DNA of 64,000 nt from assembly GCF_000016285.1 (NCBI RefSeq), contig NC_011989.1, positions 2,607,001 through 2,671,000 of the forward strand. The letters run 5' to 3'. The notes beneath the pieces are model-generated. The model made no database searches and was not told the DNA's origin. It worked only from the letters and a program-made list of their open reading frames with translations. Every line of letters starts with the position of its first letter. The first letter of the stretch is position 1. This document shows, in pieces, positions 1 through 64,000 of the stretch. Made by a program: the position numbers and the translations under genes. Source of the DNA: Allorhizobium ampelinum S4 (GTDB taxonomy: Bacteria; Pseudomonadota; Alphaproteobacteria; Rhizobiales; Rhizobiaceae).

Positions 1-428
1 CGGAGAAGATTTTGCAGGAGCGGCTGTTTGCCAAGGATAATGTCAAGGTCCTCTGGAACACCGTCATCGATGAAGTCACCGGCATCCCGGCCAAGCCGCC
101 AATGCCGCCATCGGTGACCGGCGTGCGGCTGAAGAACCTCGACAGCGGCATCGTCACCGATACCCCCATCGACGGCGTCTTCGTCGCCATTGGCCATGCG
201 CCGGCGGTGGAACTGTTCACGGGCAAGCTGAAATTGAAGCCAAATGGCTATCTGTGGACCGCCCCGGATTCGACCGCGACCGACGTGCCCGGCATTTTTG
301 CCGCCGGCGACGTGACGGATGATATCTACCGCCAGGCTATTACTGCTGCCGGCATGGGCTGTATGGCCGCCCTTGAGGCAGAACGTTATCTTGCCGCGGA
401 GATTATCCCGGCTCAGGCCGCGGAGTGA
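1..428 (+). CDS. trxB: Thioredoxin-disulfide reductase, C-terminal part
   Basis: The reading frame enters from the left edge, so only the last ~140 residues are present. They form the end of a flavoprotein pyridine-nucleotide disulfide reductase: the strand-turn region around VFVAIGHAP and the FAD-binding signature GIFAAGDVTD followed by YRQAITAAGMGCMAALEAE, typical of the TrxB C-terminus. The redox CxxC lies in the missing part. TrxB uses NADPH to reduce thioredoxin in the cytoplasm. The stop is 4 bp before the downstream LysR gene, so the two are probably cotranscribed, matching the rhizobial trxB-lsrB order. Confidence 0.93.
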   Translation, partial: EKILQERLFAKDNVKVLWNTVIDEVTGIPAKPPMPPSVTGVRLKNLDSGIVTDTPIDGVFVAIGHAPAVELFTGKLKLKPNGYLWTAPDSTATDVPGIFAAGDVTDDIYRQAITAAGMGCMAALEAERYLAAEIIPAQAAE

Positions 429-432
429 GGGC

Positions 433-1350
433 ATGATGCGAGGCAGCAGCAATATACCGCTGGATTGGGACAAATTGCGGATTTTCCACGCCGCAGCCGA
501 AGCCGGGTCCTTTACCCATGCGGCAGATAAGCTGCATCTCTCACAATCGGCAATCAGCCGACAGGTGAGCGCGCTGGAGCAGGATGTGGGGGTGAAGCTG
601 TTTCACCGCCACGCCCGGGGCCTCATTCTGACCGAACAGGGCGAATTGCTCTATCGCACCGCCCATGACGTGCTGCTGAAGCTGGAAACAGTGAAAATGC
701 AGCTGACTGAGACCACCGAAAAGCCGAGCGGCAAGCTGCGCGTCACCACCACGGTCGGGCTTGGCCAGGGCTGGTTGACTGACAAGGTGCAGGAGTTCCT
801 GCAACTTTACCCTGATATGTCGATCCAGCTGATCCTCGACAACGAGGAACTGGACGTCAACATGCGCCACGCCGATTGCGCCATCCGGTTGCGCCAGCCG
901 CAGCAATCGGACCTGATCCAGCGCAAGCTGTTTACCGTGCATATGCATGTCTATGCCGCGCCCTCCTATATCAATCGCTATGGGGAGCCGCAGACCATCG
1001 AGGATCTCGATAACCATCGGATCATCAGCTTTGGCGAACCAGCGCCCAATTACCTGCTTGACGTTAACTGGCTGGAAGTGGCCGGGCGCTCCTCCGACAA
1101 TCGCCGGATTCCCCATCTGCAAATCAACAGCCAAACCTCGATCAAGCGCGCCTGCCTGCTGGGCATAGGGGTCGCCTGCATGCCCGATTACATTGTCGGA
1201 CGCGATCCGGGGCTAATTCAGTTGCCGATCAATGCCGAAGTTCCGTCCTTTGATACCTATTTCTGCTATCCGGACGAGATGAAAAATGCGGCCAAGCTAA
1301 AAGTTTTCCGCGACTTCATCGTCAGCAAGGCGCGCAACTGGAATTTCTGA
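433..1350 (+). CDS. lsrB: LysR-type regulator, LsrB/VtlR-like
   Basis: A 305-residue LysR-type regulator: winged HTH at residues 10-70 (FTHAADKLHLSQSAISRQVS) and a periplasmic-binding-like effector domain from ~100. I chose ATG 433 because GGAGTGAGGG lies just upstream and the HTH then starts at the normal distance; the frame is open back to 319 inside trxB. Position after trxB and in front of tandem AbcR-type sRNAs matches rhizobial LsrB (VtlR in Brucella and Agrobacterium), known as a redox/LPS regulator and an activator of AbcR-class sRNAs. Cysteines at 149, 241, 249 and 278 could be redox-sensitive; three fall close to positions I recall for Sinorhizobium LsrB. The orthology is an inference from context. 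Confidence 0.9.
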   Translation: MMRGSSNIPLDWDKLRIFHAAAEAGSFTHAADKLHLSQSAISRQVSALEQDVGVKLFHRHARGLILTEQGELLYRTAHDVLLKLETVKMQLTETTEKPSGKLRVTTTVGLGQGWLTDKVQEFLQLYPDMSIQLILDNEELDVNMRHADCAIRLRQPQQSDLIQRKLFTVHMHVYAAPSYINRYGEPQTIEDLDNHRIISFGEPAPNYLLDVNWLEVAGRSSDNRRIPHLQINSQTSIKRACLLGIGVACMPDYIVGRDPGLIQLPINAEVPSFDTYFCYPDEMKNAAKLKVFRDFIVSKARNWNF

Positions 1351-1469
1351 ATCCGTCAGATCGTCTTATGCGCATCTATGCATAGGCCTTACTGAGCAGT
1401 CGCAGCAAGGTCGCTGATCATCGTTAAATCGTTTTTCAATTGCGACGCAAATAGCAGACATGCGACATT

Positions 1470-1518
1470 TGCATGCCTCCTATGCACAAAAAAGCATTGT
1501 TCACTGCACAAAAAACCA
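1470..1518 (+). promoter_or_regulatory. Putative LysR (LsrB/VtlR) sites and promoter of first AbcR sRNA
   Basis: TGCAT-N7-ATGCA at 1470-1486 is an inverted repeat of LysR-box type. TGCACAAAAAAGCA (1483-1496) is repeated almost exactly at 1505-1518, 22 bp (two helical turns) further on. A plausible -35 TTGTTC (1497-1502) and -10 CATATC (1520-1525), 17 bp apart, place the sites directly upstream of and inside the promoter, suitable for activation. Binding by the neighbouring regulator is inferred. Confidence 0.5.
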
Positions 1519-1531
1519 CCATATCGCTCAT

Positions 1532-1647
1532 AGCTGATGCACACGGTGGCTTCCTCCCAGTTCCCACCGCACCAGCTGTTCCCCTCTGGAGGTTTTTAAC
1601 CTTCACACTTTAAGGGCCCTGGAGTAATCCGGTGGCCCCTTTTTTTT
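1532..1647 (+). ncRNA. abcR1: AbcR-family small regulatory RNA (first copy)
   Basis: About 116 nt. Stem-loop 1 pairs CGGTGG (1544-1549) with CCACCG (1564-1569) and exposes CCTCCCAG in the loop, an anti-Shine-Dalgarno motif. A conserved core follows, AGCTGTTCCCCTCTGGAGG (from 1574), then a small hairpin AGGTT/AACCT and ACCTTCACACTT. An intrinsic terminator ends it: GGGCC-CTGGA-loop-TCCGG-GGCCC (1614-1638) plus T8. The core recurs in the RNA 200 bp downstream. AbcR RNAs are Hfq-dependent repressors of ABC transporter mRNAs in Rhizobiales, and tandem copies are typical. Numbering as 1 versus 2 is arbitrary; the 5' end is estimated from the promoter. Confidence 0.82.
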
Positions 1648-1703
1648 GGCTTTTTTCTTTTTGGGTCCTCGTTTTTACGGGGAGCAAACTTTTGCACGCA
1701 CCC

Positions 1704-1733
1704 TTGAAAGTTCTAAGGATTGATCTATATAAT
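1704..1733 (+). promoter_or_regulatory. Promoter of second AbcR sRNA
   Basis: TTGAAA at 1704-1709 and TATAAT at 1728-1733, spaced 18 bp, form a near-consensus sigma70-type promoter. Transcription would begin around 1740, just before the ATAGTT/AACTAT stem. No copy of the TGCACAAAAAA repeat is seen here, so the two sRNAs may be regulated differently. Confidence 0.65.
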
Positions 1734-1739
1734 TGCATA

Positions 1740-1839
1740 GTTGCGGAGAAACTATCATTGGTAGTTTTTTGTAGCTGTTCCCCTCTGGAGGTTTGACGAC
1801 CTTCACACTTGAAGCATCCGTTCGCGGGTGCTTTTTTTT
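1740..1839 (+). ncRNA. abcR2: AbcR-family small regulatory RNA (second copy)
   Basis: About 100 nt. The 5' stem (ATAGTT/AACTAT around 1736-1755) differs from copy one and has GCGGAGA in its loop. The central block AGCTGTTCCCCTCTGGAGG (from 1773), the AGGT/ACCT mini-hairpin and ACCTTCACACTT (1799-1810) are shared with copy one; the hairpin loop sequence differs while pairing is kept. The terminator is AAGCATCCG-TTCG-CGGGTGCTT (1812-1833) with a T8 run. The distinct 5' loop suggests an overlapping but not identical target set. Confidence 0.82.
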
Positions 1840-1868
1840 GGCCGCTCCAAAAACAGAGGTCACCTCTC

Positions 1869-1913
1869 TTGATATCGGATTTTTACGATCCATATATCGT
1901 TCATGGACGATAT
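1869..1913 (+). promoter_or_regulatory. Promoter/operator overlapping the arsR-type start
   Basis: A perfect inverted repeat, ATATCGT-N6-ACGATAT (1894-1913), covers the region of the start codon of the ArsR-type gene. TTGATA (1869-1874) and CATATA/ATATAT (1891-1897) resemble -35 and -10 boxes. The regulator probably represses its own operon here. Transcription would begin near 1903, so the mRNA may be leaderless or nearly so. Confidence 0.55.
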
Positions 1914-2238
1914 GAATTCTGACACGCTGGAAGATCTTGGCAAGCCGGACATGGATGACGCGCTGAAAGCGCTGTCGCATCCTGTTCGGCGTGAGATCTT
2001 GCAATGGCTGCGCGAACCGGAAAAGCATTTCAGCGATCAGGCTCATCCGCTGGAAATGGGCATTTGCGCGGGGCAGTTCGAGCGCTGCGGCCTGTCGCAA
2101 TCCACCGTATCGGCCCATCTCGCGAGCCTTCACAAGGCCGGACTGATCACCTCACACAAGGTCGGACAATGGATTTTCTACAAGCGGGACGAGGCAGCCA
2201 TTGCTGCTTTTCTATCCCGGCTATCGTTGGAACTCTGA
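1903..2238 (+). CDS. ArsR-family transcriptional regulator
   Basis: A 111-residue winged-HTH protein: LKALSHPVRREILQWL opens the domain and LSQSTVSAHLASLHKAGLI is the recognition helix region. Two cysteines (C55, C62) flank the recognition helix in GICAGQFERCGLSQS, which suggests thiol or electrophile sensing rather than the classic metal sites. The start may be 1903 or the in-frame ATG at 1912; neither has a clear Shine-Dalgarno. It lies 45 bp before an Old Yellow Enzyme gene, so the likely model is an electrophile-responsive repressor of its own operon. The ligand is not known. Confidence 0.88.
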   Translation: MDDMNSDTLEDLGKPDMDDALKALSHPVRREILQWLREPEKHFSDQAHPLEMGICAGQFERCGLSQSTVSAHLASLHKAGLITSHKVGQWIFYKRDEAAIAAFLSRLSLEL

Positions 2239-2283
2239 CCTCCCCCATCACACTCTCATCATGACCCTCAGAAGGACATTTCA

Positions 2284-3399
2284 ATGGCCACTCTTTTCGA
2301 CCCCTTGCAAGTTGGCGATATCGCCGTTGCAAACCGCATCGCCATGGCGCCACTGACGCGCAACCGCTCTCCCAATGCCGTTCCAAAGCCAATCACCGCC
2401 ACCTATTACCAGCAGCGCGCCACCGCCGGTCTGCTGATCACCGAAGCCACGGCTATTTCTCATCAGGGCCAGGGTTATGCCGATGTTCCGGGTCTCTACA
2501 CGCCTGAAGCCCTTGAAGGCTGGAAGGCCGTCACCAAGGCGGTGCATGAGGCGGGCGGCAAGATCGTCACCCAGCTCTGGCATGTCGGTCGCATTTCCCA
2601 TACGTCGCTTCAGCCAAATGGCGGCAAGCCGGTTGCACCTTCGGCGATCACCGCCAAGGGCAAGACCTATGTGATCAATCCGGATGGCAGCGGTGCGTTT
2701 GTCGACACTTCCGAGCCCCGCGCCTTGGAACTCTCGGAAATCCCCGGCCTGATCGAGGATTACCGCAAGGCCGCGCGCGCCGCCATTGATGCCGGTTTTG
2801 ACGGCGTCGAAATCCATGCCGCCAACGGTTATCTGCTGGAACAGTTCATGCGGCTGAGCAGCAATCAGCGCAGCGATGCCTATGGCGGTTCGATTGAAAA
2901 CCGTATCCGCCTGACGATTGAGGTCGTCCAGGCCGTGACCCGCGAAATCGGCAGCGGCCGCACCGGCATCCGCCTTTCGCCAGTCACGCCCGCCAATGAC
3001 GTTTCAGATCCCGATCCGCAATCGGTCTATACCACGCTGGTGGAAAAGCTGGCGGCCTTCGATCTGGCCTACATTCACGTGATCGAGGGTGCGACCGGCG
3101 GCCCGCGTGATTTCAGCCAGGGCGACAAGCCCTTCGACTGGGATGCCTTCAAGGGCGCCTACAGCAATGCGGGCGGCAAGGCCGTCTGGATCGGCAATAA
3201 CGGCTATGACCGGCAGATGGCCATGGATGCCATTGCGTCAGGCAAGGTCGACATGGTCGCCTTCGGCAAGCCCTTCATCGCCAACCCGGATCTGGTGCGT
3301 CGCCTGAAGGAAGATGCACCATTGAACGAAGCCGACCAGAGCACATTCTACGGCGGCGGAGAAAAGGGCTATATCGACTATCCGACACTCGACGACTGA
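2284..3399 (+). CDS. Old Yellow Enzyme family NADH:flavin oxidoreductase
   Basis: A 371-residue FMN-dependent ene-reductase of the NemA/XenA/OYE family. The (beta/alpha)8 fold starts with LFDPLQVGDIAVANRIAMAPLTR. The catalytic motif HAANGY gives H178 and N181 for substrate activation and Y183 as proton donor; GYLLEQF and DAYGGSIENR are family signatures. Such enzymes reduce activated C=C bonds of N-ethylmaleimide, quinones, enones and nitro compounds using NAD(P)H. The start has GAAGGAC upstream. It is the second gene of the arsR-type operon and is followed by a strong terminator. Confidence 0.93.
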   Translation: MATLFDPLQVGDIAVANRIAMAPLTRNRSPNAVPKPITATYYQQRATAGLLITEATAISHQGQGYADVPGLYTPEALEGWKAVTKAVHEAGGKIVTQLWHVGRISHTSLQPNGGKPVAPSAITAKGKTYVINPDGSGAFVDTSEPRALELSEIPGLIEDYRKAARAAIDAGFDGVEIHAANGYLLEQFMRLSSNQRSDAYGGSIENRIRLTIEVVQAVTREIGSGRTGIRLSPVTPANDVSDPDPQSVYTTLVEKLAAFDLAYIHVIEGATGGPRDFSQGDKPFDWDAFKGAYSNAGGKAVWIGNNGYDRQMAMDAIASGKVDMVAFGKPFIANPDLVRRLKEDAPLNEADQSTFYGGGEKGYIDYPTLDD

Positions 3400-3416
3400 T
3401 CGTAGACCTTAATATA

Positions 3417-3446
3417 GACCCCGCCGCCATCCGGCGGGGTCTTTTT
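3417..3446 (+). terminator. Rho-independent terminator after the OYE gene
   Basis: GACCCCGCCG pairs with CGGCGGGGTC around a CCAT loop, followed by TTTTT. It lies between convergent genes and ends the arsR-OYE transcript. Confidence 0.85.
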
Positions 3447-3449
3447 GCA

Positions 3450-4523
3450 TTATTGCGGCGCGGTTTCAGATGCCATCGAACGGCTTCCGTCAGGGTGAAC
3501 CGCAGAGGTTTGCAAGCACTTCAGGCTCTTCAAGGTCGTCGCAACCGCCACGTCCAGCCTCGTCCTAGGCTCCTCCCCAAGCACCTCGACAAGACGACGA
3601 TTATCCAGCGCAATGGGTTCGCGCCACAGGTAGCGCATTTCCAGCAATTCCCTGAACACCGGCAGGATGGGTGACAACAGCGGCACCATCCACCAGGCAA
3701 AGCGCTTGAACCGGACAGAATCGCTGCCACTTACCCGCTGGATCGCCTGTGCCATGGCATATCCGTCCGTATCGACATGGCCCTGCATGTGAAAACGGGC
3801 GAAGGCTGGCATATCAGGCACGCGTTCCAGTAGCCGGATAAAGGTTTCCGCGACATCAGGCAGATAGGCCCAGCTATGGCTGACGCCCGGCTTGCCCGGC
3901 AGGTTAACCTGGGTCACGGGCTTGCCGGGGGTAATCAGCCCTTGAGCAAACCAATTATTTCCCGCCTCAGGCCCGAAGAAATCACCAGCCCGGACAAGAA
4001 TGACCCGCACCCCCTCGCCTGCCGCCTGTTCCAGCCGCCGCTCCAACTCTACCCGGATCTCGCCCTTGACCGTCCGCGGATGTTGCGGGCTCTCCTCATT
4101 GAGCAGCGGGAAGGCATCCGGGCCATAATTATAGATCGTCCCCGGCATCAGGATACAGGCACCGCTGGCACGGGCGGCGGCAATAGTGTTGTCTATCATC
4201 GGCAGCACCAGTGTCCCCCAGTTGCGATAGCCGGGCGGATTGACGCCATGCAGGATAACTGAGGCGTCTTTGGCCGCGTAGATGACATCGTCGCGGTTCA
4301 TCGCATCGCCCTGCACCCATTCCAGTACTGGCTCCAGTGCTGGCTGCCGTTCTTTCTGTTTTGCAGCCATTCGGGCCGCATCGCGATGCAAAGCCCGCAC
4401 ATGGTATCCCCGACCGGCCAGCGCCCGTGCGACGGCACCCCCGACACCTCCCGTTGCACCGAGCACGAGGGCAATCGGGCCAGGCTGCGGAATGAAACCC
4501 GTGATATCGTCGATCTCTGTCAT
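3450..4523 (-). CDS. NAD(P)-binding SDR-type epimerase/reductase
   Basis: A 357-residue extended/atypical SDR. The Rossmann glycine motif LGATGGVGG sits at residues ~21-29, and IYNYGPD supplies a tyrosine near the expected catalytic region, but a clean YxxxK is not obvious (TVKGEIR follows). The substrate cannot be assigned. I chose ATG 4523, preceded on its strand by CTGGAGATTGCT, over an in-frame ATG at 4562. It is divergent from a LysR gene with a shared control region, so it is the probable target of that regulator. Confidence 0.85.
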   Translation of the reverse strand: MTEIDDITGFIPQPGPIALVLGATGGVGGAVARALAGRGYHVRALHRDAARMAAKQKERQPALEPVLEWVQGDAMNRDDVIYAAKDASVILHGVNPPGYRNWGTLVLPMIDNTIAAARASGACILMPGTIYNYGPDAFPLLNEESPQHPRTVKGEIRVELERRLEQAAGEGVRVILVRAGDFFGPEAGNNWFAQGLITPGKPVTQVNLPGKPGVSHSWAYLPDVAETFIRLLERVPDMPAFARFHMQGHVDTDGYAMAQAIQRVSGSDSVRFKRFAWWMVPLLSPILPVFRELLEMRYLWREPIALDNRRLVEVLGEEPRTRLDVAVATTLKSLKCLQTSAVHPDGSRSMASETAPQ

Positions 4524-4586
4524 AGCAATCTCCAGGCTTGTGCTGTTTCGATTGCCGATCATCCCTCATGACTGATGTATTCGAAA

Positions 4587-4615
4587 TTGTATATTTTCTT
4601 ATCCATGCTATACAA
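4587..4615. promoter_or_regulatory. Inverted repeat between divergent SDR and lysR genes
   Basis: TTGTATA (4587-4593) and TATACAA (4609-4615) are a perfect 7-bp inverted repeat with a 15-bp spacer, lying 7 bp before the LysR start and within the divergent intergenic region. Size and place fit a LysR-type operator for autoregulation and control of the SDR gene. Confidence 0.5.
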
Positions 4616-4621
4616 AAATGC

Positions 4622-5524
4622 ATGAACGCAGATCAACTGAGTTGGGATCTCTACCGCAGTCTTCTCGCCGTAATCACGGAGGGTTCGCTGTCTGGCGCAG
4701 CGCGTCAGCTCGGCCTGACCCAGCCGACAGTCGGTCGCCATATCGAGATGCTGGAGCAGGCTTTTGGCACGCCCTTGTTTGTGCGCAGCCAGCGCGGCTT
4801 GCTGCCAACGGAAACCGCCCTCGCCATGCGCGGCCACGCTGCCCTGATGGCGGCCACCAGCACATCGCTGGCGCGCATCGCAGCCGGGGAGCAGGGAGAG
4901 GCAGGAGAATTGCGCGGACCGGTGCGGATCAGCGCCAGCGAAATGATCGCCGTGGAAGTGCTTCCCCCAATTTTCACCCCCTTACAGGAGCAGTTTCCCG
5001 GGCTGGAAATCGAGCTATCGGCCACTGACCAGATGGAGGATCTGCTCCACCGAGAAGTGGATATTGCCGTGCGTATGGTCGCGCCGACCCAGCTTGCTCT
5101 GATTAGCCGCCATATCGGGGCGATTGGCATCGGCTTTTATGCCCATCGGCGCTATCTCGAGCGTCATGGTACGCCATCAAGTCTGGCGCAGCTCGCCGAG
5201 CATCGCCTCATCGGTTTCGACCGGCAATTGGCCTATATCAGGGACCTGCTGAGAACCCGCCCGGATCTGGATGCCCTGCATTTTCAGTTCCGCAGCGACA
5301 GCAATCTGGCACAATTTGCAGCCATCCGCGCCGGATTGGGGATCGGCATGTGTCAGCCCGGCCTCGCCCGCCGCCATGCGGATCTCATCGAAGTCCTGCC
5401 CGGAACCCTCGATATCGCGCTCGACACATTCGTGGTCATGCATGAGGACCTGAAGCTCAGCCGCCGCTGCCGGACGGTGTTCGACGCCGTGGTAGAGGGA
5501 TTATTGGCCTATCTGCGCGAATGA
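4622..5524 (+). CDS. LysR-family transcriptional regulator
   Basis: A 300-residue LTTR: N-terminal HTH (GSLSGAARQLGLTQPTVGRHIEML, only partly quoted by position ~20-45) and a substrate-binding effector domain from ~95 to the end. The chosen start ATG 4622 (MNADQLSW) gives the normal distance to the HTH; the frame stays open upstream to 4538 through the promoter region, which I regard as non-coding. Divergent from the SDR gene and following a 7-bp inverted repeat, it probably controls that gene. The inducer is unknown. Confidence 0.9.
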   Translation: MNADQLSWDLYRSLLAVITEGSLSGAARQLGLTQPTVGRHIEMLEQAFGTPLFVRSQRGLLPTETALAMRGHAALMAATSTSLARIAAGEQGEAGELRGPVRISASEMIAVEVLPPIFTPLQEQFPGLEIELSATDQMEDLLHREVDIAVRMVAPTQLALISRHIGAIGIGFYAHRRYLERHGTPSSLAQLAEHRLIGFDRQLAYIRDLLRTRPDLDALHFQFRSDSNLAQFAAIRAGLGIGMCQPGLARRHADLIEVLPGTLDIALDTFVVMHEDLKLSRRCRTVFDAVVEGLLAYLRE

Positions 5525-5616
5525 CGTTGACCGCTCAATGCAGTCCTGGTTCGCAAGCGAACCTGGATTGCGTAACCTGTTAAGCCAGTGCGGGCCGTTC
5601 AGGCGGTACAGGCCGT

Positions 5617-5880
5617 TCAGGCGGTGCGGGATTGGTCGTAGTGGTCAAGGATTTCCACCTCGGGCCGATCATCGCCATTGCTCATTTCTGCCCGCCACTT
5701 GCCGCTCTCATCCTGATAGACGATCCGCACCGGCTCATCGGCCTGGGCGATTTCCTGCATGACGATCCGCGCCGCTTCCAATGCCTGGTCATGGCTGTCG
5801 AAGCGTTCGGAATAGGCACCATTCAGCCGATAGGCCCAGCCTTCATCATGCGGAACGATTTCATAGGTAACCTTGACCAT
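5617..5880 (-). CDS. DUF2188 domain protein
   Basis: An 87-residue protein with the DUF2188 pattern: VPHDEGWAYRLNGA, then a helix carrying DSHDQALEAARIV, then the strand IVYQDESGKWR. Function is unknown; these small proteins are widespread in rhizobia and often stress-induced. I chose ATG 5880 because GGGAGAAG precedes it on the minus strand; the frame extends upstream to 5931 without a ribosome-binding site. Confidence 0.8.
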   Translation of the reverse strand: MVKVTYEIVPHDEGWAYRLNGAYSERFDSHDQALEAARIVMQEIAQADEPVRIVYQDESGKWRAEMSNGDDRPEVEILDHYDQSRTA

Positions 5881-5968
5881 GATGTATCTTCTCCCTGTGC
5901 AATGAATGAGCTCCCTGTCCCGTAACATCAAGGCTCGAAGATGCTACCGCATCCTCACCTTGAAGGCG

Positions 5969-6048
5969 TTTCGAATATCTCAAATGCGTCAAAGGCTTGA
6001 GATATTCGAAAAAGGAACACCAACGGCCATTTTCAATGCCGTTGGTGT
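5969..6048. repeat. Two adjacent perfect stem-loops
   Basis: TTTCGAATATCTCAA (5969-5983) is the exact inverse of 5997-6011 (15 bp, 13-nt loop). Five bases further, ACACCAACGGC (6017-6027) pairs with GCCGTTGGTGT (6038-6048) over 11 bp. They lie in the 358-bp gap between the DUF2188 gene and the divergent Ca2+/H+ antiporter gene. A terminator role is unlikely because no gene points into them, so a dispersed palindromic repeat or an RNA element is more likely. Nothing else is evident in this gap. Confidence 0.75.
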
Positions 6049-6238
6049 AACTATCGCATCTTGAGGACGGAACTGCAAATTGCCTCGGCACGTTGCAGGT
6101 GCGAAAGAGAATGGACGCACCGCAATAGCGAATCGCTTTACGGAAATCCCATATTTATCCCCTGAGTGGCCCTTGCTTGCCGCAATACCTTACTAGAATG
6201 ACAAATGCCGCGCCTGCGGTTTCAAAGGATGAAGAGAC

Positions 6239-7396
6239 GTGACAGTTTTGCTCCGGGAAAAGTCCCTGCTGATCCCCATCGCCTTGGCGATCGCCGTGTT
6301 CTTCCTCGAACATTCCCTGATCGAGGCCGGGCCAACCATCAGCCTCATCGCTGCCGCAGTGTTGATTGGCGGCATATTGGTAGCCTCGATCCGAGTCGCG
6401 CATCACGCGGAAATCCTGGCTCGCCGGGTTGGCGACCCCTATGGCACAATGATTCTCACCCTGTCAGCCGTGGCCGTGGAAGTGCTGATCCTTGCCATCA
6501 TGATGCAGGGCGAAAGCTCACCTACCCTGGTGCGCGACACGATCTATTCGGCTGTCATGCTGGATATCAACGGTATTCTGGGCCTTGCCGCCCTGCTGGG
6601 CGGGCTGAAACACGGCGAACAGCCCTATAATGACGATAGTGGCAAGACCTATGGCGTGATGATCCTGACGGCGATGGGCATCTCGATGATCGTGCCAGAA
6701 TTCATTCCCGTCGATAAATGGACCTATTATTCCACCTTCACCATCTTTGCCATGCTGGCGCTTTATGGGCTGTTCTTGCGCATGCAGGTCGGGCAGCACA
6801 GCTATTTCTTCAGTTATAGCTATACCGGCCGCGCCGCGCCCAAAACCACGAAGGTCCCATCCGCTGGCATCGACACAGGAACAAGCGCCGCAGAACCACA
6901 GCAGGCCCCGCATGAGAGCGAAGCCCATGACGAGGAAGAAGGAAGCATCGCATCCTCCATCGCTGTCATCCTGTTCGGTGTGGTGTTGATCGGCGTTCTC
7001 GCTGAATTCATGTCCGCCCTGATGACGGAGGGCCTGCGTGACACCGGCGCGCCACCAACTATCATGGCCATCGTCGTTGCCACCATTTCGGCTGCCCCCG
7101 AAATCATGACCGCCCTGAAGGCGGCTTTGCGCAACCGTATGCAGGCCACCGTCAACATCGCCATGGGGGCATCGCTGTCGACCGTTATCCTGACAGTGCC
7201 GGTCATGGAGGCCATCGCGCTTTACACCGGCCAGCCCTTCATCATGGCGATGACCCCGGTGCAGACGGTGATGGTGCTGATCACCCTTGTTGCGGCGGCC
7301 ATCAACCTCAACGATGGCGAGACCAATGCCATCGAGGGCATGACCCATTTCATCCTGTTTGCCACCTTCATCATGCTGTCTGCTCTGGGCCTTTGA
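6239..7396 (+). CDS. Ca2+/H+ (cation/proton) antiporter, ChaA/CAX type
   Basis: A 385-residue inner-membrane protein of the CaCA superfamily. Two alpha repeats are recognisable: GDPYGTMILTLSAVAVEVL near residue 62 and SAAPEIMTALKAALRNRM near 282, each with the acidic residue that binds the cation. A hydrophilic loop at ~195-240 ends in the acidic stretch HDEEEGS, as in ChaA and CAX proteins. It should export Ca2+ (or Na+/K+) in exchange for H+. The start is GTG 6239, with GAAGAGAC just upstream; the nearby ATG 6229 is out of frame. Confidence 0.9.
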   Translation: MTVLLREKSLLIPIALAIAVFFLEHSLIEAGPTISLIAAAVLIGGILVASIRVAHHAEILARRVGDPYGTMILTLSAVAVEVLILAIMMQGESSPTLVRDTIYSAVMLDINGILGLAALLGGLKHGEQPYNDDSGKTYGVMILTAMGISMIVPEFIPVDKWTYYSTFTIFAMLALYGLFLRMQVGQHSYFFSYSYTGRAAPKTTKVPSAGIDTGTSAAEPQQAPHESEAHDEEEGSIASSIAVILFGVVLIGVLAEFMSALMTEGLRDTGAPPTIMAIVVATISAAPEIMTALKAALRNRMQATVNIAMGASLSTVILTVPVMEAIALYTGQPFIMAMTPVQTVMVLITLVAAAINLNDGETNAIEGMTHFILFATFIMLSALGL

Positions 7397-7405
7397 TGGC
7401 AGCGG

Positions 7406-7449
7406 TTTCCGGTCAAAATCCAGTCACAAGATTTTGATGCCGGAACCTT
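7406..7449 (+). terminator. Imperfect hairpin downstream of the antiporter gene
   Basis: GGTTTCCGGTCAAAATC (7406-7422) pairs with GATTTTGATGCCGGAACC (7432-7449) apart from one or two bulges, followed by a short CTTTC. It begins 10 bp after the stop. It is either a weak terminator or a palindromic repeat. Confidence 0.4.
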
Positions 7450-7567
7450 TCTTGCAAACACTCGTTGCGGTTATGTGATCGGGTCGTTACCCGGTCCGCC
7501 GCATTGTCACCACGATGAAGGGCAAAAACCGACCTGCTGGGCAGGACGCGAACCGGGAGCCGGGACC

Positions 7568-8800
7568 TTGAAAAGATTAGATGTCCTAGACGGAATGCGG
7601 GGATATTTCCTCGTCTTCATGATGTTGAACCACCTGATCTTCACGGGCGGCTATCTGCTGGTAGAGGTCAATCACCGCAACCTGACATTCGTCGAGGATG
7701 CGCAGGGCTTCGTGTTCATGTCCGGCCTGCTGGTCGGCATGGTCTATGGCCGCAAGATGCTGAAAAGCGGCTATGAAGCGGGGCGCGAGCGGATCTGGGC
7801 GCGGGCGCTGGAACTTTACCGTTACGCCATGGGCATTATCCTGCTTGTGCTTGCAGCAAGGCTTGTGCTTCCCGGTGCTATAGGGATCTGGCACGACTGG
7901 CTGGGCGAAGTGTCGCTCAGCGATCCACTGCGCCTCGCCTCAATCGCCACATTCCTGTTCCAGCCGACCTATATGGATATCCTGCCGCAATATATCATAT
8001 ACATGGTGTTTGCGCCTGTGTTGATCTGGCTCTGCATTACCGGTCGCTGGGCCAGCGTCGCTATCGGCTCATTGGTCGTCTGGATGGCAGGCCAGCTTGG
8101 TCTGCACCGCCTGATTACCTATCCGCTGGATGCCTGGCTGGGTGCCGCCGAAAAGGAAGGCATTCGCGCCAGCTTCAACCTGCTGGGCTGGCAGATCGTA
8201 TTTTTCGGCGGCCTGATTGTCGGAAGCCTGACGGCGACGGGCAATATCAACTGGAGCAAGGTGTTCAGCCCGGAAAAGACGCTGATCCCCAAGACGGCGC
8301 TTGCCATCCTCATCTTCTTCCTGCCACTGCGCATCATGACCGCCCATGGGCTGATGCCTGACGTCGTGCTGCAAAAGTTCGGCACAATGGAAGTGCGCGC
8401 CGATTTCGGCCCGGTCTATCTGCTGAATTTCGCCGCCATGGCCAGCCTGGTTGCCTGGTTGCTGATCGCTGGTCCGAAATATGACAGCGCTATCGTCCGC
8501 AAGACCGCAAGCGTGGTCAACAGTGTCTTCAGCCTCAGCTTCCTGCAATTGCTGGGCCGTCACTCCCTGCATGTCTATCTCTGGCATGTTCTGGTCGTGT
8601 TCGCTGTGCGCTATATCGACGGCCGGATCGGACCGTTCTCGGAACTGTCGAAAACCGCGATTGCCGTGTTCTGCGTGTCGCTTCTGGCTCTGCCAGCGCT
8701 TTACCGCGAACGCGACATCCATTTTGCCCCGGCCCCGCAACCAAAACCGGTTCCGGCCCCTGCCCCTGCCCCAGCAGGAAAGCAGATGCAGAATGCTTGA
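7568..8800 (+). CDS. opgC: OpgC-family membrane protein
   Basis: About 410 residues with roughly ten membrane segments, beginning RLDVLDGMRGYFLVFMMLNH, which is characteristic of the OpgC/acyltransferase-3-like family. OpgC proteins add succinyl groups to periplasmic osmoregulated glucans. The likely start is TTG 7568, preceded by GGGAG; upstream in-frame sequence back to 7475 looks non-coding. The C-terminal end is a short Pro/Ala tail (about 20 residues), probably cytoplasmic. It is convergent with the aminotransferase gene and shares a terminator with it. Confidence 0.88.
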   Translation: MKRLDVLDGMRGYFLVFMMLNHLIFTGGYLLVEVNHRNLTFVEDAQGFVFMSGLLVGMVYGRKMLKSGYEAGRERIWARALELYRYAMGIILLVLAARLVLPGAIGIWHDWLGEVSLSDPLRLASIATFLFQPTYMDILPQYIIYMVFAPVLIWLCITGRWASVAIGSLVVWMAGQLGLHRLITYPLDAWLGAAEKEGIRASFNLLGWQIVFFGGLIVGSLTATGNINWSKVFSPEKTLIPKTALAILIFFLPLRIMTAHGLMPDVVLQKFGTMEVRADFGPVYLLNFAAMASLVAWLLIAGPKYDSAIVRKTASVVNSVFSLSFLQLLGRHSLHVYLWHVLVVFAVRYIDGRIGPFSELSKTAIAVFCVSLLALPALYRERDIHFAPAPQPKPVPAPAPAPAGKQMQNA

Positions 8801-8825
8801 TCGGTGCCGCCGATAGATCAATAGA

Positions 8826-8860
8826 AAAAGGGCGGGATGGTATCACCATCCCGCCCTTTT
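8826..8860. terminator. Bidirectional terminator between opgC and aat
   Basis: AAAAGGGCGGGATGGT (8826-8841) is the exact inverse of 8845-8860 around a 3-nt loop. A-rich and T-rich ends on both sides let it stop transcripts of both convergent genes. Confidence 0.88.
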
Positions 8861-8880
8861 ATGTGCTGTCTTGCTATAGC

Positions 8881-10140
<1,260 letters not shown>

Positions 10141-10412
10141 TTACAGCTGTATGACAATTCTGCCTGCCCGGATCAAGCGGAAACGGCCAGTGCCGATGCT
10201 TTTCTTGTCACCGTGACAGGAGCGCCCAAAAACCACCGCCAAGGATGCTGGCCAGGACGACGGAAAGCGCCGTTAACCGGTCGGAATGGCCAAATGTTAA
10301 CGCGCCACAATATCGCCTCAATTTTTGCAGTGCAGTGCCGCAATTCGGTCCCTTTGCCGACGATTTCGACCGGCTTTTATCATCCTGCGGTTGGGCAGAA
10401 GGAAGCGGCGAG

Positions 10413-10835
10413 ATGAGACGGAACAGGACGGAAAATACCCCCTCTAAACCCTGGGATTTTAGCCGGAAAACCATGTTCGCGGCCTGGATTGCGCTGGCGG
10501 CTTTGACCCTGCCGACCGCATGGGTTTCGGCGGCCCCCGCAAGCGGGCAACCGGCCCCTTCAGTGGCGGCAAGCACGACGCCCGGCCAACCATCCGTCGA
10601 TACGATGGAAACCGGCAGCATTGCCCTGCCGATCGCCCAGAAAGATCTGCTGACCAATACACTTGCCCGCAACAACGGCGTCGACCGAGCCGTCGCTGGC
10701 ACCGTCTCCTCCGTGCATGTCCCGGGCTATCTCTCGGTATTGGCCGACCGCCGCGTTCTTGCCCTGCTCAGCCTGTTCGGTCTGCTGGTCGTCTGGCTTA
10801 ACCGGGCACCGCCAAAAAACAATCAGGATCTGTAG
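10413..10835 (+). CDS. Small membrane-anchored protein of unknown function
   Basis: About 140 residues. A hydrophobic segment near residues 20-40 (MFAAWIALAALTLPTAWVSA) looks like a signal peptide or anchor, then a Pro/Ser/Thr-rich linker, a conserved-looking middle, and a C-terminal membrane segment RVLALLSLFGLLVVWL. No family was recognised. ATG 10413 follows GGAAGCGGCGAG. The 329 bp upstream to the aat start holds no other feature I can support. Another possible start is the methionine at residue 21. Confidence 0.6.
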   Translation: MRRNRTENTPSKPWDFSRKTMFAAWIALAALTLPTAWVSAAPASGQPAPSVAASTTPGQPSVDTMETGSIALPIAQKDLLTNTLARNNGVDRAVAGTVSSVHVPGYLSVLADRRVLALLSLFGLLVVWLNRAPPKNNQDL

Positions 10836-11002
10836 ATCGTTTCCGCAGGGAAGTTTCGTATTTTTTGAAACACCTGAAAACAACCCTGGGATGGTCCAAA
10901 ACAGCCATCGCTGTTCTTGCGGCCATTGATGACGCCTGATAGAGGCACCGCATTGCCTGCGTAGCCAAAATACCAGCCGCAGGGCAGGATCAGGATGTTT
11001 CA

Positions 11003-11893
11003 GTGACCCGTATTCAGGCCAATCTCCTTCTTCTTCTGGCTGCCGCCATCTGGGGCGGTGGGTTCGTGGCGCAGTCCACCGCCATGGATCATCTGGGCGC
11101 CAACTGGTTCAACGCCCTGCGATTTGGCATTGCAACAATTGTCCTGCTGCCTTTTGCCGTGCTCGAAAGCCGGCGTGCCCGAGACAGATTGTCGGTGGGT
11201 GACGTGAGGATGTTCGTCATTATCGGCGTCCTGCTGTTTGCCGCCCAGACCGCCCAGCAATTTGGCCTGAAAACAACCACCGTGACCAATGCCAGTTTTC
11301 TCACCGGTCTCTATGTGGTGATCGTGCCGGTCATGGCAGTGGTGTTTCTTCGGCACCGGCCCCATTGGATCATCTGGCCAGCGGCTTTGGCCGCCCTGCT
11401 CGGCATCCTGCTGCTCAGCGGCGGCAGCCTGTCAGCCCTGAGTACAGGCGACGGCCTGACCATCCTGTGCGCCGGGTTTTTCGCGGTGCAAATCCTGCTG
11501 ACGGGCCGGATTATCCAGACCCTGTCGCGGCCCTTGGCGCTTGCCGCCATCCAGTTTGCCGTTACCGCCCTGCTCTGCACGCTCGCCGCCCTCAGCCTGG
11601 AGCCGATCAGCCTTGCCGATATCGAGAATTCGATGACGCAGATCCTTTATGGCGGCCTGCTGTCGAGCGGATTGGCCTTCAGCCTGCAAATCATCGGCCA
11701 GCGCTACACATCCTCGTCTCAGGCGGCGATTTTCATGTCGTCGGAGGCGCTGTTTGGTGCGCTCCTGGGCGCTGTCATCCTGCATGAATCCTTGGCGCCA
11801 ATCGGCTATCTCGGCTGTGCCCTGATGTTTCTCGCCATGCTGGCGGTGGAAATCGTGCCCGAATGGGGCAAACAGCGCATTGTCCGGCAATAA
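11003..11893 (+). CDS. EamA/DMT-family exporter
   Basis: A 296-residue protein with two EamA repeats and about ten membrane segments, starting LLLLLAAAIWGGGFVAQSTAMDH with the WG-GG signature of the drug/metabolite transporter superfamily. The second repeat ends with the family pattern FMSSEALFGALLGAVILHE. It is likely to export a metabolite or toxic compound; substrate unknown. The start is GTG 11003 after CAGGATGTTTCA. It appears monocistronic. Confidence 0.87.
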   Translation: MTRIQANLLLLLAAAIWGGGFVAQSTAMDHLGANWFNALRFGIATIVLLPFAVLESRRARDRLSVGDVRMFVIIGVLLFAAQTAQQFGLKTTTVTNASFLTGLYVVIVPVMAVVFLRHRPHWIIWPAALAALLGILLLSGGSLSALSTGDGLTILCAGFFAVQILLTGRIIQTLSRPLALAAIQFAVTALLCTLAALSLEPISLADIENSMTQILYGGLLSSGLAFSLQIIGQRYTSSSQAAIFMSSEALFGALLGAVILHESLAPIGYLGCALMFLAMLAVEIVPEWGKQRIVRQ

Positions 11894-12352
11894 ATTTTAA
11901 GTCACGCCTTATTTTACAACTTTGAAAAACTTTACCGCTGCAACCGGCATATTGAGGATGAATTACATCGTCCACGATGCAGTTTCCGCAATTTTCGGCG
12001 AAATCAGCACAGATTTGGCCCGGAAAGGCACGAATTGCTCCGGCTTGAACCATGCCAGATCATAGATTGGTAAAAAAACTTTTGCTTGCCAATTTCCCAC
12101 AAACCAAGCACTCTTGAAGGGTTCGGGCAATTTAAAGGCGCGGAAAGATCTAAATTTCGACTGGCACCGGAGACGCAGAAGTTCCGGGCATCCATAAGGG
12201 GATACGACTGGCGTCGTTCACAGCTTGTGGCTGCGGTAACAGGGACCTTTCCTCACAATTTAAACTTGCTCGCCTAGACCCCTGCCTCGACCCTGGGCGG
12301 GATTGAGCAATGCTGTCCGCCGATCCCGGACAGAGACAAAAGGACCTGACGC
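11894..12352. other. 459-bp gap before cspA
   Basis: No convincing gene. The part from about 12200 is probably the long structured leader usual for cold-shock genes. I see no clear promoter, riboswitch or repeat. Confidence 0.4.
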
Positions 12353-12568
12353 ATGGCCGAAACTGGCATTGTAAAATTCTTCAACAACGACAAAGGCTTC
12401 GGCTTTATCAAGCCGGACAATGGCGGTGCGGATATTTTCGTCCACATCTCCGCCGTTCAGGCTTCCGGTCTGAACGGATTGAGTGAAAATCAAAAAGTAA
12501 GCTTCGATACGGAACCGGACCGCCGCGGCAAGGGACCAAAGGCCGTCAATCTGCAAATCGCAGGCTGA
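12353..12568 (+). CDS. cspA: Cold-shock domain protein, CspA family
   Basis: A 71-residue single cold-shock domain with the RNA-binding motifs KGFGFI (RNP1) and DIFVHI (RNP2). It is an OB-fold RNA/ssDNA chaperone that melts secondary structure at low temperature or in stationary phase. GGACCTGACGC precedes the ATG. An intrinsic terminator lies 35 bp after the stop. Confidence 0.95.
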
Positions 12569-12602
12569 GACCCTCGTTCACACATTTCATTTCGCCCAGC
12601 GG

Positions 12603-12627
12603 CCCGGCAAGTTTTGCCGGGTTTTTT
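12603..12627 (+). terminator. Terminator after cspA
   Basis: CCCGGCAA pairs with TTGCCGGG around a 3-nt loop, followed by T6. It separates cspA from the convergent MBL-fold gene. Confidence 0.9.
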
Positions 12628-12646
12628 CTACCCTTCAAAGACCCTT

Positions 12647-13294
12647 TCAAAGGCCTTTCAGAAACGGATTGCTGCGGCGCTCGTCGCCGATCCGACTGCC
12701 GGGGCCATGACCGCAAATGAAGCCAACATCGTCTCCCAGCGGCAAGACCTTATCGCGGATCGATGCCAGCAATTGCTGAGGATTACCGCCCGGCAGATCT
12801 GTGCGTCCGATAGAACCGTTAAACAGCACATCGCCCAGATGGGCGAAATTCTGGACGCGATTGAAAAACACCACATGGCCAGGTGCATGGCCGGGGCAAT
12901 GCAGCACCTCGAATTCATGACCGGAAAAGCCAACGACGTCGCCTTCTTCCAGAAAGCGGTCGGGCGTCACATTGCGCAGCTTGATGGGAAGATTGAAGCG
13001 GGCGCTCTGCCCTTCCAGCGCGTCCAGCAAAGGCTTATCGTCGCGATGCGGGCCTATGATCTGGATGCCGAGCGCGTCCTTGAGGTCTTCGGCGCCACCA
13101 GCATGATCGAGATGGCCGTGGGTCAGCCAGATCTCCTTCAGGGTAATGCCGTTTTCCTGCACCATGCGCAGGATTTCCTCGACATCGCCACCCGGATCGA
13201 CCACCACGCCTTCCTTGGTCTCGCTATCGAAGAAGACTGTGCAATTCTGCTGAAATGGCGTCACGGGAATAATCCCGGCCTGAAGCTGTCCCAT
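12647..13294 (-). CDS. MBL-fold metallo-hydrolase, glyoxalase II-like
   Basis: A 215-residue metallo-beta-lactamase fold protein. The metal-binding motif THGHLDHAGG is at about residues 60-70, with further ligands in HCPGHAPGH and the C-terminal CGHGPGS. The size fits the short GloB/YcbL-like hydrolases acting on thioesters such as S-lactoylglutathione; the substrate is not provable here. ATG 13294 was chosen for AGAGG upstream and the MGQLQAGIIPVTPFQQN start, typical of the family. Confidence 0.9.
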   Translation of the reverse strand: MGQLQAGIIPVTPFQQNCTVFFDSETKEGVVVDPGGDVEEILRMVQENGITLKEIWLTHGHLDHAGGAEDLKDALGIQIIGPHRDDKPLLDALEGQSARFNLPIKLRNVTPDRFLEEGDVVGFSGHEFEVLHCPGHAPGHVVFFNRVQNFAHLGDVLFNGSIGRTDLPGGNPQQLLASIRDKVLPLGDDVGFICGHGPGSRIGDERRSNPFLKGL

Positions 13295-13466
13295 ACCTAA
13301 ACCTCTGACTATCGGCGTGCCGCGAACCAATGGCGACCTTTACAGACCATATACAGCATAGGGCTGAAAAGTGGACAGCGGTCTTGCGGAAATTCCTATA
13401 GCGGCAAAAGGCTAGAAACCTCGCATCGAGCGACGGCGACAATGCGTCTCAGACCATCGAAGAGGA

Positions 13467-13664
13467 TCAGGGTACGGCGACCATTTCGGCTTCGGCAGAA
13501 TGAAGGTTCGGCATCATTACATTGCCGACCAGAAGCGCTGCCACGGCGATTTTTAAGGTGAAAACCAGGATCATCACCGGCTTAAGGGTGTTTTCGACGG
13601 CCTGTGCGACAGGAATGTCGGACGAGAATTCCGGTACGGTCTCCGACGCGAGATTTGATGACAT
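13467..13664 (-). CDS. Small single-pass membrane protein
   Basis: 65 residues with one hydrophobic segment (VMILVFTLKIAVAALLVGNVMM). AAGAGGCTGACTGCA before the ATG is a credible ribosome-binding site. No family was recognised. The 323-bp gap to the divergent petP-like gene shows no other feature. Confidence 0.5.
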   Translation of the reverse strand: MSSNLASETVPEFSSDIPVAQAVENTLKPVMILVFTLKIAVAALLVGNVMMPNLHSAEAEMVAVP

Positions 13665-13987
13665 TGCAGTCAGCCTCTTGTTCTACCAGTGCATGAAAAC
13701 GCCAAAGCATCCTCATCGCTTTGAAGGGATCGCGACTGTCTCCATCGACAATCGCCACCCCGTTCCCCATCTATTGTCCTCATAAAGCCTTGAGCGGAGC
13801 TTTGGTTGCATGGCCTTGAAAATATTTCTCAGGCAGAAAAGCCTCTTTTGACGGCATCTTTGGAAAACCGGCTTTTTTAATAGCGTTTTGATCGCACTCG
13901 TCATAGTTTTGCACCGAATTTCAAGTGCATGGACCACGCCGAAGCACCGCTCCGGCGCTATACCGGTAGAACAAGGAACTGAAACAC

Positions 13988-14500
13988 GTGCAGAAAACGT
14001 CATCGGTGAGAACGGCGAAAAAGCAGCTGCCGGACATGCCGCATATCGACGATAAAAGCATCGATTTCGAAACGATCGAAGCCTTCTTCTTCGCCTATCG
14101 TGATTTCATTTCCGATCCGGACGAGATTCTGGCCAAGCTGGGCTATGGCCGCGCCCATCACCGGGCGGTGCATTTCGTCAACCGCCAGCCGGGCATGACA
14201 GTGGCCGACCTTCTGGGGTTGCTTCGCATCACCAAGCAGAGCCTCGCCCGGGTTCTGAAGGAATTGATCGACGAGGGCTATATTCGCCAGATGACCGGCC
14301 CCGCCGACCGGCGTCAACGCCGCCTCTATCCGACATTGGCCGGGCGCGAACTGGCGCTGGCACTGTCGGACCCGCAATCGCGCCGGATTGCCCGTGCCTT
14401 CGAAGGGTTTTCCGGCGAACAGAGACAGGCGGTTCGTACTTTTCTGGCTGCCATGCGCAGTGAGAATGGCGCGGCACCCCCGCTAGATCAGGAGCCTTGA
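13988..14500 (+). CDS. petP: MarR-family regulator, PetP-like
   Basis: A 170-residue winged-HTH protein: PGMTVADLLGLLRITKQSLARVLKEL is the HTH, and TGPADRRQRRLYPT is the MarR wing with the DRR motif. The GTG start at 13988 has AAGGA 10 bp upstream. The stop lies 6 bp before the downstream response regulator gene, so they are cotranscribed. In Rhodobacter the MarR-type PetP and response regulator PetR are encoded together and needed for cytochrome bc1. I infer PetP from this arrangement. Confidence 0.82.
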   Translation: MQKTSSVRTAKKQLPDMPHIDDKSIDFETIEAFFFAYRDFISDPDEILAKLGYGRAHHRAVHFVNRQPGMTVADLLGLLRITKQSLARVLKELIDEGYIRQMTGPADRRQRRLYPTLAGRELALALSDPQSRRIARAFEGFSGEQRQAVRTFLAAMRSENGAAPPLDQEP

Positions 14501-14505
14501 GCAGT

Positions 14506-15204
14506 ATGAAGCGTATTGACCTGACCGACGATGCCCCGCACCTCCTTGTTGTCGATGACGATACACGAATCCGCGATCTCTTGCATCGCTACCTGACCGA
14601 GCAGGGCTTTCGCGTCACCGTCGCTGCTGAAGCGCAGGAAGCCCGCCGCAAGCTGGCGGGCCTGGCCTATGACCTGCTAATCGTTGATGTGATGATGCCG
14701 GGCGAGAACGGCCTGTCGCTGACAAAATCGCTAAGCGGCGAGATCAATGCGCCAATCATTCTTCTGACGGCCCGCACGGAAGCCGATTCGCGCATTGCCG
14801 GGCTAGAGGCAGGTGCCGACGACTATCTTGCCAAGCCGTTCGATCCGCGTGAACTGGTGCTGCGCATCAACAACATCCTGCGGCGCAACACCAGCGCCGA
14901 TACGCCGAAAATCGAACAGGTGATGTTCGGCCCCTATACATTCTCCATCCTGCGCAAGGAGCTGAAAAAGGGACCAGAGGTCATTCACCTGACCGACCGC
15001 GAGCAGGACATCATGCTGCTGTTTGCCAACCGGGCGGGTGATACCATTCCGCGTCACGAACTGGTGGGCGAGGATACCGATGTCGGTGAACGCACCATCG
15101 ACGTGCAGATCAACCGCCTGCGCCGCAAGATCGAGGACGACCCGGCCAATCCGGTCTGGCTGCAAACCGTGCGCGGCATCGGTTATCGCCTCAGCCGGGA
15201 TTAG
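14506..15204 (+). CDS. petR: OmpR-family response regulator, PetR-like
   Basis: A 232-residue two-component regulator. The receiver domain has the acidic pocket D17-D19, phospho-acceptor D61 (LLIVDVMMPGENG), the conserved threonine (LLTARTEAD) and lysine (YLAKPFDP). A winged-helix DNA-binding domain ends with LQTVRGIGYRLS. ATG 14506 is preceded by AGGAG at a good distance; the earlier TTG at 14497 is too close to it. It is cotranscribed with the petP-like gene and followed by a sensor kinase after a 128-bp gap containing a repeat. Confidence 0.9.
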   Translation: MKRIDLTDDAPHLLVVDDDTRIRDLLHRYLTEQGFRVTVAAEAQEARRKLAGLAYDLLIVDVMMPGENGLSLTKSLSGEINAPIILLTARTEADSRIAGLEAGADDYLAKPFDPRELVLRINNILRRNTSADTPKIEQVMFGPYTFSILRKELKKGPEVIHLTDREQDIMLLFANRAGDTIPRHELVGEDTDVGERTIDVQINRLRRKIEDDPANPVWLQTVRGIGYRLSRD

Positions 15205-15205
15205 A

Positions 15206-15289
15206 GCATCGGACCGAAAGTTAAGAACCGGTTTTCGGATGAATCCGATGCGCAAACAAAAATTTAGAGCATCGTTCTGATGCTCTAAA
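15206..15289. repeat. Rhizobial-type palindromic intergenic repeat
   Basis: GCATCGGA (15206-15213) pairs with TCCGATGC (15244-15251), and TTTAGAGCATC (15263-15273) pairs exactly with GATGCTCTAAA (15279-15289). The text resembles palindromic elements common in Rhizobiaceae intergenic regions. It lies between the regulator and the kinase and may attenuate transcription into the latter. Confidence 0.7.
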
Positions 15290-15332
15290 GGCTGCATCCG
15301 ACCAGCAGCGGTCAACCATAACGGATACGACC

Positions 15333-16712
15333 ATGACGTTCAGGCAAGCCTTCAGCCGATTGAAATACCGGCGCATTTCGTGGATCGACCTGCGCTGGTT
15401 CAGCCGCTGGCTGCGCCGCCAGTTTCCGACCGGCCTGTTTGCCCGTGCCCTGCTGATCATCATCCTGCCGATGCTGATCCTCCAGACCGTCTTGCTGTTC
15501 GTGTTCATGGAGCGCCACTGGCAGATGGTGACGCAACGCCTGTCCGCCGCCGTCACCCGTGACATTGCCACGGTGATCGTCTTGCTTGAAACCTATCCCC
15601 AGGACGCAGCCAACACGCTGAAAATTGCCAATTCCAAGCTGGGTCTGGTCGCCTCGCTGGAAAAGAACGGCGAATTGCCCGCCCCTCGCCCCAAGCCATT
15701 CTTTTCGATTCTCGATCAATTGCTCAGCGATGAATTGCGCAACCAGATCAAGCGGCCCTTCTGGATCGATACCGTCGGCGATTCGCCGTTGATCGAGATC
15801 CGTATCCAGTTGAATGGCGAGGTTCTGCGGATTTTCGCCCGGCGCAACCAGGCCTATGCCTCCAATACTCATATCTTCCTGTTGTGGATGTTCGGCACGT
15901 CGCTGGTGCTGATCGTCATCGCCACACTGTTCCTGCGCGGCCAGATCCGCCCGATCCTGTCGCTGGCCGAGGCTGCCGAAAGCTTTGGCAAGGGGCAAAA
16001 ACCCGCCAAGGACTTCAGCCCACGCGGAGCCGATGAAATCCGCCGGGCAGGTCTCGCCTTCATTCTGATGCGCGAGCGGATCGAGCGGCAGATGGAACAG
16101 CGCACCGCCATGCTGACCGGCGTCAGTCACGACCTGCGCACCATCCTCACACGGTTCAAGTTGCAATTGGCGCTAGCGGGCGACAATCCCGATCTTGAAC
16201 CGTTAAATGAAGATGTCGAGGCCATGCAATCCATGCTCGAAGGCTATATGGCCTTTGCCAAGGGTGAGGCCGAGGAGAATTTCGGCCCCTTCAGCCTGAA
16301 GGACATGCTGGAGAAAATCAGCGCCGATTACCGGCTGCACGGCAAGACCTTCAGCTATGTGATTGAGGGTGACGAGCAGATTCGGGTGCGTCCCAATGCC
16401 TTCTGGCGGCTGGTGGGCAATCTTGCCGCCAATGGCCGCCGCTATGCCAATACCATGCATGTCGAAGCCCGCCACGGAGCCAAATGGCTGACCATCGTCT
16501 TCGATGATGATGGTCCCGGCATTCCCGCCCAATCCCGCGACGATGTGTTCAAGCCGTTTTTCAGGCTGGATGAGGCCCGCAATCAGGATGCGTCAGGCAC
16601 CGGACTTGGCCTCGCCATCGCCCGCGACATCGCCCGCAGCCATGGCGGCAATGTCACACTTGGCGACAGCCCACTGGGGGGCCTGCGCGCCACGATCCGT
16701 ATTCCGGTTTAA
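15333..16712 (+). CDS. Sensor histidine kinase, EnvZ-like
   Basis: 459 residues: membrane segments at ~38-58 and ~180-200 with a periplasmic domain between them, a HAMP region (RPILSLAEAAESFGKG), the phospho-acceptor H266 in GVSHDLRT, and an HATPase domain with DDDGPGIP and GTGLGLAIARDI. It should phosphorylate the PetR-like regulator two genes upstream. The architecture is EnvZ-like. The stimulus is unknown. Confidence 0.9.
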   Translation: MTFRQAFSRLKYRRISWIDLRWFSRWLRRQFPTGLFARALLIIILPMLILQTVLLFVFMERHWQMVTQRLSAAVTRDIATVIVLLETYPQDAANTLKIANSKLGLVASLEKNGELPAPRPKPFFSILDQLLSDELRNQIKRPFWIDTVGDSPLIEIRIQLNGEVLRIFARRNQAYASNTHIFLLWMFGTSLVLIVIATLFLRGQIRPILSLAEAAESFGKGQKPAKDFSPRGADEIRRAGLAFILMRERIERQMEQRTAMLTGVSHDLRTILTRFKLQLALAGDNPDLEPLNEDVEAMQSMLEGYMAFAKGEAEENFGPFSLKDMLEKISADYRLHGKTFSYVIEGDEQIRVRPNAFWRLVGNLAANGRRYANTMHVEARHGAKWLTIVFDDDGPGIPAQSRDDVFKPFFRLDEARNQDASGTGLGLAIARDIARSHGGNVTLGDSPLGGLRATIRIPV

Positions 16713-16750
16713 CACCGTAGGCCGGTTACGGAACGCCCGAGCGCGGCACA

Positions 16751-17110
16751 CTACATCATTTTGCGCCCATTCGGAACGCCGCGCTCCACCGAAGCCAGCA
16801 CGATGGCTCCGGCCTCATCCTCGAAACCAAGGGTGAGAACCTCGGACCGCACAGACCCGATCTGGCGCGGCGGAAAATTGACCACGCCGAGCACTTGGCG
16901 ACCAACAAGGCTTTCCGGCGTATAATGTACGGTGATCTGCGCCGATGACCGCTTGATGCCGATCTCAGGGCCGAAATCAATCCGCAGCTTGTAGGCTGGC
17001 TTGCGGGCCTCAGGAAAAGGCTCTGCCTCGATGATCGTCCCGACCCGGATATCGACTTTTTCGAAATCGCCATAAGTGATCTCGTCGGAGGATTTTTCCG
17101 TCCCGCTCAA
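16751..17110 (-). CDS. csaA: tRNA-binding domain protein, CsaA-like
   Basis: 119 residues forming one OB-fold tRNA-binding domain: [23 protein letters not shown] at the N-terminal side and [21 protein letters not shown] in the middle, as in CsaA and the MetRS C-terminal domain. CsaA is described as a chaperone-like protein assisting export. The start overlaps the proC stop by 4 bp (ATGA), so translation is probably coupled. Confidence 0.9.
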
Positions 17111-17928
17111 GAGGCAAGCTCCTCGGCCCGGCGTTTCGCGGCGGCTATCGCCGTGTCGAATAATGGCTGCATGCCCTGGTCAGCCATCAGCACGCCAAGG
17201 GCCGCCGCCGTGGTGCCGCCCGGCGAGGTGACATTCTTGCGCAGCGTGGCGGCATCGTCCGGGGACTGGTGCAACATTTCACCAGCCCCCGCGACGGTTT
17301 CCCGTGCGAGACGCATGGCGAGGTCCGCTGGCAGACCAGCTTTACGGCCTGCCTCAGCCATGCACTCGACGAGATAAAACACATAGGCCGGACCGCTGCC
17401 CGAAACGGCGGTGACCGCGTCGATATCGCTTTCGCTAGCAACCCACTCCACTGGACCGGAAACGGCCAAAAGCGCCGTCACCCGAGCCCGCTGATCTTCA
17501 CTGACCTCGCTATTGGCATAAGCGCCGGTCACGCCACGTCCGACCATGGCAGGCGTATTGGGCATGGCGCGGACCATGGCCGCAACCCCCAAATGGGTTT
17601 CCATGAAAGACAGGGTCTTTCCGGCAGCCACGGACACCACAACCGTATCGGCATCGACCAGGGGCTTGAGCGGCGCAAGCACCGCTTCCATCACTTGCGG
17701 CTTGACGGCCAGAAACAGCAGACCAGCCACGAGATCGCCCGGCGCCTGCGTGACATGGCGCACGCCAGCCTGGGCAAACCGGTCCTTGGCGGCATCACTC
17801 GCGCCGGGATCAATAACGATCACCGAGGCCGGATCAACGCCATTCTTCAGCCAGCCTGACAGCATGGCACCGCCCATATTGCCGGCGCCGACAAGAACGA
17901 TCGGACCCGAGGTCTGCGAACTGGCCAT
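17107..17928 (-). CDS. proC: Pyrroline-5-carboxylate reductase
   Basis: 273 residues. The Rossmann motif [13 protein letters not shown] sits at the start, [10 protein letters not shown] in the middle, and the ProC signature [13 protein letters not shown] with [13 protein letters not shown] and [13 protein letters not shown] at the C-terminal half. It catalyses the last step of proline synthesis using NAD(P)H. It lies 2 bp after the YbjN-domain gene and overlaps csaA by 4 bp. Confidence 0.96.
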
Positions 17929-17930
17929 GC

Positions 17931-18431
17931 TCAGGCCTCGCCAACCGTGGTGAACAGCACCGCATCCATCGCCGATTTGGCGTCGAGCCCCGACCAGACG
18001 ACGAACTGGAACGCCTGAAAATAGGTCTCGCAGGCCTCGACCGCGCTGGACAGCAGCACTTCAACCTGCTGATTGGTCGGCTCGGCACCGCCCGCCAGGA
18101 TGAGCGACTGACGGAAAATCACCACGTCTTCCTGTCGCCACAGATCGAAATGGCCCATCAGCACCTGACCATTGATATGAGACAGAAGCCGGATGATCTC
18201 GTTGACCCTGGGTTCGGGAACCCTGATATCGAAGGCGCAGGCCAGATGCAGCGCCTCGCATTCCTCCATCCAGGAGAAGGACACGTGATAGGCAGCCCAG
18301 CGGCCATCCACGGTCATGGCGATTTCATCTTCGCCGGACCGCTCGAAAGACCAGTCATTATTGGAGGCCACATACTCGATCGTATCGACCGGGTTGGACT
18401 GACGTTCAAATTGAAATTCCATTAGGCTCAT
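17931..18431 (-). CDS. YbjN-domain protein
   Basis: 166 residues of the YbjN fold (related to type III secretion chaperones): DWSFERSGEDEIAMTVDGRWAAY near the N-terminus and VNEIIRLLSHINGQVLMGHFDLW in the middle. Function is unclear; E. coli YbjN affects stress and motility. ATG 18431 has AAGG 6 bp upstream; the frame is open to 18497 but without support. It heads the ybjN-proC-csaA operon, an arrangement repeated in other rhizobia. Confidence 0.88.
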   Translation of the reverse strand: MSLMEFQFERQSNPVDTIEYVASNNDWSFERSGEDEIAMTVDGRWAAYHVSFSWMEECEALHLACAFDIRVPEPRVNEIIRLLSHINGQVLMGHFDLWRQEDVVIFRQSLILAGGAEPTNQQVEVLLSSAVEACETYFQAFQFVVWSGLDAKSAMDAVLFTTVGEA

Positions 18432-18915
18432 GCCGCACCTTCTAAACCGGGAATGCCCTTGTGACGACGACACGCTGACACCATCGACACACCACAACGC
18501 ACTGACCGGAAATACGCTTCGAATGACACCCGATAGCCCCAGAATGCTTGCGGCACCCTGCCCGAAACTGGTCGGGTTCGTTTCGAATCATCATTTAAAA
18601 TCAGTGTATAGCGGGCACTGCCCCAAACCAGCCCCTCCCCGCCGATTTCACGAGCGTCACTGTGGACAGCGCGTGTATCAACACCCAGGTCCAAGGGCTT
18701 AACTGACTCATGGAATTGCCTTTTTTGAAACAATCCACATGTGGAAAAAAATAGTAAGCAATCATTAACCACAACACCCCGCCGAGGCTGGATTGGCTCC
18801 AGACGCGCAATAAAAAACGGCTGCGCGTGAGCGCAACCGCTGGATAGCGTGATTGATGATTTGCAAGTCTATCTACGGGCAAACAGGCCGAAGCCTGATT
18901 GTTCCGTATATGTGA
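18432..18915. other. 484-bp gap between ybjN and ubiK
   Basis: Apart from the terminator of the minus-strand ubiK gene (18812-18839) I see no gene. The perfect palindrome CCACATGTGG (18735-18744) next to an A-run is the only other feature. Confidence 0.5.
18812..18839 (-). terminator. Terminator of ubiK
   Basis: On the minus strand CGGTTGCGC-TCAC-GCGCAGCCG (one mismatch) is followed by T6. It lies about 75 bp after the ubiK stop. Confidence 0.75.
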
Positions 18916-19191
18916 TCAGTGAGTCGAATCAGGGATCGCAGTCGCGCCAGCTTGCGCTTCCAGCGCTTCGATGCGGGCCTTGAGGGCTTCGTTTTCTTCC
19001 AATGCCTTCAAGGCCATTTCGCGCACCACGTCGAATTCCTCGCGGCGCACGACGTCCAGGCTGTTCAGCCAGCGCTCGGCCTGGGCGTGCAAGGCGGTTT
19101 CCGCTTCCTTGCGCACACCCTGGGCGGCGCCCGCGGCATCGGTCATCAACTTGGCGAATTCATCCATGATACGGCTTGTTCCGGTGCTCAT
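18916..19191 (-). CDS. ubiK: UbiK/BMFP-family accessory factor
   Basis: 91 residues, mostly helical. RIMDEFAKLMTDAAGAAQG is the BMFP family start, and the C-terminal half VVREMALKALEENEALKARIEALEAQ is a coiled coil for trimerisation. UbiK supports ubiquinone biosynthesis under aerobic growth; the family also has membrane-fusogenic activity. ATG 19191 has AAGGA upstream; the longer open frame to 19395 is not supported. Confidence 0.85.
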   Translation of the reverse strand: MSTGTSRIMDEFAKLMTDAAGAAQGVRKEAETALHAQAERWLNSLDVVRREEFDVVREMALKALEENEALKARIEALEAQAGATAIPDSTH

Positions 19192-19522
19192 GATCGTGTT
19201 CCTTACGCTCCACCACAAGGCGCCCGACTGGGGCGCGGCATTCTCTGGAGGTAGGGATTCGAGGCAGGCTATGCAAGAGAAAACGCCCTGGGGATGATCG
19301 GTCTTTGCATTCACCGCCTCAACACAGGGCAGGACGTGCCAAACATCGCTCAAAAGCACCTGACCGCCCTTTGCACAGATCATTCCGGATCTCATGTCTT
19401 TTTTTAAGCTCTCGGTGCAATTTTCACCTTAATCAGAGCGGATCACATCCGTCAGGCAGATTCACCTTGACCAGCGCAAGCCTGCCCGCCATTTTTCGGA
19501 GAAATCGAATGAAAGCATATCC
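19192..19522. other. Divergent intergenic region ubiK-lgt
   Basis: 331 bp with no gene other than the five-codon frame at 19509-19526 described under findings. Promoters for both divergent genes must lie here, but I cannot identify them. Confidence 0.4.
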
Positions 19523-20386
19523 TTGAACACAGTAGCCAGCCTTTTCGCCATTCTGCCCTATCCGCAGATCGACCCGATTGCGCTCAGCATCGGCCCCGTT
19601 GCCATTCGCTGGTATGGACTGGCCTATGTTACGGGCATTCTCATCGGCTGGTGGCTGGCGCGCCGGATGATCGCCAATCTGTCGCTCTGGCCCGGCAACA
19701 CCACGCCGATCACCGAAAAGCACCTGGATGATTTTCTGGTCTGGGCGGCGATCGGCATCGTGCTGGGCGGGCGGATTGGCTACATCCTGTTCTATGATCT
19801 GCAACCAGTGCTGGACAATCCGCTGGTGGCGCTGGAAATCTGGCGCGGCGGCATGTCCTTCCATGGCGGCCTGACTGGCGCGACGCTGGCAATGATCGTC
19901 TTTGCCCGCCGCAACGGTCTGCCCGTGTGGATGCTGTTCGACCTCGTAGCCTGTGTTGCACCCATCGGTCTGTTCTTTGGCCGGATCGCCAATTTCATCA
20001 ACGGCGAATTGTGGGGCCGAGTAAGCGATGTAGCCTGGGCCATGCAATTCCCGACCGGCGGTCCCTTCACTCGCCATCCAAGTCAGCTTTATGAAGCAGC
20101 ACTGGAAGGCCTCGTGCTGTTTGTGCTGCTGCAAGTGCTTGCCCGCCAGTTCCACGCGCTGAAAACCTCAGGCGTTATCAGCGGCGTATTTATCTGCGGC
20201 TATGCGTTGGCGCGTATTTTTGTCGAATTTTTCCGGGAACCAGATGAGCAGCTTGGCTATCTGGTAGGTGGCTGGTTAACCATGGGCATGCTACTCTCGC
20301 TGCCGATGCTGGCGCTGGGACTGTGGGCTATCTGGCGGGCAAGACGTGCCGGGCGCAGCCAAGAGCCGTCAGGACTAAAGGGATGA
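19523..20386 (+). CDS. lgt: Prolipoprotein diacylglyceryl transferase
   Basis: 287 residues, seven membrane segments. Family signatures are IRWYGLAYVTGILIGWW, GGRIGYILFYD and the Lgt signature GRIANFINGELWGR. It transfers diacylglycerol from phosphatidylglycerol to the lipobox cysteine of prolipoproteins. The start is TTG 19523, overlapping the stop of a five-codon frame that has the real Shine-Dalgarno (GGAGA), so coupling is likely. The stop overlaps the ATG of the next gene. Confidence 0.95.
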   Translation: MNTVASLFAILPYPQIDPIALSIGPVAIRWYGLAYVTGILIGWWLARRMIANLSLWPGNTTPITEKHLDDFLVWAAIGIVLGGRIGYILFYDLQPVLDNPLVALEIWRGGMSFHGGLTGATLAMIVFARRNGLPVWMLFDLVACVAPIGLFFGRIANFINGELWGRVSDVAWAMQFPTGGPFTRHPSQLYEAALEGLVLFVLLQVLARQFHALKTSGVISGVFICGYALARIFVEFFREPDEQLGYLVGGWLTMGMLLSLPMLALGLWAIWRARRAGRSQEPSGLKG

Positions 20387-21516
20387 ATCGGGAAACGCTG
20401 ACCATGACCACCACGCTTGGTGACAAGATCAAGGCGCTCATCCGGTTGAACGGTCCGTTGAGCGTCACGGATTACTTTGCTCTCTGCCTGGCCGATCCGG
20501 AATTCGGCTATTACAAGACCCGTGAGCCGTTCGGCACCTCGGGCGATTTCATCACCGGGCCGGAAATCAGCCAGATCTTCGGTGAGATGATCGGGGTTTT
20601 CATTGTCCATGCCTGGCAGCGCCATGGCCTGCCCGCCCCCGTGCGGCTGGCCGAGGTCGGCCCCGGACGCGGCACGATGATGAGCGATATGCTGCGGGTG
20701 ATCGCCCGGCTTGCCCCTGATCTCTACCGGGATTCCACCGTGCATCTGGTGGAAACCAGCGACCGGCTGCGCCAGATCCAGCGCAACAGCCTGGAACCGC
20801 ATATCGAAAAGATTGACTGGCATGACAGCTTTGGCGATGTGCCGGAAGGCTTCGTGCTGGTGGTGGCCAATGAGCTGTTCGACGCCATTCCCATCCGCCA
20901 GTTCGTCAAGCTCGGCCCGCACTACCGCGAACGCATGGTCAGCCTCGGTTTAGACGACGAGCTGATCTTCTCGACCGGGGTTGCGACACTCGATCCGGCA
21001 CTTTTGCCGCCGGGCGCCAGCGCCCAGCCTGATGGCACTGTGTTTGAGTTTTCACCTGCCCGCCGCGCGGTGATGGCGGCCATGTGCGAGCGGCTGAAGG
21101 CCGAAGGCGGGGCGGCACTGATCATCGATTACGGCCATATCTCCACCGGTTTCGGCGATACGCTGCAAGCCTTGCGCGCCCATGATTACGATCCGCCGCT
21201 GGCCAATCCCGGCATTGCCGACCTGACCAGCCATGTCGATTTCGAGGATCTGGCCCGCACCGCCCTTGCCGCCGGGATCACGCCCAGCGGTTGCCTGCGC
21301 CAGGGCGATTTCCTGCTCGGCCTTGGCATCAAGGAACGAGCCGGAATTCTGGGACGCGGCAAGGACGAGGCCACCCAGCTTGAACTGGCCGAGGCCGTCA
21401 ACCGTCTGGCCGGTGCCGGGGTCGGGCGGATGGGCGAATTGTTCAAGGTGCTTGCCCTCTCCAGCCCCACCCTGTCGCTCGCCCCGTTCCGGCCCCTGCC
21501 CCAGACGGATCTTTAG
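20383..21516 (+). CDS. MidA/NDUFAF7-family SAM-dependent methyltransferase
   Basis: About 377 residues. PLSVTDYFALCLADPEFGYY and FGTSGDFITGPEISQIFGE are the family start, EVGPGRGTMMSDMLR is the SAM-binding loop, and VVANELFDAIPIRQF is also conserved. Mitochondrial NDUFAF7 methylates an arginine of complex I; the bacterial substrate is unproven. The first ATG (20383) overlaps the lgt stop; ATG 20404 is an alternative with GGGAAA upstream. Confidence 0.88.
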   Translation: MNRETLTMTTTLGDKIKALIRLNGPLSVTDYFALCLADPEFGYYKTREPFGTSGDFITGPEISQIFGEMIGVFIVHAWQRHGLPAPVRLAEVGPGRGTMMSDMLRVIARLAPDLYRDSTVHLVETSDRLRQIQRNSLEPHIEKIDWHDSFGDVPEGFVLVVANELFDAIPIRQFVKLGPHYRERMVSLGLDDELIFSTGVATLDPALLPPGASAQPDGTVFEFSPARRAVMAAMCERLKAEGGAALIIDYGHISTGFGDTLQALRAHDYDPPLANPGIADLTSHVDFEDLARTALAAGITPSGCLRQGDFLLGLGIKERAGILGRGKDEATQLELAEAVNRLAGAGVGRMGELFKVLALSSPTLSLAPFRPLPQTDL

Positions 21517-21677
21517 CTCAGGCCGAGCTTTGACCCTGGCCGAGCTTTGACCCTGGATTGACAGATTACCGCAGTGATGGTCACATCCGGCCAAATCGCC
21601 GGATCTGACCACGCTGCGGGCAAAATCCTGGACATAATGCCGATTGATTCGGATTAAGACATGCGAAAGGGACACCG

Positions 21678-22508
21678 ATGCCGTCCTCGACACACGATGT
21701 GGCCCACCTTCAGTCCGAAAACAAACCATCCCCCTTGCAGAGCACCCTTCTGGCTCCCTGCGGATCGGCCGGAGTCGTTCACGGCTTTTTCACCCGGCAT
21801 GGCGGCGTCTCCACCGGCATTTACGCCGGGCTGAATATCGGGCTCGGATCAAATGACAATCCGGCGTATGTGCATGAAAACCGCGCCCGCGTCGCTGGCT
21901 GGTTTGGCCGGAAAGAGGCGGATCTTGTCACAGTTCATCAGGTCCATTCTCCTAATGTGGTGACGGTGACGGCACCTTTCGGTTCCGAACGGCCACAGGC
22001 GGATGCCATGGTCACAAATCAAACCGGCCTCATTCTGGGCGCGCTTGCTGCCGATTGCGGACCGATTCTGTTTGCCGATCCGGTCAACCGTGTCATCGGG
22101 GCTGCCCATGCCGGATGGAAGGGCGCGCTGACCGGCGTGCTGGAAAATACCATCGAGGCAATGATCGCGCTTGGCGCTGCCCGCGCCAGCATCGTCGCCA
22201 CGCTTGGCCCGTCGATCAGCGCCAAAGCCTATGAGGTCGGCCCGGAATTCGTTGAACGGTTTCTGGCCCATGATCCGGCCTATCAACGGTTCTTCACGCC
22301 TTCGACCAAACCCGGTCATTCAATGTTCGACCTGCCGGGACTGACCGTGAAGCGGCTGACGGATGCCGGGATTGCCGCCGACATGCTCGGCCTCTGCACC
22401 TATGGCGACCCGGATCATTTCTTCTCCTATCGCCGCACCACCCACGCCAGCGAGCCGGACTACGGCCGCCAGATTTCCGCCATCATGCTTCAGGGGCCTC
22501 GTGTATGA
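21678..22508 (+). CDS. pgeF: Peptidoglycan editing factor PgeF (YfiH/laccase domain)
   Basis: 276 residues of the multicopper-oxidoreductase-like YfiH family. Metal-ligand motifs are HQVHSPNVV, ADCGPILFAD and HAGWKGALTGV, ending with CTYGDPDHFFSYRR. PgeF hydrolyses peptidoglycan precursors wrongly containing L-Ser; it was formerly called polyphenol oxidase. The start has GAAAGGGAC upstream. It overlaps the next gene by 4 bp (ATGA). Confidence 0.92.
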   Translation: MPSSTHDVAHLQSENKPSPLQSTLLAPCGSAGVVHGFFTRHGGVSTGIYAGLNIGLGSNDNPAYVHENRARVAGWFGRKEADLVTVHQVHSPNVVTVTAPFGSERPQADAMVTNQTGLILGALAADCGPILFADPVNRVIGAAHAGWKGALTGVLENTIEAMIALGAARASIVATLGPSISAKAYEVGPEFVERFLAHDPAYQRFFTPSTKPGHSMFDLPGLTVKRLTDAGIAADMLGLCTYGDPDHFFSYRRTTHASEPDYGRQISAIMLQGPRV

Positions 22509-23659
22509 CATTGCATTTTTCAACTGCCGAATACGCCGCCCGGCTGGACCGCCTGACTGACAGGATGCGCGAACAGAAGCTGGATGCCATGCTACTGTTT
22601 GCCCAGGAAAGCATGTATTGGCTGACCGGCTATGACACGTTTGGCTATTGCTTCTTCCAGACACTGGTGGTGAAGGCCGATGGCTCGATGACGCTTCTGA
22701 CCCGTTCGGCGGATCTGCGCCAGGCCCGCCAGACCTCAACCATCGATAATATCCTGATCTGGGTTGACCGTACCAACGCCGATCCGACCAGCGACCTGAA
22801 GGATCTGCTCAACGATCTCGACCTGCTCGGCTGCCGTCTTGGCATCGAATACGACACCCATGGCATGACCGGACGGGTCGCTCGGCTGCTGGACAATCAA
22901 TTGCTGAGCTTCGGTGAATTGATCGACGCCTCGATGCTGGTCAGCGAATTGCGGCTGATCAAGAGCCCAGAGGAAATCGCTTATGTCGAAAAGGCCGCCA
23001 GCCTTGCCGATGACGCGCTGGATGCCGCCCTCCCGCTGATTTCAGCCGGGGGCGATGAAGCTGCCATTCTCGCTGCCATGCAGGGTGCGGTCTTTGCAGG
23101 TGGCGGTGATTATCCGGCTAATGAATTCATTATCGGCTCCGGCCAGGATGCGCTGCTGTGCCGCTACAAGGCAGGCCGCCGGACGCTGTCGGCCAATGAC
23201 CAGCTGACACTGGAATGGGCCGGTGCTTCGGCCCATTACCATGCCGCGATGATGCGCACCGTGCTGGTCGGCGAACCATCGCCTCGCCACCGCGAGCTTT
23301 ATGCCGCCTGCCGGGAGGCGATCCAGGAAATCGAAACCGTGCTGCGGCCCGGCCATACATTCGGCGACGTGTTCGAGACCCATGCCAGAGTGCTGGACGA
23401 ACGAGGCCTGACCCGCCACCGGCTAAATGCCTGCGGTTATTCACTGGGCGCCCGCTTCTCCCCGTCGTGGATGGAGCACCAGATGTTCCATATCGGCAAT
23501 CCGCAGGAGATCCTGCCCAATATGTCGCTGTTCATCCACATGATCATCATGGATTCCGAACGCGAGACCGCGATGACGCTCGGCCACACTTATCTCACCA
23601 CCGAAGGCGCGCCACGCGCGCTGTCGCGTCATCCGCTGGATCTGATCGTCAAGGCGTGA
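22505..23659 (+). CDS. M24-fold hydrolase, Xaa-Pro peptidase/creatinase-like, metal ligands absent
   Basis: 384 residues: a creatinase-type N-terminal domain (AARLDRLTDRMREQKLDAML, then SMYWLTGYDTFGY) and a pita-bread C-terminal domain from ~165. The five M24 metal ligands (D, D, H, E, E) look replaced: LTLEWAG and HAAMMRT at the aspartate sites, CGYSLG at the histidine site. The nearest precedents are ectoine hydrolase (DoeA/EutD) and creatinase, which hydrolyse C-N bonds without the dinuclear centre. The substrate is unknown. It is translationally coupled to pgeF. Confidence 0.85.
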   Translation: MTLHFSTAEYAARLDRLTDRMREQKLDAMLLFAQESMYWLTGYDTFGYCFFQTLVVKADGSMTLLTRSADLRQARQTSTIDNILIWVDRTNADPTSDLKDLLNDLDLLGCRLGIEYDTHGMTGRVARLLDNQLLSFGELIDASMLVSELRLIKSPEEIAYVEKAASLADDALDAALPLISAGGDEAAILAAMQGAVFAGGGDYPANEFIIGSGQDALLCRYKAGRRTLSANDQLTLEWAGASAHYHAAMMRTVLVGEPSPRHRELYAACREAIQEIETVLRPGHTFGDVFETHARVLDERGLTRHRLNACGYSLGARFSPSWMEHQMFHIGNPQEILPNMSLFIHMIIMDSERETAMTLGHTYLTTEGAPRALSRHPLDLIVKA

Positions 23660-23799
23660 GCATCTTCGATGCCCTGACATCAAAGATGCAATTCTGTCGA
23701 TAAAAGGCGACATATAGGTCGCGTTTGAAGCAAAATTTAACGTTTTAGGAAGATAATCGCGGGATTCTCATACGAACGCAGCCGTTAAGGAGGCAGCCA

Positions 23800-24732
23800 A
23801 TGAGACGTCCCGCTTCCAGCATTGGCTCCGCGCTCGTTCTGGCCCTTGGTGGTCTGGCCTGCGCTGGCTTGGCCAGTACGGGTCTGGCCGGTTGCAGCGT
23901 CTCCGACACGCTGACGCCACCCGTCGATGTCGGCACCAGCGGCTCGATCAGCAAGCCGCTGACCGGTGAAGACATGCAGACGGCCATGCGCCAGAATGAG
24001 GATGTCCCTCGCCGCCCGCATCGCACGATGCGTGAGCAAGCACCGGAACAGGCCTACTCCCCCTATCCGCAGTCGGAAAGCCAGTCCCAGCCACAAAATT
24101 CGCTGGAAGCCCAGGCGCAAGCCCTGCAAAACGGCTATAATCCTGTTGCCTCTGAGCCTCTGGACGGGCAGCCCCGCCGCCAGCAAAGCTGGCAGCAGCC
24201 CGAACGGCAACAGAACCGGATGCACGAGCAGGCCGGGTCATCGGTAAGCCAATCGGAGCCTGAGGAACAGACCGCTCTCGCGTCGCAAACCGATGAGGAG
24301 GCCGCCGCCACCGCCTCGCCCGCACCCTCACAGCAAGCCTCGCTTGCACCGGCTGGCGATGCCGGACCGGACTCGATCCGGTTCCTGCCAATCATCGGCG
24401 CGCCAGTTGAGGCCGTGACCCCGCTATCGCGCCAGTTGGGGGCCGAGGCCCGCGCCAAGGGCCTGATGATGCGCAGCTCCAGCGGCGAACAGGCCCGCCA
24501 TATCCTCAAAGGCTATTTCTCCGCCTATGGCGAAGGCGGCAAGATTACCGTCGTCTATGTCTGGGATATTCTCGACGCCAGCGGCAACCGCCTGCACCGC
24601 ATCCAGGGCCAGCAAACCGTACCAGGTAAAGCCCAAGACCCCTGGGCCGCCGTCCCCGCCTCCGTCATGCAGATCATCGCCAATAAGACGCTTGAGGAAT
24701 ATGTTGACTGGCGGGCGAAAAATACGGGGTGA
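23800..24732 (+). CDS. Lipoprotein with disordered linker
   Basis: 310 residues. A signal peptide ends in the lipobox LAGC with C32 as the lipidated residue. Residues ~40-190 are Gln/Ser/Pro/Glu-rich low complexity. The C-terminal ~110 residues (from SIRFLPIIGAPVEAV to EEYVDWRAK) form a conserved-looking domain with DILDASGNRLHRIQGQQ. No known function. TAAGGAGG before ATG is an excellent ribosome-binding site. It lies in the lgt neighbourhood whose product would modify it. Confidence 0.83.
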   Translation: MRRPASSIGSALVLALGGLACAGLASTGLAGCSVSDTLTPPVDVGTSGSISKPLTGEDMQTAMRQNEDVPRRPHRTMREQAPEQAYSPYPQSESQSQPQNSLEAQAQALQNGYNPVASEPLDGQPRRQQSWQQPERQQNRMHEQAGSSVSQSEPEEQTALASQTDEEAAATASPAPSQQASLAPAGDAGPDSIRFLPIIGAPVEAVTPLSRQLGAEARAKGLMMRSSSGEQARHILKGYFSAYGEGGKITVVYVWDILDASGNRLHRIQGQQTVPGKAQDPWAAVPASVMQIIANKTLEEYVDWRAKNTG

Positions 24733-25114
24733 CGGTGGAAACAGGCGGGTTAATTTGGTGGGAAGTGAGACCATGGAGTGGAGATGGCCGGGTTTAGGCT
24801 TTTGGTGCGTTCCAGCCGTGACTATTATTGGTTCAAATTAGACATATTTGGTCCACAGCGCGAGATGGATGCCCACTGGGATAGCGACCGAATTCGGAAC
24901 CGTTGTAAGAAAAACAATAGAAAAAATTTTATTATTACATTTCAATTGCTTGTTGACAATTTCAATTAAATTTGCTACCAAATTATTAAGACTGAGCTTG
25001 GCACTAATCTTTCCGTCCAACCTCTTCTGCCTTGTATGGGCGTGTCCATTCATTCAAGACCTCTGCAAAGATCTGTCAATTACAATAATAATCGACCTTC
25101 TCAAGGAGCTGCGA

Positions 25115-25348
25115 ATGAATAAGTACGTAAAATTTGGTGTTTTCCTACTCACGGCACTGCGGGCGTCTTGAGAACAACGAGTGGGCACGCCTCTATCATC
25201 AAGGTCGCGGTCGGAAAGAGCTGGAGATGCCGTAAGGCGGGTCACTCCCGCCACCCGCACCAATACATAGCCTCGGCATTTCGTCACCCTCGGGCTTGTC
25301 CCGAGGGTCTGCTGTCGCTCAATAAGCCATTGACGTTGCTGAATTAAA
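25115..25348 (+). pseudogene. Possible frameshifted small exported protein
   Basis: ATG 25115 has an ideal AAGGAG 6 bp upstream. The first codons, MNKYVKFGVFLLTAL, look like a signal peptide but stop at 25171 after 18 residues. Reading one base over from about 25160 continues without a stop to a TAA near 25346 as AGVLRTTSGHASIIKVAVGK and on, plausibly completing a signal peptide ending in GHA. A one-base deletion would explain this. The downstream half overlaps repeats, so this is tentative. Confidence 0.3.
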
Positions 25349-25390
25349 TTAATGTGCTTAGATGCTCGGCACAAGGCCGAGCATGACGTC
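25232..25390. repeat. Cluster of palindromic repeats
   Basis: GGCGGGTCACTCCCGCC, CCCTCGGGCTTGTCCCGAGGG and GATGCTCGGCACAAGGCCGAGCAT are successive stem-loops. The last is close to the perfect palindrome at 51728-51768 (GATGCTCGGC-N5-GCCGAGCATC), so the family is dispersed in this genome. Confidence 0.65.
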
Positions 25391-25800
25391 GAGGATAAAC
25401 GCAGGCGTTGTCAGCAGTCTGAACCATTTTCAATGATCTTTTGTGTTAATCATCGTGTGCAACAGCGGCTGCCGAGCTTGGCGGGCAACATTGGTCAAAG
25501 CTTCAGCGGTGATCCTAGCAAACGTCCATCAATAGCCCATTTCACCATGTCCATCAAATCCGCTCTTTTGCGCTCCCAATCCCGGTACATCTGGACCACC
25601 ACTTGCAGGAAAATCACTTCGTTTACGAATTTCCGTGAGAACTGTCGCAAACCACTTGCATTCAGGGGCAAGGGCGCTAAAAAGCCCGCATTGCAGCGCC
25701 GCGCATGAAACAAGTGTGCTGGGGTCGGTTGTAACAGTTTTAATCCGGTGTGTGATGCCCAAGCGGGGTCGCGCATCGGGATGCAAACAGGCGGGCACAA

Positions 25801-26733
<933 letters not shown>

Positions 26734-26762
26734 TCGTCGCGACACGACTGCATTTCCATTCA

Positions 26763-26801
26763 GAAATGTGAAAAACAAAAAATAGAGCGTTTTCACATTT
26801 C
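26763..26801. repeat. Palindromic repeat downstream of prs
   Basis: GAAATGTGAAAA (26763-26774) is the exact inverse of 26790-26801. AGAGCG (26784-26789) also pairs with CGCTCT further on (to ~26822). This looks like a rhizobial intergenic palindrome and may end the prs transcript. The rest of the 313-bp gap to 27046 shows nothing clear. Confidence 0.65.
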
Positions 26802-27046
26802 GATGACAAACGGAAGCGCTCTGCGCGTTTTGCGATCGCGCCTTATTTCCTTCGGTGTGTGAAGGACAGCTTTTTCACGTCGATGCATAGCTTTTCGGTC
26901 GAGCGGGAATTGAGCATCGAGTCTATGTGACATTCTACACAAAACACCTAGGATCAAAACAGAATGGTTGCAGGCCGCTATTCCATTGATGAAAGGTTGA
27001 GCTTCGGATACCCTTCTATTTGCATTGAAAAAATGGCTCGGACACC

Positions 27047-27937
27047 ATGACCTGCACGCAAGCTCAAGACGATATTCCTGTACAGCAACCGAAGCACCAG
27101 GCCATGCCTTTCACATCCGGCGCCATGCTATCCCATCCGCGGATTCATCCGATCATCCGCCTGCAGGCGGAGGCCTTTCTGAAACGGTTCGAGGAGCACC
27201 CTCAGATCGCCAGGGTTTTTGCCAGTCACCAGCGCTGGCTTCTCGGACAGATTGCCCTGATGCAATATTTTGAGGCGGGCCAGATCCTGCCTGCCCGCTA
27301 TTTCGACTTTGTCGAAGCCACTGGCGTGGCCAGCCGCAATACGGCGGATGCATTTCTGAAGGAAATGGAAACCTACGGCATCGCCCGCGAAACAACCACC
27401 ACCGACCGGCGCAGCAGACCGCTTGTGCCGAGCGAGGCCAGTCTCGGCAGTGCGGCGGGCTGGATGGAAATCCATCTGCGAAGTCTGGACGGGTTTGACG
27501 ATGGCGCACGGCTGCAAAACTTCGAGGCCAATGGCCGGGACATGAGCAAGCTGCATCCGCTTGTCGCCTCCGCCTTCATGCAGACCCCTGAACTGCGCGA
27601 GCAGCCGAAGATTTTTGATCCCTTCGTCTGGTTGAACAACGGCAATATCATCATCGACTGGCTGATGGCCAAGAGCCAGGACACCGAGGCCGACGCTGAG
27701 CAGATTTTAATCGGCACCGTATCGATCCAGACCATGGCCGAGACATTCCACCTGTCTCGCTCACACCTCACCCGCAAACTGCTGGATGCAGCAAACGTCG
27801 GGACCATCGGCTGGAAAGGACGGCGCGGGCGCTCGGAACTCTGGGTTTCCAACCAATTCCGGCGAGAATATGAAAGGGCGCAAACCGTGAAGCTCGAGAT
27901 TATCGACGCCGCCTGCGCCAAATGCGGCTTGCTATAG
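27047..27937 (+). CDS. Putative winged-helix DNA-binding protein
   Basis: 296 residues, no family recognised with certainty. The C-terminal part TVSIQTMAETFHLSRSHLTRKLLDAA reads as an HTH, and residues ~75-110 (FDFVEATGVASRNTADAFLKEM) as a second one, suggesting a two-HTH regulator. No membrane segments. ATG 27047 is the first in frame; ATG 27104 is an alternative. It stands alone upstream of the convergent DUF779 gene. Confidence 0.65.
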   Translation: MTCTQAQDDIPVQQPKHQAMPFTSGAMLSHPRIHPIIRLQAEAFLKRFEEHPQIARVFASHQRWLLGQIALMQYFEAGQILPARYFDFVEATGVASRNTADAFLKEMETYGIARETTTTDRRSRPLVPSEASLGSAAGWMEIHLRSLDGFDDGARLQNFEANGRDMSKLHPLVASAFMQTPELREQPKIFDPFVWLNNGNIIIDWLMAKSQDTEADAEQILIGTVSIQTMAETFHLSRSHLTRKLLDAANVGTIGWKGRRGRSELWVSNQFRREYERAQTVKLEIIDAACAKCGLL

Positions 27938-27963
27938 AGCGAGATGTCAACGCTTCGGCTAAA

Positions 27964-28341
27964 TTATGAGCGGGCAGGCAAGGCGCAGACCTCACCCCCA
28001 AACAGCTTAGAGCGGGTCAGAAAGCGTTTTTCGCGGCCATTATCCAGTGAAAACATGCCCCCTCGCCCCGGAACGACATCGATAATCAACTGGGTGTGTT
28101 TCCAGACTTCATACTGGCTCTGATGGATATAGAAGGGCACGCCATCAATCTCGCCCAGCTTCACATCGGTGTCCCCGACGATATAATCATCGACAGGATA
28201 ACACATCGGCGATGACCCATCGCAACAGCCCCCGGACTGATGAAACAGGATCTGCGGGTGATCCCGGCGGATCTCGCCGATCAAATCGATGGCCGCCGCT
28301 GTCGCGACGACCCTTGGTTCACCATCCAAAATCGTGTCCAT
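27964..28341 (-). CDS. DUF779 protein of aldehyde dehydrogenase locus
   Basis: 125 residues. SGGCCDGSSPMCYP carries three cysteines likely to bind metal or a cofactor, and SQYEVWKHTQLIIDVVPGRGGMFSL is the family core. DUF779 genes are regularly found beside ExaC/AldB-type aldehyde dehydrogenases, as here (282 bp upstream, same strand). The role is unknown, perhaps an accessory to the dehydrogenase. Confidence 0.88.
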   Translation of the reverse strand: MDTILDGEPRVVATAAAIDLIGEIRRDHPQILFHQSGGCCDGSSPMCYPVDDYIVGDTDVKLGEIDGVPFYIHQSQYEVWKHTQLIIDVVPGRGGMFSLDNGREKRFLTRSKLFGGEVCALPARS

Positions 28342-28410
28342 AACTGCCTCGTTTCAAAGTGAAAGAAGTCCGTCTTGGCTTCGCCCCCCCCTCTTGCCTC
28401 TGCCGCCACT

Positions 28411-28600
28411 TTCTCCCCGCTGGGGAGAAGAATGCAAGAATCGCAAACCTTCGCGAATCCCATAAAACCAAGAACTCGACGGCTAAACCCGATTGGAAAT
28501 TCGCCCCACTGTGGTGAAAATGGCTTCCGGCGAGAACCAGCGCGGAGCGTACATTTAGTACGTGAGCACTGGAAGCGCAGGCGGAAGACATTTGCAGCCC
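28411..28600. repeat. Intergenic repeat sequence between DUF779 and aldehyde dehydrogenase genes
   Basis: TTCTCCCC-GCT-GGGGAGAA (28411-28429) is a perfect hairpin, and GCGTACATTTAGTACGTG (around 28547) is a second palindrome inside text of the kind repeated in rhizobial genomes. No gene is present. Confidence 0.4.
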
Positions 28601-28623
28601 AGCGGGGCGGATTTACAACGGGT

Positions 28624-30138
28624 TTAGAAGAAGCCGAGAGCTTTGGGGCTATAACTCACCAGCATGTTCTTGGTTTGCTGATAATGGTCCAGCATCATCT
28701 TGTGGGTCTCGCGGCCAATGCCCGATTGCTTGTAACCGCCGAAGGCTGCGTGGGCGGGATAGGCGTGGTAGCAATTGGTCCAGACGCGCCCGGCCTGGAT
28801 ATTGCGACCGAAGCGGTAGCAGGTATTGGCATCGCGGCTCCAGACGCCGGCACCCAGGCCGTAGAGGGTGTCATTGGCGATTTCCAGCGCCTCGGCCTCG
28901 TCCTTGAAAGTGGTGACAGAGACGACCGGGCCAAAGATTTCCTCCTGGAACACCCGCATCTTGTTATGGCCCTTGAACACGGTGGGCTTGACATAATAGC
29001 CGCCTGCGAGATCGCCGGACAGGGTATTGCGATGGCCGCCGGTCAGCACTTCGGCGCCTTCCTGACGACCGATATCCATATAGGACAGGATCTTTTCGAG
29101 CTGTTCACTGGAGGCCTGCGCCCCGATCATCGTGCCCATATCCAACGGATCGCCCTGAACGATGGCCTCGACGCGCTTGATGGCCTTTTCCATGAAGCGG
29201 TCATAGATCTTTTCATGGACGAGCGCCCGGCTTGGGCAGGTGCAGACTTCACCCTGGTTAAGGGCAAACATCGCAAAGCCTTCCAGAGCCTTGTCGAGAT
29301 AATCGTCATCTTCGCGCAGCACATCCTCGAAGAAGATGTTGGGCGATTTTCCGCCCAGTTCCAGCGTCACTGGAATGAGGTTCTGGCTTGCATATTGCAT
29401 GATCAGCCGACCCGTCGAGGTCTCGCCGGTAAAGGCGATCTTGGCGATGCGCGGACTGGAGGCCAGCGGCTTGCCGGCTTCCAGGCCAAAGCCATTGACG
29501 ATATTGAGCACGCCGGGTGGCAGGATGTCGCCGATCAATTCGGCCCAGACGAGAATCGAGGCGGGGGTCTGCTCGGCGGGCTTCAGCACGACGCAATTGC
29601 CAGCAGCAAGAGCGGGAGCCAGCTTCCAGGCGGCCATCAGGATCGGGAAGTTCCAGGGAATGATCTGGCCGACGACGCCAAGCGGCTCGTGGAAATGATA
29701 GGCGACCGTATCGTGGTCGATTTCGCCAATCGAGCCTTCCTGAGCGCGCACGCAGGCAGCAAAATAGCGGAAATGATCGACAGCCAGCGGAATATCGGCA
29801 GCCATGGTTTCACGCAGCGGCTTGCCATTGTCCCAGGTTTCGGCCCGGGCCAGAAGCTCTAGATTGCTTTCCATCCGGTCGGCAATCCGGTTCAGCATAT
29901 TGGCGCGCTCGGCAACCGGGGTCTTGCCCCATTTGTCCTTGGCGGCATGGGCAGCGTCCAGTGCCAGATTGATGTCGCGCTCATCGGAGCGGGCGATATC
30001 GCACAGCTTGCCGCCGGTGACCGGGGTGGTGTTTTCAAAATACCGGCCGCCCACCGGCTCACGCCAGTCGCCACCGATGAAATTGCCGTATTTCAGCTTG
30101 AACGGGGTGCTTGCCGTGGTTTGAACCTGAATGTTCAT
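28624..30138 (-). CDS. exaC: NAD-dependent aldehyde dehydrogenase, ExaC/AldB type
   Basis: 504 residues. Catalytic C299 is in [11 protein letters not shown] (with a second cysteine, C301, typical of this subgroup), general base E260 in LELGGKSPN, and the NAD-fold motif [10 protein letters not shown]. It oxidises acetaldehyde and related short aldehydes to acids, as in ethanol or acetoin catabolism. GGAGGATGAGAG precedes the ATG. The regulator gene lies upstream on the same strand with a perfect palindrome between them. Confidence 0.93.
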
Positions 30139-30290
30139 CTCTCATCCTCCCTGATGAAGGTTCCCTTGGTGATGTTTGTCTTTGGGGAAAACCGGTCCTC
30201 CACTTTTCCCTGACAAACTCCAGAACCGTAGTTGGAAGATGCACCCCGCTGCGGCCGGATACCAGCCAAGCTTCGCAATGCCGCAGCGCA

Positions 30291-30314
30291 CAGTGTCGCA
30301 TCCCTGCGACACTG
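30291..30314. promoter_or_regulatory. Palindromic putative upstream activating site
   Basis: CAGTGTCGCA-TCCC-TGCGACACTG is a 10-bp perfect inverted repeat of the TGT-N-ACA kind bound by Fis-type HTH domains. It lies 9 bp after the regulator's stop and about 155 bp before the aldehyde dehydrogenase start. No T-run follows, so it is a poor terminator. No convincing -24/-12 box was found downstream. Confidence 0.5.
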
Positions 30315-30323
30315 CTGCGTGCA

Positions 30324-31280
30324 TTAGTGAATATTAAAACGCTTCATCTTGCGATGCAGGGTTGCGCGACTGATGCCCAGCAATTGTGCCGCCTGGGAGA
30401 CATTGCCTTTGGTACGCGACAGAACCCGACGCAACGCCGCTCGTTCCGCTTCATGCAGATCATCCCCCTCTTCCCCGCGCTTTTCCTTCAAGGCATCGGC
30501 AGCGGGCAGGCCGGCGGCGATGGCCTGATCGTCGATCTGCAACGCCAACCGCGCTGCTCGCGTCGCGCCCAACACCAGATCGTCACCGTCAACGGCCAAA
30601 AGTGCCGTGGGATTGGCGACCGTGGGGATCATGACGATGCGCGCACCCGCAAAGGCCATGCGAAACAGGTTGACCTCAACACGGAGTGCTGCATCGCGCA
30701 CCGCCTGGGCGAGAATGGTCATCGACAGATCCGTCACATCATGGCGGCAGGTGGAAATGTCGAGCGCGGCGGCAATCTGGCCGCGATGGTCGCGGATTGG
30801 CGCCGTGGTGCAACTCAGTGCGATATTGGCGGAGAGAAAATGCTGGTCGCGGTGGATGATGACCGGGCGCTCGTCAGCCAGCGCCGTGCCGATGCCATTG
30901 GTGCCGACGCTGGCTTCGCTCCATTCCGTCTGCTGCCAAAGGCCAAGCCTGCGAAAATCACCGTCATCGCCCGCAGCACTGCGGCGTTCCAGCACCACAC
31001 CATGGCTGTCAGCCAGCACTAGGCAGCAGCCGGAGCGCCCGACCGTCGAAAACAGCCGGTCCAATTCCTCCGCGCTGGCGGCAATCAGGTGATCCATACG
31101 TTGGCGCGCATCACGGAAAGCCGCCGCGTCCAGGGTGCGCGGCATGGCCGCCTGTTCAGGGTCTAGCCCGTGGACATCAAGGCAGCGCCGCCAGGAGGCG
31201 GCAATCGGCGACCTGGCCGCCTTCGATCCCTGCAACGCAGTCGAATAGACCGTATCGGCATGTTTATAACCGACGCTCAT
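30324..31280 (-). CDS. GAF-Fis regulator without AAA+ domain, AcoR-like
   Basis: 318 residues: an N-terminal region like AcoR (IAASWRRCLDVHGLDPE), a GAF domain (LVLADSHGVVLERRSA, SVGTNGIGTAL) and a C-terminal Fis-type HTH (GNVSQAAQLLGISRATLHRK). The ~240-residue sigma54-interacting AAA+ module that AcoR has between them is absent, so it cannot activate sigma54 polymerase itself. ATG 31280 has GGGAGGAG just upstream. It probably regulates the adjacent aldehyde dehydrogenase gene. Confidence 0.85.
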   Translation of the reverse strand: MSVGYKHADTVYSTALQGSKAARSPIAASWRRCLDVHGLDPEQAAMPRTLDAAAFRDARQRMDHLIAASAEELDRLFSTVGRSGCCLVLADSHGVVLERRSAAGDDGDFRRLGLWQQTEWSEASVGTNGIGTALADERPVIIHRDQHFLSANIALSCTTAPIRDHRGQIAAALDISTCRHDVTDLSMTILAQAVRDAALRVEVNLFRMAFAGARIVMIPTVANPTALLAVDGDDLVLGATRAARLALQIDDQAIAAGLPAADALKEKRGEEGDDLHEAERAALRRVLSRTKGNVSQAAQLLGISRATLHRKMKRFNIH

Positions 31281-31424
31281 ATGCTCCTCCCAAAGCAAAC
31301 TCACATCCCTCTTCGGATATCATGGACCTTTGCGGGCAGGATGGCAATCGGCAGGATTGACGCGCCTTGCAGCAAAAACCGGTGGTCCGGTTCCGTCCTA
31401 TGCTCGAAAAAAGCCCGAGAAAGC

Positions 31425-31452
31425 TTGCATCCACGGCACTTTCATACTATAG
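31425..31452 (+). promoter_or_regulatory. Possible promoter of rplY
   Basis: TTGCAT (31425-31430) and CTATAG (31447-31452), 16 bp apart, approach the rhizobial sigma70 pattern. They would give a leader of ~190 nt. Nothing else is evident in the 31281-31647 gap. Confidence 0.35.
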
Positions 31453-31647
31453 CGCCCCCGTCCGCGCAGACACCCTTGGAGGCAATGCGGATGAAATTGT
31501 GACGGCTGCTATATGTTTCCTTCAATCCTGAACGGTTGGAGTGAAATGATGCGGCAGATTTAAAAACCGGCACCGTTTCCAGTTTCAATCCGGAATTTCA
31601 AAGACAAAACCGGCTGAAACTCTCCAGTAACATCGAAAGGAAATGCC

Positions 31648-32250
31648 ATGAGCCACGCATCTTACGAGCTCAAGGCCGAAACGCGCGAACGGGTTGGTAA
31701 GGGGTCCTCCCGTGAACTTCGCCGCAACGGTCTCATTCCCGCTGTCATCTATGGTGACAAGCAGGCTCCTATTGCCATCACCCTGAACACCAATGAAGTC
31801 ACCAAGCGTATTCATGCTGGCGGTTTCATGACCACGGTGGCGACCATTGAAGTCAACGGCGAAAAGATCCGCGTCCTGCCCAAGGACTACCAGCTGGATC
31901 CAGTCCGCGACTTCACCATGCATATCGACTTCCTGCGCGTTTCGGCAAACAGCCAGGTCACGGTTGCCGTGCCTGTCCGTTTCGTCAATGAAGACAAGTC
32001 CGCCGTCAAGACCGGCGCTGTCCTCAACATCGTGCGCCACGACGTCGAGTTGCAGGTTCCGGCCAACAACATTCCAGAAGCCATCACCTTCGATCTGGAA
32101 GGTCTGAAGATCGGCGACAGCGTGCATATCTCTGCCGTGAAGCTGCCTTCTGGTGTGACCCCTGTGATCACCGACCGCGACTTCACGATTGCAACTCTCG
32201 TCGCTCCAGACGTTGACGTTGCCGACGAAGAAGAAGCAACCGAAGAATAA
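31648..32250 (+). CDS. rplY: 50S ribosomal protein L25/general stress protein Ctc
   Basis: 200 residues: N-terminal L25 domain ([30 protein letters not shown]) and the C-terminal TL5/Ctc beta domain, with an acidic tail. It binds 5S rRNA. AAAGGAAATGCC precedes the ATG. A strong terminator follows. In many rhizobia pth comes next; here two signalling genes intervene. Confidence 0.96.
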
Positions 32251-32277
32251 TTGCTCCATTCCGTTGGAGCGATCGAT

Positions 32278-32307
32278 AAACCCGCCCCTTACCGGGCGGG
32301 TTTTTTT
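32278..32307 (+). terminator. Terminator after rplY
   Basis: AACCCGCCC-CTTACC-GGGCGGGTT followed by T5. It uncouples rplY from the GGDEF-EAL gene. The remaining gap to 32644 has no feature I can support. Confidence 0.92.
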
Positions 32308-32644
32308 GTGCCTTCAGATATCCGGTTCATGATAAAACTTTACGGCAAAAGCTATTACATCGGGACGGCCCATCGAACCGTGTTCTTTTCGTCCATAGCG
32401 GGTAGCATTGCACGAAAGTCGCAAATAACTTTGCGTAAAGTTGCAAATCTCCTTTACGACTTCAGTCATCGTTAACGTATCGCATGGAATCCTGCCCCCA
32501 AATAAGAGAAGAACCAGGGGCCGTGGGGTTGTATTGTTTCATCCCTATTCATTTTTCAGCACCGCTCACCAAATACGATGGAAAAATGTTTAATATTACA
32601 TCTATTGGTTGCTATCTGAGTTTGCACACTGTCGGATGCGATCC

Positions 32645-35047
32645 ATGACCCGGTCCGTGGAACAGCGTTTCCTTGCGCTGGTGGCTGGAACAGTGTTCGT
32701 CTGTGTGGTCCCGCTGTTTCTGCTGTTTCTCTGGCTGTCGTCACAACGGGCCGAAACCGATCAGCAAAATAGTATAGCTGTCCTGTTGGCTGCCAATGCC
32801 CAGGCACTCGCCAAGCCACTTTGGGATTTCGATGCTGAGAGTGTACGCCAGATCAGTGCAGCGCTGGTCTCCGGTGGCGAGGTCATCAGGGTCGAAGTTT
32901 CCGACCCGACCGGCAATATCCGCATTGACATGCCGCAAACATTTGTCCCGGCAAAGACATTTTCCTCCCTATCGCAAACCATCATCTACCAGCATCAGGA
33001 CGGACCGAAAACCGTTGGCACCATTACGCTTTCCTTTCAAAAGCATGGCCTGTTTGCCAGCATTCGCCGGACCGAAGGCGTGTTTATCGCCATCTTCATC
33101 CTGTCCATGCTGGTGGTGATTCTGGCCGCCATCGTCGGCAACCGGATGATGGTCATGAGACCGCTGACGCAGCTGACCGCCGCCATCGAAGCCACGCGAC
33201 GTCTGGGTTCGCGACGTTCGGTCGACTGGCATTCAAACGATGAAATGGGTCGGCTGGCGCAAAGCTTCAACGCCATGCAATCAAAGCTTCAGCAGGAAGA
33301 AATCGAGCTAAAACAGGCACACCGGCTGGCAACCGACATCTACCATGCGACGCCCGCCATGCTGTTTTCTGTCGATGCCGATGACCGCATTACCGGCATC
33401 AGCGACTACTGGACATCGGTGACAGGCTATCACCGCGAAGATATCATCGGTCTCAGTTTTGAAAGCCTGATCACAATTGAGGCCCGTCAGGCCTACCGCC
33501 AAGTCAAACAGAATGGTGAGGCTGGCCTGCAACAGCAATATACCACCAAATTCGTCTGTGCCGATGGACGGATCATGGATGTCCTGGTCGTCGAATCCGG
33601 CAATGCCACACCGATGGCGCAGTCCAACCTTTCGCTGAGCGTCATGACTGACATCACCGCCCTCAAACAATCGGAGGCACGCAACCGGCGCCAGGCAATG
33701 ACCGATCATCTGACCGGGCTTCTCAACCGTCAGGGTTTCGAGAACGAACTGGATGTGCAGATCGAGGCAACCGACCGCCAGGGCGGTTCCCTTGCCTGCC
33801 TGTTCGTCGATCTCGACCGGTTCAAATGGATCAATGACAATCTCGGCCATCATGCCGGCGACACGACCCTGAAAATTCTGGTGGACATGATCGTCCACCT
33901 CCTGCCGGAAAACTCGGTGGCCGCCCGCATCGGCGGAGACGAATTCGCCATCCTGCTGCGTGCCAACGATTGCGAAACAGCCGCCCGCGCCGTGGCCAAC
34001 GATATCTGCGGGATTTTCGAAACTCCCTTCATCGTCAAGGGGACCGCCACAAGGCTGAGCGCCAGCATCGGCATCGCGCTGTATCCGCAACACGCCGAGA
34101 CAGCCACGGAACTGCTGCAAAAAGCCGACATGGCCATGTATAATCGCAAGCGCGACGGAAAGAACGGTTTCCAGATCTTCGACGATAGCATTGGCAATAC
34201 CACCCGCCGGCGCGCCGAGATCGAGCAAATGATCGAGCAGGCATTGAGCAACGACTGGCTCGATGCGTTTTTGCAACCAATCATCGACCTGCAAAGCGGC
34301 AAGACGGTCGGCTACGAGGCCTTGATGCGCCTGCGCCACCCCGTCCACGGCATCATGGCGCCGACCGAAATCATCAGTCTGGCCGAGGAAACCGGTACCA
34401 TTCACGATATCGGCAAGCAGGTTTTCGATAAGGCTCTCGATCACTTCACCCGGCTTTCCGCCCTCAGTGGCGACACCACCTCCTATCTGGCGCTGAATGT
34501 CTCGCCAACGCAGATCGATGCCAGCCTGCTGGTCTGGCTGGCCAGCGCGGTGCATCTTTTCAACATCGACCCATCGCGGATCATCATCGAGATCACCGAA
34601 GCGACGTTGCTGCACGACAGCCCACATATCCAGACCGTCCTCCAAAAAATCGGCGATTTTGGCTGCCGCATTGCGCTGGACGATTTCGGCACCGGATATT
34701 CCTCGCTCAGCTATCTCAGCCGCTTCCCGGTCAATATCATCAAGATCGACCAGTCCTTCATCCGCTCCATGACCGGCGATACCCTGGATCTGCGCGAGCG
34801 CAGCCGCATGTTGATCGAAGGCATTGCCGCTATTTCGCACAAGATGAAATGCACCGTGGTGGCCGAGGGCATCGAGACCAAGGAACAATGGCGGGCGCTA
34901 CAGGCAATCGGTGTGGATTACGGCCAGGGCTATCTGTTCGACCGGCCATTGTCCTTCGAAGATCTGCAAGCCCGGTTCGGAGACAATAGCGCGACACCGC
35001 CGAAATCCACGCCCATTGCCAGGATTGGACATCGGACAACGGCTTAG
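32645..35047 (+). CDS. Membrane PAS-GGDEF-EAL cyclic-di-GMP protein
   Basis: About 800 residues. TM1 ~8-33, an extracytoplasmic sensor region, TM2 ~150-175, HAMP, PAS (~230-330), GGDEF (RIGGDEFAILL) and EAL (VGYEALMRLRHP, DDFGTGYSSL, VAEGIET). Both catalytic motifs are intact; no RxxD inhibitory site precedes GGDEF. It may make and degrade c-di-GMP, controlling attachment and motility. The start is uncertain (ATG 32636 or 32645). The downstream gene encodes a periplasmic binding protein that may feed the sensor. Confidence 0.92.
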   Translation: MTRSVEQRFLALVAGTVFVCVVPLFLLFLWLSSQRAETDQQNSIAVLLAANAQALAKPLWDFDAESVRQISAALVSGGEVIRVEVSDPTGNIRIDMPQTFVPAKTFSSLSQTIIYQHQDGPKTVGTITLSFQKHGLFASIRRTEGVFIAIFILSMLVVILAAIVGNRMMVMRPLTQLTAAIEATRRLGSRRSVDWHSNDEMGRLAQSFNAMQSKLQQEEIELKQAHRLATDIYHATPAMLFSVDADDRITGISDYWTSVTGYHREDIIGLSFESLITIEARQAYRQVKQNGEAGLQQQYTTKFVCADGRIMDVLVVESGNATPMAQSNLSLSVMTDITALKQSEARNRRQAMTDHLTGLLNRQGFENELDVQIEATDRQGGSLACLFVDLDRFKWINDNLGHHAGDTTLKILVDMIVHLLPENSVAARIGGDEFAILLRANDCETAARAVANDICGIFETPFIVKGTATRLSASIGIALYPQHAETATELLQKADMAMYNRKRDGKNGFQIFDDSIGNTTRRRAEIEQMIEQALSNDWLDAFLQPIIDLQSGKTVGYEALMRLRHPVHGIMAPTEIISLAEETGTIHDIGKQVFDKALDHFTRLSALSGDTTSYLALNVSPTQIDASLLVWLASAVHLFNIDPSRIIIEITEATLLHDSPHIQTVLQKIGDFGCRIALDDFGTGYSSLSYLSRFPVNIIKIDQSFIRSMTGDTLDLRERSRMLIEGIAAISHKMKCTVVAEGIETKEQWRALQAIGVDYGQGYLFDRPLSFEDLQARFGDNSATPPKSTPIARIGHRTTA

Positions 35048-35115
35048 GACGAGACAACCCAGGCTGCCATTTCAGCAGGACAAGCACAACCAAACGCAAC
35101 GTGAGGAGGCCGAAA

Positions 35116-35856
35116 ATGGGCTGTCGAAGAAGTGTATTGCGCCTTGCCGTCGTGTCCTCCTTGGTGTTCATGGCCGCCGCAGCCATGGCGCAAAACAGCA
35201 TTGTCTTTACCACGGAAGATTACCCACCTTACAATTTCAGGGAAAACGGGGTGGACAAGGGCGTCGGCTACGAACAGGTCGAAATGATCATGAAGGGTCT
35301 GTCGATCCCTTATACCATCGAGATGATGCCCTGGGCCCGCGCCATCGCGATGGCCGAAACCGAACCGATGACCTGCGTGTTTACCGCAGCCCATATCCCT
35401 GAGCGCGAAGGCCGCTTCAAATGGGTCGAGCCGCTGGCCATCGATCGCAATATCATCATGAGCCGCAAGGGCTCCGGCATTCAGGTGCACAATGTCGAAG
35501 AAGCCCGCAAATATATTGTCGGCACCCAGCGCGACGACTACACTCAGGCTCTTCTGGAACGGCATGATTTTCCCAGGATCGACCTCGCCGCCAACCTCGA
35601 TCTGACCATCAAGAAGCTGGAAAGCGGCCGGATCGACCTCATGCCGGTCTCGGAAAAATTCTATCACAAGCTGGTGGACGAAGGGCATCCGCTGGAACAG
35701 CAATTCGTGCTGACCGAGCAGAAATTCGCCATTGCCTGCAATAAATCCATGCCCGATGCCCTGATAGCGCGCATGCAGGACGGGCTCGATCGTCTGATTG
35801 CCGACGGCACGCAAGCCAGGCTTTCGCGAGAATATGGCCTGTTGCAGCCTCAATAG
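35116..35856 (+). CDS. Periplasmic solute-binding protein, family 3, orphan
   Basis: 246 residues: signal peptide (residues 1-~26, ending AAAMAQ), then SIVFTTEDYPPYNF, the usual start of family-3 binding proteins. No permease or ATPase gene is nearby, so it is unlikely to serve transport. ATG 35116 has GTGAGGAGG upstream. It lies 68 bp after the GGDEF-EAL gene and may present a ligand to its sensor domain. Confidence 0.85.
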   Translation: MGCRRSVLRLAVVSSLVFMAAAAMAQNSIVFTTEDYPPYNFRENGVDKGVGYEQVEMIMKGLSIPYTIEMMPWARAIAMAETEPMTCVFTAAHIPEREGRFKWVEPLAIDRNIIMSRKGSGIQVHNVEEARKYIVGTQRDDYTQALLERHDFPRIDLAANLDLTIKKLESGRIDLMPVSEKFYHKLVDEGHPLEQQFVLTEQKFAIACNKSMPDALIARMQDGLDRLIADGTQARLSREYGLLQPQ

Positions 35857-35933
35857 CACGCGCAATCGGGGTTGACATGGCCGGCATTTCGCTGTCGTGA
35901 AGACCAACCGAAATACCGTTCGTGGAAAATGCG

Positions 35934-36638
35934 ATGATCGTTCTTGCAGGGCTTGGCAATCCCGGCTCCCAATATGCCGGCAACCGCCACAATATCGGCT
36001 TCATGGCGCTCGACGCCATCCATCGCCGCCACAGCTTTTCGCCCTGGTCGAAGAAATTCAAGGCCGAGATTGCCGATGGCACGCTGGCGGGCGAAAAAGT
36101 GCTGCTGATCAAGCCGCAGACCTTCATGAACCTGTCGGGCGAATCGGTCGGCGAAGCGCTGCGCTTCTACAAGCTTGGCCCCGAACAGCTGGTAGCGATC
36201 TATGACGAGCTGGATCTTCTGCCCGGCAAGGCCCGCATCAAGCTGGGCGGCGGCCATGGCGGCCATAATGGCATCAAATCGCTGGATGCCCATTGCGGCC
36301 TGAACTACCGCCGCCTGCGGCTCGGCATCGGCCATCCCGGCGATAAATCTCGGGTCCAGGCGCATGTGCTGGGCGATTTCGGCAAGCTCGACGCCGAATG
36401 GCTGGATCCTCTGCTGGAAACGCTGGCCGAAAACGCCGACATGCTAGTGCGCGGTGAAGACAGCCAGTTGATGAACAAACTAGCGCTTGCGACAGGGACG
36501 AAAGCGGACGAGGAAAAGCCCAAGCCGGCCAAATCCCACATTCATCAGGCTCGCAATGGGGTCCAGCCCAAAAAGCTGCCGGAAACCGGGCCGATGGCGG
36601 AGATGTTGAAGAAGATGTTTGGGCCGAAGAAGGATTAG
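35934..36638 (+). CDS. pth: Peptidyl-tRNA hydrolase
   Basis: 234 residues. Family signatures include [18 protein letters not shown] with the catalytic histidine, [15 protein letters not shown] and [14 protein letters not shown]. It releases tRNA from stalled peptidyl-tRNA. Residues after ~190 form a basic, probably disordered tail common in alphaproteobacteria. ATG 35934 follows GGAAAATGCG; the upstream GTG 35922 is less likely. Four bases separate it from the next gene. Confidence 0.96.
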
Positions 36639-36641
36639 GCA

Positions 36642-37205
36642 ATGTCTGTTCAGGAGCAGGTAGACTGGGATATTTTCGATACTCTGACAGTCGACTGTCA
36701 GTTGACGGAAAGGGAAGTCACCGCAGGCAACAAGCTGAACTGGAAAAGCAAGTTTAAATTCAAAAAACTCTCAATATTTTACGTCTGCTATGTCGCCTTG
36801 ATTTACATCCTGATGTTTTTGATTGATGCCAAACCAACATATTTCGATCTTTTGATGGTAGCGGCAGCAATTTTGGGGATCATAATTCTGGTATTATGCA
36901 TCGTTCGGTTCACGTCCCAAAGGAGAGCAAAAACCTATTTCCGGGCGACGCCGTCTTCCCGCCGCCCTGCCAAAGTGGGCTGGGACGCGAAAGGATTTTA
37001 CAGCGCCAATGCAACAAGCCGGACATTCCATGCTTGGAGCGATTTTATGTACTGGACCGAAGACACCGTAGTCCTGGTGCTGCTCTTTGCTGGGCCGCTG
37101 ATGATCCCATTGCCCAAAAGCGCCCTGACAGATCGGCAATTGGAGGAACTAAAGCGCCACATTCAGACCGCCAAATTACCTAAAGCCAAACTGTTCCCCA
37201 TTTGA
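36642..37205 (+). CDS. YcxB-like membrane protein
   Basis: 187 residues: two membrane segments (LSIFYVCYVALIYILMFLI, and LMVAAAILGIIILVLCIV) and a C-terminal cytoplasmic domain like YcxB (GFYSANATSRTFHAWSDFMYW). Function unknown. It starts 4 bp after pth and looks richer in A+T than its neighbours, a possible sign of acquisition. Confidence 0.75.
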   Translation: MSVQEQVDWDIFDTLTVDCQLTEREVTAGNKLNWKSKFKFKKLSIFYVCYVALIYILMFLIDAKPTYFDLLMVAAAILGIIILVLCIVRFTSQRRAKTYFRATPSSRRPAKVGWDAKGFYSANATSRTFHAWSDFMYWTEDTVVLVLLFAGPLMIPLPKSALTDRQLEELKRHIQTAKLPKAKLFPI

Positions 37206-37219
37206 GATAGAGATATCCC

Positions 37220-37669
37220 TTGTCTGAAACCGTAGTCATTCGCCCCGCAACGTTCGATGATCTGGAGGCCTTGCTGGCACTCTACAAGGACTTAAGCAGC
37301 AACAACGATTTTACCGACGTTGAACGGGTGCATAACACCTATGCAGCGATTCTCTCCCACCCTGGCCTGACGGTATTCGTTGCTCTCGACCGAGAAAGAC
37401 CCGTAGCAACGGCTAGTTTGCTGATAACCCCCAACCTGACGCGCGGTTGCCGACCTTATGCTCTGATCGAGAATGTCGTCAGCGCTGCGACGCATAGAGG
37501 CCAGGGCTATGGCCGAGCGGTCGTTCTCCATGCCATCGACGCCGCCTGGAATGCTGACTGCTACAAGGTCATGCTGCTGACAGGCAGCACACGTCCCGAA
37601 ATCCACCACTTCTACGAAGCCTGCGGCTTTGTCCAGAACAAGACCGGCTATCAGATCCGCCGCACGTGA
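37220..37669 (+). CDS. GNAT-family N-acetyltransferase
   Basis: 149 residues. The acetyl-CoA loop is HRGQGYGRAVVLHAI, with FYEACGFVQNKTGY at the C-terminal end. The acceptor is unknown. TTG 37220 is the likely start, 15 bp after the YcxB-like gene, so they may be cotranscribed. Confidence 0.85.
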   Translation: MSETVVIRPATFDDLEALLALYKDLSSNNDFTDVERVHNTYAAILSHPGLTVFVALDRERPVATASLLITPNLTRGCRPYALIENVVSAATHRGQGYGRAVVLHAIDAAWNADCYKVMLLTGSTRPEIHHFYEACGFVQNKTGYQIRRT

Positions 37670-37672
37670 AGC

Positions 37673-37984
37673 CTATTCCTCCGGCTCAATGGTAAAGAGC
37701 AGCGGAAACCCTGCTTCCTTGGCCAGATCATTAGCCTCGGTGGATTTGGTCTCGGCGATATCCCTGGTGCAAACCACCACCACCGCAGAGCCGAAACGGT
37801 GAGCGGTCATCATCACCCGGTTGCCGGTTTCTTCGCTCATGCGGAACACGGCTTTCAGCACGATCGTCACGAATTCGCGCGGGGTGTAATCATCATTGGT
37901 CAGGATGACCTTGTAGAGCCTGGGCTGCTCCAGCTTTGGCCGGGTTTTGACCTTTGGCTGCCCGACAATGACTTTTTGAGGCAT
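37673..37984 (-). CDS. clpS: ATP-dependent Clp protease adaptor ClpS
   Basis: 103 residues. YKVILTNDDYTPREFVTIVL and MMTAHRFGSAVVVVCTRDIAE are the ClpS core that binds N-terminal bulky residues and passes N-degron substrates to ClpAP. No clpA is nearby. Many alphaproteobacteria have two ClpS paralogues; an orphan like this may be ClpS2, an inference. It is convergent with the GNAT gene (stops 3 bp apart). Confidence 0.93.
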   Translation of the reverse strand: MPQKVIVGQPKVKTRPKLEQPRLYKVILTNDDYTPREFVTIVLKAVFRMSEETGNRVMMTAHRFGSAVVVVCTRDIAETKSTEANDLAKEAGFPLLFTIEPEE

Positions 37985-38138
37985 TGGCTACTCCCATCGG
38001 CACACGCTCGCGTTACCATAATGCGAACCGCTCCCGGCTTCAAGCAATTGGCGCCAAGAAGCGGCAAAGCCTTGACCGGGCCGCTCCATTCCCCCATAGG
38101 CAAGGCAACAAAACCTTTACTGAGCACGGAAAACACCC

Positions 38139-39242
38139 ATGGGCTTCAAATGCGGTATCGTGGGACTGCCGAATGTCGGCAAGTCCACCCTTTTCAACGC
38201 GCTGACCAGGACGGCTGCGGCCCAGGCGGCCAACTATCCGTTCTGCACCATCGAGCCGAATACCGGCGAAGTGGCCGTGCCCGATCCGCGCATGCAGACG
38301 CTGGCCACCGTTGCGGGCTCGAAGGAAATCATCCCGACCCGGATTTCCTTCGTGGACATTGCCGGTCTGGTGCGTGGCGCTTCCAAGGGTGAAGGCCTGG
38401 GCAACAAGTTTCTTGCCAATATCCGTGAAGTCGATGCCGTCGTGCATGTGCTGCGCTGCTTCGAAGATGACGACATCACCCATGTCGAAGGCCGGATCGA
38501 TCCAGTTGGCGACGCCGAAACCATCGAAACAGAGCTGATGCTGGCCGATCTGGAAAGCCTGGAGCGCCGCACCGAGCAGACCCGCAAGCGCGCGGCCTCC
38601 AAGGACAAGGAATCGATGACGCTGCTGCCTGTCATGGATGGTGCGCTGAAGCTGTTGCAAGAGGGCAAGCCCGCCCGCCTGCTGTTGGCAAGCCTTGATG
38701 CCGAGGAACGCGAGGTGCTGAAAAGCCTGAACCTGCTGACCTCCCATCCGGTCCTCTACGTCTGCAATGTCGCCGAAGCCGATGCCGTAACCGGCAATGC
38801 CCATACCAAAGCCGTCGAGGAAATGGCCAAGGCACAAGGGGCGGAAACCGTAATCATTTCAGCGGCCATCGAAGCCGAAGTGGCGCAATTGCCAGACGAG
38901 GAAGCGGTCGAATTTCTGTCGGCACTCGGGCTGGAAGAAGCAGGTCTCGACCGGCTGATCCGCGCTGGCTATCACCTGCTCGACCTGATCACCTATTTCA
39001 CCGTCGGCCCCAAGGAAACCCGCGCCTGGACCATTCCGCGCGGCACCAAGGCACCCGCCGCAGCTGGTGTTATCCACACGGATTTCGAACGCGGCTTCAT
39101 CCGCGCCTTCACCATCGCCTATGACGATTACATCACCTACAAGGGTGAAGTCGGCGCCAAGGAAGCAGGCAAGGGCCGTGACGAAGGCAAGGAATATGTC
39201 GTGCATGACGGCGACGTCATCCACTTCCGCTTCAACACCTGA
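38139..39242 (+). CDS. ychF: Redox-regulated ATPase YchF
   Basis: 367 residues. The P-loop [33 protein letters not shown] and the C-terminal TGS domain ([23 protein letters not shown], shown in part) are universal in YchF/Ola1. It binds ATP and associates with ribosomes, and is linked to oxidative stress response. It follows pth, GNAT and clpS and ends at a terminator. Confidence 0.96.
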
Positions 39243-39273
39243 TCCATATTGCGACGGTCTAACAATCAATCAC

Positions 39274-39312
39274 AAGCGGGACGCTCATTCAAAAGCATCC
39301 CGCTTTTATTTT
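39274..39312 (+). terminator. Terminator after ychF
   Basis: AAGCGGGA (39274-39281) pairs with TCCCGCTT (39298-39305); GCT/AGC extends it inward. TTTTATTTT follows. Confidence 0.8.
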
Positions 39313-39396
39313 GCCCTTTAAAACGGTAGCCAACTGGGCAATATCAACCTGTTGGAGCGGTGTGGGTTACCGCCTCCTGCCATGAGGGGAGTGACT

Positions 39397-40893
39397 ATGC
39401 GTTCGATATCCGTGCCTGTATTGTTTCTATCCGCTGTCCTGATGCATGGGCAGGCAAACGCCGCCGATGTTACCCCTAAGGGCGCCAAGGACCTCAAGCA
39501 GCAGCTTTTGTCCGCCCTGCCGGACGGCATGGTCAAGGATGCGAGCGCCATGACGGTGCGGGCGCGCAAGAGCGCCTATGAGGTCCGGGTCAATACCATT
39601 GCGCTCTTCGGCATCGAGGCGATCAAGTTCACCAAGGCCGTGGGCATCAGCCCGGTCGTTTCCCTCATTCGGCCGCTGGACGGTGGCCTGTGGCAAATCG
39701 ACCAGGCAGGCGGGATCGATGTCAAAGGACAGACCAAGGAGAAAGGCCCCAAGTCCAACTTTCTCTTTTCGGTCGATTCCTACAGTATGACGGGCATCTA
39801 CGATCCAACCATCACCTATCTACAGTCCGGCACCTACAAGACCGAGGACATGCGGCTGCGATTGCAGACGGGTGACAGTTCGACGGACATACGCCTGGGC
39901 ACGATCAATTCCACAGTCCAGGGGGCGAAGGACGGTGATAAGACGATCACTGTTGCCAGCAGTGGCACATTTACCAACCTCGTTGAAGCCATCAGGGCTT
40001 CGAAAGCGGACCCTGCCGGTTTCCGCGCCGGTTCAGGCGAAAGCTCCGTGAAAATCGAAGGCGTTGCCTTCCAGCCGCTTCAGAAAATGATCGCGATCCT
40101 GGTCAAGAACTGGGACAAGTCGCCAATGGATGAGGCTGAAAAGCGCATTTTGATCCAGCTTTTCCGCTCGAATTTCCCGCTTTTCAAGACCATGTCCCAG
40201 ACCGTTGTCTATCGCGACATGCAGGTCGAGACCCCGCAAGGGCCGTTCACCGCCAAGCGTTTCGGCATAGAGACCATGATCGACGGTATCAGCAATGGCG
40301 CCAGATTCGGCTTCGGCCTGGATCTCGTCGAGCCGCGGATGGTAGCGGGTCTTGTGCCGGCGGCCTATGTGCCGCTCATTCCACAGACCGCGACAATCAA
40401 GGTAGCGGTGCCCAGCGTCAACGCGGCGGATGGCATCAATTACCTGATGGACAATGTCGATTACGATCCCGCCCAGCCGCTGACACCGCCGCAAAAGAGC
40501 GAAATCAGCCGTCGCTTCTTTCCCGATGGCATCGCCACCATTGCCTATGACGGGACCCGCCTGGCATCTTCGCTTTACGACGTCACGGTTACCGGTAAAA
40601 CCACCTTTGCCCTGACAGGCAACGACAAACCGCTGGTCGACGTAACCGTAACAGCACGCGATTTCGACAAGACCATTGCCTATCTCCAGACCAATGCCAA
40701 GCAAACGCCAGAGCTGGGCCAGACAGCATTTTTCCTGCTGATGGCGAAAGGCTTTGCCAAGACACAGGATGATGGCCAATTGCTTTGGCACGTGGAAACG
40801 GATCGCACCGGCCAGATCAAGGTCAACGGCAATGCTTTCAGTATTCCGGGTGCCGCTCCAGACCCCGCTCCAGGCACGCCTCCGGCACCGTAA
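39397..40893 (+). CDS. Exported protein of unknown function
   Basis: 498 residues with a signal peptide (MRSISVPVLFLSAVLMHGQANA) cut near ANA-AD. The body is rich in beta-strand-like repeats and has no cysteine motif or known catalytic signature that I recognise. The last ~20 residues are Pro/Ala-rich. GGGGAG before ATG 39397 decides the start. It may be a periplasmic structural or binding protein; function not assigned. Confidence 0.75.
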   Translation: MRSISVPVLFLSAVLMHGQANAADVTPKGAKDLKQQLLSALPDGMVKDASAMTVRARKSAYEVRVNTIALFGIEAIKFTKAVGISPVVSLIRPLDGGLWQIDQAGGIDVKGQTKEKGPKSNFLFSVDSYSMTGIYDPTITYLQSGTYKTEDMRLRLQTGDSSTDIRLGTINSTVQGAKDGDKTITVASSGTFTNLVEAIRASKADPAGFRAGSGESSVKIEGVAFQPLQKMIAILVKNWDKSPMDEAEKRILIQLFRSNFPLFKTMSQTVVYRDMQVETPQGPFTAKRFGIETMIDGISNGARFGFGLDLVEPRMVAGLVPAAYVPLIPQTATIKVAVPSVNAADGINYLMDNVDYDPAQPLTPPQKSEISRRFFPDGIATIAYDGTRLASSLYDVTVTGKTTFALTGNDKPLVDVTVTARDFDKTIAYLQTNAKQTPELGQTAFFLLMAKGFAKTQDDGQLLWHVETDRTGQIKVNGNAFSIPGAAPDPAPGTPPAP

Positions 40894-40941
40894 TTCTTGT
40901 ATCTGTGCTATTAGGGTTCGGATACGCCCAGAGAGGATATT

Positions 40942-41412
40942 ATGCAGACAGATAAATTATATTTTGAAGATTTTCCGGTTGGTACACGCCTGCCGCTTGG
41001 CCCCGTTACGGTGGATTTAAACGACATTATCCAGTTTGCCACAGAATTCGATCCGCAGCCGATGCATCTCGATGCGGAAGCCGGTGAGGCCAGCATTCTC
41101 GGCGGCTTGGCGGCCTCCGGCTGGCACACCTGCGGGCTTTTGATGCGGATGATGATCGACAGCTATATCCTGCGCTCCTATTCCGAGGGAGCGCCGGGCA
41201 TCGACTTCGTGCAGTGGAAAACGCCTGTCCTGGCGGGTGATACCCTGAGTGGCTTTTCCCTGGTTGAAGAGGCCCGGCCATTGCGCTCGCGCCCGGGGAT
41301 CGGTGTCATCACCAGCCGCCATGAGCTGGTCAACCAAAAGGGCGAAACCGTCATCGTCGCCCGCAATGCGGCCATGATGCGCCAGCGCCAACCGGCAGGA
41401 GACGTGGCATGA
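40942..41412 (+). CDS. MaoC-family dehydratase (first of pair)
   Basis: 156 residues of the hotdog fold. The hydratase motif FATEFDPQPMHLD is at ~31-43 with SGWHTCGL after it, giving the catalytic Asp and His. These enzymes hydrate enoyl-CoA or similar. GAGAGGATATT precedes the ATG. It overlaps the second MaoC gene by 4 bp, and the two resemble each other strongly, suggesting a duplication and a possible heterodimer. Confidence 0.88.
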   Translation: MQTDKLYFEDFPVGTRLPLGPVTVDLNDIIQFATEFDPQPMHLDAEAGEASILGGLAASGWHTCGLLMRMMIDSYILRSYSEGAPGIDFVQWKTPVLAGDTLSGFSLVEEARPLRSRPGIGVITSRHELVNQKGETVIVARNAAMMRQRQPAGDVA

Positions 41413-41880
41413 GAATGGTTGACCTGTTCCCCTTCGAGCAAAAAGTCGTGCTCGGCACCCGCCATTTCAACGCGGAGGACATTATCCGCTTTGCCACAAA
41501 ATTCGATCCGCAGCCCTTCCATGTCGATGCGGAAGCGGCGAAGTCCTACGTCTTCGGCGGTCTCTGCGCCTCGGGATGGCATACCTGTTCGGTGTGGATG
41601 CGGACCTTTCTCGACTTCATGGGCGAAGCCAACGCCAAAGCCATTGCCGAAGGCGTGACACCGCCGCGGCTTGGCCCCTCGCCCGGCTTTACCGACCTGA
41701 AATGGCTGAAACCGGTCTATGCCGGGGACGACATTACCTATAGCCTGACGGCACAAAACAGCCGTGCGCTCAGATCGCGTCCCGGCTGGCACCTCCACGC
41801 CAGCGTTGCCGAAGGCATGAACCAACAGGGCGAGCCGGTGCTGCGTTTCGTCAGCACCGTTCTTGAACAGGAGAATGACA

Positions 41881-41894
<14 letters not shown>
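41409..41894 (+). CDS. MaoC-family dehydratase (second of pair)
   Basis: 161 residues, with FATKFDPQPFHVD and SGWHTCSVW as in its neighbour. The same catalytic Asp/His positions are kept. It overlaps the previous gene by 4 bp and the following peroxidase gene by 14 bp, so the three form one operon. The substrate is unknown. Confidence 0.88.
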
Positions 41895-42360
<466 letters not shown>

Positions 42361-42407
42361 GAACCTGTCGGGTTCGGTGTGAACCCTATACACATCATAA
42401 CGGCTTT

Positions 42408-42605
42408 GATGCGCGGCTTACCACCCTCTGTCTTGCCGGACATCTCCCCCTCACGGGGGGAGATCGACGTGGAACTGGCCTCTCACACGTATACATTCAA
42501 TTCTGTTTGGCAACAGGCTTGATGGGAAACGGACATGCACCACCATCCGATCTCCCCCCCTTGAGGGGGAGATGCCTGGCAAGGCAGAGAGGGGTAAGCC
42601 GCATC
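42408..42605. mobile_element. MITE-like inverted-repeat element
   Basis: About 198 bp. The left end (42408-42455) GATGCGCGGCTTACC..., then CTTGCCGGACATCTCCCCCT, matches the reverse complement of the right end (42563-42605) with a few changes. The middle ~110 bp is unrelated and without a gene. Both ends carry a short hairpin of C5-G5 type. No transposase is present. It may be a non-autonomous element or a composite of rhizobial repeats; no target duplication is obvious. Confidence 0.6.
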
Positions 42606-42655
42606 CGCCATCGCGTAATCATAAAAGAAATAGATCGACAGCAAGTAACAGACAG

Positions 42656-43561
42656 CTATTCAGGAATAGCCAGTCTTTCACGACAAACCATCTCCGTAGC
42701 ATGTTGTAACCGTTTGACGGCATCAAACAGCCAGTCCAACTCTTCGAGCGTAACAACATATTCCGTGGAGTAGCGCGCCTCGACATAAGCGCGATGCAAT
42801 CGGTCGAAACAACGACGTGCCAAGCGGTTTTTCGGCGGCCAAACGTCTCGAAGACGGGCGTCATAGCTTTCAGCCAGAGGCCTGAGCTTCCGAAGACTGT
42901 GAAGCGGCGGGCTATAGAGAGTGAACACCAGCAGGACACAGTGATAGAAGCGTTCCGTGGCCTGATGGAGGTTGAAAGCCGCCTGTTTGAGCTGCATGTC
43001 CTTGCTGGCATAGCCCGCCAGTGTCACGTTATAGACAGCGCTCGGAAACCAATCATCGAAATAGGCTTGCGCCTTCGCTTGTCTCTCTTGCGCGGTGATC
43101 GGCTTCGGCTCGGCAAAGCCATGGCCCGGCACCTCGTAAAGAGGAATGCCATCGCTGATAACATCGACGAAAAACGGCAATCCCTGGGCCAGCTTGTCGT
43201 TCACGTCATGAAGCGAATGGACGATGAAATTTACCGGGGTTTTCAGGCGCTTGGTGACCAGCTCTTCGCGGATGATGCGGTCATGGGCCGTGCGCCAGAA
43301 TTCATCCTCGTCGGCAAAGGTCTCCGTGTTGACCACGACCAGTATATCGTAATCCGAGTAGTAGCCGCTGGCATGGTCCTCGACCCAGTTGCCACGCGCG
43401 TAGGAGCCGAACAGGAGGACCTTGAGAATCTGGCCGCCCTTGTTCTTGGCAGAAAGCCTGCCCTTTTGCGCCTCGTCGAATTCCTCGAAGAGAATTTTCA
43501 GGACACGATCCAGCTCCCGCCTTTTGCGCAGCGGCAAATGAGCTAGAAGATCGTGATCCAT
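42656..43561 (-). CDS. MNT nucleotidyltransferase-HEPN fusion protein
   Basis: 301 residues. The N-terminal nucleotidyltransferase domain (~1-150) has GSYARG and, after an 11-residue stretch, SDYDILV with the metal-binding Asp pair. The C-terminal region (~190-300) is helical: AAFNLHQATERFYHC resembles the HEPN core, and RCFDRLH (R-x5-H) is a possible RNase-like motif. MNT and HEPN are normally separate antitoxin and toxin; here they are one chain. Function (toxin-antitoxin, or antibiotic nucleotidylation) is inferred. It adjoins the MITE-like element. Confidence 0.85.
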   Translation of the reverse strand: MDHDLLAHLPLRKRRELDRVLKILFEEFDEAQKGRLSAKNKGGQILKVLLFGSYARGNWVEDHASGYYSDYDILVVVNTETFADEDEFWRTAHDRIIREELVTKRLKTPVNFIVHSLHDVNDKLAQGLPFFVDVISDGIPLYEVPGHGFAEPKPITAQERQAKAQAYFDDWFPSAVYNVTLAGYASKDMQLKQAAFNLHQATERFYHCVLLVFTLYSPPLHSLRKLRPLAESYDARLRDVWPPKNRLARRCFDRLHRAYVEARYSTEYVVTLEELDWLFDAVKRLQHATEMVCRERLAIPE

Positions 43562-43592
43562 CGCGGCATCCGTCGTTTCGGTTCAATAAAGA

Positions 43593-44135
43593 TCAATGCC
43601 CGGAAAATTCCACCAGCGTGCGCACTTCAACACCTAGCGCTTCCAGCTTCTTGCGGCCGCCGAGATCCGGCAGGTCGATGACGAAGCAGGCGGAGACGAC
43701 GTCGGCGCCGATCTGACGCAGTAGCTGCACTGCGCCGACGGCGGTGCCACCGGTGGCGATCAGGTCATCGACCAGAATGACCTTCTCGCCGGGCTGCACA
43801 GCATCGACATGCATTTCCATCTCGTCCACGCCATATTCCAGGCTATAGGCGATCCGCACCGTCGTGTGCGGCAGCTTGCCTTTCTTGCGGATCGGCACGA
43901 AACCGGCAGACAGCTGATGCGCCACCGCCCCGCCCAGAATGAAGCCGCGAGCCTCCATGCCGGCGATCTTGTCGATCTTCAACCCGGCATAGGGTTGCAC
44001 CAGCTCATCGACGGCGCGGCGAAACGCACGCGGATTGCCGAGCAGCGTGGTGATATCGCGAAACACGATGCCGGGCTTGGGATAATCCGGAATGGAGCGA
44101 ATGGCGGCGGAAAGTTCCTGGGAAATCTGTGTCAT
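43593..44135 (-). CDS. apt: Adenine phosphoribosyltransferase
   Basis: 180 residues. [30 protein letters not shown] and the PRPP loop [17 protein letters not shown] are diagnostic. It salvages adenine to AMP. It lies 31 bp after the MNT-HEPN start on the same strand. Confidence 0.96.
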
Positions 44136-44277
44136 GGTCTGCCCGGCTGACGGAATTTCTAGTTGCGCCGGACCCTACTGCATTCTTCCTGAAATCGAAA
44201 TGGATTTAAGACGCTGTCCAGAGGCAATGTGATCGCAGACAAGCCCTCTATCTTGATCAACACATTCACAAAAAACA

Positions 44278-44307
44278 GCAAAAGGCGGCCCGAAGGCCGC
44301 CTTTTGC
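44278..44307 (-). terminator. Terminator of petABC
   Basis: GCAAAAGGCGGCC and GGCCGCCTTTTGC pair exactly around a 4-nt loop, with T5 following on the minus strand (44271-44275). It ends the petABC operon just after petC. Confidence 0.9.
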
Positions 44308-44332
44308 GAATTTGCGTCATACCAAGGAGAAA

Positions 44333-45187
44333 TCAATGTTCCTTGTTGGCATAAACCGATTTCTTGGTGAGGTAGACCAGGCCGGAGAAGATCAGCAGGA
44401 AGACCATGACCATGAAGCCAGTGCGCTTGCGTTCTTCCAGATGCGGTTCGGCAGCCCACATCAGGAAAGCCGAAACGTCCTTGGCATATTGGTCAACCGT
44501 CTGCGGCGCGCCATCGTCATAGGTCACCTGCCCCTCGCTGAGCGGCGGCGCCATGGCAAGTGCCGAGGCGGCAGAGAAATACGGGTTATAATGGGTGCCC
44601 TCGGCCACCGTCACGCCAGCCGGTGGGTCCTGATAGCCGGTCAGCAGCGCGTGGATATAATCCGGCCCGCCCTCCTGATATTGCGTGAAGATATCAAAGA
44701 TGAAGGTCGGGAAACCACGCTCGATGCCGCGTGCCTTGGCCAGCAGCGACATGTCCGGTGGTGCGGCGCCATTATTGGCGGCAGCGGCGGCTTCATGGTT
44801 GGGGAAGGGCGACGGGAAATGATCCGAAGGCACGGCCTTGCGGGTATACATTTCGCCGGACGCGTTCGGCCCATCCTGCACTTCGTATTCGGCGGCAAAG
44901 GTCTTCACCTGGGCCTCCGAATAGCCCAGGTCTTCCAGCGTGCGGAAGGAAACCAGGTTCATGGAATGGCAGGCGGAACAGACTTCCTTGTAGATCTTCA
45001 GGCCGCGCTGCAATTGTCCCTTGTCATATTTGCCGAAAGGCCCGGAAAAACTCCATTCCACCGGGGCTGGCTTATGAATGGGGTAATGGGGCGTTTCGCC
45101 TTCCGCATGTTCCTGCGCAAGCGCTGCGGAAAAGCCGAGACCGGTGGCGAATGCCAGCGACAGGAGGCTTGTGGCAAGCTTCTTCAT
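44333..45187 (-). CDS. petC: Cytochrome c1
   Basis: 284 residues. Signal peptide (~1-24, ending ALAQ), haem-binding CSACHSM, axial methionine region toward the C-terminus, and one C-terminal membrane anchor (FMVMVFLLIFSGLVYLT). It is the membrane-anchored c-type subunit of complex III. ATG 45187 has GAGAGGAT upstream; the longer frame to 45304 overlaps petB and is not needed. It is the third gene of petABC. Confidence 0.95.
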   Translation of the reverse strand: MKKLATSLLSLAFATGLGFSAALAQEHAEGETPHYPIHKPAPVEWSFSGPFGKYDKGQLQRGLKIYKEVCSACHSMNLVSFRTLEDLGYSEAQVKTFAAEYEVQDGPNASGEMYTRKAVPSDHFPSPFPNHEAAAAANNGAAPPDMSLLAKARGIERGFPTFIFDIFTQYQEGGPDYIHALLTGYQDPPAGVTVAEGTHYNPYFSAASALAMAPPLSEGQVTYDDGAPQTVDQYAKDVSAFLMWAAEPHLEERKRTGFMVMVFLLIFSGLVYLTKKSVYANKEH

Positions 45188-45212
45188 TGAGTTTATCCTC
45201 TCCCTGCCTGTC

Positions 45213-46481
45213 TCAGACATGCGCTTCGGCTGTTTTGCCGTTCTTGGCCAGAACAGCCTCGGTAATCGAGTTCGGAACCCGCCGTGGCGTTTCCAGCAGA
45301 CCAAGCAGAGGCATGATTACCAGGAAAAAGCCGAAGTAATACAGCGTACCGAACTGCGCCATGGTGGTGAATGTATCCGTCGGCTGACGTGAACCGAGCC
45401 AGCCGAGCAGGATACAATCGGCGACAAAGATCCAGAAGAACAGCTTGTACCAGGGACGGTAAACAGCAGAACGCACCTTGGACGTATCCAGCCAGGGCAG
45501 GAAGAACAAGACGATGATCGCCCCGAACATGACAAGCACGCCACCCAGCTTGGAATCGATGAACAGCACGTTGAAGGTGATGGCGCGCAGCATGGCGTAG
45601 AATGGCAGGAAGTACCATTCAGGAACGATATGCGCCGGGGTCTTCAGCGGGTCGGCCATGATGTAGTTGTCGGGATGGCCAAGGAAGTTCGGCATGTAGA
45701 AGATGAACCAGGCATAGGCGATCAGGAAGATCGACACGCCGAAGGCGTCCTTCAGCGTCGCATAGGGCGTGAACGGCACCGTGTCGGTCTTTGACTTCAC
45801 CTCAACCCCGGTCGGATTGGTCTGCCCGGTGACATGCAGTGCCCAGATATGCAGGATAACCACGCCTGCGATCATGAAGGGCAGCAGGTAATGCAGCGAG
45901 AAGAAGCGATTCAGCGTTGGCTGATCGACGGCGAAGCCGCCAAGCAGGAAGGTCTGGATCCACTCGCCCACATAAGGGAAGGCCGAGAAGAAGCCGGTGA
46001 TAACAGTCGCCCCCCAGAAGGACATCTGGCCCCAGGGCAGAACGTAGCCCATGAAGGCAGTTGCCATCATCAGCAGGAAGATCACCACGCCGAGAATCCA
46101 GAGGATTTCGCGGGGAGCCTTGTAGGACCCGTAGTAAAGACCACGGGCGATGTGCAGATAGACGGCGATGAAGAAGAAGGACGCGCCATTGGCATGCATA
46201 TAGCGCAGCAGCCAGCCATGATTGACGTCGCGCATGATCTTTTCGACGGAATTGAAGGCGACTGTGGTTTCAGCGGTATAATGCATGGCCAGCACGACGC
46301 CGGTCAGGATCTGCACGATCAGCATCACCGCCAGCATGGCGCCGAATGTATAGGCGTAGTTCAGATTGCGCGGCACGGGAAAAGCAATGAAACTGTCATA
46401 GACCAAGCGCGGCAAGGGTAGCCGCTGATCGATCCACCGTGTCAGCCCGCTCGAAGGCTGGTAACTGGAATGCCCACTCAT
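45213..46481 (-). CDS. petB: Cytochrome b of bc1 complex
   Basis: 422 residues with about eight membrane helices. [20 protein letters not shown] and [17 protein letters not shown] give two haem-ligand histidines, and [15 protein letters not shown] is the Qo-site PEWY motif. It carries the quinol oxidation and reduction sites. ATG 46481 follows GGGGGAGAGATTG. 26 bp separate it from petC. Confidence 0.96.
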
Positions 46482-46494
46482 CAATCTCTCCCCC

Positions 46495-47091
46495 TCAGCC
46501 GATCTTGATCACGGTATTGGATACGAACCCATAATTTGGAATATGCAGGTTTTCCGGCGCCGGACCTTTGCGGATACGGCCGGCCGTATCGTAGACCGAG
46601 CCATGGCAGGGACAGAACCACCCGCCATATTCCCCGGCCTGACCGAGCGGCACGCAGCCGAGATGGGTGCAGGAGCCGATCATCACGATCCAGTTTTCCT
46701 TGCCCTGCCCCGCCGAGCGGGCAAGATCCGTCGCCTGGGCGTCGTCGCCGGCATTGGCGTTGCGCGCCACCGGGTCCTTCAGCTGGGCAATCGGCACGCC
46801 CTTGGCTTCTTCCACTTCCTTGTCGGTGCGGTTGCGGATGAAGACCGGCTTGCCGCGCCACTTGACCGTCAGCGACATGCCCGGCTGAAGCGCCGAGACA
46901 TCCACCTCGATGGAGGCCAAAGCCAGGGTCGAGGCATCGGGCCGCATCTGGTCGATAAAGGGCCAGGCCACAGCCGCAGCGCCAACTGCGCCCGCCATGC
47001 CGGTGGCGAGATAAAGGAAGTCGCGGCGCGTCGGCTCGCCCGCGCCCATGCCTCCGCTCGCAGTTTCAGTCTGTGTATTGTGTTCGCTCAC
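46495..47091 (-). CDS. petA: Ubiquinol-cytochrome c reductase Rieske subunit
   Basis: 198 residues. Tat-type signal anchor with [20 protein letters not shown], then CTHLGCVP and CPCHGSVYD binding the [2Fe-2S] cluster by two Cys and two His. GTG 47091 has GAGGATGG upstream; a longer frame to 47175 has no support. First gene of petABC, 13 bp before petB. Confidence 0.95.
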
Positions 47092-47779
47092 GGTCAAACC
47101 ATCCTCTTCGCATCGCCTGCGACAAACCGTTGGAGCGCCATGGGTCACTCTCACCCGCAAAGGACGCTCGATCACTTTTCATCCACCGCAATACCCGTTC
47201 AACGAGCAGGTCCTACGGCAGCGGTCCCCCTGACGGCATCCATGACGCCACAAAATCGCCATGGATTCTCCGCCTCCAAGTCAATTTCTATGCGCGCTGG
47301 TGAAATCTGTCCAGTGTTCAACCGCATCAGAGGCAACATGTCGCGGAAAACTTTAGGAAAACCAGGGATAAAAATTCCCCTGCAATTGCAGGGGTTTGCG
47401 CTTTATCAAGAGCCAGGACACGAGAAGAGCCCTGTTTTTCACGCTTTTGGCTGCGAACCTTATTTGAAAAAAGTCAAGACTTGTGCAATGCGCAAGTGAC
47501 TGTTGCGCTGCAAAATTTTCGTGATCTGCATGTGTAATCGTTGTGAGTTGACCTCGGGATTTTGGCAGTCTCGTTATAAAGCCCAAGGGTGCAAGCTTGA
47601 TTGCCGGATCTCGTCTTTTTCAGAAATCACGTTCTGTGCCATCTGACAGGCCGTATGCATGGTGCTGGCAACCGGAAGCGGCTTAAAGATAAAATCATGC
47701 AACAAATAGAAAGCGTTATAGAAACGCAGTCTGCACCCTATAGTCTGCATGACACTGCAATTCCGCAAAAGGCAAGAAG
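47092..47779. other. 688-bp divergent intergenic region upstream of petABC
   Basis: No convincing gene. A perfect 18-bp palindrome, CCCCTGCAATTGCAGGGG, is at 47377-47394, and CTTGTGC-AAT-GCGCAAG, with one mismatch, is at ~47474-47490. They may be operators for petABC, perhaps for the PetP or PetR-like regulator. Confidence 0.45.
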
Positions 47780-48721
47780 ATGAAATCGATGCTGCTGCAC
47801 ATTATGGCAACCCTGCTCGTACTTGCCCTTGGCCTGTTTGCCCTGCGTTACACGACCAGTTTCTGGGGTGCGGGGGTGATCTATAGTCTCCAGCTGCACG
47901 CCGGGCTGGTCATGCTGCTCATGGCGCTGTTCTGCCTGGCGCTACGCCCCGGCCTGTTCACCATGACGCTTCTGGCCGCTACAGTTTTTATTGCCGGTCA
48001 TGCCGTCTGGATGATCTGGGCCACCCTGCCGCCAACACCCCGGATCGATCTGGCGCACATGCAGCCGTTCAGGGTCGTGTCCTTCAACGTGCTGGGTGAC
48101 AACCTGGAAAACGGCAGTGCGATCACCGATTACATTCTCGAATCGGGGGCGGATGTCGCCTATGTGATGGAGGCTGCCCCCGTTTCCCTGCATCTCGACC
48201 GGCTCGCCAAGACCTATCCCTACCGAATCGGCTGCGGCGAGCACACGCCGACCTGCGACCTGATGATCCTCTCGAAATATCCGCTCGACATGGTCTATGT
48301 CGGCAATCTCAGCGACCTCAGGCGCGACCGGTTTGCCATGGCGAAAATCCATGTCGGCGGCACCGCCTTGCATCTGGCCGCCGCGCATTTGAGCAAGCCC
48401 TATTTCGACGGCTACCACATGGAGGAACTGGGAGAACTGGGCGACGTCTTGAGCGGCATCGATGGCCCTCTCCTGCTGGCTGGCGATTTCAACGCCTCAA
48501 CGCTGGCACCCGACATGCAGAAACTGCTGAAAGTCACCGGCATGAACACGACTGGGCTCGAGCCCGCCACCTGGCCCATCATCGGCGGCGCCTTCGGCGT
48601 GCCGATCGACCATATCTACATCCGCAGCCCGCTGATGGCGGCGAAGCTGTCACGCATTCCCTCGAATTTCGGCTCCAACCATTATGGATTGATCACCGAT
48701 CTGTTGCTGCCGAAGCCATGA
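47780..48721 (+). CDS. Membrane endonuclease/exonuclease/phosphatase-family protein
   Basis: 313 residues: three membrane segments in the first ~85 residues and a cytoplasmic or periplasmic EEP domain after ~95. Motifs: VVSFNVLGDN, DVAYVMEAAP, LLLAGDFNAS, PIDHIYI and SNHYGLITDL (final SDH replaced by SNH). Substrates could be phosphoesters or lipids. ATG has GGCAAGAAG upstream. Confidence 0.85.
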   Translation: MKSMLLHIMATLLVLALGLFALRYTTSFWGAGVIYSLQLHAGLVMLLMALFCLALRPGLFTMTLLAATVFIAGHAVWMIWATLPPTPRIDLAHMQPFRVVSFNVLGDNLENGSAITDYILESGADVAYVMEAAPVSLHLDRLAKTYPYRIGCGEHTPTCDLMILSKYPLDMVYVGNLSDLRRDRFAMAKIHVGGTALHLAAAHLSKPYFDGYHMEELGELGDVLSGIDGPLLLAGDFNASTLAPDMQKLLKVTGMNTTGLEPATWPIIGGAFGVPIDHIYIRSPLMAAKLSRIPSNFGSNHYGLITDLLLPKP

Positions 48722-48789
48722 GGCCTAATAGTTCTATTAGCTTGTTGAGTGGCATTGCGGAATAATGAACTCCGCCCCGGAAGGACGGC

Positions 48790-49038
48790 TCAGATTTTAG
48801 GTTCAGTAAATGGATTAGCAATGAACTTGCCGATCAGCATGCTCGCTGACCGGTTGTCCAGATGATAAGCGAATTCGAGAGCCCGTACGCAGAAGAGATC
48901 ACTCATTCCAAGCGCCTTGAGAGAATAAATTAGTCTTTCTTCCTTTCGGAAAACAATCTTTAAAAAGGTAATCGCCAGCCTCCAGCGAAGCGTCCTCATT
49001 TTTGTGAAAGACCCCTTCGTTTTCGTCATCTCATACAT
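48790..49038 (-). CDS. Small basic hypothetical protein
   Basis: 82 residues, MYEMTKTKGSFTKMRTLRW start, basic in the first third, no family recognised. AGG is 7 bp before the ATG. The base composition is richer in A+T than most of the window. It may not be a real gene. Confidence 0.35.
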   Translation of the reverse strand: MYEMTKTKGSFTKMRTLRWRLAITFLKIVFRKEERLIYSLKALGMSDLFCVRALEFAYHLDNRSASMLIGKFIANPFTEPKI

Positions 49039-49144
49039 GGACCAGCCTGATTCATTCGGCGTAATTTTTGTATTACGAACCCGCTATCTATAGATAGTGC
49101 TGATCTTAAAGCGGACACACCTGGGTGGCAATGACGAGGCCATC

Positions 49145-51022
49145 TTATTCCGCCGCCCGATCCGCCTCCTCACCGCCAAGAAATCCCCCCGATTGACGCG
49201 CCCAAAGCTCGGCGTAGAGCCCGCCCCGCTCCACCAGTTCGTCGTGGCTGCCCTCTTCGATGATCCGGCCCTGGTCGATCACCACCAGGCGGTCGAGGCT
49301 GGCGATGGTGGAGAGGCGGTGGGCGATGGCCAGCACGGTTTTGCCGCTCATCAGCTGTTCCAGATTGGACTGGATGGCGGCTTCCACTTCCGAATCGAGC
49401 GCCGAGGTTGCCTCGTCCAGCACCAGGATTGGCGCGTCTTTCAGCATCACCCGGGCAATGGCGATCCGCTGGCGCTGGCCGCCGGAGAGTTTTACGCCGC
49501 GTTCGCCGACATGCACGTCGAAGCCGGTCCGGCCACGCTGATCGACGAGTTTTTCAATAAAGCCCAGCGCCTCGGCCTGGTCGGCGGCAGCGCGCAGCTG
49601 CTCTTCGCTCGCCTCATCGCGGCCAAACAGGATGTTGTCACGGATCGAGCGGTGCAGCAGGGCTGTATCCTGCGTCACCATGCCGATCTTGCCCCGCAGG
49701 CTTTCCTGCGTCACTTCGCGCAAATCCTGGCCATCGATGCGGATCGCGCCGCCCTCGACATCGTAGAACCGCAGCAGAAGGTTGACCAGCGTCGTCTTGC
49801 CAGCCCCGGAGCGCCCGACAATGCCGACCTTCTCGCCGGGCTTAATGGTCAGCGACAGATGATCAATGGCACCCTTCTGCTTGCCGTAATGGAAGGACAC
49901 ATCGTCGAAGCGGATTTCCGGACCGGTGACAGTGAGTACCTTGGCATCGGGCCGGTCCTTCAGACCGATAGGCTGGGAAATCATCTCGGCGGCGTTCTGG
50001 ATCGTGCCGATATTGCGCATCATACCGTTCAACTGGGTCATCATCCGGTTTAGCAGCATGCTGAGGCGCAGCACGAGGCCAAGCGTAAACGCCATGCCGC
50101 CCGCCGTCATCGCGCCTGAAAACCAGCGGTCGATGCAGACGGCAGCAATCATCAGGATCATGCCGCCCGACAGCAGTGCCAGCGAGGCACGCACGCCTGT
50201 GATCAACCGGGTAAAGGGCGCTTGCGCTGCCTGGAACCGCTCGAAACCGGCCCGGATGTAATGATCGTTCTGCCGCTCGCGGGCAAACAGTTTCAGGGTC
50301 TGGATATTGGCATAGCTATCCACCAGTCTGCCGGTCAGCGCCGAGCCTGCTTCGGCGGTGTCGCGGGCATGGCGACGGATGCGCGGCACGAAATAGCGGG
50401 CCAGCACCGCAAAGATCAGCACCCAGATCCCGATAATCGCTGCCAGCACCCAGTCCAGTTGCGCCAAAAGCGCCATGGTGGAAATCGTGTAGATCACCAT
50501 GAACCAGGCGACTTGCAGCAACGAGGTCAGGAGATCACCCGTCGCCTGGCCGCCCGCCCAGACCTTGGTGGCAATCCGTCCAGCAAAATCATTATGGAAA
50601 AAGCTCAGCGATTGGCGCGCGACATGGACATGGCTTTGCCAGCGCACCAGATTGAGGAAATTCAGCACCACGACCTGTTCTTCGACCAACGCGCTCAGCG
50701 TGATCACCGCAAATCGCACGAAGACGACAACGGCGGCAATGCCCAGCAGTTCCAGCCCATGCGCACCAAATAGCCCTTGCCAGCCCGCAGCCTTGGGGAC
50801 GGTATCGATCAGATCCACCAGCCGCCCGACAAACCAGAACATGCTGGCTTCCATCACTGCCACCGCGCCGCCAAACAGCGCCATGGCAAAAAATGCCCAC
50901 TTGGCCTGGCGCACATAAAACCACACGAAAGCCGTGGTGTCGCCCGGCGGGCAAAGATCCGCACGCTCGGTAAAGGGATCAACCCAGCGTTCGAACAGAC
51001 GGATGATGGCGGCAATCAGCAT
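49145..51022 (-). CDS. ABC exporter, fused permease-ATPase (second of pair)
   Basis: 625 residues: six-helix transmembrane domain (~40-330) and ATPase domain with GRSGAGKTTL, LSGGQRQR, ILVLDEATSALD and AIAHRLST intact. It is a type IV half-transporter. Its paralogue lies 0.8 kb upstream on the same strand, so the two may form a heterodimer. The substrate could be a lipid or drug; not determinable. Confidence 0.93.
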   Translation of the reverse strand: MLIAAIIRLFERWVDPFTERADLCPPGDTTAFVWFYVRQAKWAFFAMALFGGAVAVMEASMFWFVGRLVDLIDTVPKAAGWQGLFGAHGLELLGIAAVVVFVRFAVITLSALVEEQVVVLNFLNLVRWQSHVHVARQSLSFFHNDFAGRIATKVWAGGQATGDLLTSLLQVAWFMVIYTISTMALLAQLDWVLAAIIGIWVLIFAVLARYFVPRIRRHARDTAEAGSALTGRLVDSYANIQTLKLFARERQNDHYIRAGFERFQAAQAPFTRLITGVRASLALLSGGMILMIAAVCIDRWFSGAMTAGGMAFTLGLVLRLSMLLNRMMTQLNGMMRNIGTIQNAAEMISQPIGLKDRPDAKVLTVTGPEIRFDDVSFHYGKQKGAIDHLSLTIKPGEKVGIVGRSGAGKTTLVNLLLRFYDVEGGAIRIDGQDLREVTQESLRGKIGMVTQDTALLHRSIRDNILFGRDEASEEQLRAAADQAEALGFIEKLVDQRGRTGFDVHVGERGVKLSGGQRQRIAIARVMLKDAPILVLDEATSALDSEVEAAIQSNLEQLMSGKTVLAIAHRLSTIASLDRLVVIDQGRIIEEGSHDELVERGGLYAELWARQSGGFLGGEEADRAAE

Positions 51023-51206
51023 GGGGCGGGACCTCGGATGAGCCGAACGGGACGAGTCGGTTCTCTCTCAAACTAGGGCTATTGCCGACCGGGACAAAGG
51101 TGCTGATGTCGATTGGCTGGTTATATTTGCGTGATCAGGATGGTAACACCCTGATTGCCGTGTCACCCGAACGCCGAGCTGAAAGCGCCCTAAAGGGAAC
51201 CCCAAT

Positions 51207-51659
51207 ATGAAATCGATTGTTGAGATTGGGACGATAAATGACGTAGAGCCGTGGGTGCAGCTTCGTGCCGCGCTCTGGCCGCATCACATGATTGAAGATC
51301 ATCGCGCTGAACTGGTCCGAACGTTTCTCTCGGAAAGTGGAAAGGCCATCGCGTTCATCGCCCGAAACAGCGCGAATGAAGCGGTCGGCTTTGCTGAGGC
51401 CAGCTTGCGACATGATTATGTGAATGGATGCAGCAGTTCGCCCGTTCTATTCCTCGAAGGAATTTATGTCCGCCCCGCTGACAGGCGACAAGGTATCGCT
51501 GGATTGCTTTGCAATGCCGTTGCCAATTGGGGAAAGTCGCTTGGGTGTGTTGAATTTGGTTCTGACGCGCCACTTGATAATTCAGCCAGCCATGCGCTCC
51601 ATACCGCTTTGGGCTTTGAGGAGACACAGCGCGTCGTCTTCTTCCGAAAGCCGCTATAG
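51207..51659 (+). CDS. Aminoglycoside 6'-N-acetyltransferase-like GNAT protein
   Basis: 150 residues. HDYVNGCSSSPVLFLEGIYV followed by RPADRRQGIAGLL, and the C-terminal LGFEETQRVVFFRKPL closely match AAC(6')-I proteins such as the chromosomal AAC(6')-Iy of Salmonella as I recall it. It should acetylate the 6'-amine of kanamycin- or tobramycin-type drugs. It is on the opposite strand between two ABC exporter genes. Confidence 0.85.
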   Translation: MKSIVEIGTINDVEPWVQLRAALWPHHMIEDHRAELVRTFLSESGKAIAFIARNSANEAVGFAEASLRHDYVNGCSSSPVLFLEGIYVRPADRRQGIAGLLCNAVANWGKSLGCVEFGSDAPLDNSASHALHTALGFEETQRVVFFRKPL

Positions 51660-51727
51660 GCCTGTATCGCCTTTCAACCAGGATCTGCCGCCAGATCCAT
51701 GTCATCACCTTCATTCAAGATAGTCAG

Positions 51728-51768
51728 CGATGTCAGATGCTCGGCACCTGGCCGAGCATCTGACATCG
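51728..51768. repeat. 18-bp perfect palindrome, dispersed repeat
   Basis: CGATGTCAGATGCTCGGC (51728-51745) is the exact inverse of 51751-51768, 5-nt loop. A related copy is at 25362-25385. It lies between the aac(6')-like gene and the convergent ABC exporter, so it could terminate both. Confidence 0.75.
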
Positions 51769-51802
51769 GGAATGAGAGCGTCTGTCAGCAAAGAACGGCG
51801 GA

Positions 51803-53662
51803 TCACTCCGCCGCCGTTTCCTGCACCTCGTTGGCCTCGTCGGCCAAAAAACCACCCGACTGGCGGTTCCATAGATCGGCATAGACGCCGCTCTGGCTGG
51901 CGAGCTGGTGATGGGTGCCGGTCTCGATGATCCGGCCCTTGTCCAGCACGACCAGACGGTCCATTTCGGTCAGTGTCGATAACCGATGTGCGATGGCGAT
52001 CACGGTCTTGCCCTCCATCAGGGCAAACAGGCTCTCCTGAATGGCGGCCTCTACCTCAGAGTCAAGCGCCGAGGTCGCTTCATCCAGCACCAGGATCGGT
52101 GCGTTCTTGAGGAAGACCCGGGCAATGGCAATCCGCTGGCGCTGGCCGCCGGACAGCTTTACACCCCGCTCGCCCACCTGCGCATCCAGACCAACCCGGC
52201 CCTGCATATCGATGAGGTGCTCGATGAAGTCCCAGGCATTGGCGCGCTTGGCTGCCTCGACCACTTCGGCATCGCTGGCATCCGGGCGGCCATAGGCGAT
52301 ATTATCGCGGATCGACCGGTGCAGCAGCGAGGTATCCTGGGTGACGACGCCGATCTGACCGCGCAGGCTATCCTGGGTCACCGCCCCGATATCCTGCCCG
52401 TCGATGGTAACGTGGCCCTTTTCGACATCGTAGAACCGCAGCAGCAGGTTCATCAGCGTCGTCTTGCCAGCGCCGGAGCGGCCAACCAACCCGACCTTTT
52501 CGCCAGCCTTGATGGTCAGCGAGAAATCGTCGATCACGCCGCGCGTCTTTCCATAATGGAAGCGCACCTTGTCATAGACAATCTCGCCCTTCGGCACGGT
52601 CAGCGGCTTGGCATCGGGCTTGTCGGTAATGTCATGCGGCTTGGTCATCATCTCCATGCCGTCATAGACGGTGCCGATATTTTCAAACAGCGCCGACACT
52701 TCCCACATCACCCATTGCGACATGCTGTTGACCCGCATGGCAAGCCCGATAGCAATGGCGATAGCACCGACCTGGATCGAGGCCGTCAACCACAGCCAGA
52801 CGGACAGCGCACCGATCAGGAAGATGACCGTGCAATTGTTGAGATAGACCAGGACCTGAAACAGCGTCACCTTACGCATCTGCGCATGGACGGATTGCAG
52901 GAATTCGTCCATCGCGCCCTTGGCATAGTCCTCCTCCCGCCGTGTATGGGAGAACAGCTTGACCGTGGCGATGTTGGTATAGCTATCGACAATCCGCCCG
53001 GTCATGGTCGAGCGGGTATCGGCCTGAAGTGCCGCAATCTTGCGCAACCGTGGCACATAATAGGTGACGATCGAGATATAGATGCCAAGCCAGATCAGCA
53101 TCGGCACCAGCAGGCGCAGGTCGGCCGAGGCGATCACCACCAGCATCGAGATGAAATAGGTAATGACATAGACGAAAACGTCCAGCACCTTGACCACGGT
53201 TTCGCGCACCGCCAGCGAGGTCTGCATGACCTTGGTCGAGACCCGGCCCGAAAACTCGTTGGCGAAAAACGTCATGGAATGGTTGAGCAGGAAGCGATGC
53301 ATCTGCCAACGGGCGATCATCGGGAAATTGCCCAGCAGTGTCTGATGCACGATCAGCGAATTGATCGTGGCAATGCCCGGCAGAAACACCAGGACCAAGG
53401 CCCCCATGCCCACCAGCCGCCAGCCCTCGGTTTGCAGGAACGTATCGCGGTTGGCATGCGAGAGCCAGGTGACGATATCGCCGAGGAACTGGAAGAGCAT
53501 CACCTCGCCCACCGCAATCAGCATGACCAGCAAGGCCATCAGCGCCAGCCAGCCGGCAGCGGGCCTGGTATAATGCCAGATGAAGCGGAACAGGCCCTTG
53601 GGCGGCAGGCTGGGTTGCTCGGCCGGATAGGGATTGAGTTGGCGTTCGAACCAGGTAAACAT
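51803..53662 (-). CDS. ABC exporter, fused permease-ATPase (first of pair)
   Basis: 619 residues, membrane domain (~35-330) and a complete ATPase (GRSGAGKTTL, LSGGQRQR, ILVLDEATSALD). It resembles the 625-residue exporter downstream and both end with a WNRQSGGF/WARQSGGF-type tail, supporting duplication. Probably a lipid or drug exporter. Confidence 0.93.
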   Translation of the reverse strand: MFTWFERQLNPYPAEQPSLPPKGLFRFIWHYTRPAAGWLALMALLVMLIAVGEVMLFQFLGDIVTWLSHANRDTFLQTEGWRLVGMGALVLVFLPGIATINSLIVHQTLLGNFPMIARWQMHRFLLNHSMTFFANEFSGRVSTKVMQTSLAVRETVVKVLDVFVYVITYFISMLVVIASADLRLLVPMLIWLGIYISIVTYYVPRLRKIAALQADTRSTMTGRIVDSYTNIATVKLFSHTRREEDYAKGAMDEFLQSVHAQMRKVTLFQVLVYLNNCTVIFLIGALSVWLWLTASIQVGAIAIAIGLAMRVNSMSQWVMWEVSALFENIGTVYDGMEMMTKPHDITDKPDAKPLTVPKGEIVYDKVRFHYGKTRGVIDDFSLTIKAGEKVGLVGRSGAGKTTLMNLLLRFYDVEKGHVTIDGQDIGAVTQDSLRGQIGVVTQDTSLLHRSIRDNIAYGRPDASDAEVVEAAKRANAWDFIEHLIDMQGRVGLDAQVGERGVKLSGGQRQRIAIARVFLKNAPILVLDEATSALDSEVEAAIQESLFALMEGKTVIAIAHRLSTLTEMDRLVVLDKGRIIETGTHHQLASQSGVYADLWNRQSGGFLADEANEVQETAAE

Positions 53663-54129
53663 CTTCAGTCTCCATCAGCTTGCCGGACCGATATAGCGCG
53701 TATCGCGGCAAAGCAACCGGGATATGGCAAGCTCAATCGGTAAACGGCGGCCAACCGCGAAAGGGCCAGCCGATTGGCAGCATGACCGCCTGACCGCAAA
53801 GGTTCAGGCCAAGTCAGCCATGGGATTGAGAAAGACATCGCCTCTTGCAAAGGTTACAGATCGGGCAAAAGCGCAGTTCAGGCGATGGCGTTTCGGTGCA
53901 TTCAAGGAAAAGTCGAGAGGGCTCAGCGCTGCCGGAGAATTCGTGCAGCGGGGTGGCGCATCCAGTGGATATCGGTCATGCGTGCCTCCCTGTCTCGAGT
54001 GAAGATGCACTTTCAATAAAGACGCAGCGGGAAATTGAAAAGTCGCAATCGGAACGGCACCCTGTTTTGCGGTCGCACTGTTGCCCATCGACAACAGACA
54101 GGCCGCAGCGAAGCCGATATTCAAACGCC
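53663..54129. other. 467-bp divergent intergenic region
   Basis: It must hold promoters of the ABC exporter and trmL, but I recognise none. Open frames through it have no ribosome-binding site. Confidence 0.4.
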
Positions 54130-54615
54130 ATGACCAATAGCATCACCGGCACCTCCCCCTCCACGCTCCGCATCGCCCTTTACCAGCCGGATATTCCCGG
54201 CAATACCGGCACGATCCTACGGCTCGCCGCCTGCCTGGGCCTGGGTGTCGATATTATCGAGCCTGCCGGTTTCGACCTGTCGGACCGCAATCTGAAGCGG
54301 GCGGGAATGGACTATCTCGCCGCCGTCACCCTCACCCGGCATGTCAACTGGGCGCAATTTGAGGATTGGCGCAAGAACAGCGGGCGCCGGCTGGTTCTAG
54401 CCTCCACCAAGGCGGCCATGCCCTATACCGAACTTGCCTTCCAGCCCGACGATATCCTGCTGTTTGGCCGCGAAAGCGCCGGGGTCCCCGACCATGTCCA
54501 TGACGGCGCCGATGCCCGCATCCTGATCCCGATGGTCGAGGGCCAGCGCTCCATCAATGTCGCCATGTCGGCAGCGATGATCGCCGGTGAGGCGCTGCGC
54601 CAAACACGGGGCTGA
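54130..54615 (+). CDS. trmL: tRNA (cytidine(34)-2'-O)-methyltransferase TrmL
   Basis: 161 residues of the SPOUT fold. LYQPDIPGNTGTILRLAACLG is the family start (quoted to 20), LLFGRESAGVPDHV is in the knot, and MVEGQRSINVAMSAAMIAGE closes it. It methylates the wobble ribose of leucine tRNAs. ATG 54130 gives the normal length; the frame upstream is open to 53845 without support. Confidence 0.93.
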   Translation: MTNSITGTSPSTLRIALYQPDIPGNTGTILRLAACLGLGVDIIEPAGFDLSDRNLKRAGMDYLAAVTLTRHVNWAQFEDWRKNSGRRLVLASTKAAMPYTELAFQPDDILLFGRESAGVPDHVHDGADARILIPMVEGQRSINVAMSAAMIAGEALRQTRG

Positions 54616-54854
54616 TCCCCAAAATTGCCTGATTTTACAAATGCTTCTATCACGATAAGCGCCAGAGTGGCTTATGCATGGACATTTGGCTTTGCGCAAA
54701 GCCAGCCGGTTCAGGCCGTGCTATCATTGAAGCTGGATTTGCAATCATGAGCCAATACAGCTTTTTCGTTAGTGCAAAAAAAATAAAGTAACAGTTGCTA
54801 ATCGAATTGCGCGCCCATAAGTTGCAACGCAACAAAACACATGGGAGAAGACCA

Positions 54855-56261
54855 ATGTTCGAGACAGCCTTCACCTTTGGCTTGACCCAATTTGCCCGAT
54901 CGCTCTCGCTGCCGGAAAGGCTGCAAAAGCGGCCCTTGCGCAATGCCGCGCTGGAGCCCTGGCGTTTGCGCAACAGCAGCCTCGACGCCCTCTATTACGA
55001 CATCCGGGCGCTGACCTCGGATGAGGCCTTCTATATCAGCGACGCATTGGCCGCCGAAGGGCTGATCATGATCGTGCCGCCCACTGGCCAGGGCATGTTG
55101 ACGCTGTGCGAAACGGTGGATGAATATCTGCTGCGCGGTGGCCGCGAGGTGCGGGCCATGGCGGTGGCCGGCATTGGCGGCTCAGCCGCTGGGGCTGCCG
55201 CCTTTGCCCGCAATGTCGCCGACGCCATCAAGGCGCCGGTCTGCGCGGTGGTGTCCGGCTATGGACTGGGCGATGTCGTCGCCGAGGCCTTGGGCGGCGC
55301 TTTCTTCTTTGGCCCGCTGGGCTTTCTGCGCCGCAATTTCGAGATGATCGACGATCTGGTCGGACGTCCACAATTCGGTGCATACCAGCGCCGCCCGAAA
55401 CCATCACAACCGCCGCGCCGCACCAGTCTCGATGCCGATACGGTCCAGGCGCTGCTGTGCCACCCGGACCTGCGTTTCAACCTCGTCACTGGCCATTCCA
55501 AAGGCAACCAGATCGTTGCCGAAGCGCTGAGCGCCATTGAAAAAGAAGCACCCGAGCGGCTTACCATCCTGGCGGAGCGGTTACAGATCATCACCTTCAG
55601 CACGCGCGTCGGGCTGCCCGCGCCGTTTTCGCCACCCTTGGCGATCATCGGGGAACTCGACTGGTACGGCGAATTGAATGCCACCGCTAAGGTGACCAAT
55701 ATCGTCCGTGTCGCACGCGCCGGCCATTCGACCAACACATCCCTGCCGGGAGCGCTGAAAATCACCGATCTTTTGGCGCAGACGTTGTCCGCGTCACCCG
55801 CCAATGTCTCGGACACGGCAAGCACAGCCGCACTGGTTGAAAATGCAATTCCGCCGCTTCTGGCTCTGGTCGTTCCGCCTGTCGTGCCTGAAGCCAGTGC
55901 CCCCCAAGCCAATGCCATGAACGACAATGACAGAAACGATGATGAAAGAGTTATCGTTGAGGAGCCGGTTTCATTGGAACCGGAGCTGGAGCCATCTGTC
56001 GAACCCATCGACGCGGTGGCAGCCGACAACACGCACGACGCCATCCCGCCACAGTCACCCGATGCCCCGCTCTCCGAGCCGGTCACCCCTGAAGACAATA
56101 CAGACACTGCGCAGATGCTGGCTCCTGACGAATTGGTTCCCGAAGCGCCTGTCCAAACGATTTCCGAGCCTGTCGCTGTCGCCAATACGCCCGCGCCCGT
56201 TAAGCAAGCCAGCAATCAACCAGGCAATACCCGCAAGCGCAACAGATCGCGCAAGCGGTAA
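54855..56261 (+). CDS. GHSxG-motif protein with long charged tail
   Basis: 468 residues. VTGHSKGNQIVAEAL fits the nucleophile elbow of alpha/beta hydrolases, although Lys at the second x is unusual. GIGGSAAGAAAFARN is a glycine-rich segment earlier on. From ~345 to the end it is low-complexity, acidic and Pro-rich, finishing with the basic cluster RKRNRSRKR. This suggests a hydrolase domain with a nucleic-acid- or polymer-binding tail. No function assigned. GGGAGAAG precedes ATG 54855. Confidence 0.8.
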   Translation: MFETAFTFGLTQFARSLSLPERLQKRPLRNAALEPWRLRNSSLDALYYDIRALTSDEAFYISDALAAEGLIMIVPPTGQGMLTLCETVDEYLLRGGREVRAMAVAGIGGSAAGAAAFARNVADAIKAPVCAVVSGYGLGDVVAEALGGAFFFGPLGFLRRNFEMIDDLVGRPQFGAYQRRPKPSQPPRRTSLDADTVQALLCHPDLRFNLVTGHSKGNQIVAEALSAIEKEAPERLTILAERLQIITFSTRVGLPAPFSPPLAIIGELDWYGELNATAKVTNIVRVARAGHSTNTSLPGALKITDLLAQTLSASPANVSDTASTAALVENAIPPLLALVVPPVVPEASAPQANAMNDNDRNDDERVIVEEPVSLEPELEPSVEPIDAVAADNTHDAIPPQSPDAPLSEPVTPEDNTDTAQMLAPDELVPEAPVQTISEPVAVANTPAPVKQASNQPGNTRKRNRSRKR

Positions 56262-56288
56262 GGCGTGTTTGCAAGAGCCATCACCTTG

Positions 56289-56315
56289 GCACAGCTGTCA
56301 CATGAACAGCTGTGC
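56289..56315. repeat. Inverted repeat over the flagellin stop
   Basis: GCACAGCTGT (56289-56298) is the exact inverse of 56306-56315, spanning the last flagellin codons. No T-run follows on the minus strand; the hairpin may protect the mRNA 3' end. Confidence 0.55.
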
Positions 56316-57257
56316 GAGGCTCTTCTGCTGGCTGTTGGCAATGCTGAGGCTGGCCGTCTGCAACTGGGATTGGACGCTTTGCGCCGAAAGCTTGGTGGCT
56401 TCCTCTTCCATATCGGCATCGGTCAAGCGACCAATGCTGACCGTGGCGGTATCCTGTAGATCTTTCATCAAATCGGAGCTGTTGGAAATCCGGTTCTGGG
56501 TGGCGCCCACGGCGGCACTGGCATCGGTGATGCTGGAAAGGATCGATTGGGTGGCGCCGATCATCGCATCGATCTGCGCATTCGACGTATCATCAGAAAT
56601 GGCAATTTCCGCAGCAGTCGGCGCGGCTGGCGTCTGGGAACCGACATTCATCAGATAATATTCACTGGCGCTTCCATCAGAGCCAATGGTCAGCGTCGAG
56701 CGCGTCAGAATGCCGTCGCTTGCATCGTTTTTGCTGGTCAGTACGCTTTGCGCAGTGTCGAAATTGGTGACGTTGACGGCCAGATTGCCGCTGCCGTCCG
56801 AGCCGACCGAAGACACCATTGAGGTCACTTTCGGTGACTGGTTGGCATCGAGCGCCAGCCAGTTCTGGCCGTTGAAGCTGGAGGATTGCGCCACGGTTGA
56901 AAGCTGGTCCTTGAGCTGGCTGATCTCGTCATTGATCGCCCCTTTGTTGGCACCAGCAGCTTTGGATGCAATCAGCTTGGCCTGAATGTCGGAAACCAGC
57001 CCCGTCGCCTGCTCCAGCCCAAGCGCTGCGGTATCAGAGACGGCAGCCGACAGAGCGGTGGCATCCTCCGCGCTCGACAGCGACAGGCTGTCGGATTTCA
57101 TCGTCGTGGCAATCGACCAATAGGCCGCATTATCCGAGGCGTCATCGACCTTCTTGCCTGTTGCAACCTTGGTCTGGGTCGCTTCAAGCGCCTTCGAAGA
57201 CCCGCTCAGCAGAGACAGGGCCGATGCAGACGTGGAATTAATCGATACGGAATCCAT
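56298..57257 (-). CDS. Flagellin
   Basis: 319 residues with the flagellin N domain (STSASALSLLSGSSKALEAT, TGKKVDDASDNAAYW) and C domain ending SIANSQQKSLAQLF. It lacks cysteine. No other flagellar gene is in the window, so this copy is apart from the main cluster. AGGGGGCAGC precedes ATG 57257. Regulation not visible. Confidence 0.92.
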   Translation of the reverse strand: MDSVSINSTSASALSLLSGSSKALEATQTKVATGKKVDDASDNAAYWSIATTMKSDSLSLSSAEDATALSAAVSDTAALGLEQATGLVSDIQAKLIASKAAGANKGAINDEISQLKDQLSTVAQSSSFNGQNWLALDANQSPKVTSMVSSVGSDGSGNLAVNVTNFDTAQSVLTSKNDASDGILTRSTLTIGSDGSASEYYLMNVGSQTPAAPTAAEIAISDDTSNAQIDAMIGATQSILSSITDASAAVGATQNRISNSSDLMKDLQDTATVSIGRLTDADMEEEATKLSAQSVQSQLQTASLSIANSQQKSLAQLFM

Positions 57258-57443
57258 GCTGCCCCCTTCAACGTCGTGGGTTTCAAACCGCATGACTGGC
57301 GCTTTGAATAAAAATACCCCACAATGTAAGGGATTTATAATCTACAAGATATTTCCATCACCTTTCGGCAAAGGATGCAATTTTAACGATTAGGAAATAT
57401 TCAACGCCAGGCTGCTGAAAGATGTGCGGCGGCGTACCCCACT

Positions 57444-57722
57444 TCAATCCGCAGACGACAAACGCCGCATGGTGAACTCGATGGCGTCGCCTTCCAATTG
57501 CCGCCAGCTTTCCACTTCGGTCCAATAGGCGGCTTTGGGAAAGGCATCGAACCATTCCCGGGCCTTGGCGCGGGCCTCTTCCCGGTTGAGGCGAAAGGTT
57601 TCCCGAATGAAGGGCGAGGCATCGCGTATCGCCTGCCCCCGTTCTTTTGTCTGTCGATCACGGTGGCGGGCAATCTGCCGTTTCAGGCCGTCGAGCGGCG
57701 GAAGAGGACGCTTTCCTGTCAT
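57444..57722 (-). CDS. Small conserved-type protein of unknown function
   Basis: 92 residues, charged and helical (RQIARHRDRQTKERGQAI, EEARAKAREWFDAFP), no cysteine. AAAGGATTCTCACC before the ATG is a good ribosome-binding site. Divergent from hemF. I do not recognise a family. Confidence 0.6.
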   Translation of the reverse strand: MTGKRPLPPLDGLKRQIARHRDRQTKERGQAIRDASPFIRETFRLNREEARAKAREWFDAFPKAAYWTEVESWRQLEGDAIEFTMRRLSSAD

Positions 57723-57894
57723 GGTGAGAATCCTTTCTAGACCCGGCCTTTCGAGACCCGATGATAAGCTATGCGCGATGGTTTTTCCAGTATCAGGTGG
57801 CTTGGCGGCGATGGCACAACCGCGCTGGATCTGATAGTCAGCGTGCTTCGATCAACACGCCGGGATCTGATGAAAGCGGCGACAGGGAGAGCAT

Positions 57895-58809
57895 ATGCAA
57901 CGGCCCATTCTGCCCAAAGGCTTGCCTGACGATATCGAGGTAAAGAAGGCCACCGCCCGCGCCTGGTTCGAAAGCCTTCGTGACCAGATCTGCCGGTCCT
58001 TCGAGGCGCTGGAAGACGAATTGACCGGCCCCTTGAGCGATCGTGCGCCCGGACGCTTCACGCCTAAGGATTGGCAGCGTGAAGAAGGGCTTGGCGGTGG
58101 CGGACGCATGTCGATGATGAATGGCCGGGTGTTCGAGAAGGTCGGCGTTCATACCTCCACGGTGCATGGCGAATTTTCGCCGGAATTTCGCAAGCAGATG
58201 CCGGGTGCCGAGGAAGACCCACGGTTCTGGGCCTCGGGCATCTCGCTCATCGCCCATTCCTGCAATCCGCATGTTCCGGCGGTGCATATGAACACCCGCA
58301 TGGTGGTCACCACCAGCCAATGGTTCGGCGGCGGGGCGGATCTGACCCCGGTGCTGGATCGACGCAGAACGCAGGACGATGCCGATACCGTTGCCTTTCA
58401 TGCCGCTCTCGAAGCCGCCTGTGCGGCCCATCCTGACGTCGCCGATTATCCCCATTACAAAGCATGGTGCGAGGAATATTTCTTTCTGCCGCATCGCCAG
58501 GAACCGCGTGGCATCGGCGGAATTTTCTTCGACTGGCTGCATGCCGGGGAAAAATTCGACCTCTGGGCCGCCAATTTCGCCTTCGTGCAGGATGTCGGAC
58601 GCCAGTTCGCTGCCGTCTATCCCGATCTGGTCCGGCGCAACTTCAACACACCATGGACCGAAGAAGACCGGGAAGAACAGCTGGTGCGCCGTGGCCGTTA
58701 TGTGGAGTTCAACCTGCTCTATGATCGCGGCACGATTTTTGGCCTGAAGACCGGCGGCAATGTCGAATCGATTTTGTCGTCGCTTCCGCCCCTCGTCCGC
58801 TGGCCTTGA
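57895..58809 (+). CDS. hemF: Oxygen-dependent coproporphyrinogen III oxidase
   Basis: 304 residues. [40 protein letters not shown] and [11 protein letters not shown] are HemF signatures. It decarboxylates coproporphyrinogen III with O2 in haem synthesis. GGGAGAGCAT before the ATG. An almost symmetric hairpin follows the stop. Confidence 0.96.
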
Positions 58810-58838
58810 GGCGGAAATCTGCTTCAGAATGGGTCTGA

Positions 58839-58879
58839 TCGCAGCAAAAACCCCATAATTATAGGGTCTTTTGCTGCGA
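58839..58879. terminator. Hairpin after hemF
   Basis: TCGCAGCAAAA (58839-58849) pairs with TTTTGCTGCGA (58869-58879), and CCC with GGG inside. It can end the hemF transcript. Confidence 0.65.
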
Positions 58880-58930
58880 TAACGTTCAATTCATATTATC
58901 TTGATTAACAAAAACTGCATTACAGGCCCG

Positions 58931-58975
58931 TTAATCGAAAATTAACATTGGCATGTCGCGTTCCCGTGTTATCCT
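58931..58975 (+). promoter_or_regulatory. CtrA box and promoter of the gene at 59006
   Basis: TTAA-TCGAAAA-TTAAC (58931-58946) is a full match to the CtrA consensus TTAA-N7-TTAA(C). TTGGCA (58948-58953) and TATCCT (58970-58975), 16 bp apart, form a promoter just downstream, so the box sits at an activating position. CtrA is the cell-cycle regulator of alphaproteobacteria. Confidence 0.65.
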
Positions 58976-59005
58976 GTCGCCTATGGAATGAGGAGGAGGA
59001 TTGCA

Positions 59006-59293
59006 ATGGCTACGCACAGCATGACTATTCCCACGGACATGACGAATTCCGCAGATCGGACCGGTCGCGACCGACTGATCGACACGGCGGAACTCATCGA
59101 TCGCATGGCGCATGACCTGAAAGCGTCCAGCGATGCCAATCTGCCGCATTGCTACTTTGTCGAACAGGCAAAATTGCGGCTTGCCGGCCTTCATGGCCGC
59201 GAACACCGCGCCAACGACGCCCATAAAATGGTTAGCAAAAACACGGTCAACGGATCAAGCTCGGTGTTTTACGCCTGGGCGATGCCGGAATAA
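59006..59293 (+). CDS. Small hypothetical protein behind a CtrA box
   Basis: 95 residues, soluble. DRLIDTAELIDRMAHDLKAS is amphipathic helix-like, CYFVEQAKLRLAGLHGREH is the central part. No family recognised. AGGAGGAGGA before the ATG is an excellent ribosome-binding site and decides the start. Confidence 0.65.
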   Translation: MATHSMTIPTDMTNSADRTGRDRLIDTAELIDRMAHDLKASSDANLPHCYFVEQAKLRLAGLHGREHRANDAHKMVSKNTVNGSSSVFYAWAMPE

Positions 59294-59486
59294 ATAATCT
59301 GGCGAAACAATAGCTTATGAAGGGATGGACATGTCCCTTCATAGCAATGGCAAGAGAGCGAAAAGCCGCCAGGCGCGGCGTTTAGCAAGCTTCATGCGAT
59401 AATTCCTAAATAACAGGAAGCACTGACCTTTGAGGGGTCGTTGCCAACGCCCCCTCACCGCAGCAATGCTTCGGGAGGAAAGAACC

Positions 59487-59720
59487 ATGAAACAATTCGA
59501 ATGTGGACGTCTCGTACCCGGTTGCGAATGGCATACCCATGCCAAGGAAGAAGCCGAGGTGGTGCATCGTGCGGTTGACCATATCCGCATGGTACATGGA
59601 GACAGCGTGATCCGTGAAAATATTGTCCCGACGGTCCGGGCGCGGATTATCGAAACCGGCGGCAGCCCCATGAAGGCAAACCGCCCAGAGCAAGACAATT
59701 CCGCCAACCACGCCGCGTAA
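59487..59720 (+). CDS. DUF1059 protein
   Basis: 77 residues. FECGRLVPGCEWHTHAKEEAEVV (first 20 only characteristic) fits DUF1059, a small family with a Cys-rich start whose function is unknown. GGGAGGAAAGAACC precedes ATG 59487. The tail after ~62 is probably disordered. Confidence 0.82.
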   Translation: MKQFECGRLVPGCEWHTHAKEEAEVVHRAVDHIRMVHGDSVIRENIVPTVRARIIETGGSPMKANRPEQDNSANHAA

Positions 59721-59726
59721 CAACAA

Positions 59727-60989
59727 TCAACCCGACGGCGTCACCGCCTCTTTAAGCCGGGAAAGAAGCTTTTCCCGGCTGAAGGTGAAATTGGCCTGAA
59801 CCCAGCTGTCTTCCAGTGTCGATAACACCCGACCAATCTCTGGTCCGGGCGCAAGACCGGCGGCAATGGCATCACTGCCGGTGATGGGAAAGACCGGCTT
59901 TTCGAAAGCTTGCGCCCGTTGCAGCAGCCTAAACCAGCGGGCCGACGCCGCCATGCTGGCCGTATCCCCTTCTGCCTTGGCACGGGCTGAAGCCAGCGAC
60001 AGTTTCAACTGCGCGACAATGCCCGGCTTGTCGTGCCGATAGAGCAACCGGTCGAGCGCAAGATCGGCCATATCGTCCTTGATCTTCGGCGCGGTGGCAA
60101 AGCGCTGCAAAAACTCCGCCTCGGCCCGCGACAGTTTCAGCCGTTCGGCCAGTCCCTTCATCCGCTCAGGGTCATTGGGCACCATTGCCACCAGCCGCAA
60201 CAGGGGCTCCCTCTGCCAATTCAGGGCCGTTTCCGTAGCAATCAGGCCCGGAATGGCATCGATCCCCCATTTTTCCGTTTCCGGCAGGATCGCCGTCAAC
60301 ACGCCGGATTGGCGCATCCACAGCAGCGCCCGGCCCGGGTCTTTGGCGGAAAGGAGTTTTTTCGTCTCCGACCAGACCCGCTCGGCAGACAGCCGGTGCA
60401 ATTCGTCACGCGCTGCCGCACAGGCCCGCAGGCCGTCGGCATCCGGGCGTCCGCGCCCATACCAGGCAAAAAACCGGAAGAAGCGCAGCACCCGCAGATA
60501 ATCCTCGGCAATCCGCAGGCGAGCATCGCCAATGAATCGCAGCGTGCCAGTTTCTAGATCTGCCAGCCCGCCGACCGGATCGATGACCTCGCCAGACGCC
60601 GTGGCATAGAGCGCGTTGATGGTGAAATCGCGCCGCTCGGCATCCACCTGCCAGTCGGTGCCAAACGCGACCTCGGCGTGGCGGCCATTGGTTTCCACGT
60701 CACGCCGCAGCGTCGTCACTTCAAACGGCTTGCCGCCGATCACCAGCGTCACTGTGCCATGCTCAATGCCTGTTGGCACCGCCTTAATACCTGCCGCCTC
60801 GGCCCGGGCCGTCACTTCGGAGGGGACAAGCGTGGTGGCAAGATCGATATCGCCTACCGGTTCACCCAGCAGACTGTTGCGCACCGCGCCGCCCACCACC
60901 CGCACCTCGCCGCCATCAGCGTTTAACAGGGCAAAGACCTTGGCTAGCGCCGCATCCTGAAACCAGGGCTGATCCGCAACCGTCGTCAT
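59727..60989 (-). CDS. cca: CCA tRNA nucleotidyltransferase family protein
   Basis: 420 residues. VVGGAVRNSLLGEPVGDIDL has the active-site GG and the DxD. NGRHAEVAFGTDW and RRDFTINALYATA are class II Cca/PcnB motifs. It adds or repairs the tRNA 3' CCA end. The start overlaps the NUDIX stop by 4 bp; third gene of the DUF1285-NUDIX-cca operon. Confidence 0.92.
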   Translation of the reverse strand: MTTVADQPWFQDAALAKVFALLNADGGEVRVVGGAVRNSLLGEPVGDIDLATTLVPSEVTARAEAAGIKAVPTGIEHGTVTLVIGGKPFEVTTLRRDVETNGRHAEVAFGTDWQVDAERRDFTINALYATASGEVIDPVGGLADLETGTLRFIGDARLRIAEDYLRVLRFFRFFAWYGRGRPDADGLRACAAARDELHRLSAERVWSETKKLLSAKDPGRALLWMRQSGVLTAILPETEKWGIDAIPGLIATETALNWQREPLLRLVAMVPNDPERMKGLAERLKLSRAEAEFLQRFATAPKIKDDMADLALDRLLYRHDKPGIVAQLKLSLASARAKAEGDTASMAASARWFRLLQRAQAFEKPVFPITGSDAIAAGLAPGPEIGRVLSTLEDSWVQANFTFSREKLLSRLKEAVTPSG

Positions 60990-61642
60990 GCATAAAGCCT
61001 TTCATAAAGCGTGCGCAGAATGCCTGCGGTAATGCCCCAGATCTGGCGCTCGCCATAGGGCATCACATAAAAATGCCTGGTCGTCCCATTAAAGACCTTG
61101 CTGTCGCGGCGGTGATTATCGGGGTCCATCAGGAAGGATAGCGGCACTTCAAACACATCGGCCACTTCATCCGGGTTGATGGTCAGTTGAAATCCTGGCT
61201 GCACCACCGCCAGCACCGGCGTGATGCGAAAGCCGGTGCCTGCGAGATAATGCGGCAACCGTCCGACGGTTTCGACAAAGCGCGGATCAAGGCCGATTTC
61301 CTCTTCCGCCTCGCGCAGTGCCGCCGCTTCCGGGCTTGCATCTTCCGCATCGATACCGCCGCCGGGAAAGGCGATCTGACCGGAATGCTTGCGCAGCGTT
61401 GTGGTGCGCTGGGTCAGGATGATCCGCGCATCATCGCCATCATCCACGACAGGCACCAGCACGGCGGCATCCTTCAGCCGCAAGCCTTCCAGCTTCAGCA
61501 ATATCTCGGCATTCAACACATGATCGCCATGGTCGCGCCACGCGGTTTCCAGTGGCGCACCGCTCTGGCTCTGCGCCCGGCGGCGAAATTCATCGGCGGT
61601 GAAGCCTGACAGGGTCAGATTATTCCGGTTGGTTTCCGTCAT
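60986..61642 (-). CDS. NUDIX hydrolase, CoA pyrophosphatase-like
   Basis: 218 residues. The Nudix box is intact from GGGIDAEDASPEAAALREAE through EEIGL, preceded by RKHSGQIAFP, the sequence typical of CoA-diphosphatases (YeaB/NudL). Overlaps DUF1285 and cca genes by 4 bp each. Confidence 0.9.
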   Translation of the reverse strand: MTETNRNNLTLSGFTADEFRRRAQSQSGAPLETAWRDHGDHVLNAEILLKLEGLRLKDAAVLVPVVDDGDDARIILTQRTTTLRKHSGQIAFPGGGIDAEDASPEAAALREAEEEIGLDPRFVETVGRLPHYLAGTGFRITPVLAVVQPGFQLTINPDEVADVFEVPLSFLMDPDNHRRDSKVFNGTTRHFYVMPYGERQIWGITAGILRTLYERLYA

Positions 61643-62262
61643 GATGCCAATCCATCCAGATCCGCCGCTGGCATCACGGCAAATGTCTGCCCGCCGGAGC
61701 GGATGGCAAACATCGCCTGTCCGTCGATGTCGATGACCTCGCCCAGCGCCATCAACTCATAGGTGACGGCGCGTGACACCAGCGCCTCCAACCGTCCGCG
61801 CACGGCAAGATAGGGTTTCAATTGCTGGTGCTCGCCCTCGATCACAAACCGCAGTGGATGCTCCGGCCCGGCCTCAACGAGATCACCGACATTGGTGCGA
61901 AAGGTCAAGACAGGTTCGCCATTGCTTGCGCCAACCGTCATTTCCACGGCGACGAAATGGGCGTCTGCGACCTTGATTCCCAGTTTTTCCACAGGCGTGA
62001 CCAGATAGGTCTTCCCATCCTCGTCCTTGCGCAACACGGTTGAAAACAACCGCACCAAGGGCGCGCGGCCAATCGGCGTGCCGAGATAGAGCCAAGTGCC
62101 ATCGGCCAGGATTTCCATGTCGATATCGCCGCAAAACGCCGGGTTCCAGCGCTCAACCGGTGGAAGACCGGACTTGCCCCCTGCCGTCTGGTCGGCGGCA
62201 CGGGCAATCATCGCAACCAATCCAGCCGCATCGCCCGCGTCATTGTTTTCATCGCCTGCCAT
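61639..62262 (-). CDS. DUF1285 protein
   Basis: 207 residues. VERWNPAFCGDIDMEI and DGTWLYLGTPIGRAPLVRLF are DUF1285 motifs. Structural work on the family shows a nucleotide-like ligand pocket, but function is unknown. First gene of the operon; divergent from moxR. Confidence 0.9.
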   Translation of the reverse strand: MAGDENNDAGDAAGLVAMIARAADQTAGGKSGLPPVERWNPAFCGDIDMEILADGTWLYLGTPIGRAPLVRLFSTVLRKDEDGKTYLVTPVEKLGIKVADAHFVAVEMTVGASNGEPVLTFRTNVGDLVEAGPEHPLRFVIEGEHQQLKPYLAVRGRLEALVSRAVTYELMALGEVIDIDGQAMFAIRSGGQTFAVMPAADLDGLAS

Positions 62263-62462
62263 GTTTGCGTCCCGGTTTTAACCTTATTAGACATCGAAGT
62301 GAGACATGGGACACGAGATAGTCATTTGAAACCCGCTTGTCAGCCGCCCCACGGGGAATAAGTTAGATAAACTGCGCCGATACACGTAATGATCGATTCT
62401 TCTGGCAATCGGCACAGGCCTGCCTTACCTACCAATGACGATATGAGCCAACGGAGACCGCC

Positions 62463-63491
62463 ATGGGCATGATCAACACCACGGACACCGCGCTCGATGA
62501 AAAAGCCATCGTCGCTCTGGCTGAACAGGCCCTGGCCGAGATTGCCAGCGTGCGCGCCGAGGTCTCCAAGGTTATTTTCGGCCAGGAAAAGGTCGTGGAA
62601 AACACCCTGCTGGCCATTCTCTCTGGCGGCCATGCGCTGCTGGTCGGCGTGCCGGGCCTGGCCAAAACCAAACTGGTGACGACGCTCGGCACCGTGCTGG
62701 GGCTGGACGCCAACCGAATCCAGTTCACCCCCGACCTGATGCCATCAGACATTCTCGGCACCGAGGTGATGGACCAGGACGAGCATGGCCGCCGCTCCTT
62801 CCGCTTCGTCAAGGGACCGGTCTTTGCGCAGTTGCTGATGGCCGATGAAATCAACCGGGCCAGCCCGCGCACCCAATCCGCCCTGCTGCAATCCATGCAG
62901 GAATATCACATTACCATTGCCGGTCAGCGTTATGATCTGCCCGCCCCTTTCCATGTGCTGGCCACTCAGAACCCGCTGGAACAGGAAGGCACCTATCCGC
63001 TGCCGGAAGCCCAGCTCGACCGTTTCCTGTTGCAGGTCGATGTCGGCTACCCGGATTTGGCGGCGGAACGGCAGATCCTGCTCGACACGACCGGTGTCAG
63101 TGACAGCCATGCCAGCGCCGTACTCGACGCGCCGCGCCTGCTCGACATACAGAAGCTGGTCCGCCAAATGCCGGTGCCCGACAGCGTGGTCGATGCCATC
63201 CTGTCGCTGGTGCGCGCCGCCCGGCCCGGCCAAGGTCATACGGACACCGACAAGCATGTCGCCTGGGGTCCCGGTCCGCGCGCCGGACAGGCCTTGATGC
63301 TCTGCGCCCGCGCCCGCGCGCTCTACGAAGGCCGTCTTGCGCCATCTATCGATGATGTGCATGCGCTGGCCGAACCGGTGCTTCAGCACCGCATGGCCTT
63401 GACCTTTGCGGCCCGTGCCGAAGGCATGGCGGTGCGTGACGTGATCGCTGGCCTCATTAAGCACAACCCAATCAAGCACAGCAAAGCGTGA
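62463..63491 (+). CDS. MoxR-family AAA+ ATPase
   Basis: 342 residues. GVPGLAKTKL is the MoxR Walker A, LLMADEINRA Walker B and RTQSALLQSMQEY the sensor region. MoxR ATPases act with DUF58 and VWA proteins in envelope stress or metal insertion. AACGGAGACCGCC precedes the ATG. It is followed by the DUF58 gene. Confidence 0.93.
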   Translation: MGMINTTDTALDEKAIVALAEQALAEIASVRAEVSKVIFGQEKVVENTLLAILSGGHALLVGVPGLAKTKLVTTLGTVLGLDANRIQFTPDLMPSDILGTEVMDQDEHGRRSFRFVKGPVFAQLLMADEINRASPRTQSALLQSMQEYHITIAGQRYDLPAPFHVLATQNPLEQEGTYPLPEAQLDRFLLQVDVGYPDLAAERQILLDTTGVSDSHASAVLDAPRLLDIQKLVRQMPVPDSVVDAILSLVRAARPGQGHTDTDKHVAWGPGPRAGQALMLCARARALYEGRLAPSIDDVHALAEPVLQHRMALTFAARAEGMAVRDVIAGLIKHNPIKHSKA

Positions 63492-63506
63492 GGGAGCGGT
63501 AGCGTT

Positions 63507-64000
63507 TTGGCAGGATTTGCACCGGAAGCGATCAGAGGGCCTGTTGACGGACGGATCGTCGAGAAAACCCCGACCGGGGATGTTCTGGCCCGCGCCCGCC
63601 AACGCGCTGCCCTCATTCCCGATTGCATGGTGGAAGCCAAGCGGATCGCCAATACCGTCATTTCCGGCTGGCATGGCCGCAGAAAACGCGGCATTGGCGA
63701 AAATTTCTGGCAGTTCCGCCCCTATGCGGAGGGCGAAAGCCTGGCCGGAATCGATTGGCGCCGCTCGGCCCGCGACGATCATCTCTATATCCGCGACCGC
63801 GAATGGGAAGCGGCCCACACGATCTGGCTTTGGGCCGATCTGTCGCCTTCAATGATGTATAAATCCCGCTTCGGCAGTGTTTCCAAGGAAAGCCGGGCGC
63901 TGGTGCTGATGCTGGCGCTGGCCGAAGTGCTGGCACGGTCCGGCGAGCGTATCGGCTGCCCCGGCATCATGGAACCGATTTCCGCCCGCAACGCCTCCGA
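63507..64000 (+). CDS. DUF58 domain protein, N-terminal part
   Basis: About 164 residues before the window ends. HGRRKRGIGENFWQFRPYAE, then IDWRRSARDDHLYIRDREWE is the DUF58 signature. Start TTG 63507 follows AGGGAG at a good spacing. It lies 15 bp after moxR, the usual MoxR-DUF58 order; VWA-type genes would be expected next. Confidence 0.9.
   Translation, partial: MAGFAPEAIRGPVDGRIVEKTPTGDVLARARQRAALIPDCMVEAKRIANTVISGWHGRRKRGIGENFWQFRPYAEGESLAGIDWRRSARDDHLYIRDREWEAAHTIWLWADLSPSMMYKSRFGSVSKESRALVLMLALAEVLARSGERIGCPGIMEPISARNAS

Follow-up and report, generated by a model that had tools for sequence, protein, structure and literature searches.

Why would a LysR-type regulator be followed by two sibling small RNAs and have a candidate binding site in front of only one of them? 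This is the arrangement described for the locus by the original prediction, which supposed that the adjacent regulator acts on one copy. In the window, by which we mean the whole 64,000-nucleotide stretch analysed here, the regulator gene lsrB/vtlR (433..1350, plus strand; 305 aa) lies directly 3' of trxB and 5' of abcR1-abcR2. Its assignment rests on Pfam HTH_1 and LysR_substrate matches above their cut-offs and on published synteny; of the NCBIfam LysR models displayed for the product, none reaches its cut-off. The upstream neighbour is the 3' part of trxB, encoding thioredoxin reductase (3..428, plus strand; Pfam Pyr_redox_2 above cut-off), whose best NCBIfam model, thioredoxin-disulfide reductase, scores under its cut-off because the window edge cuts the gene. 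Downstream lie genes for an ArsR-family regulator (1903..2238, plus strand; Pfam HTH_5 and NCBIfam HTH_metalloreg above cut-off) and, by Pfam/NCBIfam searches, a NemA-type flavin oxidoreductase (2284-3399). The order trxB-vtlR-abcR1-abcR2-arsR is also that of A. tumefaciens C58 (PMC7486931), and the window locus is the standard rhizobial AbcR module, an arrangement already known in relatives. For comparison, 80 lsrB loci were kept of 471; their LysR-type products are 92-100% identical to that of the window, and the closest named loci belong to Agrobacterium vitis and Allorhizobium.

Are the two RNAs what they were taken to be? A search with the AbcR covariance model, proposed along with the original prediction, was run and supports both: the abcR1-type sRNA (1532..1646, plus strand) matches Rfam ar15 (RF02345, AbcR family) at 1532-1644 with 105.4 bits, and the abcR2-type sRNA (1739..1840, plus strand) matches the same family at 1739-1837 with 56.8 bits, against a gathering cut-off of 40. 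Elsewhere in the 64 kb there is no further gathering-level Rfam match, the only others being lower-scoring same-clan overlaps at the two copies. Both RNAs fold better than their shuffles (z of -2.98 for abcR1 and -4.14 for abcR2), each into three hairpins of which the last is a Rho-independent terminator. The common anti-Shine-Dalgarno core with differing 5' stems is likewise seen in both copies: abcR1 has the M1 loop UCCUCCC and the M2 core, followed by a terminal hairpin and U run, and abcR2 has M2 only, no UCCUCCC, and its own terminator, found by a terminator scan at 1811-1834.

One structural claim did not survive. The mini-hairpin had been described as covarying. Both window copies have one and the same 7-bp stem, UGGAGGU/ACCUUCA, and they differ at the apical pair alone, which is U-A in one and U-G in the other. 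Among homologous mini-hairpins (the 60 commonest of 76 distinct forms were tabulated) changes are mostly one-sided. We therefore reject covariation as evidence: the sequence of the mini-hairpin is conserved and its covariation is unsupported. Rfam scanning of 20 of the 80 lsrB loci gave 40 ar15 matches, and two of the lsrB loci (L034, L068) have three tandem ar15 copies.

What, then, distinguishes the promoters? The palindrome TGCAT-N7-ATGCA (1470..1486, plus strand) is the candidate LsrB/VtlR box; its GCAT, at 1471, is at -61 if the abcR1 RNA starts at 1532. The form published for LsrB/VtlR is GCAT-N3-TG-N3-T, which in S. meliloti occupies -61 to -49 of PabcR1 (PMC8844928). Six of these seven fixed bases are present in the window site, which has TC for TG, a substitution that also sets it apart from the box of the C58 system (PMC7486931); the wider form GCAT-N8-TGCACAA is matched in full. 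The repeat TGCACAAAAAA occurs first at 1483..1493 (plus strand), where it shares bases with the palindrome's right half, and again at 1505..1515 (plus strand), 22 bp further downstream, in the -35/-10 spacer; these are its sole occurrences on either strand of the 64 kb. Palindrome and spaced repeat are thus present as originally reported, and within the tandem they occur at the first copy only. The core promoter of abcR1, probably of the sigma-70 type, reads TTGTTC-N17-CATATC (1497..1525, plus strand) and is weak by consensus: it was read by eye from the sequence, the consensus promoter scan having failed to find it, and its location is that of the PabcR1 core in PMC8844928.

The spacing of the repeat recurs at lsrB-linked promoters. 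Of 145 distinct lsrB-linked promoters with a box, 122 have the half-site TGS.CA at +22 and 21 have it at +15; no other offset between 14 and 30 accounts for more than 2. We infer that the second repeat may be another point of contact for LsrB, at a distance of two helical turns. At dispersed boxed promoters (18 distinct) the +22 half-site is weak, with TGS.CA in 2/18 and CGC in 10/18; at +15, TGS.CA is found in 8/18.

The abcR2 promoter is of another kind. It reads CTTGAA-N16-CTATAT, one base shorter than the RpoH1 consensus CTTGAA-N16-CCTATAT, and the same segment (1703..1733, plus strand) can also be read as TTGAAA-N18-TATAAT, which agrees with sigma-70 at 11/12 positions, so that dependence on RpoH is not certain. 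In Sinorhizobium, RpoH1 drives abcR2 from an RpoH1-type promoter at PabcR2 (PMC8844928). The view that the two copies have different promoters holds, a probable sigma-70-type core at abcR1 standing against an RpoH-like promoter at abcR2.

How general is a box at the first copy? Among the 80 lsrB loci, GCAT-N8-TGCNCAA is in place at 69 first copies, distributed by locus type as 68/74 with two copies, 1/4 with one and 0/2 with three; nine of the 11 first copies without it have TGCATAA instead, and the published form of the box is in place at 64/80. The second copy is also boxed in 48 of the 74 two-copy loci, and we reject the generalisation that just one copy has an LsrB site. Where the second copy has no box, a promoter of the CTTG plus TATA type is found in 21 of 27 cases.

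Within the genus the picture is sharper. In 60 same-genus genomes, that of the window included, 86 of 117 ar15 copies are boxed, each exactly 61 nt upstream. The box is present at 17/17 tandem first copies, at 0/17 tandem second copies and at 69/83 of the remaining copies; the 117 matches passed stricter filters by which weak AbcR2-like copies were lost, so the 83 apparently single copies mix lsrB-linked and dispersed ones. The pattern used for the genus, GCAT-N8-TGCNNAA before TTCCCC, gave 107 matches, 21 of them away from any ar15 match, as against 2 for the pattern reversed as a control. On these data the LsrB box of the genus narrows to a core of GCAT-N8-TGC, placed exactly at -61. Across the family, GCAT-N8-TGCNCAA before TTCCCC matched in 37 of 151 genomes, a lower bound since this pattern misses TGCATAA boxes, and several of the matches are plainly not ar15; this search does not establish conservation outside the genus.

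Experiments in relatives bear directly on the supposition that the neighbouring regulator acts on one tandem copy. In A. tumefaciens, VtlR binds PabcR1 and activates abcR1, not abcR2 (PMC7486931), and in S. meliloti AbcR1 needs LsrB while AbcR2 does not (PMC8844928). The original observation is right in its main point and largely known, its inference being established in these two relatives. The S. meliloti pair resembles the one described here in lying in tandem beside lsrB, in a box at -61 to -49 and in an RpoH1-type PabcR2 (PMC8844928, PMC3712013), but both of its sRNAs are described as having two anti-Shine-Dalgarno motifs (PMC8844928, PMC3712013), whereas the AbcR2 of the window has no UCCUCCC. 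In this it is like the AbcR2 of C58, which has no M1 (PMC7486931).

Could both tandem copies nevertheless answer to LsrB, the second through read-through or through an unrecognised site? The two are 94 nt apart on one strand, no abcR1 terminator appears in the output of the terminator scan, and many two-copy relatives have the second box just described (48/74). Against this, abcR1 does end in a hairpin, GC-rich and bulged, followed by a T run; upstream of abcR2, GCAT-N8-TGCACAA is absent even with one mismatch allowed; the second tandem copies of the genus are box-less without exception (0/17); and in A. tumefaciens unlabelled PabcR2 is no competitor for VtlR (PMC7486931). Taken together, this makes shared control by LsrB improbable at this locus. 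That some other regulator binds the palindrome, whose nearness to lsrB would then be incidental, we regard as more improbable still. The match to the published LsrB box is imperfect and the LysR box (T-N11-A) is generic, but the distance is 61 nt in every one of the 86 boxed copies of the genus, in agreement with the position reported for LsrB (PMC8844928), and gel-shift data document LsrB/VtlR binding in two relatives (PMC7486931, PMC8844928).

Might the elements be chance matches in AT-rich intergenic DNA? Judged from the window alone they might: with at most one mismatch, GCAT-N8-TGCACAA matches once, against a mean of 1.97 in shuffled sequence, so the window lends the box no statistical support, and we reject window statistics as an argument for it. 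A second TGCAT-N7-ATGCA occurs at 37329-37345 within a 149-aa ORF, and this occurrence is probably chance; the ORF product looks acetyltransferase-like by eye, a putative assignment. Support for the box is instead comparative, since all four strict matches (GCAT-N7-W-TGCACAA) in the 6.3-Mb genome are at ar15 promoters and the reversed control gives 0. The relaxed N8 box gives seven among the matches listed, the three extra ones not at ar15. The place of the box is constant across relatives as well, with the 86 genus boxes all at 61 nt, and chance, already contradicted by these two counts, is scarcely credible as an explanation.

We therefore return to LsrB acting on abcR1 and not on abcR2. By this model, which for this organism is extrapolated from its relatives, LsrB/VtlR would bind the palindrome, whose centre is about 54 nt before abcR1, make a further contact at the half-site two helical turns (22 bp) downstream of it, and recruit RNA polymerase to the weak sigma-70 promoter, so producing AbcR1. 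The 5' loop of AbcR1 (UCCUCCC) and its second motif (CCCCUCUGGAGG) would then cover the ribosome-binding sites of nutrient-uptake mRNAs, which would be silenced with Hfq. AbcR2 would be a diverged sibling with an RpoH-like promoter, without the LsrB box and without the UCCUCCC loop; its own promoter and these two absences suggest that it answers to a different signal and has kept the second motif alone. Three more AbcR1-type copies on other replicons would also be driven by LsrB. As a whole, a standard AbcR module in which LsrB acts on abcR1, abcR2 has an RpoH-like promoter and the extra copies are LsrB-driven is very probably the correct description.

The extra copies qualify the claim of a site at one copy only, which stands for the tandem and fails for the genome. 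There are five ar15 copies in the genome, three of them outside the window, on replicons of 631,775, 258,824 and 211,620 bp. We take these replicons of 632, 259 and 212 kb to be pAtS4e, pTiS4 and pAtS4c. All three dispersed copies carry GCATAGGTGCRTTGCACAA, and each has the box 61 nt upstream. The alternative of classing these copies as ar14 was rejected, as cmscan calls them ar15. Three extra boxed copies on other replicons are a feature of the window genome.

Where else do such copies occur? At its promoter the copy on the 259-kb replicon has the same sequence as one on pTiCG78 (258,841 bp); the copy on the 632-kb replicon is similar to a pRvVAT039a copy (99.5% over the 186-base query), and that on the 212-kb replicon to one on a plasmid of A. 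vitis F2/5 (98.3% over 86% of the query). A similar stretch is found in 385 of 72,556 plasmid records, of which 270 are typed conjugative. For 165 of the 385 records, a single place covers at least 80% of a query that begins at the first base of the box. Thirteen regions of named plasmids, picked by hand from 385 and 378 records and mostly better matches rather than a sample, all hold an ar15 match, and ten show the box-plus-core pattern. The other three are one with ACAT for GCAT (L163) and two missed by a pattern that requires the core too (L164, L168). Three of the 13 regions are from Ti plasmids (pTiCG78, pTi_CFBP2681 and pTi_Tun180), and all three show the pattern. The pTiCG78 ar15 copy is just 5' of a pair that the record annotates as RelE/ParE-type toxin and XRE regulator (L119:4062-5064), and just downstream of two plasmid ar15 copies there is a DUF3800-VI cis-regulatory RNA motif (RF02915; L002:1725-1776, 40.1 bits, and L159:1786-1837, 44.7 bits). 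Plasmid ar15 genes have been catalogued before, with A. vitis S4 named, in the legend to Figure S1 of PMC3712013. What the present analysis adds is the LsrB boxes at plasmid copies, which go unmentioned in the passages of PMC3712013 consulted. A search of literature titles and abstract openings found no link between plasmid AbcR copies and LsrB, which is not proof of absence.

Do the dispersed copies keep the targets of AbcR1? There are 15 PF13458 matches, and the one protein searched against the PDB (encoded in L177) has 3ip5 as its best match. We presume 3ip5 to be the GABA receptor Atu2422. The AbcR1 loop CUCCCAGUU is complementary over 9 nt to AACUGGGAG in the leader of this 3ip5-like gene, in a predicted duplex. 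Predicted energies with this leader are -16.8 kcal/mol for the abcR1 loop and -6.2 kcal/mol for that of abcR2; the dispersed 5' loops give -15.0 (Ti-like), -15.1 (212-kb) and -8.8 kcal/mol (632-kb). The respective value is reached by 2% of shuffled leaders for abcR1, 6.8% for the Ti-like copy, 7% for the 212-kb copy, 61% for the 632-kb copy and 87% for abcR2, percentages that give modest support to the abcR1 pairing and weak support to the others. Of the three dispersed copies, two thus retain pairing of M1 to the leader of the GABA-type binding protein, which is weak when judged against shuffles, and pairing of M2 to the leader is no better than with shuffles. AbcR1 is known to silence atu2422, and a link to quorum quenching has been proposed (PMC4231840).

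The box reaches beyond ar15. The genome has six copies of ar14 (RF02344, the NfeR1 family), and GCAT-N8-TGC lies upstream of three of them (L170, L172, L174), 93-96 nt before the Rfam start. NfeR1 of S. meliloti is activated by LsrB and has anti-Shine-Dalgarno motifs, as does AbcR1, but it belongs to this other Rfam family, outside the window locus (PMC10746234). With boxes at ar14 too, several anti-Shine-Dalgarno sRNAs appear to be marked in this way. Two of the boxed ar14 copies (L170 and L172) stand directly after DUF1127 genes (L122, L123), and the small-protein targets published for VtlR might lie in DUF1127-ar14 loci of this sort.

What does this arrangement mean for the organism? The genome very likely has a two-signal design, in which one sibling answers to the redox regulator LsrB and the other has a heat-shock-type promoter. 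Among the leads, the plasmid copies with a box are the best and are worth following. A tentative reading, which we hold to be doubtful, is that conjugative plasmids, Ti plasmids included, carry boxed AbcR1-type copies that tap the LsrB of the host and add to the silencing of host amino-acid and GABA uptake; as quorum quenching in Agrobacterium is believed to be fed by GABA uptake, quorum-controlled transfer of the plasmid itself would be favoured. With the box kept by plasmid siblings, the idea that plasmids join an sRNA regulon of their host can be put to the test.
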